Shown here piece after piece: positions 1-27,846 of a stretch of DNA of 27,846 nt; the first letter of the stretch is position 1, and each line of letters begins with the position of its first letter. The DNA is from a virus, in IMG/VR virus record IMGVR_UViG_3300022169_000022, positions 1 to 27,846 of that record, one strand, 5' to 3'. Made by a program: the position numbers and the translations under genes. The notes beneath the pieces were generated by a model. The model worked only from the letters and a program-made list of their open reading frames with translations, made no database searches and was not told the origin of the DNA.

Positions 1-534
1 ACTTTTAATACTTCAATGAGGCCATCATTACAGACTAATTTAGCATACTATGAAATTGGAATAATTGATACAAGTGGGCAATACAATACGAAGACATATA
101 GATTTGATGTTGTTCAAGACTGTAAATATACACCAGTTCAGCTTGCTTGGATTAACAGGCTTGGGGCTTGGGATTATTACACCTTTGAATTAGCATCAAT
201 TGAAAGTCTAAAGGTTACGAGAAGTTCAATTATTACGCCTTTTGGCAATTGGGGTGCTGGTGCTGTTTACGGTTACAGCCAATTTGAAGCTGGTGATACA
301 ATTTACAAAGTGGAAGGCGAAAAAGAATACACTATAAATTCCGATTGGCTTGAAGATTCATCCTTTGTATGGCTGCAAGAACTTATAACCAGTAAACGAG
401 TTAAATATGTCAACGAAAATGGCGATTTTTCGTCAATAATATTGACAGATAATTCTTTTGACGTAAAGAAAGAGGTAAACACGAAGCTGAATAACCTACA
501 ATTGAAGTTTAAATTAGGCAATAAAATAAGATAG
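1..534 (+). CDS. Tail protein, partial at the 5' end
   Basis: The reading frame is open from base 1; the first ATG is at 16, but the codons before it are also open, so the gene may start outside the window. The visible C-terminal part has the pattern I associate with a tail protein upstream of the large tail/baseplate protein in Bacteroidota phages: a CKYTP..LAWINRLGAWDYY block near residues 35-52, then a late section with WLQELI and VKYV motifs ending in a basic tail. The TAG stop is followed directly by the ATG of the next gene (535), so the two are translationally linked. The assignment rests on remembered family resemblance and on position next to the baseplate-like protein and the tape measure; the exact place in the tail is unknown. 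Confidence 0.7.
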   Translation, partial: TFNTSMRPSLQTNLAYYEIGIIDTSGQYNTKTYRFDVVQDCKYTPVQLAWINRLGAWDYYTFELASIESLKVTRSSIITPFGNWGAGAVYGYSQFEAGDTIYKVEGEKEYTINSDWLEDSSFVWLQELITSKRVKYVNENGDFSSIILTDNSFDVKKEVNTKLNNLQLKFKLGNKIR

Positions 535-2979
535 ATGCTGCAATTAATAGCAAAAAACCAAATTAACCAGAAGCAAATTTATTTGGATGTTGATTCTGAG
601 GAGGATATTTCTTTGGATTTTGCCGTAAGCGAGGTTAAAGACTTTAGCAGCAGGCAATCAAGCAGGAGTAACTCATTTACTTTACCTTTTACAGACACAA
701 ATAATACTTTTTTTAATCATTTCTATGATGTTAATTTAAGTAACTATGAATATGATTCTGGTACTTTGCAAGACGTTCAGATTTCATTTGATGCCTACAA
801 AAAAACAGATTGTGAAATACTGGTTGACGGTCTTACGCAATTGCAAGGCTACTTGTATATTGAAAGTGTTAATTTAGTTAGCCAAAATTATAGTGTTGTC
901 GTTATCGGTGAAATAGGTAATTTAAAAGATGAACTGGGCGAAAAGAAATTAGTAAATTTAGATGATGCTTGGCAAACTACATTCGCCCACGCATTAACCA
1001 AAAGTAATATCGTTAACAGTTGGGATGACAACATAACTTATTTAACAAGTGGAGCTGACCAAAGCGTTATTAAATACCCTTTTGTGAACTATGGAATAGA
1101 TAACAAAGGTTGGACTATTGGAGGAGCAAATTTAAACGACATAACAACATCTGACGGTGCGATTCAGCCTTATGAATTTAAGCCAGCGATGAAGGTTAAA
1201 ACCATATTAGACAGGATACTTTTGGAGGCAGGGTACACCTACGACTCTAATTTTCTTGATAATAATGATTTTAATTTTTCTGACATTTATATGACTTTGG
1301 CAAACAATACTGAAGTTGTAAAATATAGACCAAATGTAGAGGGCTTTCTTGCTAACCTTTCTGGAAACCAAAGCATAGGAAGCCCATTAAATGACGAAAC
1401 AATTCAATTTTTTACTGAAGTTTACGACCCATCTTCAAATTTTTCACCAGCCAACAACAGTTTTAGAGCCCCTGCAAACGGCACATATGGATTCAGAACA
1501 AAACTACTTTTAGAGTTTACAAGACAAATAGATTCAACGCAAGCAATTTATTCTGTTGAAGTTTATATTAATACTTTACAAGTAGCAACTTTAGGAAGTA
1601 GTTCAATCCAGCCGTCAGCCATTGGAAGCAAATTAATAGAAGTTTTTGAAGGCAGCATCCGTTTAAACTTAAACCAGAATGATGACGTTAGAATAAAAAT
1701 CAATGTTGATGTTGTAACCAATCAAGACGTTTCAGCTTTTTTTATTTTACAAACAGATAGCGGACAATATTCAGAGTTTCAGTTGACAGAACAGCCAGAC
1801 CTTGCAAACAATAGTAATATATATCTACAAGACAACTGGGCCACCATAAACCAAATAAACTATTTGAAGGCAATATTTGAGCATTTTAATATGTTTATAG
1901 AACCAAAGCAAGATGACCCAACACAGCTCATTATTGAGCCTTATCCTGATTATATGGACAGGGGAATAAGTTTAGATTGGACAGACAAATTAAATTTAAA
2001 GAAGGAAGTACAGCTAAATACAACATCTTCATTTCGTAAATCAAAATTAGAATGGAAATGGTCACCCGATAAAAACTATTTGGCAAAGTACAGGCAAGAC
2101 ATAAGTTTAAAAAATTATGGTTCATATGTTTATGAAGACCAAAGCGACTTGACTTCTGGTAAGTTTACCAATTTCACAGAATTTGGAGAGCCTACAAACA
2201 GGCTTATAAATACAAGCGGAACAACACAGGCGTTCAACATTTGCGTTATGGATTTAACAGCAAGGGATTCAAATGCTGGAATCGTTCCGTTAAAAGGGAA
2301 ACCCAGAATTGCCTACTTTAAAAAGAAAAGTAATGGTGCAGGCAACCAAATAAAAATGTACAACGAAGCTACAGATGTAGTTGACAACTCTAACAACTAT
2401 GGCTACTATGGCCATTATTCAGATGTACGTTCAGATTCATCGACCTACAATCTAAATTTTAGCGAAACTTATTCTGGCATCTATGATTTTAGCAACTGGG
2501 TTAGTGAAGGAAGCAACCTAAATCCTTTCAAGCAGTATTGGAATAGATACCTAAACGAGATATACAGCCCAGAAGCAAGAATATTAAAAGCCTCATTTAA
2601 TTTGACACCTTTAGACATCCACAATTTAAGATTTAATAATAAGATTTTCGTTAAGGATTGCTTTTATAGGATTAACAAAATAAGTGGCTATAAACCAAAT
2701 AATACTGAGCCTTGTCAAGTTGAATTAATTAAGATTTTTGAAAGTAATGAAGGACTTGGCAATAAATGTAGATTAGTACCAACCTCCTTTGATTTAAGTG
2801 GTGTTGTTAACTTTACTAATCCAGACACAGGAACAGCAGGAGAGGCCAGCAGAGATTGTTGTGAAGCATATGGCTATATTTATATTGGAGGAGATACTCC
2901 GCAATGTTTATGGAAGCCATTAAGCACAGACAACGGAAGCCCATTTTTAACCGAAGGTGTAAGCTCACCAGAAGGATAA
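535..2979 (+). CDS. Large tail/baseplate protein (814 aa)
   Basis: This is the largest gene in the window. Its N-terminus (about residues 25-60) has the motif SSRQSSRSNSFTLPFTDTNN, seen in many Bacteroidota phage and prophage tail proteins, followed by the block in which a small domain is displaced and scaled. The middle is rich in beta-prone sequence. Near the C-terminus is a KQYWNRYLNEIYSPEARI segment, then FVKDCFYRINKISGY, then a short cysteine-rich tail (CCEAYGY and a later QCLW). The start is fixed by TAGATG with the preceding gene. A role as the tail-tip or baseplate protein that carries the fibres is inferred from size, position before the tape measure, and family pattern. I see no enzymatic motif in it. 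Confidence 0.75.
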   Translation: MLQLIAKNQINQKQIYLDVDSEEDISLDFAVSEVKDFSSRQSSRSNSFTLPFTDTNNTFFNHFYDVNLSNYEYDSGTLQDVQISFDAYKKTDCEILVDGLTQLQGYLYIESVNLVSQNYSVVVIGEIGNLKDELGEKKLVNLDDAWQTTFAHALTKSNIVNSWDDNITYLTSGADQSVIKYPFVNYGIDNKGWTIGGANLNDITTSDGAIQPYEFKPAMKVKTILDRILLEAGYTYDSNFLDNNDFNFSDIYMTLANNTEVVKYRPNVEGFLANLSGNQSIGSPLNDETIQFFTEVYDPSSNFSPANNSFRAPANGTYGFRTKLLLEFTRQIDSTQAIYSVEVYINTLQVATLGSSSIQPSAIGSKLIEVFEGSIRLNLNQNDDVRIKINVDVVTNQDVSAFFILQTDSGQYSEFQLTEQPDLANNSNIYLQDNWATINQINYLKAIFEHFNMFIEPKQDDPTQLIIEPYPDYMDRGISLDWTDKLNLKKEVQLNTTSSFRKSKLEWKWSPDKNYLAKYRQDISLKNYGSYVYEDQSDLTSGKFTNFTEFGEPTNRLINTSGTTQAFNICVMDLTARDSNAGIVPLKGKPRIAYFKKKSNGAGNQIKMYNEATDVVDNSNNYGYYGHYSDVRSDSSTYNLNFSETYSGIYDFSNWVSEGSNLNPFKQYWNRYLNEIYSPEARILKASFNLTPLDIHNLRFNNKIFVKDCFYRINKISGYKPNNTEPCQVELIKIFESNEGLGNKCRLVPTSFDLSGVVNFTNPDTGTAGEASRDCCEAYGYIYIGGDTPQCLWKPLSTDNGSPFLTEGVSSPEG

Positions 2980-3006
2980 ACAAAATAAATAAAAAACAAA
3001 AAAACG

Positions 3007-3150
3007 ATGATAAGCGAAACTTTGGCACTATTAAGCAAGATGAAAAAAACACCTAAAAAGAGCAGCGATTTTATGAAGTTTGCAATGGGCGAATACTATT
3101 TGCCGTTTTCGTTTAAGGATATGTTCCGACATTTAAAAAAGAAAGTGTAA
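3007..3150 (+). CDS. Small 47-aa protein upstream of the tape measure
   Basis: A short ORF starts at ATG 3007 and ends with a TAA that overlaps the ATG of the tape measure gene by one base (TAATG). The product is basic and mixed: a Lys-rich N-terminal half (KKTPKKSS) and a C-terminal half with GEYYLPFSFKDMF. The tight overlap, the fit of the frame between two real genes and the balanced amino-acid composition support it as a gene. Function is unknown. Its place between the baseplate-like protein and the tape measure suggests a small tail-assembly partner, but no motif shows this. Confidence 0.6.
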   Translation: MISETLALLSKMKKTPKKSSDFMKFAMGEYYLPFSFKDMFRHLKKKV

Positions 3151-4811
3151 TGGCAAAGACAATAGCAGTAGATTTAGAGGTTGACACACAAAAAGCGGAA
3201 GCTAATTTAAATGACGTTGTTGACGTTTTAAAAGAGATGAAAGGCTCTATTGATGACAATAAAAAAGCAACAGAAGCAACAGGAAAAGCAACCAAAGATT
3301 TAGACAGTAACTTTAAAAAAGCAGCGAAAGGAGTTAAGGGTTTTGGGTTAGCATTGAAGGCTATGGGTATTGGCTTAGTCATAGAGGCATTTAATTTATT
3401 TAAAGAAGTGCTTGGTGAAAATCAAGTTATTATGGATGCAAGTGCAACAGCTTTTGAGGCTCTAAGCATTGCCTTTAATGACTTCTTCAAGTTTATAATG
3501 AGCAGCACAGGGACTATTGTTGCCGCATTTAAAAGTCTTTTTGAAGACCCTAAACAAAAATTGATTGAGTTTGGAAACGCTGTAAAAGAAAATTTAGTAG
3601 AAAGATTTAATAGCTTTTTAGATACATTAGGCTTTTTAGCAATAGCAGTAAAAAAGGTTTTTGCAGGAGATTTTGTAGGAGCTTTAGAAGCTACAAAGCA
3701 AGCTGGTAAAGAATCAATTGATGTTTTTACAGGAGTTAATAATTCAGTCGATAAAATAGCTGAAACATTGCCTAAAATAGTAAAGGGAATTACTGAGTAT
3801 GCAGCATCAACTGTAAAGGCTGCAAGCGCTGCTGTTGAATTAAATAAACAAGCTGAACTGAGTGCTGTAATTAATCAAGGGCTTATTGAAGATTACGACA
3901 GACAGGCAGAACAGCAAAGACAAATAAGGGATGACACCAGCAAGACAATTGAAGAAAGAATAATTGCAAATAATAAATTAGGCGAAATATTAGAAGAACA
4001 GCAAAAATTAATGCTTGCAAATGTTGACATTCAAATTGCTTCAGCTCAATTAAATTTCGATAAGAATGCAAGCCAAGAAAACTATATTGCTTTACTTCAA
4101 GCGGAGAACGAAAGAAAGGCTGTTTTAGCCCAAATAGAAGGATTCCGTTCAGAACAATTAATTAATGAAGTCGGATTAAATCAAGAACTTGCTGACAGAA
4201 AAACACAAAATGATGATGAGGAATTGCTCAGAATTAAAGGTTTATCTGAGGCGCAGAAAAAAATAGAAGAAGAAAAAAGGGCAAATATATATGCTACTTT
4301 AGACGCAGTTAGAACAATAGCAGGAGAGGAATCAAAGATAAGTAAAGGTATATTTTTATTTAAACAAGGGCTACTAATTGCAGAGCAAATTGCAGCAGCA
4401 AAAGCTACATTGGGAAAGATAACAGCAAGAGCAGCAGAAGCAGCAGTTGATGCAAGTTCAGGAGCAATGAAAACAGCAGCAGCAGTTCCATTTCCTGCAA
4501 ACATTCCTTTGCTTTTAGGTTTTGCAGCTCAAACAGCAGGCATTTTTGCTTCAATTGCAAGTGCTGTAAGGACAGCCAAATCAGCATCGAGTAAACTTGG
4601 AGCTGGTGGAGGAGGTGGTAACATTTCAGCTCCATCTTTTGGAGGAGCAGGAGCAGGCTTCCAAGCATCAACGCCTACAATTTCAGCGATACCAACTTTT
4701 AATCCTAATCAAAATAATAACCAAAACAATGTTAGGGCGTATGTTGTACAGAACGACATAAGCAACCAAAATGCATTGGATAAACGAATAAGACAAAGAG
4801 CAACATTATGA
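3150..4811 (+). CDS. Tail tape measure protein
   Basis: This 553-residue protein has the features of a tape measure. The N-terminal 60 residues are charged and helical with alternating Lys and Asp/Glu. Hydrophobic stretches follow, around residues 68-90 (GLALKAMGIGLVIEAFNLF) and 105-130. A long alpha-helical middle is rich in Ala, Gln, Glu and Lys (about 215-400). A second Ala-rich hydrophobic block lies near 430-475, then a Gly-rich linker, then an Asn/Gln-rich C-terminus. Tape measures set tail length at about 0.15 nm per residue, so this one would predict a tail of roughly 80 nm. It is short for the family. It overlaps the protease gene by 4 bases (ATGA). The tail assembly chaperone, normally just upstream, is instead near 23.6-24.4 kb. 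Confidence 0.88.
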   Translation: MAKTIAVDLEVDTQKAEANLNDVVDVLKEMKGSIDDNKKATEATGKATKDLDSNFKKAAKGVKGFGLALKAMGIGLVIEAFNLFKEVLGENQVIMDASATAFEALSIAFNDFFKFIMSSTGTIVAAFKSLFEDPKQKLIEFGNAVKENLVERFNSFLDTLGFLAIAVKKVFAGDFVGALEATKQAGKESIDVFTGVNNSVDKIAETLPKIVKGITEYAASTVKAASAAVELNKQAELSAVINQGLIEDYDRQAEQQRQIRDDTSKTIEERIIANNKLGEILEEQQKLMLANVDIQIASAQLNFDKNASQENYIALLQAENERKAVLAQIEGFRSEQLINEVGLNQELADRKTQNDDEELLRIKGLSEAQKKIEEEKRANIYATLDAVRTIAGEESKISKGIFLFKQGLLIAEQIAAAKATLGKITARAAEAAVDASSGAMKTAAAVPFPANIPLLLGFAAQTAGIFASIASAVRTAKSASSKLGAGGGGGNISAPSFGGAGAGFQASTPTISAIPTFNPNQNNNQNNVRAYVVQNDISNQNALDKRIRQRATL

Positions 4812-5404
4812 CCAAAATAGTAGAATTAGTACTAAACGAAGAAGAAGAAGGTGGCATCTATGCCATTTCAATTGTTGATTTTCCAGCAATAGAATCAAAT
4901 TTTATAGCACTATCAAAAGATGGACAAACCAAGTACAGTTTGGCTCAAGTTGATGAAGAAAAAAAGATGCTTGTAGGGGCTGCATTAATTCCAAACAAAC
5001 AGATTTACAGAAAGGATGCGGAGGAAAATGATTACTACGTTTATTTTTCAAAGGACACGGTAAAAAAAGCAGCTTATCGCTTCCTTAAAAGCAATGCACA
5101 TCACAATCATACTTTGCAGCACGAAAAAGATATAGATGGACTTTATGTTGCTGAATCTTGGATTGTTGAAAGTGAGAACGACAAAAGCAAAGATTACGGC
5201 TTGAATGTTCCGATTGGAACGTGGATGGTTGCAGTAAAAGTTGACAACGAAAGAATCTGGGAAGACCAGATAAAAAGCGGAAACGCCAAAGGCTTTTCAA
5301 TTGAGGCATATTTTGCGAATAAATTAGAAGTCAAGGAAAACGGTGAAACACTTTCCAAAATAGTGGCTGAGTCTGAATCATTTTTAAATGAAATAATAAA
5401 ATAG
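4808..5404 (+). CDS. Prohead protease, XkdF-like (Peptidase S78 family 2)
   Basis: The protein is 198 residues and matches the XkdF-type putative phage serine protease pattern: VGAALIPNKQIYR at about 55-68, a conserved His region NHTLQHEKDIDG near 100-111, an ESWIVE segment, PIGTWMVAVKV near 135-145, and the serine motif GNAKGFSIEAYF near 158-169 with Ser164 as the likely nucleophile. In this family the protease cleaves scaffold and capsid during head maturation. Here the gene lies between tape measure and ParB rather than next to the capsid gene at 9.05 kb. The start overlaps the tape measure stop (ATGA). The family call is fairly strong; the substrate, probably the scaffold-like protein at 8.35 kb and the capsid protein, is inferred. 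Confidence 0.85.
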   Translation: MTKIVELVLNEEEEGGIYAISIVDFPAIESNFIALSKDGQTKYSLAQVDEEKKMLVGAALIPNKQIYRKDAEENDYYVYFSKDTVKKAAYRFLKSNAHHNHTLQHEKDIDGLYVAESWIVESENDKSKDYGLNVPIGTWMVAVKVDNERIWEDQIKSGNAKGFSIEAYFANKLEVKENGETLSKIVAESESFLNEIIK

Positions 5405-5416
5405 TACATTCGTATT

Positions 5417-6019
5417 ATGGAAAATTCAATTAAATTAAGTGCTATAAAAAGCAATCCAAATAATCCAAGAGTAATAAAAGATGACAAGTTCAAAAAGCTG
5501 GTTCAATCAATAAAGGAATTTCCTAAAATGATGGAGCTTAGGCCAATGGTCTTAAATTCCGACAGTATCGTATTAGGTGGCAATATGCGTTTAAAGGCTT
5601 TAAAAGAGTTGGGCTATAAAGAAGTGCCTATTGAATGGGTTAAGCGAGCAGACGATTTAACAGAGGATGAAGCGAGGCGATTTATTATAGCTGACAATGT
5701 TGGCTTTGGTGAACACGATTGGGAATTGTTAACTAATGAATGGAATGTTGAAGAATTGGAAGGCTGGGGATTGGATAACTGGCAGAATATGGATGATATT
5801 GATACAAGCGATGATTTTAGTTTGCCTGATGGAGATAAAGAACCTTTCCAGCAGCAAACATATACTTTAGCAGATGCACAGGCTATTGAAATTAAAAACG
5901 CAATAGCAAACGTTAAAAAGACTGACGAGTATAAATATATGGAAACTTTTGAAAACGAAAACAGTAATGGCAACGCACTTTATTTAATTATTACGCAATG
6001 GGCAGAGCAAAAGAGATAA
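5417..6019 (+). CDS. ParB-domain protein
   Basis: The N-terminal 100 residues carry a ParB/sulfiredoxin-like domain: NPNNPR near 13-18, a VLNSDSIVLGGNMRLKALKELG stretch near 45-66 whose GGNMRLKAL is the variant of the ParB GG-H-R box, and a following acidic helix (LTEDEARRFI) with IADN. The C-terminal half, after about residue 105, is acidic and low in known motifs. ParB-domain proteins bind or load on DNA, and some are nucleases or CTP-dependent clamps; the exact role here is not visible. The gene overlaps the Mom-like gene by 22 bases, which suggests joint expression and perhaps joint function in DNA modification or packaging. Confidence 0.82.
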   Translation: MENSIKLSAIKSNPNNPRVIKDDKFKKLVQSIKEFPKMMELRPMVLNSDSIVLGGNMRLKALKELGYKEVPIEWVKRADDLTEDEARRFIIADNVGFGEHDWELLTNEWNVEELEGWGLDNWQNMDDIDTSDDFSLPDGDKEPFQQQTYTLADAQAIEIKNAIANVKKTDEYKYMETFENENSNGNALYLIITQWAEQKR

Positions 6020-6738
6020 TTGTTAAAGTTATAAATTCAAAGGTTGCTAATGATTTTGTAAAAAAAACTCATTATAGCGGAAAGGTTGTTCCTAATAGTA
6101 CTTTACATTTTGGTTGTTTTTTAGATGACAAGTTACACGGAGTTATGCAATATGGACCAAGTATAAACAAAAAAGGAACTATTAATTTAGTAGAGAATAC
6201 AGGTTGGAATGAATTTATAGAATTAAACAGAATGGCTTTTGATGATTACCTGCCAAAGTATTCTGAAAGTAGATGTATAGCTATTAGCATTCGTTTAATT
6301 AAAAAGAATGCTCCACAAATAAAATGGATAATAAGTTTTGCAGACGGAACACAATGTGGTGATGGTACTATATATAGAGCAAGTGGATTTAAATTAGTTG
6401 GTGTTTCTAAAAATGCTGGAATATGCAAATTAAATAATGAAGTTGTACATATAAAAAGAACTTACGATTTAGGTTTGACAAGTAGTTTTTTAAAAAAAAG
6501 TGATATTCCTAAATTAGAAAAACAAGGATATAAAGTTGAAATGTTAAAAGGTTATCAATTAAAGTATGTTTATTTAATAAACAAAAGTATGACCATAACT
6601 AAAGAGATACTTCCTTTTAGCGAAATAGATAAACAAGGTGCAGGAATGTATAAAGGAGAAAAAATAACCCTCCAAGATAGGAGGGCTAATTTGAGCGATG
6701 AGGTCGACTTGAACGCCAATTCTAAGCTGGAAGCTTAG
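5998..6738 (+). CDS. Mom-like DNA-modification protein (adenine carbamoylmethylation family)
   Basis: The 246-residue protein fits the Mom family. Phage Mu Mom, a GNAT-fold protein, converts adenines in DNA to N6-carbamoylmethyl-adenine and so blocks restriction enzymes. Visible matches are HYSGKVVPNSTLHFGCF (25-41), GVMQYGPSIN (48-57), IELNRMAFDD (74-83), SESRCIAISIRLIKKNAP (89-106) and IISFADGTQCGDGTIYRASGF (111-131), then GYQLKYVYL and an ILPF..I...GAGMYKG block near the end. The last 20 or so residues overlap an antisense tRNA-Gly and are probably not conserved. Base composition looks more AT-rich than the neighbours (6481-6540 has 12 G/C in 60). I infer anti-restriction; the chemistry has to be shown. 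Confidence 0.82.
   Translation: MGRAKEIIVKVINSKVANDFVKKTHYSGKVVPNSTLHFGCFLDDKLHGVMQYGPSINKKGTINLVENTGWNEFIELNRMAFDDYLPKYSESRCIAISIRLIKKNAPQIKWIISFADGTQCGDGTIYRASGFKLVGVSKNAGICKLNNEVVHIKRTYDLGLTSSFLKKSDIPKLEKQGYKVEMLKGYQLKYVYLINKSMTITKEILPFSEIDKQGAGMYKGEKITLQDRRANLSDEVDLNANSKLEA
6658..6685 (-). terminator. Terminator of the tRNA-Gly unit, minus strand
   Basis: On the minus strand a stem CCCTCC, loop of six bases, GGAGGG (plus-strand arms 6668-6673 and 6680-6685) is followed at once by TTATTTTTT. It lies 8 bases past the tRNA 3' end. This is a standard intrinsic terminator and it closes the minus-strand unit. It sits inside the 3' end of the Mom-like gene. Confidence 0.8.
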
Positions 6739-6764
6739 CGTGTAACCAATAACACTTCCATCGC
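6694..6764 (-). tRNA. tRNA-Gly (anticodon TCC)
   Basis: Read on the minus strand, the sequence folds as a tRNA. The acceptor stem is 7/7 (GCGATGG with TCATCGC, one G-U), the D stem is 4/4 (GTGT/ACAC) with GG in the loop, and the anticodon stem is 5/5 (CTAAG/CTTAG) with loop CTTCCAG, giving T33, anticodon TCC at 6729-6731 and A37. The T loop is canonical, GTTCAAGTC. The discriminator base is U, as in bacterial glycine tRNAs. The CCA end is not encoded. Weak points are a short variable loop and two mismatches in the T stem, so it may be degenerate. It would read GGA codons. It overlaps the end of the Mom-like gene by 45 bases on the other strand. Confidence 0.82.
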
Positions 6765-6775
6765 ATATTGAAAGA

Positions 6776-6783
6776 CAAATATA
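6776..6783 (-). promoter_or_regulatory. Promoter -7 box for the tRNA-Gly unit (minus strand)
   Basis: On the minus strand the octamer TATATTTG matches the Bacteroidota -7 consensus TANNTTTG exactly. It ends 11 bases upstream of the tRNA 5' end, placing the start of transcription about five bases before the mature tRNA. A TTG lies upstream, but 14 bases away rather than the usual 17-23, so the -33 box is weak. Confidence 0.6.
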
Positions 6784-6793
6784 CATAAATAAT

Positions 6794-7165
6794 ATGACAA
6801 AAACAGAAGAATATAAAGCACAAATAATAAATATAGTAAACAAACAAAGACTATTTTTCTTTTCAGATATATTTGCTTACACAACGTTTACCAGAATAAC
6901 AGCGTACAATCATAAGCTAAACGAAGATGAAGAAATATTGCAACTTTTGGATAAGCATAAAATTGAAACTAAACATTCAATGCGGAATAAATGGTACAAC
7001 TCTCAGAACCCACTTTTACAATTAGCTTTGTATAAAATAATCGGTGACGAAGAAGAATATTATAGGATTGCAAATGCTAAACAACAGATTGATGCTAATG
7101 TTCGACAGGAACAGCCTTTATTTCATATAAATGAAAGTAACGACAACAGTCAAGAAACTTCTTAG
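6794..7165 (+). CDS. Probable small terminase subunit
   Basis: The 123-residue protein sits directly before the large terminase gene and overlaps it by 35 bases. It has a region ETKHSMRNKWYNSQNPLLQLALYKIIGDEEEYYRIA (about 57-92) that resembles, from memory, small terminase subunits of Bacteroidota phages (KQSMR.KW...N...Q.ALYKL). The N-terminal half is helical and could carry a DNA-binding helix-turn-helix, though I do not see a diagnostic one. In packaging the small subunit recognises the phage DNA and presents it to the large subunit. The assignment relies on position and family pattern. Confidence 0.72.
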   Translation: MTKTEEYKAQIINIVNKQRLFFFSDIFAYTTFTRITAYNHKLNEDEEILQLLDKHKIETKHSMRNKWYNSQNPLLQLALYKIIGDEEEYYRIANAKQQIDANVRQEQPLFHINESNDNSQETS

Positions 7166-8294
7166 ATTACAAAAGAGAAAAAGGGTAATTCAAGGAGGAA
7201 CATTTGCTGGGAAAACCTATGGCATTTTATGTGTATTAATTGATTACGCAACAAAGAATCCAAAGGAAAAAATAACGGTTGTTGCTGAAACGATACCAGC
7301 CTTAAAAGATGGTGCTATTTCTCAATTTATTGAGATTATGGAACAAACAGGGCGTTTTAATCATAATAGTTATAATAGAAACGACAGGGAATATCGTTTT
7401 TTTAATGGCAGCAGCATACAATTCAAGTCTTTTGACAACGTCAGCAAAGCAAAAGCAGCAGGAAAGCGTGAAGTTTTATTCATAAATGAAGCAAACCACA
7501 TTAAATACACTATTGCAGATGCTTTAATGGTTCGTACTACCAAAGCAATTTGGGTAGATTTTAACCCAGACAATGAATTTTGGGCGCATACTGAGATACT
7601 GCCAAATGAAGATTCAGAATTTCTTTTGCTAAAGTACACAGATAACGAAGGTTGTCCAGATACTATTGTAAAGGAATTAGAGCAGCGGAAAAAATGGAGT
7701 AAAAAAGATGCCTATTGGAAGAATTGGTGTCAAGTTTATATTGATGGCGAAATAGGTAAACTACAAGGTGTTGTCTTTAACAATTGGAAGCAAATTGAAA
7801 TAATACCAGAAGAAGCAAAGTACGTTGGTACAGGCTGTGACTTTGGCTATACAAACGACCCATCAACCTTAATTGACGTTTATAAATTAGATAATACATA
7901 CATATTTAACGAAAAAACGTATCAGACAGGATTGACCAATAACGAAATTGCGGTTATCGCAAAAGAAGATTTTAAAAGGTACATCATAGCCGATTCAGCA
8001 GAACCAAAAAGTATTGAAGAAATAAGGAGGCACGGAATAGAAATAAGAGGGGCAACAAAAGGAAAGGACAGCATTCTTCACGGAATTGATTTACTTCAGC
8101 GTTCTGAATTTTTGGTGACATCACATTCCCTAAACCTAATAAATGAATTAAGAAAGTACAGATGGCAGGAAGACAGAGATGGAAACGCCACAAATAAACC
8201 CATAGGCTATTTTAATCACGGCATTGATGCGATGCGTTATTGGGCAAGCAATCACCTTAACAACCCGAACAAGGGTCGATACATTATTTCCTAA
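7131..8294 (+). CDS. terL: Terminase large subunit (packaging ATPase and nuclease)
   Basis: The protein is 387 residues. The ATPase half has a Walker A GGTFAGKT at 22-29, the Walker B motif VLFINE at 115-120 and a WVDFNP coupling motif at 141-146. The C-terminal nuclease half has CDFGYTNDPS with Asp237, an IIADSAEPKS block near 285-297 and HGIDAMRYW near 363-371, giving the three acidic residues expected of a terminase RNase-H-like nuclease. This enzyme drives DNA into the prohead and cuts it to length. The fold and order are as in PBSX/terminase-6-type large subunits. The ATG at 7131 lies inside the small-subunit gene. Confidence 0.95.
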   Translation: MKVTTTVKKLLRLQKRKRVIQGGTFAGKTYGILCVLIDYATKNPKEKITVVAETIPALKDGAISQFIEIMEQTGRFNHNSYNRNDREYRFFNGSSIQFKSFDNVSKAKAAGKREVLFINEANHIKYTIADALMVRTTKAIWVDFNPDNEFWAHTEILPNEDSEFLLLKYTDNEGCPDTIVKELEQRKKWSKKDAYWKNWCQVYIDGEIGKLQGVVFNNWKQIEIIPEEAKYVGTGCDFGYTNDPSTLIDVYKLDNTYIFNEKTYQTGLTNNEIAVIAKEDFKRYIIADSAEPKSIEEIRRHGIEIRGATKGKDSILHGIDLLQRSEFLVTSHSLNLINELRKYRWQEDRDGNATNKPIGYFNHGIDAMRYWASNHLNNPNKGRYIIS

Positions 8295-8347
8295 AAAGCA
8301 ACAGCTTTAACCTCTTTTCGTTTTATCTATAGCAAATAAAGCGACTT

Positions 8348-9031
8348 ATGGATAAAAATATCAAAGAAACTATTGGGGAGTACCTTTTGAAATTAGGTCA
8401 CCAACTAAGCAATACTGACGAAAACGGTTTAAAACCAGAAGAAGCCGAAGCTGTTCATACCAATCTAATGTCAGAAGCTACTTTAGAAGATGGTACTACA
8501 ATGATAGTTACACCATCTGACGAATGGTCAGCAGGAGTTGAAGTGTTTATACAAGCGGAAGAAAATATGCCTTTGCCAGTTGGCGAATACGTTTTATCTG
8601 ATGGTGGTATGATAGTCGTTGAAAACGATGGAATCGTTGCAAATTATGTTCCAGCAGAAGCTGAAGCAGAAGAGGCAGCACCAGAAGTAGAAAGCGAAAA
8701 TGTAGAACAAGCTGTTGAAACACAACCAAAAACGGTAACCGAAAGTATCGTTAAGGAAATCAAATTTGAAGAAACTGAAGAATACCAAAAATTGGTAAAT
8801 ACTATCAGCGAATTAAAAAGTGAGATAGATGACAAGGTCGCAATTTTAGCAAGTTCATTAGAGGTTATAACAAACGAAGTTGTTCAATTGTCTAAACCAA
8901 TGGCCAAATTGAAACATACTCCAGAGGCTAAAAAAGTAGAAAAAACTACTTTAAGCAAACAAGAATTAGGAAAACTCAGCACGGAAGAAAGAGTGAGATA
9001 TTACAGAAATAATTTAATTTTTAACAAATAA
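8348..9031 (+). CDS. Scaffold-like head assembly protein
   Basis: This 227-residue protein lies just before the major capsid gene. Its N-terminal domain (about 35-105) has a repeated pattern, ATLEDGTTMIVTPSDEW then PLPVGEYVLSDGGMIVVENDGIVANY, typical in my memory of Bacteroidota phage head assembly proteins. A Glu/Ala-rich linker (PAEAEAEEAAPEVESE) follows, then a coiled-coil-like helix (about 145-190) and a basic C-terminal end. Helical content, acidic linker and position fit a scaffold that would be removed by the protease at 4.8 kb. The 53-base gap before it (8295-8347) holds no gene but has the TTCGTTTTAT motif reported in the findings. Confidence 0.7.
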   Translation: MDKNIKETIGEYLLKLGHQLSNTDENGLKPEEAEAVHTNLMSEATLEDGTTMIVTPSDEWSAGVEVFIQAEENMPLPVGEYVLSDGGMIVVENDGIVANYVPAEAEAEEAAPEVESENVEQAVETQPKTVTESIVKEIKFEETEEYQKLVNTISELKSEIDDKVAILASSLEVITNEVVQLSKPMAKLKHTPEAKKVEKTTLSKQELGKLSTEERVRYYRNNLIFNK

Positions 9032-9049
9032 AATAAAATACCAAAAAAA

Positions 9050-9952
9050 ATGGCAGATTCAATAACAGGTAATTTTGCAGGCGAAAAAGCAGCAGGATAT
9101 ATCTACCCAGCATTACTTTCAGGAAAAACATTAGGTGAAGGTAACGTAACAATTCACGAAAACGTGGCTTACAAATTAAATGTAAGAAACATAACAGGAA
9201 CAGCAGCTAATTTTCAAGCAGCAGGATGTGACTTTAATGATTCAGGTGATGTAACTATTAACGATACTGTTTTAACTCCAGTTGACTTAATGATTAACAG
9301 AACTTTGTGCAAACAAGACTTTAGAAGCCAATGGGAATCTTTAGAAATGCGTGGCAGAATGTTAGGTCAAGAGCTACCTACTTCACTTTTGGACTTTTTC
9401 ATTGAGAAAAATATTTCTTTAATTTCTGCACAGGTAGAAACTTTACTTTGGACAGGAGCAAACGATGCAACAGGAAACTTCACAGGCTTGGAAACAAGAT
9501 TGGCTGCTGATGGAACTGTTAATGATGTAGCAATCGGAGCTGTTGTTATCGGAGCTGACACTATCATTGCACAACTTGGAAGAGTAAGAGATGCTATCCC
9601 AAATTCTGTATATGGTAAAGAAGATTTAGCAATTTACATTCCTACTTCTATTCAGAAATATTACATAGCTGCTCAAGCTGCTTTGGGTTACCAAAATCTT
9701 TATCACGATGGCGTAACTGGTTTGAACTTTGAAGGTATTCCTTTAAAAGTTGCACCGGGAATGAGTGATGACAAAATGGTTGCTGCACGAGCTGCTGACT
9801 TACATTTTGGAACAAACGTAATGACGGATATGGCTGAAGTTAGAGCTTTAGATATGGCTGAACTTGATGGTTCGGACAACGTAAGATTCATTGCAAGATT
9901 TTCAGCAGGAACACAGAACACAAACGGTGCTGACATCGTTTTATATTCTTAA
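9050..9952 (+). CDS. Major capsid protein
   Basis: The 300-residue protein follows the scaffold-like gene and precedes a strong terminator. It has the mix of the HK97-fold capsid family: an early TGNFAGEKAAGYIYPALLSG start, an extended beta-rich N-terminal arm, a spine-helix section (QWESLEMRGRMLGQELPTSL, about 90-110), an ETLLWTGA block, and a late AADLHFGTNVMTDMAEVRALD (about 248-268) with a C-terminal VRFIARFSAGTQ strand. About 415 copies would form the shell. I call it from position, length and this overall pattern. Confidence 0.88.
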   Translation: MADSITGNFAGEKAAGYIYPALLSGKTLGEGNVTIHENVAYKLNVRNITGTAANFQAAGCDFNDSGDVTINDTVLTPVDLMINRTLCKQDFRSQWESLEMRGRMLGQELPTSLLDFFIEKNISLISAQVETLLWTGANDATGNFTGLETRLAADGTVNDVAIGAVVIGADTIIAQLGRVRDAIPNSVYGKEDLAIYIPTSIQKYYIAAQAALGYQNLYHDGVTGLNFEGIPLKVAPGMSDDKMVAARAADLHFGTNVMTDMAEVRALDMAELDGSDNVRFIARFSAGTQNTNGADIVLYS

Positions 9953-9961
9953 AAAACATTT

Positions 9962-9991
9962 GGAAGGGGCTTTTGCCCTTTCCATTTTTTT
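9962..9991 (+). terminator. Terminator after the major capsid gene
   Basis: A nine-base stem (GGAAGGGGC with GCCCTTTCC, one G-U) with a TTTT loop is followed by ATTTTTTT. It lies 9 bases after the capsid stop codon, so it can set the ratio of capsid mRNA to downstream messages. Confidence 0.85.
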
Positions 9992-10030
9992 ACTTTTTTT
10001 AATTCATTAACAAAAAAAAATTCATAAAAT

Positions 10031-10573
10031 ATGCCTTGTACAATTACCGACGGTAGAGAATGGGTTTGTAAAGAACAAGTTGGCGGCATTGTAGCAGTCT
10101 ATTTTGCAAATGACATTGAACTTAATACAACAACTATGATAACGGCTGGCTCAACAGGTACTTTTGCTACTAATGTTTTAGCTGACATTGATGGGTCTGC
10201 AACGGCAGCATCTTTATTTAAATATGCTTTACCAGAATACACGGCAAGCTATACCGAAACTCTAACTTCAGCACCTGAAAACGGCACTTTGTTCTACGAA
10301 CAAGCTATTGAGTTGACACTACATAAATTATCTGCAAACGACAGAAACGAAATCAAATTGTTAGCAGCAGGAAGACCAAACGTAATTCTTGAAGATAACA
10401 ATGGTAATTTTATTTTAGCAGGATGGCGTAAAGGAATGAACGTAACAACAGCAGCAGCACAAACAGGAACAGCAGCAGGAGATTTAAGCGGTTATGTGAT
10501 TTCAATGACTGGTTCTGAACCAGTTGGCGCACCTTTTTTCACGGATTTACTTGGGGCAACCATTACTACATAG
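10031..10573 (+). CDS. Probable major tail tube protein
   Basis: A 180-residue protein with its own terminator on each side, consistent with a highly expressed structural product. It starts MPCTITDGREWVCKEQVGGI, a pattern I associate with tail tube proteins of Bacteroidota phages, and has later segments YEQAIELTLHKLSANDRNE (about 88-107) and a C-terminal GDLSGYVISMTGSEPVGAPF (about 148-167). Beta-prone content and its place between capsid and portal fit a tail tube subunit. It could instead be another virion component; the family call is remembered, not computed. Confidence 0.7.
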   Translation: MPCTITDGREWVCKEQVGGIVAVYFANDIELNTTTMITAGSTGTFATNVLADIDGSATAASLFKYALPEYTASYTETLTSAPENGTLFYEQAIELTLHKLSANDRNEIKLLAAGRPNVILEDNNGNFILAGWRKGMNVTTAAAQTGTAAGDLSGYVISMTGSEPVGAPFFTDLLGATITT

Positions 10574-10614
10574 ATAATACTTTTCTCTTTTCTCTTTTTT
10601 TTTCTTTTCATAAA

Positions 10615-10645
10615 ATAGCCTCGTTTATCGGGGCTATTTTTTTTT
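10615..10645 (+). terminator. Terminator after the tail tube gene
   Basis: A nine-base stem ATAGCCTCG with CGGGGCTAT (one T-G pair), loop TTTAT, then a run of T. It lies between the tail tube stop and the next gene at 10687. It would separate the very abundant capsid/tube messages from the portal block. Confidence 0.85.
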
Positions 10646-10686
10646 ATTTTGCAACAGTCTTTTAATTTTATCGTTATTATAATAGA

Positions 10687-11025
10687 ATGATTTACATTAA
10701 ACAAAGCACATCATATATTTACATTAACCTTTTTGAAAGGGGTGAACCTTTAAATTCTGTAAAACAATACACGCTAACCTTTGAAAGTCAAGCAACTAAA
10801 ATTGAAGTGGCAACAACTGTTACTGCTTCAGCAATAACAAATAGGTACTTTAAGTTTGACGTAAATGGCGTTTTGGCTGATTCACCAGATGGCTTTTACA
10901 GCATAACGGTGAATAATGGCGATTCTAATATATATACAGAATTAGTATATTTGAATGCAACAATCAATGTTACTTATGACTTTAATGACATTACAACAAC
11001 ATACCAAGTAAATGAGCCAAGCTAA
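10687..11025 (+). CDS. Small virion-associated protein (112 aa), function unknown
   Basis: The protein is short and beta-prone, with IYINLFERGEPLNSV and later YSITVNNGDSNIYTELVYLN segments that look like an Ig-like or beta-sandwich fold. It lies between the tail tube and portal genes and overlaps the portal by 14 bases. Similar short proteins in this position occur, as far as I recall, in Bacteroidota phages, but I know no proven function. A neck or head component is the most likely role. Confidence 0.6.
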   Translation: MIYIKQSTSYIYINLFERGEPLNSVKQYTLTFESQATKIEVATTVTASAITNRYFKFDVNGVLADSPDGFYSITVNNGDSNIYTELVYLNATINVTYDFNDITTTYQVNEPS

Positions 11026-12748
11026 TAAATACGAATTTTCGATTGTAAATTTGCAAGAGGAGAACAGACCAGAAGCGGCTATCCAAAGAAATAAAGAATG
11101 GGTTGGCTATGGCTTAGACCAAAGAAGCCCAACAGGCTATTTTTCTTATATAAACTACCTTTTTAAAAATAGTTCATTGAACTACGCCTTAATTACTGGC
11201 ATTTCGGACAGAATTTATGGCGAAGGCTTAGGTACTAAATCAAATGAAGTTGTCGGATTAGCTAAATTCAAAGCTGTATTTAGCAAAGAAGAACAAAAGC
11301 GTTTTATCCTTGATGTTTACGAACAGGGCAATGGAGCATTACAGATAGTAACAGATAGAGCAGGAAGAATTGCATCTGTTGAACATCTGCCTGTTCATAC
11401 TATACTACCAAATAAGGCGAATGAAGATGGCGAAATTGAAAGCTATTGGTACAGCAGCAATTGGGAAGAAATACGAAAGCAAGAATACAAGCCAGTAGAG
11501 ATTGAATCGTGGAATCCAGAAGAAACAAAGGCAGGTAACTTCATATATTATTACAGAAGTTATTGCCCAGACTCTTACTATTTTGGAGTACCTACTTGGT
11601 TAGGTGGAACAAAGTGGGCAGAAATGGATATTGAGATAGCAAACTACCATCTTTCAAATATAAAGTCGGGTTTTTCGGGAGCTACCATCGTTCAATTTAA
11701 TAATGGAATCCCTGACCCAAGCGAAAGGATGCAAATTGAAAAATTGTTCCAACAGAAATTCACAGGTACTCACGGAGAAAAGATTGTATTTATGTACAAT
11801 GATTCTAAGGAAAGAGCGGCTGACATTTACAATGCCGAACTTCCCGATGCTGACAAGCAATACGAGCAGATGGCAACGCAAATAAGAGATAATATTTTGG
11901 TGGCCCATAAAGTTACAAGCCCTATGCTTTTGGGAATTAGACAAGCTACTGGATTAGGCAACAACGCAGACGAAATAAGGACAGCTAATGAACTATTTCA
12001 GAACACGGTAATAAAACCTATTCAAAACGATATTATCGACTTCTACGAGCCTATATTGGCGTATATGGAGGTGAGCAGTCGTTTATATTACAAACCATTT
12101 TTATCAATAGCTGAAGCTGAAGTAAAAAAAGATTTGGATTTAGTGAAAATGGAAAAAGAGGAAAGTCCTTTTAAAATATTAAATGATGCAGAAGCTGAAT
12201 GGCTAAATGGCGAACTTGATAGATATGGCGAAGACGAAAAGGAATTGCTTGAAAATGGGTTTGAGGTCATAGAAACAGAAGATTGTGAAGGAGATGACGA
12301 ATTAAAAGTCAAAGATGGCGATTATAATTTAGCGAAAGATTGGGGCGTAAATGCAGGCAGCCTTTCTAAATATGATGTTAAGGCCAAAGATGGTTCTGGC
12401 GTTTGGTTAGTTCGTTATCAGTATGCTTTATCAAAAAAATTAAAGAATCAAGGCGAACCAGATTTAATTGATACTTCACGCAACTTCTGCATACACCAAA
12501 TAGATTCTGCTGAAAATGGAAACCGAGTCTTTAAAAGGGAAGTTTTGGAGAATCTTAATAATGCAGAGTTCGGTTCATATAATGTTTTTTGGTATAAGGG
12601 TTCTTATAATTGCCGCCACGTCTGGCAGCGAAAATTGTATTTCAAAAATAATGAAACTGGAAAAGCTAAAAAGGTCGGAAATGTACCATACGTTGTCAGC
12701 AGAGTAAATGATAAAAGGGCAACCAAACAAAATAAAAAAGTAGGATGA
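11012..12748 (+). CDS. Portal protein with a C-terminal MuF-like domain
   Basis: Residues 1-380 match a portal: NYALITGISDRIYGEGL near 57-73, GNFIYYYRSYCPDSYYFGVP near 175-194, the ISYHLSN-like stretch around 208-225, and VTSPMLLGIRQATGLGNNADEI near 301-322, a region usual in the clip and stem of portals. Twelve copies form the ring through which DNA enters and leaves the head. From about 430 the protein continues with a second domain: VWLVRYQYA (464-472), DTSRNFC (487-493) and YKGSYNCRHVWQR (528-540). That pattern resembles the minor head protein MuF/gp7-like domain usually on a separate gene. The fusion is therefore seen in the sequence; the MuF-like call is by motif memory. Confidence 0.85.
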   Translation: MSQANKYEFSIVNLQEENRPEAAIQRNKEWVGYGLDQRSPTGYFSYINYLFKNSSLNYALITGISDRIYGEGLGTKSNEVVGLAKFKAVFSKEEQKRFILDVYEQGNGALQIVTDRAGRIASVEHLPVHTILPNKANEDGEIESYWYSSNWEEIRKQEYKPVEIESWNPEETKAGNFIYYYRSYCPDSYYFGVPTWLGGTKWAEMDIEIANYHLSNIKSGFSGATIVQFNNGIPDPSERMQIEKLFQQKFTGTHGEKIVFMYNDSKERAADIYNAELPDADKQYEQMATQIRDNILVAHKVTSPMLLGIRQATGLGNNADEIRTANELFQNTVIKPIQNDIIDFYEPILAYMEVSSRLYYKPFLSIAEAEVKKDLDLVKMEKEESPFKILNDAEAEWLNGELDRYGEDEKELLENGFEVIETEDCEGDDELKVKDGDYNLAKDWGVNAGSLSKYDVKAKDGSGVWLVRYQYALSKKLKNQGEPDLIDTSRNFCIHQIDSAENGNRVFKREVLENLNNAEFGSYNVFWYKGSYNCRHVWQRKLYFKNNETGKAKKVGNVPYVVSRVNDKRATKQNKKVG

Positions 12749-13302
12749 GTGTAACAAAGAGTATGTTTATCAGCATCGGCTATTTAAAGGAAACAACTCC
12801 TTTAAATGATAATGTAGACGATTCTAAAATAAGGACCATAATTTTAGCGACTCAAAGAATGTTCATTGAGCCTATTTTGGGAACAGATTTGTACAATAAA
12901 ATATCTGCTGAAATAATAGCAGGCACTTTATCTGGCAACTATGCGACTTTGACTAATACTTGGGTTGCTCCTTGTTTGGGTTGGTACACCTTTAGCGAAT
13001 TAATACCAGATGTTAGTGTTCAAGTTGCAAGAGGTGGCGTTTACAGAAGCAACGCAGAAAATAGTTCAACAGCTTCACTTTCAGAATTAAATTATTACCA
13101 GCAAAAGCAAAGAGATAGAGGCGAGCATTTTGGTGAAAGGTTAACTGATTATCTTTGCAGTAATTCTTCTTTATTCCCAGAATATAGTACAAACTCAAAC
13201 GAAGATTTAAACCCAATTAGGAGCAAAGCGTTTAGAGGAATCTCTTTAGATAATGTAAAGCCAAATAGATATGAAAGACTCAGCGGTGGACAAAGATATT
13301 AA
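12745..13302 (+). CDS. Head-tail connector/adaptor protein
   Basis: The 185-residue protein directly follows the portal (4-base overlap, ATGA). It has an N-terminal IRTIILATQRMFIEPILGTDLYNKISAEI pattern near 28-57, the helical signature of connector proteins found after portals in Bacteroidota phages (DUF6712-like as I recall). The C-terminal part is polar and low in motifs. Connector proteins seal the head after packaging and join it to the tail. Position and pattern support the call; I cannot tell head-completion from adaptor. Confidence 0.72.
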   Translation: MSVTKSMFISIGYLKETTPLNDNVDDSKIRTIILATQRMFIEPILGTDLYNKISAEIIAGTLSGNYATLTNTWVAPCLGWYTFSELIPDVSVQVARGGVYRSNAENSSTASLSELNYYQQKQRDRGEHFGERLTDYLCSNSSLFPEYSTNSNEDLNPIRSKAFRGISLDNVKPNRYERLSGGQRY

Positions 13303-13381
13303 AAGGAAAACAGCACCAAATAAAAAGAATTTGGAAAAGCTGTTGCAATACATTTTGAAAAAAAATAAAAAAAATAAATAA
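13271..13381 (+). CDS. Very short Lys-rich ORF (36 aa)
   Basis: An ATG at 13271, inside the 3' end of the connector gene, opens a frame that ends TAA at 13379-13381, filling much of the gap to the gene at 13394. The product is 36 residues, mostly Lys, Asn and Leu, including KKNLEKLLQYILKKNKK. It overlaps the upstream gene by 32 bases. The composition could reflect A-rich spacer rather than a selected protein; I give it low confidence and no function. Confidence 0.35.
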   Translation: MKDSAVDKDIKRKTAPNKKNLEKLLQYILKKNKKNK

Positions 13382-13393
13382 AAATAAAAAAAA

Positions 13394-13669
13394 ATGAGTA
13401 CAGCAAGAATTAGCGCATTTCAAGGATGCGAATATATAGGTAACGCAACACAAAGAACTGGTAAAGACTATTACGGTTTTATCGCTCAAGAAGATACTGT
13501 GGTTGCGGAATTATTAGGAGGAGCAGGTACTTCAGTAGCAACTAATTATGTTACTGAAATAGGATTGACAGGCATAACTTTAAAGCAAGGGGCTTTGATT
13601 GTTATTCCATTCGGTCAAACCATTAAGACTTTGACCTTAACAAGCGGTTCAATAATCGCATACAAATGA
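13394..13669 (+). CDS. Small structural protein (91 aa), possible decoration or tail component
   Basis: A small beta-rich protein without charge-rich helices. It has YIGNATQRTGKDYYGFIAQED near 15-35 and IGLTGITLKQGALIVIPFG near 56-74 with a final LTSGSIIAYK. Such compact beta proteins next to connector and appendage genes tend to be virion components. It follows an A-rich leader and overlaps the next gene by four bases. The exact role is unknown. Confidence 0.6.
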   Translation: MSTARISAFQGCEYIGNATQRTGKDYYGFIAQEDTVVAELLGGAGTSVATNYVTEIGLTGITLKQGALIVIPFGQTIKTLTLTSGSIIAYK

Positions 13670-14514
13670 TAATTAGCCCATCTTCTATATCGCCTTTTTC
13701 GTTACCATTGGTAAGCGGTGGAGGTGCGCCTGTTGTTGACCCAGATGCGGCAGCGTTTATATCAGCGGCTGCAATCACAGGAACAACTCAACAGGAAGCA
13801 ATTAAGCAGCTTGTTTTAGATTTAAAAGGAACGGGAAGCACAACTAATAATACAGATGTTTGGAGTGATATGTATGCTCTTTATCCTATGTGCCCTATTG
13901 ACGGCTCAACAGCTACGTTAGATGGTTTTAAATACAATTTACTTAACCCATTAGATACAGATGCAGCATTTAGGATTGATTGGGTTAATACACCAACAGC
14001 GGCAACAACAGGAGTAACAGGTAACGGGACTAATCAATACGGAGATACAAAATTTATCCCTAGTGCGAGTGGAGTTCAAGACAATGATGGAATTACAGTA
14101 AGCGCAAAAGGAACTATAACATCAAGGTTGGGTCAGTCTATCGGAACAAATAATGGCACTTCATATACTCAAATTTCACTAGAACAGACCACTTATAATT
14201 ACGTACAAAATCAATCCCCGTCATTACCTATTAGTTTAGGATTGCAAACAGCGGGAGTTTTTACGGGAACTAGAACATCGTCAACTTTAAGCACATTATA
14301 CAAAAATGGTTCATCAGTAGGCACAACAGCTCAAGTTAGTAACGGGTTATCTAGTTATAGTTATTATTGTTTAGGTGGTAATTTTGAAGGTTCAGCAAAT
14401 AGGATGAGTATTGTGCTTTATGATTTTATATCTATTCATAAAGGATTAACAGATAGCCAAGTACAAGATTTATATGATGCAATTACAACATATAACACAG
14501 CTTTAGGAAGATGA
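13666..14514 (+). CDS. Virion appendage protein with C-terminal LamG-like domain
   Basis: The 282-residue protein has an N-terminal region with ITGTTQQEAIKQLVLDLKGTG near 38-58 and DVWSDMYALYPMCPIDGS near 64-81, which occurs with similar spacing in other Bacteroidota phage appendage proteins I recall. A Ser/Thr-rich middle follows. The C-terminal 90 residues, with LYKNGSSVGTTAQVS, LGGNFEG and IHKGLTDSQVQDLYDAI, ending ALGR, resemble a concanavalin/LamG sugar-binding fold. A receptor- or glycan-binding appendage is the likely role. The ligand is not visible in the sequence. Confidence 0.68.
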   Translation: MIISPSSISPFSLPLVSGGGAPVVDPDAAAFISAAAITGTTQQEAIKQLVLDLKGTGSTTNNTDVWSDMYALYPMCPIDGSTATLDGFKYNLLNPLDTDAAFRIDWVNTPTAATTGVTGNGTNQYGDTKFIPSASGVQDNDGITVSAKGTITSRLGQSIGTNNGTSYTQISLEQTTYNYVQNQSPSLPISLGLQTAGVFTGTRTSSTLSTLYKNGSSVGTTAQVSNGLSSYSYYCLGGNFEGSANRMSIVLYDFISIHKGLTDSQVQDLYDAITTYNTALGR

Positions 14515-14708
14515 TACAAGCACTAATATTTACACAAGAGCAATTCAAACAGTTTCCGATTGATGCAGATGCAGGTGGGATTTGGAATCCTACAAACAAT
14601 ACCGTGAGTGGTGTTTATTGGTTACAATTAGAAGCAAAAGAAGAACTTGAATCAAAGGGTATTCAATTTACGGTTGGTGAAGTTGAGATAATAGAGGAGG
14701 AAATATGA
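14511..14708 (+). CDS. Small protein of unknown function (65 aa)
   Basis: It overlaps its neighbours by four bases on each side (ATGA-type coupling), which supports it as a real gene. The product is acidic, with TQEQFKQFPIDADAGG at the N-terminus, WNPTNNTVSGVYWLQLEAKEEL in the middle and an EVEIIEEE tail. No motif is recognised. Its place between the appendage gene and the lysis cassette gives no clear role. Confidence 0.6.
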   Translation: MIQALIFTQEQFKQFPIDADAGGIWNPTNNTVSGVYWLQLEAKEELESKGIQFTVGEVEIIEEEI

Positions 14709-14962
14709 TGAACGAGTTAATAATGCAAATCACAATAGGAAGCGGTGCGGCAATAGCTTTAATCCCTTATATCAAACATCAGGTTTTACAAAACACGAAA
14801 GAGATTGACGACATTAAGTTGAAGTTGAATAGTAACGAAAGAAGCGACGGAGTTAGAGATACTAAAATTGCTGTGATGGAATCGTTAACCAACAACATTC
14901 TTAAAAGACTTGATAAGGTGGATAACCTTTTGGAAAAGATACTTGAAAGACTTAGCAAATAA
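14705..14962 (+). CDS. Small membrane protein with coiled coil (holin- or spanin-like)
   Basis: The 85-residue protein has an N-terminal hydrophobic segment (ITIGSGAAIALIPYI, about 9-23) followed by a charged helical region with heptad spacing (TKEIDDIKLKLNSNERSD, then IAVMESLTNNILKRLDKVDN). One membrane anchor with a coiled coil outside it is the arrangement of Rz-type inner-membrane spanins and some XhlA-like proteins. It lies next to the M15 peptidase and a second membrane protein, which fits a lysis cassette. The exact lysis role is inferred. Confidence 0.62.
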   Translation: MMNELIMQITIGSGAAIALIPYIKHQVLQNTKEIDDIKLKLNSNERSDGVRDTKIAVMESLTNNILKRLDKVDNLLEKILERLSK

Positions 14963-15201
14963 TGGAAATAAAAATAGTTGGCGATTCAGACGAATACAAT
15001 AGTTCAGGCACTTTTGCAAAGGAACTTATCTTGAGCAATGACGGCTTAGAAGACAATGGCAATATTGAACTATTTCTTGAAAGCAGTGGACAAGGCGTTA
15101 CATTTGACATCACCCAATTATATGTGGCTGTAAAGGCCCTCTATGAAAAGTCAATGCTGGAAGAAGAAATTATGATAAATTACAAGCAAACATTTAATTG
15201 A
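14962..15201 (+). CDS. Small protein of unknown function (79 aa)
   Basis: It begins on the last base of the previous gene's stop codon (TAATG) and ends two bases before the endolysin ATG. The product is acidic and beta-prone (IVGDSDEYNSSGTFAKELIL, then VTFDITQLYVAVKALYEK). No motif is recognised. Its place inside the lysis cassette suggests involvement with lysis or with a late virion component; neither is shown. Confidence 0.58.
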   Translation: MEIKIVGDSDEYNSSGTFAKELILSNDGLEDNGNIELFLESSGQGVTFDITQLYVAVKALYEKSMLEEEIMINYKQTFN

Positions 15202-15203
15202 TT

Positions 15204-15614
15204 ATGGATTTTTTTAGGATAGAAGAACTGGTAGATAAGTTCACCTTTGAAAAGCTGGGTGCAAATTCCATCTGGATGCTAAATTCAAATGCTGTTGCCA
15301 ATTTGATAAAATTAAGAAAAGCCATAGGAAAGCCCATAACGGTAAACAACTATCATTTAGGTGGTAACTTATCAAATAGAGGATATCGTTCAATATACAG
15401 CACGACAGGGGCTAAATTTAGCCAACACAGAGTAGGCAATGGTTTTGATATTAATGTTAAAGGAATGGAAGTTTCAGAAGTCAATGAATTTATCTTTGCT
15501 AACTATGCTTCATTCGGAATAACAACTATTGAAAGCATTAAATATGCACCAACTTGGACACATATAGACTTTAGAACAACTAATCAAAAAGAATTAAAAA
15601 TAGTAAAACCGTAA
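15204..15614 (+). CDS. M15-type peptidase, probable endolysin
   Basis: The protein has the zinc peptidase signature S-x-H-x(2)-G-x(3)-D as SQHRVGNGFDI in its middle and the second metal ligand block TWTHIDFR near the C-terminus; together these supply the His, Asp and His ligands of M15 D-Ala-D-Ala carboxypeptidases and L,D-endopeptidases. It would cut peptidoglycan peptide bridges at lysis. About 136 residues is a usual length for the stand-alone domain. I prefer ATG 15204 over the in-frame TTG at 15198, which overlaps the previous stop codon; the difference is two residues. It follows two genes that look like lysis partners. Confidence 0.88.
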   Translation: MDFFRIEELVDKFTFEKLGANSIWMLNSNAVANLIKLRKAIGKPITVNNYHLGGNLSNRGYRSIYSTTGAKFSQHRVGNGFDINVKGMEVSEVNEFIFANYASFGITTIESIKYAPTWTHIDFRTTNQKELKIVKP

Positions 15615-15617
15615 TTT

Positions 15618-15929
15618 ATGAAAAAAGTAAAGAAATTTTTTAATAGCAAAGCAGGCATATTTTTAAAGTCAATAGCAACAGGAGCCTTAGCAGGAGTTTC
15701 CTCACCGATAACAGGAATACTGGGAGGTGTTGTCAATTCACTTAAAGGCGAAGTTCTGAAGAATATAGATAGCCCAGTAAACGAAGGCTCTTTCGACTAT
15801 GTTCGCCTGGTTACTTTCGTATTTGTATTAGTAGCTTTAGTATTTGCGGCCTATGAATTATTCACAGGAGCAATCACGTTTGAAGATTTTATGAGTATCT
15901 TTGAGGAAATAAATAAAGAGATTGGATAA
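15618..15929 (+). CDS. Small membrane protein, candidate holin
   Basis: The 103-residue protein has a basic N-terminus (KKVKKFFNSKAGIF), an Ala/Gly-rich amphipathic region (LKSIATGALAGVSSPITGILGGVVNSL, about 16-42), a short polar stretch, and one clear membrane segment around 66-84 (VTFVFVLVALVFAAYELF), ending acidic. This arrangement and its place immediately after the endolysin gene fit a holin of the kind common in Bacteroidota phages. Holin function is inferred. Confidence 0.68.
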   Translation: MKKVKKFFNSKAGIFLKSIATGALAGVSSPITGILGGVVNSLKGEVLKNIDSPVNEGSFDYVRLVTFVFVLVALVFAAYELFTGAITFEDFMSIFEEINKEIG

Positions 15930-15933
15930 TTCT

Positions 15934-16131
15934 ATGCCATATATCGACAACGAACTAATACGCCATCAAATCGATAGGCTTTTAAGAATGCAAGCGAAGT
16001 TATGTGTTAATTTAGGCATAGATTCAAGTGTGAAGGAAAAGAAAGAAGTGAATAAAAAAATAGCTATTATGGACAGAATGATTCGTAAAGCTGACAGAAC
16101 TTTCTTTCCGAGCATAGACAGCACGAAATAA
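15934..16131 (+). CDS. Small helical protein (65 aa), unknown
   Basis: ATG 15934 gives a 65-residue basic, helix-prone protein (ELIRHQIDRLLRMQAKLCVN, later KKIAIMDRMIRKADRTFF). An in-frame TTG at 15922 overlaps the candidate holin gene, so I prefer the ATG. It is the last gene before the intergenic region at 16132. No motif is recognised; it may close the late operon. Confidence 0.55.
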   Translation: MPYIDNELIRHQIDRLLRMQAKLCVNLGIDSSVKEKKEVNKKIAIMDRMIRKADRTFFPSIDSTK

Positions 16132-16132
16132 A

Positions 16133-16178
16133 TTGTACGGATACTTGTACGGATACTTGTACGGATAATTGTACATAC
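16133..16178 (+). repeat. Three tandem 12-bp repeats plus a partial fourth
   Basis: The unit TTGTACGGATAC repeats at 16133-16144 and 16145-16156, and as TTGTACGGATAA at 16157-16168; a shorter TTGTACATAC follows at 16169-16178. Each unit holds the palindrome GTAC. They lie 2 bases after the last late gene and upstream of a terminator and promoter boxes. Repeats of this kind may be protein-binding sites (an operator or an origin iteron). They are not CRISPR-like, as they have no spacers. Confidence 0.85.
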
Positions 16179-16187
16179 TTAATCACT

Positions 16188-16213
16188 AAAAAGGGGCTTT
16201 CGCCCTTTTTTTT
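16188..16213 (+). terminator. Terminator at the end of the late gene block
   Basis: Stem AAAAAGGGGC with GCCCTTTTT, loop TTTC, then T tract. It ends transcription from the lysis genes before the early promoter region. The rest of this 192-base intergenic stretch (16132-16323) holds the tandem repeats and two -7 boxes; no ORF is seen in it. Confidence 0.82.
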
Positions 16214-16240
16214 ATGCCCTTTATTTAGGTTAATGTTAAA

Positions 16241-16248
16241 TAAATTTG
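16241..16248 (+). promoter_or_regulatory. Candidate early promoter -7 box (TAAATTTG)
   Basis: Exact match to TANNTTTG in the intergenic region before the early genes. A clear TTG at proper -33 distance is missing, so it is a weaker candidate than the box at 16280. Confidence 0.45.
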
Positions 16249-16279
16249 TTAATAATGTAATTTGTATTAAACATTTGTT

Positions 16280-16287
16280 TATATTTG
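16280..16287 (+). promoter_or_regulatory. Candidate early promoter -7 box (TATATTTG)
   Basis: Exact match to the Bacteroidota -7 consensus, 36 bases before the ATG at 16324. A TTG at 16262-16264 lies 15 bases upstream, slightly closer than usual. The downstream leader is A-rich and suits translation without a Shine-Dalgarno. It probably drives the replication/recombination genes starting at 16324. Confidence 0.6.
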
Positions 16288-16323
16288 TATTTCAAACAAG
16301 TTAAAAACTAAAAAAGAAAAATT

Positions 16324-16680
16324 ATGAGAAAAATAAGCAGCCAATTTTTAAAAGCAGGAATTAATCAAAACGATTATACTTTTGTAGAAACCGAATACAA
16401 CAGCACGACAGGCTTAAACATAACCGAAGAATGCGGACAGTTTTCACTTCAATTTGAAAAAATAGATACGGAAATAATAGTTGATTGGTCTTCAAAATAC
16501 GTTGAAGGCATTTTAACTTCGTTTCAAGGTTTAGAAGAAAAAGGAATAATAGAAGGCGAAATAAGTATTGATTCTTTTAAAGTCAAAGAAATATTCACAC
16601 AGTTAAGCACAAATATGATTCCTCAAAAGGATTTGGAATTAGAAGATTTATTAGCTGAATTAATCAATATAAAATATTAG
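16324..16680 (+). CDS. Early protein of unknown function (118 aa)
   Basis: It is the first gene after the intergenic region and early promoter candidates, so it is likely expressed first. The product is acidic, with KAGINQNDYTFVETEY at 11-26, a central FSLQFEKIDTEIIVDWSSKY, and a helical C-terminus. I see no motif. First-position early genes often act on the host or on regulation, but nothing in this sequence shows it. Confidence 0.6.
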   Translation: MRKISSQFLKAGINQNDYTFVETEYNSTTGLNITEECGQFSLQFEKIDTEIIVDWSSKYVEGILTSFQGLEEKGIIEGEISIDSFKVKEIFTQLSTNMIPQKDLELEDLLAELINIKY

Positions 16681-16685
16681 CCTTT

Positions 16686-16910
16686 ATGAAAAAGTACAGC
16701 GAGATTATACGCATTTTAGAAAATCAAATTGAAATAGTTGAAACAATTGTTTCTTTGAAAAAAGAAGTGGAATGCCACCTAAATTACAGTAAAGATTTTA
16801 AAGATTTATTCCCTAATTTAGCGTACAAAGGCATTGAAAGAATTAAAGAAATAGAAAAAGAGATTGCTAAATTGGAGCAGCAGTTTAAAGAAAGCTCCAT
16901 TATTTTATAA
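16686..16910 (+). CDS. Small coiled-coil early protein (74 aa), unknown
   Basis: A highly helical small protein, with KKYSEIIRILENQIEIVETI at the start and IERIKEIEKEIAKLEQQFKE at the end, whose heptad spacing suggests a coiled coil. It follows the previous gene by five bases. No known family is recognised. Confidence 0.58.
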   Translation: MKKYSEIIRILENQIEIVETIVSLKKEVECHLNYSKDFKDLFPNLAYKGIERIKEIEKEIAKLEQQFKESSIIL

Positions 16911-16919
16911 AATAGTAAT

Positions 16920-17492
16920 ATGAAAAAAGAGAAAAGCGTTTTCGAAACATTGAACGAAATCAATGTAAATGCAAAGGCCGAAAAGAAAAACGGCTTAACC
17001 TATTTAAGCTGGGCTTGGGCTTGGTCAGAGGTTAAAAAACACTACCCAGATTCAACTTACCTTGTGTATGAAAATGCTGACGGTTTAAACTACCATCACG
17101 ACCAGCAGACTGCTTGGGTAAAGACAGGCGTAACCATAGGAGGAATTGAACATATTGAATATTTGCCTGTGCTGGATTACCGGAACAAAAGCATAGCGAT
17201 TGATAGTCTAACCTCTTTCAATGTTAACACAAGCATACAGCGAAGTTTAACAAAGGCAATTGCTCGACACGGTTTAGGCTTATACATATACGCAGGCGAA
17301 GATTTACCACAAGCTGACAAAGTAGAACCTACTTTGGTTAAGCTGGAAGTTGACGATGCTAACTGGGCAAAAGTTCTGAAATACATTGATGCCAATAAGC
17401 AACTTGGATTAACTGAAATTACAAAGAGGCTTTCAGCAAAATACCTTATAGAAAAGGAAACTACATCAGCCATTAAATTCTTATTGAAATGA
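16920..17492 (+). CDS. Sak3-type single-strand annealing protein (DUF1071)
   Basis: The 190-residue protein has the DUF1071/Sak3 marks: YLSWAWAWSEVKKHYPD near 28-44, a central VTIGG..HIEYLPVLD, and SFNVNTSIQRSLTKAIARHG near 99-118 continuing LGLYIYAGEDLP. These proteins anneal single strands during recombination, as RecT/Beta do. The gene overlaps the downstream exonuclease by four bases, as expected for a recombinase-exonuclease pair. I rate the family call as strong. Confidence 0.88.
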   Translation: MKKEKSVFETLNEINVNAKAEKKNGLTYLSWAWAWSEVKKHYPDSTYLVYENADGLNYHHDQQTAWVKTGVTIGGIEHIEYLPVLDYRNKSIAIDSLTSFNVNTSIQRSLTKAIARHGLGLYIYAGEDLPQADKVEPTLVKLEVDDANWAKVLKYIDANKQLGLTEITKRLSAKYLIEKETTSAIKFLLK

Positions 17493-18223
17493 GCGAAGTA
17501 ATAGAAAGACTTAGAGATGATTCAGAATACTATGGGGCGTTTGGTCAGCAATACCTAAGCAATAGCAACATATCAGCTCTTTTAAATAATCCAAAGATGT
17601 TTGGAGTTAGACAACCTGATAATAAAGCATTCGCCTTCGGGCGTTTGTTTCATCAGCTTATTCTTGAACCAGAAAAAGCGTCTGCATTTAAGTTTGTTGA
17701 TATTAAAACACGGACAAGCAAAGCCTACAAGGAAGCTGTTGAAGATAGCGGAGAAGATTTTCTGCTCCTGAAAAAAGAGGTGGAATGGGCTGAATATTTA
17801 GCTGACACGGTTGTAAGCAACATAGAATTATACGATATGATTTACGCTGAAGGCAACGAATTTGAGAGGCCTGGAGTCACAAAAATTCAAGGGATACCGT
17901 TCAAGGGTAAAGCTGACATCGTAACCAATACCCACATTCTTGACCTTAAAACAACTGGTGACATCAGCAAGTTTAAATGGTCAGCGAAGAACTACAACTA
18001 CGATTCACAGGCTTACGTTTACGGCTTGCTATTTAATAGGCCTATGGTTTTCATAGTCATTGATAAAACTACACGGCAAATGGGCGTTTACAGAGCAACT
18101 GATTCATTTGTTGAATCAGGAAAGGAAAAGGTAGAGCGGGCTTTGAAAGTTTACAATAAATTCTTTAGCAAACAAGCCACAGAAAGTGTAGACAATTATT
18201 TTATAGAACAAAATTTATATTAA
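17489..18223 (+). CDS. PD-(D/E)XK exonuclease partner of the annealing protein
   Basis: The 244-residue protein has an early GRLFHQLILEP (51-61) typical of RecE/Cas4-like (DUF3799-type) nucleases, then the catalytic core GKADIV (140-145) with Asp143, ILDLKTT (150-156) with the D-x-K pair, and YDSQAYVYG (171-179). It would resect one strand of DNA ends and hand the ssDNA to the annealing protein. The 4-base overlap with the annealing gene supports their pairing. Confidence 0.86.
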   Translation: MSEVIERLRDDSEYYGAFGQQYLSNSNISALLNNPKMFGVRQPDNKAFAFGRLFHQLILEPEKASAFKFVDIKTRTSKAYKEAVEDSGEDFLLLKKEVEWAEYLADTVVSNIELYDMIYAEGNEFERPGVTKIQGIPFKGKADIVTNTHILDLKTTGDISKFKWSAKNYNYDSQAYVYGLLFNRPMVFIVIDKTTRQMGVYRATDSFVESGKEKVERALKVYNKFFSKQATESVDNYFIEQNLY

Positions 18224-18227
18224 AAAG

Positions 18228-18698
18228 ATGAAGATAAAAGAGATTGAAAGATTAATGGATTATACTGAAAATGAAATATATAATCTAAAAGAACAAATGC
18301 AGGATTTACGTTTAAAATTACGTTTGGAATTGCGAAATGAAATAGATGAATTAATGGAGCTGGACAAAGCCAACTTTAATATAAAGGAACTGGTCTTGTT
18401 TATATCTAAGTTTCAGGACATAGACATAACTGAAGTTAATCGCAAGCAAGAATACGTTTGGGCAAGACAAGTCTATTGCTTTATAGCTAAAGAAAACGGA
18501 AAAGAAAGTCTTTTAAATATAGGCAAAGCTATTAATCGTGACCATTCAACTGTAATATACAACATCAAAAAGCACAAGCAATTGGCAGAATTTGATTATG
18601 AATACAAGGCTTTTGCTGGCAAGATTATTAACCATTTTAATTACAATTATGTTAAACAAAATAAAGAACAAGAAGCAGCAGAACAGGAAGCTGTATGA
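18228..18698 (+). CDS. Protein with a DnaA-type DNA-binding domain (domain IV only)
   Basis: The last half has the DnaA C-terminal signature: WARQVYCFIAKENGKESLLNIGKAINRDHSTVIYNI (about 78-113), where GKAINRDHSTVIYNIKKH is the helix-turn-helix that reads DnaA boxes. The first half is a coiled-coil-rich section (LMDYTENEIYNLKEQMQDL), with no AAA+ ATPase domain. A DNA-binding subunit that brings origin or regulatory sites to a host or phage replisome is plausible. The domain itself is clear; its function on this phage is inferred. Confidence 0.85.
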   Translation: MKIKEIERLMDYTENEIYNLKEQMQDLRLKLRLELRNEIDELMELDKANFNIKELVLFISKFQDIDITEVNRKQEYVWARQVYCFIAKENGKESLLNIGKAINRDHSTVIYNIKKHKQLAEFDYEYKAFAGKIINHFNYNYVKQNKEQEAAEQEAV

Positions 18699-18789
18699 TA
18701 AAAAAGTGCAGAAAATTCTACTATTTTCTTTTACTTTTGTACTTTTACTAACAATAATTTTCATTTATTTAATCAACAAAAATCAATAA
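18649..18789 (+). CDS. Possible small membrane protein (46 aa) overlapping the DnaA-like gene
   Basis: In another frame, ATG 18649 opens inside the 3' end of the DnaA-like gene and runs to 18789, ending two bases before the ATG of the SSB-like gene. It starts with a basic, Asn/Lys-rich part and ends in one hydrophobic segment (ILLFSFTFVLLLTIIFIYLI). The composition is odd and AT-rich DNA readily makes such frames, so I give it low confidence. If real, it is a single-pass membrane peptide of unknown role. Confidence 0.35.
   Translation: MLNKIKNKKQQNRKLYDKKVQKILLFSFTFVLLLTIIFIYLINKNQ
18732..18739 (+). promoter_or_regulatory. Possible promoter -7 box (TACTTTTG) before the SSB-like gene
   Basis: Matches TANNTTTG and lies 52 bases before the SSB-like ATG. 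No -33 TTG at the right distance, so the call is tentative. Confidence 0.3.
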
Positions 18790-18791
18790 TT

Positions 18792-19085
18792 ATGGCAACT
18801 TTAGGAACAACCTATTTAAAATTAAAGACAGCGAAAGAAATAGTCGCTAATTTAGAAAAAGAAAAAGCAAATGGTATTGCTTTAACATTCGCAATAAGCG
18901 ATGAAGAAAACCAGTTCAACCAAAACGTATCAATGTATATTGAGCAAACGAAAGAACAAAGGGAAGCAAAGGAAAAGAGGCAATACGTTATGAACGGAAA
19001 GGTCTTTTGGACAGATGGCAAGGTTAACGCCATAAAAAACCAGAAGCAAATAAATGAGGAAAAAGGGGATAATTTACCATTTTAA
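18792..19085 (+). CDS. SSB-like protein (97 aa), provisional
   Basis: The protein ends GDNLPF, which matches the acidic C-terminal tip (D-x-L/I-P-F) that bacterial and phage SSB proteins use to recruit partners. The middle has NVSMYIEQTKEQREAKEKRQY and VFWTDGKV, a pattern I recall from short SSB-like proteins of Bacteroidota phages. It lacks the length and typical OB-fold motifs of standard SSB (about 170 residues), so it may be a diverged or reduced form. It follows the recombinase and DnaA-like genes. I rate the function as likely but not proven. Confidence 0.55.
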   Translation: MATLGTTYLKLKTAKEIVANLEKEKANGIALTFAISDEENQFNQNVSMYIEQTKEQREAKEKRQYVMNGKVFWTDGKVNAIKNQKQINEEKGDNLPF

Positions 19086-19088
19086 TTA

Positions 19089-19096
19089 TATATTTG
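19089..19096 (+). promoter_or_regulatory. Candidate promoter -7 box (TATATTTG) for a short RNA
   Basis: Exact TANNTTTG match just after the SSB-like gene stop. A start of transcription about six bases downstream would make an RNA that ends at the U tract after the long hairpin at 19139-19187. The -33 region lacks TTG. Confidence 0.5.
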
Positions 19097-19102
19097 CGTT
19101 AA

Positions 19103-19193
19103 ATAGTAACCACTATGAAAAATTTTTTTTTTAGTTTGACCCTCGTAAATGGAACGCCTCGTGGTTGCGGCTACCGTTTATGGGGGTTTTTTT
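19103..19193 (+). ncRNA. Candidate structured RNA or leader, about 90 nt
   Basis: Between the SSB-like gene and the gene at 19206 there is a -7 box, an unusual run of ten T (19123-19132), then a 14-base-pair stem (19139-19152 with 19174-19187, four G-U pairs) with a 21-base loop that can form a small inner CGC/GCG helix, and a run of seven T. The sequence is much more GC-rich than around it. It may be a small RNA, or a leader/attenuator for the downstream gene. A 34-codon ORF (ATG 19115 to TAA 19219) runs through the stem, so a leader peptide is also possible. Confidence 0.5.
19139..19193 (+). terminator. Long-stem intrinsic terminator/attenuator
   Basis: The 14-bp stem described for the candidate RNA is followed directly by TTTTTTT, so it should stop polymerase. 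It lies 12 bases before the ATG at 19206, which would then need read-through or another promoter. Confidence 0.68.
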
Positions 19194-19205
19194 ATATAAA
19201 AAACT

Positions 19206-19862
19206 ATGGCAACAGATAAAAAGGGATTCATATTATACGCTGACCAGCATAACCTATTTAAAAAGCTACCTAATGAAAAGGCTGGCGAACTCATAAAGCA
19301 TATTTTTAGTTACGTTAACGACGAAAACCCAGAAGCAGAGGACTTACTTATAGAAATAGCTTTTGAGCCTATTAAAATGCAGCTAAAAAGGGATTTAGAA
19401 AAGTTTCAAGAATCCAAAGCACAAAGAAGCCAGGCTGGAAAAAGGTCAGCAGCGTTAAGAAAAATTCAACGAGATGCAACGGTCGTTGATTCCGTTGAAA
19501 ATATTTCAACGAATCCAACAGTAATAGATAAAGTAAAAGTAAATGTAAAAGATAAAGTAAAAGTAAAAGTAAATGTAATAAGTATAGAGGAGCGAAAAGC
19601 GGAGTTTATCAACTCCTTGCACCCTTTTATTTCAGATAATTCATCTACTTTATTAAAAGATTTTGCAAGCTACTGGACAGAACACGGTTTAAAAGATAAA
19701 AAAATGCGTTTTGAAAAGCAAACGTCTTTCGATATAAACCGAAGGCTTGCAACTTGGAAGCGTAACGAAACTAAATTCGGAACACCACAAGATAAAAAAG
19801 ATAAGACTAAGCAAACCTTTATAAATTTACAAAACAAACTAAATAGCGACCAATGGAACTAA
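19206..19862 (+). CDS. Replication-associated protein (DUF6291-like, 218 aa)
   Basis: The N-terminus FILYADQHNLFKKLPNEKAG (8-27) with LIKHIFSYVNDENPE (29-43) is the pattern I recall for the DUF6291 domain, often found in Bacteroidota phage replication genes. The middle carries DKVKVNVKDKVKVKVNV (about 108-124), coded by direct DNA repeats. The C-terminal part is basic with WTEHGLKDKKMRFEKQTSFDI and RLATWKRNE. It likely binds DNA or loads a helicase, comparable to lambda O or phage replisome organisers. That role is inferred from context. Confidence 0.68.
   Translation: MATDKKGFILYADQHNLFKKLPNEKAGELIKHIFSYVNDENPEAEDLLIEIAFEPIKMQLKRDLEKFQESKAQRSQAGKRSAALRKIQRDATVVDSVENISTNPTVIDKVKVNVKDKVKVKVNVISIEERKAEFINSLHPFISDNSSTLLKDFASYWTEHGLKDKKMRFEKQTSFDINRRLATWKRNETKFGTPQDKKDKTKQTFINLQNKLNSDQWN
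19527..19578 (+). repeat. Direct repeats inside the replication-associated gene
   Basis: GATAAAGTAAAAGTAAA occurs at 19527-19543 and recurs with one extra GTAAAA unit from 19551, both ending ATGTAA (to 19578). The unit GTAAAA recurs throughout. The repeats code for the Lys/Val/Asn-rich stretch. Repeats inside a replication gene can be an origin, as in lambda O, so this is a candidate origin. Confidence 0.75.
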
Positions 19863-20536
19863 TTAAAAAGACGGAGCAAAAGGAAGTAAAGAGCCTGATT
19901 TTAGAATTAATTTATTTCTATATGAAAAGCGTGGGCCAGTCAAACGCTGATGAAGAAATAGTAAATATTACCTTTTTAGAATTTTCTGATTACATTTTAA
20001 AAAAGTGTAAATCTTATACACCCGATGAACTTCGTGAAGGGTTAAGATACGGAAGAGATAATGACGAGCAGCAGGGTGGAGGAATACACGCCCAGCGTTT
20101 AATTTTTTGGATGAAAAAATACCACAAAGACGTTTGGGTTAAAAGACACGCCACTTCAATAGCAAATGGAAAGTTCTTTGGAGATAAAGAGCCGAAACAA
20201 ATCGCAGCTTCAAAAGAAGTTTCCCTTTCATTTATAAAAGACCAACAAAAAAAATATAAGAAAAAGGAATTTGCTTTGCTTGCAGTATGTTATGAAACCC
20301 TCAAAAATATGGGCCACTTTAAAGTTAATAATGAAGAAAAATGGGCAATAGTCGAAAGGGCAAAAGAATCTATAATTAGGCAACAAAATGAGTTGCAAGA
20401 CATATACAAGTACAAGAAGGCGAAGAACGAAATGGAGGCTGTTATAATCGGTGAACAATCGACTGTGACCAGCAGAGTAAAAGCAGAATGTCATAGAATA
20501 ATGGTTGCTGATTTATTTAAAAATACAGAATTTTAA
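19853..20536 (+). CDS. Probable replication partner protein (227 aa), unknown
   Basis: It overlaps the replication-associated gene by ten bases. The product is helix-rich: LEFSDYILKKCKSYTPDELREGLRYG (about 44-69), a GGGIHAQRLIFWMKKYHKD segment (74-92), and a Lys-rich linker and C-terminus with REALKES-like helical sequence. I see no Walker motifs. The arrangement, an organiser followed by a helical partner, resembles helicase-loader pairs of other phages, but no motif proves it. Confidence 0.6.
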   Translation: MELIKKTEQKEVKSLILELIYFYMKSVGQSNADEEIVNITFLEFSDYILKKCKSYTPDELREGLRYGRDNDEQQGGGIHAQRLIFWMKKYHKDVWVKRHATSIANGKFFGDKEPKQIAASKEVSLSFIKDQQKKYKKKEFALLAVCYETLKNMGHFKVNNEEKWAIVERAKESIIRQQNELQDIYKYKKAKNEMEAVIIGEQSTVTSRVKAECHRIMVADLFKNTEF

Positions 20537-20537
20537 A

Positions 20538-20768
20538 ATGAATGAACCAATGACCAAAGATGACATCTTAAATGAATGTACTATCACCTTTGAAATATTG
20601 GTTAACCGTAAAAGGATGAAGAAGAAGATAGTTTTGCTTCTTATGAATATGGAGATAGGTATTTTAGAGCATACCAAAATAGAAAGGACTTTGACGGCTT
20701 CACAGCTAAAGAATGGTTATAAAATAATTGGAGTAAAAAAAAACGAATATCAATACAAGATAAAATAG
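20538..20768 (+). CDS. Small protein of unknown function (76 aa), possibly frameshifted
   Basis: ATG 20538 gives a 76-residue basic protein (NRKRMKKKIVLLL, then LTASQLKNGYKIIGVKKNEYQYKIK). The -1 frame over 20615-20716 reads a quite protein-like run (SFASYEYGDRYFRAYQNRKD and FDGFTAKEWL), which lacks any start codon. So the gene could be damaged by a frameshift or assembly error. I keep the first frame as the simplest call with low confidence in the product. Confidence 0.45.
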   Translation: MNEPMTKDDILNECTITFEILVNRKRMKKKIVLLLMNMEIGILEHTKIERTLTASQLKNGYKIIGVKKNEYQYKIK

Positions 20769-20794
20769 AAATTGCAAACTAAACTAAAACTAAA

Positions 20795-20842
20795 ATGAGC
20801 AAACAAGTATTTAACGACATAACCCCCGAAAGTTTTTACTAA
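20795..20842 (+). CDS. Leader-sized ORF (15 aa) before the methyltransferase, possible gene remnant
   Basis: ATG 20795 opens 15 codons (MSKQVFNDITPESFY) and stops in TAATG with the methyltransferase start. It follows a long A-rich leader of the kind real genes have here. The text looks like the N-terminus of a normal protein rather than random, so it may be the cut stub of a gene displaced by the methyltransferase, or a short translation-coupling leader. The choice is not decided. Confidence 0.4.
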   Translation: MSKQVFNDITPESFY

Positions 20843-21486
20843 TGATAGATATAACAAACGAAGATAATATAAAACTAATGGCAAGGTATGAAGATAACTA
20901 CTTTGACCTTGCTATTGTAGACCCACCTTATGGAATTGGAGATTTTAGAAATACAAAATCAAAAAAGGTTCATAAAAAAATAAATTGGAATGAGGAAATT
21001 CCTACAAAAAAATATTTTGAAGAGTTAGTAAGAGTTACAAAGAATAGAATAATATTTGGGGTAAATTATTATAATAAATACGTTGACGATGTTGGTAGAA
21101 TTGTACACGATAAAACTGGAGGAGGTAAAAGGAACGCACCTAAAGGATTATCTGATTGTGATATTGCAAGTCATAGTTTTGGGGTAAATATGAAAATTTA
21201 TCACTATATATCAATAGGTAATGTAATAGGTAATAAAATAGATTGGGAAAATGAATTAAGATGGCATCCTTGTCAAAAACCAATAGCATTATACGAATGG
21301 ATTTTAATGAACTACGCAAAAGAAGGAGATAAGATACTTGATACACATTTAGGAAGTGGAAGTATTGCAATAGCTTGTCATAATCTTAAATTTGATTTAA
21401 CAGCTTGTGAGTTAGATACAGAATATTACAACTCAGCAATTAAAAGATTAAAACAACATCAACAACAATTAACTATATTTGATTAA
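20842..21486 (+). CDS. DNA methyltransferase (adenine-N6 or cytosine-N4)
   Basis: The protein is 214 residues. Motif IV is DPPYGIG at 27-33, the catalytic block of amino-methyltransferases. Later come RWHPCQKPIALYEWILMNYA (140-159) and motif I-like ILDTHLGSGSIAIACHNL (165-182) with ACELD (188-192), so motif IV precedes motif I as in the beta-type order. S-adenosylmethionine is the donor. DTHLGSGS replaces the usual D-P-F-x-G-S-G. It is a solitary enzyme with no restriction partner seen, probably protecting phage DNA. The gene is very AT-rich (20941-21000 has 12 G/C in 60), unlike neighbours at 22 kb, suggesting recent gain. Confidence 0.88.
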   Translation: MIDITNEDNIKLMARYEDNYFDLAIVDPPYGIGDFRNTKSKKVHKKINWNEEIPTKKYFEELVRVTKNRIIFGVNYYNKYVDDVGRIVHDKTGGGKRNAPKGLSDCDIASHSFGVNMKIYHYISIGNVIGNKIDWENELRWHPCQKPIALYEWILMNYAKEGDKILDTHLGSGSIAIACHNLKFDLTACELDTEYYNSAIKRLKQHQQQLTIFD

Positions 21487-21491
21487 CTGGG

Positions 21492-21896
21492 ATGAAGGAA
21501 AATGAAATTGCTATAATTAAAAGACTAAACGAATTTGCAAAAACACCTATTCAGATAAGCGATTTTGAATACAGCAGGTTTGATGCTTACAACGAAACAA
21601 CCATCTTTGAAATAAAATACAGGCATAAATATTATAAAGAAACAATAATCGAGTTTGACAAATACGCTTACAACTTTATGTATTCATCCCACTTAAAAAA
21701 AGAGTTTGTGTATGCTGTTCAAATGGATAATAAAATATACTTATTTGATATTAAAGATTTGATTGCTGAAGGCTATAATTTCAAATGGGAATGGAAAGAA
21801 ATGCCTGCCACTTCAGAATTTCAAAACAAAAATAAGAAAGAGAAATATGTAGGTTTAATTGACATAAAACAAAGTATTAAAATAATAGCAATATGA
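21492..21896 (+). CDS. PD-(D/E)XK nuclease-like protein (134 aa)
   Basis: It starts five bases after the methyltransferase stop. A pattern FDAYNETTIFEIKYRHKYY (30-48) offers Asp31 and the E-x-K pair (Glu40, Lys42) of a PD-(D/E)XK core, followed by IIEFDKYAYN and a beta-rich end. Proteins of this kind often repair or resolve DNA. The call rests on one motif and is moderate; with the neighbouring methyltransferase it could also be a modification-dependent pair. Confidence 0.55.
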   Translation: MKENEIAIIKRLNEFAKTPIQISDFEYSRFDAYNETTIFEIKYRHKYYKETIIEFDKYAYNFMYSSHLKKEFVYAVQMDNKIYLFDIKDLIAEGYNFKWEWKEMPATSEFQNKNKKEKYVGLIDIKQSIKIIAI

Positions 21897-22150
21897 AAAG
21901 TCAATTTCAATTTATTTGGATAGCCGCAATGCTTGAACACCTACAAGAAAGGCTGGAAGAATACGAAGGCAGCCATTTTAATAAACATAAACTGAAGAAC
22001 CTAACCAAAGGAACGAAGAAGGAGATTGACAGAATAATAGGCTCAGACCTTTTTAATAAATTTTATGTGAGCGGAGGAGCTGAAGGCGTAGAATTTACAG
22101 TAAATCAATTGGACATTCTATTCAAAGAATTTAAAAAAGAAATGAAATGA
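21893..22150 (+). CDS. Small protein (85 aa), unknown
   Basis: It overlaps both neighbours by four bases, which supports it as a real gene. The product has a helical N-terminus (AAMLEHLQERLEEYEGSHF) and a polar C-terminus with GGAEGVEFTVNQLDILFKEF. No family is recognised. It is part of the same tightly packed operon as the nuclease-like and MazG-like genes. Confidence 0.58.
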   Translation: MKSQFQFIWIAAMLEHLQERLEEYEGSHFNKHKLKNLTKGTKKEIDRIIGSDLFNKFYVSGGAEGVEFTVNQLDILFKEFKKEMK

Positions 22151-22347
22151 AAAACAAAAAAATAGAAGATACCATTGTAAAAAAGGTAGTCAATAAGTAC
22201 CAAGAAAGGTCTGATGTCGGTATAAAAAAATACGGAACAACTTTAGATAGAAACGATTTAGAACTAAAAGAATGGATTATTCATTTACAGGAAGAATTGA
22301 TGGATGCGACCTTATACCTTGAGAAAATACTTGAATCAAATAAGTAA
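22147..22347 (+). CDS. Small MazG-like protein (66 aa), putative
   Basis: The pattern KYGTTLDRNDLELKEWIIHLQEELMDATLYLEKIL has the E-x-x-D helix (EELMDA) seen in MazG and dCTP/dATP pyrophosphatase-like all-alpha proteins. It is short for the family, so it may be a single-helix-pair subunit or a relative. Those enzymes remove particular nucleotides, and phages use them to protect or modify DNA. Function is tentative. The 82 bases after it (22348-22429) hold no gene. Confidence 0.5.
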   Translation: MKNKKIEDTIVKKVVNKYQERSDVGIKKYGTTLDRNDLELKEWIIHLQEELMDATLYLEKILESNK

Positions 22348-22429
22348 TACATATTTGGATAAATAAATATAAAAAAGAATACAAGTAAGGAAAAACACTT
22401 ATAAAAAAAAAATAATATCTTCGTATGCG

Positions 22430-22762
22430 ATGAAGGTAAACATACCATTAAAACCATTATCGGTTAATGTCGCTTGGAAGGGTAGACGCTTTAAAAGTGA
22501 ACTGTATAAAAACTGGATTGAAGACGGTTTATTTCTGTTGCAAAAGCAGGAGGTGAACGACTCAGAACAACTCCAATTAAATATTGAGTTTGGATTCTCT
22601 TCAAAAGGCTCAGACATTGACAACCCTATTAAACCCTTATTAGATTTAATCACGAAAAAGTACGGAATTAATGATAATCGCTTTTACAAATTGTACATTA
22701 AAAAAAAGGTGGTAAAAAAAGGGAAAGAGTATATCAAGTTTGAAATCAAGGAACTACTTTGA
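22430..22762 (+). CDS. RusA-like Holliday junction resolvase
   Basis: The 110-residue protein has the RusA core SSKGSDIDNPIKPLLDLI (57-74) with Asp62, Asp64 and Asp72, and then GINDNRFYKLYIKKKVV (79-95) with Asp82. These acidic residues bind metal and cut four-way junctions. Length and order fit RusA. It would resolve recombination intermediates before packaging. A four-base overlap links it to the sigma factor gene. Confidence 0.85.
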   Translation: MKVNIPLKPLSVNVAWKGRRFKSELYKNWIEDGLFLLQKQEVNDSEQLQLNIEFGFSSKGSDIDNPIKPLLDLITKKYGINDNRFYKLYIKKKVVKKGKEYIKFEIKELL

Positions 22763-23253
22763 AAACGATTACTGAAATAGCGAATAAAAACGATTCATAC
22801 TTTCGCTCTATGGCCTTACATATTTGTAAGCATAAAAGCGATGCTGATGACTTGGTTCAGGATATGTACTTGAAGTTGTACAGATATGATAAAGTGAAGC
22901 TGGATGATATGCACAAGAACGGAGTTTCAAAATTCCTATGCGTTCGTATTATAAACCAACTATTTCTGGACAGCAAAAGGAAAAACAAAAAGGAGTTTTT
23001 CTATCATTTCCTTGAGGATTTCGGTGAAGATGTTGACGCTTTAGAACGACAGGAAAAAGCTGACCACATTAGATATTTTATGGAAAAGCTGTACTGGTTT
23101 GACAGCAGGCTATTTGATGAGTATGTAAGCTCAGAAATGACAATGCGAGGATTAAGCAAAGCGACAGGTATTAATTTAAGGTCAATCTTTAATGCGATAA
23201 CCAGAGCAAAAACAGAATTACAAAAACTAAAGAAACATAAAGCACTTGAATAA
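22759..23253 (+). CDS. RNA polymerase sigma factor, ECF-like
   Basis: The 164-residue protein has a region-2 pattern (SYFRSMALHICKHKSDADDLVQDMYLKL, about 13-40, with the D-A-D-D-L-V-Q-D core-binding signature) followed by FLCVRIINQLFLD, and a region 4 helix-turn-helix near 128-155 (MTMRGLSKATGINLRSIFNAI). The start is TTG at 22759 in an overlap with the RusA stop; the first ATG in frame would cut region 2, so TTG is chosen. A phage sigma factor would send host RNA polymerase to phage promoters, probably late genes. Confidence 0.86.
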   Translation: MKTITEIANKNDSYFRSMALHICKHKSDADDLVQDMYLKLYRYDKVKLDDMHKNGVSKFLCVRIINQLFLDSKRKNKKEFFYHFLEDFGEDVDALERQEKADHIRYFMEKLYWFDSRLFDEYVSSEMTMRGLSKATGINLRSIFNAITRAKTELQKLKKHKALE

Positions 23254-23636
23254 TGGGAAGAAAAAAAGGGAGTAAAAACAAAGCAAAAGGTCTTGGCGAT
23301 ACAATCGCTAAAGTAACAAAAGCAACAGGCATAGACAAAGTAGTTAAGGCAGTCGCTGGTGATTCTTGTGGTTGTGATGAACGTAGGGAAAAATTGAATA
23401 AATTGTTTCCGTACAAGAAAGACATAGAGATGACGAAAGACCAATTTAAGATATACGAAAGGATAAGGCCAATGCTATTTCTTGACCCTGTTAAACGTGA
23501 CTTTGTAGAGAGCCTTAGAACTTTGCACAACGAAATAATGGGTACAAGATTAAAGCCAAGCAATTGCGGTTCTTGCGTTAAAGGTTGGAGAACCACTTTA
23601 GAAAACATATACATAAACCAGTGCAATGAAGATTAA
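23253..23636 (+). CDS. Protein with two Cys pairs (127 aa), unknown
   Basis: The N-terminus is basic (GRKKGSKNKAKG). A short motif CGCDERREKLNKLFPYKKDI (39-58) is one I recall in many Bacteroidota phage proteins, and a second C-x-x-C (CGSC, 105-108) lies near the end; together they could bind zinc. It starts on the last base of the sigma factor stop (TAATG) and overlaps the tail chaperone gene by 11 bases. Role unknown; a late regulatory or morphogenesis protein is possible. Confidence 0.62.
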   Translation: MGRKKGSKNKAKGLGDTIAKVTKATGIDKVVKAVAGDSCGCDERREKLNKLFPYKKDIEMTKDQFKIYERIRPMLFLDPVKRDFVESLRTLHNEIMGTRLKPSNCGSCVKGWRTTLENIYINQCNED

Positions 23637-24252
23637 ATATGTAGTGCCTGAAAGTATTGACGAAATAAAATTGAATCAATATCAGCTTTTTTTGAAGCTA
23701 CAAGACGAGATTAGCGAAAAGGAAATTGACCAAGTTTCTTATATGATACAGGTAATAAACATCTTTGTAAAGGGTGACCTATCCAAGATTGAAAAATTGC
23801 CAGTATCAAAGTTGGAGGAGATATTCCAAACGGTTCTTAATTTATTCCAACAGGGCGAAAGCAAGCTATTTCAAAGGGTAACAATAAAGGGGAAAGAATA
23901 CGGAATGCACAGCAACTTGAGCGACATAAGTACAAGCGAGTTTGCAGACATTCAGGAGTTTGAAAAGAAAGGGTTTTCAGAAAACCTCCATAAAATATTA
24001 GCTGTGCTTTACAGACCCATAATTCAAGAAGCAAGCGGATTGTATAGGCTGGAGTCTTATACTGGCTTAGAAGGCAGGGATGAACTTTTTAAAGAGCATT
24101 TTCCTTGCGAAGCAGTTGACGGTTCTATTGTTTTTTTTTGGACTTTGAGAAACGAGTTATTACAAACTTCGCATACCTCTTTGAGCAGAAGGGAACGAAG
24201 GAAACTTTTAAGACAAGCAGAACAATCGAATGGGGCTGGTACCACTTCTTAA
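23626..24252 (+). CDS. Tail assembly chaperone, short form (gpG-like)
   Basis: The 208-residue helix-rich protein fits the N-terminal part of a tail assembly chaperone: LFLKLQDEISEKEIDQVSYM (21-40), FQRVTIKGKEYGMHSNLSDI (82-101), LHKILAVLYRPIIQ (121-134). The chaperone coats the tape measure during tail assembly. The downstream frame adds a second domain through a -1 frameshift, like lambda G and GT. The short form ends normally at 24252. The tape measure is not next to it but at 3.15 kb. Confidence 0.75.
   Translation: MKIKYVVPESIDEIKLNQYQLFLKLQDEISEKEIDQVSYMIQVINIFVKGDLSKIEKLPVSKLEEIFQTVLNLFQQGESKLFQRVTIKGKEYGMHSNLSDISTSEFADIQEFEKKGFSENLHKILAVLYRPIIQEASGLYRLESYTGLEGRDELFKEHFPCEAVDGSIVFFWTLRNELLQTSHTSLSRRERRKLLRQAEQSNGAGTTS
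24132..24138 (+). other. -1 frameshift slippery heptamer T TTT TTT
   Basis: A run of nine T (24131-24139) is read GTT TTT TTT TGG in the chaperone frame, so T_TTT_TTT is in phase for tandem slippage to the -1 frame. After the slip the ribosome reads TTG GAC TTT. The downstream frame is open and codes for a sensible second domain to 24389. Confidence 0.75.
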
Positions 24253-24389
24253 TTGAGTTAGCAAACGATGACGTTTTGAAGTTAGATGCAGTCGGTGAAA
24301 TCCCTATTGAAAAGGCTTTATTATTTCTGATGTATCGAAAAGACAAGAATGAACAGCAAACAAATAGATTAAAGAAAAACAGAACGTGA
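24138..24389 (+). CDS. C-terminal extension of the tail assembly chaperone (gpGT-like), via -1 frameshift
   Basis: The frame lies at -1 relative to the chaperone gene and overlaps it over 24138-24252. It has no ATG start near its beginning; the slippery run just upstream supplies the entry. The product adds 83 residues (DFEKRVITNFAYLFEQKGTK, WGWYHFLIELANDDVLKLDA, then a Lys/Asn/Arg-rich end). The fusion protein would be about 254 residues. In lambda the longer form binds the tape measure and the short form is made in excess. Here this is inferred from the sequence layout. Confidence 0.72.
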   Translation: MDFEKRVITNFAYLFEQKGTKETFKTSRTIEWGWYHFLIELANDDVLKLDAVGEIPIEKALLFLMYRKDKNEQQTNRLKKNRT

Positions 24390-24408
24390 CTTTTTTCGTT
24401 TTATACTT

Positions 24409-24921
24409 ATGCAGACACTTTACCAAGTAGTAAATGAAATTAAGGAGCTGGCAACAGCGCATCCCCAAATCACTTCATTTTACTACGGAGATTCAATCCA
24501 ATTAGACACAAAGACAGACAAGTTACCTGCTCTTTTGGTAGAGCCTCAAGGCAGCCAAAGTGGAAAAGGGTTTGTCACCTTTACAATCTTACTTACTTGC
24601 TTTGATATCCCAAGCAAAGACAGGAGCGATGATTTAGAAGTTGACTCGAAACTTTTCGATATGATTCAAGACGTTATCGGCCAGTTTGCAAATGGTAACC
24701 TCTTTAAAGATTACACAAATTACAGTTTAGATACAGACATTTCAATTTCCCCAAGTTCTCCAAACATCGATAAAAATGATAGGATGTTGGCCTGGACTGC
24801 TTCATTAGATATCACCGTAAAATATGCGAAAACAGGTTGTGCTGATTCAATTATTTATGACGCAACTATAAGCGATGGCATTGGAGTTTGGATAATAGAA
24901 GATACATTTACAGTACAATAA
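24409..24921 (+). CDS. Tail terminator-like protein (170 aa)
   Basis: A mixed alpha/beta protein, with YQVVNEIKELATAHPQITSF (5-24), LPALLVEPQGSQSGKGFVTFTILLTC (39-64) and a helical LFDMIQDVIGQFANGNLFKD (82-101). Position after the chaperone and the pattern I recall from Bacteroidota phages (HPQI..FYYGD) suggest a tail terminator or tail completion protein that caps the tube. The TTCGTTTTAT motif lies just upstream. Evidence is moderate. Confidence 0.65.
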   Translation: MQTLYQVVNEIKELATAHPQITSFYYGDSIQLDTKTDKLPALLVEPQGSQSGKGFVTFTILLTCFDIPSKDRSDDLEVDSKLFDMIQDVIGQFANGNLFKDYTNYSLDTDISISPSSPNIDKNDRMLAWTASLDITVKYAKTGCADSIIYDATISDGIGVWIIEDTFTVQ

Positions 24922-24929
24922 AAAAAAAT

Positions 24930-26327
24930 ATGGCAACAAGAACAACCTTAAAAGGGTATTTTCAAACAGGTGATAAACCAACTCAAGCACAATTTGAAGC
25001 GTTAATAGACGGAGTCCCAAACTTAACAGACGGAAGCGTAACAGATGCAGAATTTAGTTATCTAAATGGAACTACTTCAGCAATTCAAACGCAAATAGAT
25101 GGCAAGCAAGCAACGCTGGTTAATCAAACAAATATTAAATCGGTCAACGGTGAAACTCTTTTAGGTTCTGGTGATTTAACGGTTTCATCATCGGCAGCTT
25201 GGGGAGGAATTACTGGAACTTTGTCAAGTCAGACAGACTTGCAAACAGCTTTAGATTTAAAAGAAGATGTAATTGCAGCAGGCACTACTTCAGAATATTA
25301 CAGAGGTGATAAATCATTTGTAGCTTTGGACAAAACGGCTGTTGGTTTACCTAATGTAGACAACACAAGCGATGCAAATAAACCAGTTTCAACAGCAACG
25401 CAAACAGCTTTAGATTTAAAGGCAGATTTAACAGGCGCAACCTTTACAGGTGACGTTACTGCTCCAGATTTCATAGGTGACTTAAATGGTGCGGTAAGAT
25501 TTGCTGCAAAAAATGAAAGTGGTGCTACTTTACTAAAGGGTAAAGTTGTCGCAATTATTGGGGTGAACGGTTCAGAAACAACTGTTGATTTAGCCGATGC
25601 AGATAACGCATCAGCAAGACCAGCTTTTGGCTTAGTTTATGCAGATGCAAATAATAATGCAGCCGTTGAAGTTGTAACATTAGGCGAATTAGCAGGCTTA
25701 AATACATCAGCATTTAGCGAAGGCGACACACTTTATGTTAGCACAACAGCGGGAGATGTAACAACAACACCACCAACAAGCGAAGCTGCCGACATTCAAA
25801 ACATAGGTCGAGTTATAAGAAGTCACGCAAGTGCTGGAATCATTAGAGTTGGTGGAGCAGGAAGAGCAAACCAAACACCAAATTTAGATTCAGCAAAAAT
25901 ATTTTTAGGGAATGCATCAAATCAAAGTGTAGCAACGGCTGTTACTGGTGAGGTGACTATTTCAAACACAGGAGTAACGGAGGTTACAAGTATAGACGGC
26001 AACATTTCAATTCAAGGATTTAGACCATATTCAAGGGAAACGACAACGGAAAGAACTTTATCTTTAACCGATGCTGGCACTTTTATAAGTGCTGAAAATG
26101 TAGGAGGCACGGAAGTAACTATTCCAACAAATGCATCAGTAGCATTTACTCAAGGAACAGAAATTGATTTCATTCAAAAGACGGCAGGCACTTTGAGACT
26201 AACAGCAGCATCAGGAGTTACATTAAATGGTGCAGTCGCAGGTTCAGTAGCGGTCACGGCTCAATGGGGAGGCGTTACAATTAAATTAATTGCTACTAAC
26301 GAATGGATAGCAGTCGGTAAAATTTAG
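24930..26327 (+). CDS. Tail fibre or receptor-binding appendage (465 aa)
   Basis: ATG 24930 begins MATRTTLKGYFQTGDKPTQA; an upstream in-frame TTG at 24888 lies inside the previous gene, so the ATG is chosen. The protein is low in charge and rich in Ala, Thr, Ser and Gly. It has fibre-type repeats: QTALDLK occurs twice, and the collar motif VGLPNVDNTSDANKPVSTAT (about 144-163) is common in phage tail fibres. Later parts (FGLVYADANNNAAVEVVTLG, then YVSTTAGDVTTTPP) fit beta-helical fibre shafts. It would bind the host surface, with the glycine-rich protein as its likely tip. Confidence 0.8.
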   Translation: MATRTTLKGYFQTGDKPTQAQFEALIDGVPNLTDGSVTDAEFSYLNGTTSAIQTQIDGKQATLVNQTNIKSVNGETLLGSGDLTVSSSAAWGGITGTLSSQTDLQTALDLKEDVIAAGTTSEYYRGDKSFVALDKTAVGLPNVDNTSDANKPVSTATQTALDLKADLTGATFTGDVTAPDFIGDLNGAVRFAAKNESGATLLKGKVVAIIGVNGSETTVDLADADNASARPAFGLVYADANNNAAVEVVTLGELAGLNTSAFSEGDTLYVSTTAGDVTTTPPTSEAADIQNIGRVIRSHASAGIIRVGGAGRANQTPNLDSAKIFLGNASNQSVATAVTGEVTISNTGVTEVTSIDGNISIQGFRPYSRETTTERTLSLTDAGTFISAENVGGTEVTIPTNASVAFTQGTEIDFIQKTAGTLRLTAASGVTLNGAVAGSVAVTAQWGGVTIKLIATNEWIAVGKI

Positions 26328-26331
26328 AAAT

Positions 26332-27210
26332 ATGATAGGAACGACTTTTGGAAATAGTGCAAGTAGTGGCGGTGGTTTTACATTTATGACTGCAACAGGT
26401 GGAACGATTACAACTGATGGAGATTATAAAATTCACACTTTTAGTTCATCTTCTAATTTTACGGTTTCTTCAATTGGAACAGACCCTACATATGGAAACG
26501 TAGTAGATGTGCTTTTAGTAGCTGGCGGCGGAAGCGGTGGCGGTGGTTCAAATGGAGTAGGAAGCGGTGGCGGTGGCGGTGGTTCTGTTCGTTCTGTTAC
26601 CGGACAATCGGTTACTGCTCAACTTTACGCGGTAGCAGTTGGGGGCGGGGCGGCAGCACCCGCATATCAAGTTTTAGGAAATAACGGAACACAAAGTAGT
26701 TTTGCTGCGTTAGGCTCGGCAGTATTAGGCGGCGGCGGCGGCGCTGTTCCAATTAGTTCTGTTAACGGTCTTAGCGGTGGTAGCGGCGGAGGTGGCGCGT
26801 CACCAAACGGAACAGGAGGAGCAGCAGCCGGAGGTGATGAAGCGTTCTCAGGAGGCGCGGGGATGACTTCCACAATACCACCATATAGAGGGGCTGGAGG
26901 CGGAGGCGCTGGGGCGGTTGGTGCTTCGGGCAATGTTTCTGGAATTGGAGGCGCTGGAGTTTCTAAAACTATTTCCGGAGCGGCGGTTTTTTACGGTGGT
27001 GGTGGTGGTGGCGCAATACACACAGGAACCACACCGGTAGGAGGAAACGGCGGCGGCGGTAATGGCGCAAACAGAAAGAGCGTACCAGCATTAAACGCAA
27101 CGGCTGGAGCAGCAAACACAGGAGGCGGAGGCGGAGCGGGTATTTATATCTCAGAGTTAGCGGCAAACGGCGGTAGCGGTATTGTAATAATAAAATATAA
27201 ATTTCAGTAA
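26332..27210 (+). CDS. Glycine-rich adhesin/tail-tip protein
   Basis: The 292-residue protein has a short conserved N-terminal part (TATGGTITTDGDYKIHTF..SSNFTVSS, about 20-46) ending in VVDVLLVAGGGSGGGGS, then long glycine tracts between short Ala/Ser/Thr/Asn segments, and a C-terminal GGSGIVIIKYKFQ. The N-terminus is the start of the glycine-rich domain found in phage tips, and the tracts could form polyglycine-II sheets as in the T4-like phage S16 adhesin. It would sit at the fibre tip and bind the receptor. The DNA is very GC-rich here (26521-26580 has 41 G/C in 60), unlike the rest of the genome. Confidence 0.78.
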   Translation: MIGTTFGNSASSGGGFTFMTATGGTITTDGDYKIHTFSSSSNFTVSSIGTDPTYGNVVDVLLVAGGGSGGGGSNGVGSGGGGGGSVRSVTGQSVTAQLYAVAVGGGAAAPAYQVLGNNGTQSSFAALGSAVLGGGGGAVPISSVNGLSGGSGGGGASPNGTGGAAAGGDEAFSGGAGMTSTIPPYRGAGGGGAGAVGASGNVSGIGGAGVSKTISGAAVFYGGGGGGAIHTGTTPVGGNGGGGNGANRKSVPALNATAGAANTGGGGGAGIYISELAANGGSGIVIIKYKFQ

Positions 27211-27530
27211 TGGCACACTTCGCAGAAATAGACGCAAATAATATAGTTACAAGGGTACTTGTATTTAATGACAATTATACAGATTCAGATTGTACAGCTT
27301 TATTAGGTGGTACTTGGATTCAAACGAGTTATAATAATAATATAAGAAAAAACTTTGCTGGTATAGGATACACATATGATTCAAATTTAGATGCTTTTAT
27401 TGCACCCAAGCCTTTTAATAGTTGGGTATTAAATACTGAAACTTGCAAATGGGAATCTCCGATTGAAAAGCCTGAAGGTGATTATACTTGGAATGAAGAT
27501 AATTTAAGTTGGGAAGAACAAGAAATATAA
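27210..27530 (+). CDS. Conserved phage structural protein (106 aa) of the marine phage type
   Basis: The start overlaps the adhesin stop (TAATG). The N-terminus MAHFAEIDANNIVTRVLVFN is widely seen in short proteins of marine and freshwater phages, including cyanophages, and the middle WIQTSYNNNIRKNFAGIGYTY and the WNEDNLSWEEQ end agree. These proteins are taken as virion or tail-fibre associated; no function is proven. It sits between the adhesin and the next tail gene. Confidence 0.75.
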   Translation: MAHFAEIDANNIVTRVLVFNDNYTDSDCTALLGGTWIQTSYNNNIRKNFAGIGYTYDSNLDAFIAPKPFNSWVLNTETCKWESPIEKPEGDYTWNEDNLSWEEQEI

Positions 27531-27536
27531 AAAAAA

Positions 27537-27846
27537 TTGTTTGATACTGAAGAAATAAAGAAGGCTTTTGATGACTTTGGAAAGAAGGTCGTTAAGGATG
27601 CACGTTCTAATTTAGCCGCAAAGGATAAAGATGTAAGCGGCAACCTTTCACGCTCTTTAGATTACGAATTTGAAGGGTATAAAGGTGGGTTTCGCTTTGT
27701 CATTAATATGGATGATTATGGCATATTCCAAGATATAGGAGTAAAAGGAACAAAAAGCACCTATCCAGAAACAGCAAGAGCGCAAGAAAAATATAAGACA
27801 GACGGAGATAGTAAACCAAGATTTGGAAGCGGTAGAGGCAAAAAAG
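27537..27846 (+). CDS. gp10-like tail protein, partial at the 3' end
   Basis: The frame opens with TTG 27537, six bases after the previous stop; there is no ATG before the conserved region, so TTG is likely the start. It runs off the window without a stop. It has AFDDFGKKVVKDARSNLAAK near 10-29, VSGNLSRSLDYEFEG (33-47) and INMDDYGIFQDIGVKGT (56-72), the pattern of HK97 gp10-like proteins that join or complete the tail. At the window end it reads GSGRGKK. If the window is closed into a circle, it would stop three codons later; related proteins are longer, so it is probably truncated. Confidence 0.7.
   Translation, partial: MFDTEEIKKAFDDFGKKVVKDARSNLAAKDKDVSGNLSRSLDYEFEGYKGGFRFVINMDDYGIFQDIGVKGTKSTYPETARAQEKYKTDGDSKPRFGSGRGKK

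Follow-up and report, generated by a model that had tools for sequence, protein, structure and literature searches.

Which role may be played in a phage by a protein that carries the DNA-binding domain of DnaA and lacks the AAA+ module? This question is raised by a small gene of the viral record IMGVR_UViG_3300022169_000022, of which we analysed positions 1 to 27,846 (27,846 nucleotides, hereafter the window). The coordinates and the strand given for this gene in the original prediction agreed exactly with the ORF call, and the gene and its surroundings are summarised in Table 1.

Table 1. Positions of the DnaA-like gene, its structural parts and its surroundings in the window
Feature	Position	Strand	Details and basis
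Tandem 12-bp repeat TTGTACGGATAC x3.5, candidate binding site only	16133..16174		Ahead of early gene run
Sak single-strand annealing protein, in gene run with the DnaA-like gene	16920..17492	+	PF06378 E 6e-44
RecE/exonuclease VIII-type nuclease	17489..18223	+	DUF3799 E 3.7e-21, phrog_412 E 7.4e-31
Domain-IV-only DnaA-like gene	18228..18698	+	ATG at 18228, stop ends 18698, 156 aa; PF08299; structural match with 1j1v and 3pvp
N-terminal helix, residues 2-48, predicted coiled coil	18231..18371	+	AlphaFold helix; heptad test
Fold of DnaA domain IV (approximately residues 51-122), including HTH and RDHST signature	18378..18593	+	Pfam, 1j1v alignment, AlphaFold, Foldseek
C-terminal helix, residues 124-155	18597..18692	+	AlphaFold
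97-aa protein, SSB-like C-terminal tip DNLPF (by eye)	18792..19085	+	ORF call
DUF6291 protein, possible replication organiser	19206..19862	+	PF19808 E 3e-22; phrog_6451 primosomal E 4.5e-5
227-aa protein, unassigned	19853..20536	+	Occupies slot of DnaB helicase in L016

A DnaA domain IV without an AAA+ module

When the 156-aa protein was compared with Pfam, Bac_DnaA_C (PF08299) was the only family above its cut-off (E 1.3e-13, 51.2 bits vs. a cut-off of 31.5, residues 55-115). An HTH_38 match was located inside the same region and remained below the HTH_38 cut-off. The motif GKAINRDHSTVIYNI corresponds to residues 99-113 of the protein. Thus, the presence of a DnaA domain IV signature, as originally claimed, was borne out by the Pfam match, and the AlphaFold model also matches DnaA domain IV. 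The same applies to the claim that the AAA+ module is absent, since neither the 156-aa ORF nor the whole record gave a match to the AAA+ domain of DnaA (PF00308) at an E-value limit of 0.001. The DnaA equivalog of NCBIfam (TIGR00362) was matched at columns 332-435 of 437 only. With a score of 52.8 bits (cut-off 343.9) and with the AAA+ domain III (PF00308) missing, an identity as whole DnaA was rejected.

For structural modeling, 36 sequences (window and locus proteins) were used as AlphaFold input. The model of the 156-aa protein (mean pLDDT 92.3, pTM 0.72) involves predicted helices at residues 2-48, 52-63, 74-90, 95-101, 106-122, and 124-155. Foldseek superimposed this model on E. coli DnaA domain IV (1j1v_A, E 3.2e-4, TM 0.82, rmsd 1.8) and on the M. 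tuberculosis domain (3pvp_A, TM 0.83, rmsd 1.7), with both TM values being target-normalised and both solved structures being DNA complexes. 1j1v, a DnaA chain, was also among the best solved relatives at the sequence level (E 6.9e-5). The original prediction would have been refuted by a structure prediction without a DnaA fold; the model recovered this fold for both bacterial species. Taken together, these data indicate that the protein is a DnaA domain IV without an AAA+ module and that this likeness is far above chance.

The front half of the protein had been described as coiled-coil-like. Here, we found that a single helix of 47 residues precedes domain IV and that its heptad periodicity was equalled by 22 of 5000 shuffles. 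The coiled-coil-like character was therefore retained, but the helix covers the first third of the protein and not its half. It probably pairs two copies of the protein.

In the alignment with 1j1v, R399, R407, K415, D433, H434, and T436 correspond to R72, R80, K88, D105, H106, and T108, respectively, and the position of T435 is occupied by S107. For this comparison, we presume the residue numbering of E. coli DnaA and the DNA-contact roles of these residues. R72 (R399) and H106 (H434) are invariant over the 36 aligned sequences, and R80 (R407) and D105 (D433) were found in at least 90% of them. The mean column identity of this alignment is 16%. This conservation is partly built in, because the loci were retrieved by two motifs from the conserved stretch. 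The alignment also includes one near-identical pair, formed by the window and its sibling L002. Apart from the serine in place of T435, the residues for base and phosphate contacts of domain IV are kept, as would be required of a protein that binds DnaA boxes.

Relatives in phages and gene neighbourhood

Alignment-based scanning of viral contigs gave 165 matching stretches, from which 78 loci were confirmed. The ORFs of these loci were read mechanically and 77 of the 78 comprise 101-211 aa. The exception, L052 (292 aa), looks like a mechanical over-extension and for this reason it was left out of the alignment (A3) and of the neighbour scans. Together with the window, the 78 loci formed 36 clusters at 80% identity, and all 36 members of the alignment match PF08299 at E 0.01. 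The AAA+ domain of DnaA (PF00308, E 0.001) was detected in none of the 35 records searched, some of which are fragments. A DnaB-type match was obtained in 17 of these 35 records (above the cut-off in 11 of them), and the window record gave none. A comparison with the viral structure library yielded 42 matches with E-values of at most 0.001, several of which are labelled 'DnaA C-terminal'.

Considering the 78 loci, the lack of AAA+ domains in all 35 records, and the 42 structure matches, proteins with domain IV alone form an established type in phages. A search for such proteins in related phages had been suggested, and they turned out to be present in many phage groups. With this recurrence, the finding does not stand as a rarity. 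The window protein belongs to this type, with PF08299 above the cut-off, a short chain, no AAA+ domain, and a tailed-phage-like record that has TerL relatives. As a representative of this type, the window gene is ordinary, and named phages already bear DnaA-type annotations on such proteins. A domain fusion was seen in L013 (5674-6288), where DUF4406, which also matches a nucleoside deoxyribosyltransferase family, is joined to DnaA domain IV.

When the window protein was used as tblastn query, 27 of 50,697 named-phage records were matched. Among these were three fecal records labelled 'Bacteriophage sp.' (L005, L006, L007), in which the match is bacterial DnaA. Since each of them carries a full-length DnaA of 460-471 aa, they look bacterial and were dropped from the loci. 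In bacterial genomes, 33 stretches were matched and none was confirmed with a query that is sensitive to close relatives only. The plasmid search yielded three weak matches.

From Table 1, it can be seen that the DnaA-like gene lies in a run of plus-strand genes. The RecE-type gene overlaps the Sak gene by 4 bases and ends 4-5 bases upstream of the DnaA-like gene. Of the recombination and SSB-like neighbours named in the original prediction, the recombination genes (Sak, RecE-type) were recovered. The SSB-likeness did not hold up to the same degree, as it is weak and confined to the C-terminal tip of the 97-aa protein, which we take to resemble the C-terminus of SSB. In Pfam, PHROGs, and NCBIfam, no family reached an E-value below 0.004 with this protein. 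Further downstream, the DUF6291 protein has a BLAST relative in L016 that directly precedes a DnaB helicase gene. In both L016 and L017, a protein made of an N-terminal stretch and domain IV is encoded in a run with a DUF6291-cluster gene and DnaB. With Sak and a RecE-type exonuclease upstream, the gene context favours a function in DNA metabolism.

Over the 36 clusters, nine have a RecE-type exonuclease at position -1 or -2, 11 have a gene for a large terminase at positions +2 to +4, and seven have both; these counts are lower bounds since many contigs are short. The neighbouring genes were picked mechanically, and those of about 200 bases or shorter were dropped before the Pfam and PHROGs scans. 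In these scans, exonuclease VIII/DUF3799 accounted for nine of the 59 upstream neighbours. The 63 downstream neighbours included six large terminases, three DEAD-type helicases, two DUF3127 proteins, and two DUF6291 proteins. At some other clusters, DnaB helicase, PolA, primase/helicase, DUF3127, DUF6291, or SSB-type neighbours were present. In the window record, the terminase is located about 10 kb from the DnaA-like gene.

Several other features of these records are worth listing. A sigma-70/ECF-like small protein is encoded at 22759-23253 of the window and its BLAST cluster was found in 10 of the 36 domain-IV clusters. A Mom-type DNA modification protein (5998-6738, PF25680 E 1.3e-48) is preceded by a ParB-N-like ORF (5417-6019, E 1.5e-5, just below the Pfam cut-off), and a minus-strand tRNA-Gly was called at 6693-6764, where it overlaps the Mom-type gene at its end. 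In the sibling L002, the 12-bp repeat is separated from the early gene run by two additional ORFs (2475-3070) that the window lacks.

DnaA boxes and repeat arrays

The original prediction had proposed that the protein could recruit the host replication machinery to DnaA-box-like sites or compete with host DnaA. When we counted the motif TTWTNCACA, the window contained a single site (5.0 expected). The 36 cluster representatives contained 24 boxes (51 expected), and 84 boxes were found in 26 records (153 expected). These 26 records (the window and 25 others, some of them fragments) were taken from the 35, leaving out eight records under 20 kb and G030 (114 kb); for G005 and G013, the first 20,000 bases were scanned. 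None of the 26 records contained three boxes within 500 bp. Thus, clusters of DnaA boxes as the place of recruitment were not recovered, and as target of the protein they are rejected for the scanned records. Consequently, the annotation name 'replication initiator' finds no support in the scanned sequences.

For comparison, boxes were counted in five named phages, which form a small and imperfect control: lillamy9-3 (6 found, 9.6 expected), FPSV-S2 (8 and 17.4), phi46:1 (1 and 4.1), Danklef_2 (7 and 9.9), and P12024L (4 and 5.4). Danklef_2, which was fetched as a control, itself carries a copy of the domain. A six-frame search for PF08299 gave no match in lillamy9-3, and in FPSV-S2 only a sub-threshold match that is interrupted by a stop. 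The absence of the domain from lillamy9-3 is uncertain, because the same kind of search missed a 'DnaA C-terminal domain' protein that the viral structure library holds for the control P12024L. A rarity equal to that of the DnaA box was reached by 14 of 300 permuted motifs (4.7%). Since lillamy9-3 and FPSV-S2, which lack a clear domain copy, share the scarcity of boxes, this scarcity does not support a competition with host DnaA, and for such a competition no positive evidence was obtained.

The tandem 12-bp repeat of the window recurs in the sibling L002 with 2.7 copies. In G012 (the record of L029), nine copies of a AGTACACATT-type site are present in a single intergenic stretch (364-676), compared with at most five in 20 shuffles. 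A large ORF downstream of this array looks VirE-type primase-like by eye, and the stretch is possibly a phage origin or control region. Seven arrays (window, G012, G014, G017, G005, G032, G025) of the 26 records were compared and their sequences are unrelated. These arrays were hand-picked and their consensus units were defined by eye; weaker arrays of G003, G004, G009, G011, G016, and G023 (5-6 copies) and the G027 repeat were omitted. The resemblance of the seven arrays to DnaA boxes was at chance when compared with shuffled repeats (P 0.32). The arrays of G012 and the window looked suggestive by eye, but over all seven, an interpretation of iteron arrays as DnaA-box variants was rejected.

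In most of the 26 records, no array stands out. The phage phi46:1 also contains arrays, and weak ones are present in lillamy9-3, FPSV-S2, Danklef_2, and P12024L. Nearby replication-type genes, which were read by eye, may account for some of the arrays. Short tandem arrays with steps of about 17-19 bp were seen in non-coding DNA of L083 (9911-10010) and L105 (17670-17740), and their sequences are unrelated. Footprinting of nine loci of the L016 group, which show two different continuations, revealed by eye no repeated site 3' of the gene. Between 16000 and 21000 of the window, the sigma-70-like sites (15 vs. 17.7) were not above chance and the terminator-like sites (5 vs. 2.3) were slightly above it. 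For TANNTTTG, 53 sites were counted vs. 45.

Possible roles and known systems

From the domain IV fold, the absence of the AAA+ module, the kept DNA-contact residues, and the gene context, all of which were obtained by computation, we tentatively infer an ATPase-free site-binding protein, probably dimeric, that would serve the replication/recombination operon of the phage. This reading comes close to an even chance without reaching it. The pairing helix would bring together two copies of a small ATPase-free DNA-binding protein built on domain IV. The dimer would most likely recognise a specific site, or a small number of them, in the phage's own DNA, and in its bound state it may help to assemble the replication/recombination complex, perhaps in contact with the DUF6291 protein and its neighbour. 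DNA melting or remodelling in the manner of DnaA is not expected, because the protein has no AAA+ module. Of the replication role originally predicted, the context of recombination and probably replication genes stood, and a recruitment site at DnaA-box clusters was not supported.

Several points speak against the replication/recombination reading: no DnaA-box cluster was found in the window or the 25 other scanned records, the seven arrays resemble DnaA boxes at chance level and most records show no outstanding array, the conservation is partly built in, and the terminase at +2 to +4 in 11 of the 36 clusters also fits a transcription regulator of the early-to-late switch. Such a regulator, in which the coiled-coil domain IV dimer would repress or activate like any common HTH protein and play no part at an origin, is the main rival, and we consider it unlikely. 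Seven of the 11 clusters with terminase also have the RecE-type gene at -1 or -2, and Pfam identified six large terminases among the +1/+2 neighbours; L015 is also an example. The slot shortly upstream of the terminase often holds late regulators, and a probably dimeric HTH protein without ATPase has a regulator-like layout. However, the window gene lies within a recombination/replication run remote from the terminase, a separate sigma-like gene is present, and no shared operator was found. That RecE-type genes (in 9 of 36 clusters) and large terminases (in 11 of 36) are linked to the gene might also suit an accessory factor that marks pac/cos or recombination sites. This role appears improbable to us since no such site was found and terminase linkage is missing in the window and in 25 of the 36 clusters, some of which are on short contigs.

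Binding of the protein to DnaA boxes of the host origin, by which host DnaA would be blocked or redirected, is suggested by the kept box-contact residues and by the low box number of the phage records. We give little credence to this host interference, since lillamy9-3 (no detected domain) and FPSV-S2 show the same scarcity, permuted motifs were equally rare in 14 of 300 cases, and the neighbouring genes are unlike a host-takeover set. The loss of the AAA+ and N-terminal parts of DnaA could be expected from a functionless, degenerate remnant of a captured dnaA. Open frames and conserved contact residues in 36 mostly divergent sequences, as well as an intact and 99% identical copy in the sibling record, make this origin highly implausible.

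If domain IV alone serves phages, the site-recognition half of DnaA can function without the half that is driven by ATP, and a test would give a role to a recurrent phage gene that is sometimes annotated as replication protein. In a bolder scenario, which we regard as quite unlikely, a widespread phage family would act as motor-free dimeric master binder that recognises a new site other than the DnaA box and times the transition from recombination-dependent replication to packaging. This scenario would explain the gene position between exonuclease and terminase genes in many phages. As there are many relatives, a single binding experiment would be widely useful.

Among the listed matches in the open-licence literature, titles and abstract openings did not report an experiment on a phage domain-IV-only protein, and the word DnaA is absent from the main text of PMC10783043 and PMC8008677. 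For protein families of inoviruses, Bac_DnaA_C has served as an HTH probe together with two others (PMC6813254), and the annotation 'DnaA-like replication initiator' is given for a podophage (PMC3853050). According to PMC6006769, TnpAREP transposases of subclass 2.1 carry a C-terminal Bac_DnaA_C-like domain and their flanking repeats are unlike the DnaA-box consensus. As in the window protein, domain IV is found here outside DnaA, but it is part of a HuH nuclease. YfdR of the cryptic prophage CPS-53, as described in an excerpt of PMC4776307, binds domains I-II of DnaA and affects DnaA-dependent initiation. It is phage-derived like the window protein, but this excerpt names no DnaA-type DNA-binding domain for YfdR.

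Closer counterparts are encoded by phages of Bacteroidota: Harreka_1 (Olleya, gp24, 145 aa), snusmum9-1 (Muminvirus, gp028, 112 aa), phi46:1 (Cellulophaga, gp40, 170 aa), and Danklef_2 (Polaribacter, gp41, 148 aa). Like the window protein, these four are short and encoded amid non-structural genes, and they are annotated as 'DnaA protein', 'putative DnaA protein', or 'bacterial DnaA helix-turn-helix protein'. As in the window, no PF00308 AAA+ domain was detected in the Harreka_1 record or in that of snusmum6-1, which is closely related to snusmum9-1. Over the matched part, identity to the window protein amounts to 38.5% for Harreka_1 and 31-32% for Muminvirus. However, the gene neighbours of the four proteins differ from those of the window, and the PF08299 score is below the cut-off in phi46:1 and snusmum6-1, whereas it is above it in the window protein. 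Two PHROGs families, phrog_27829 ('DnaA-like replication initiation protein') and phrog_30669 ('replication initiation protein'), match two and three of the 36 members, respectively, at E 0.01; for the window protein, phrog_27829 gave E 0.064 and phrog_30669 was not among the matches listed. With E. coli DnaA domain IV (1j1v) and the DNA-binding domain of M. tuberculosis DnaA (3pvp), the window protein has the fold and the contact residues in common. Full DnaA has AAA+ and N-terminal domains in addition, whereas the window protein has a helix in front of domain IV instead and a serine at the position of T435.
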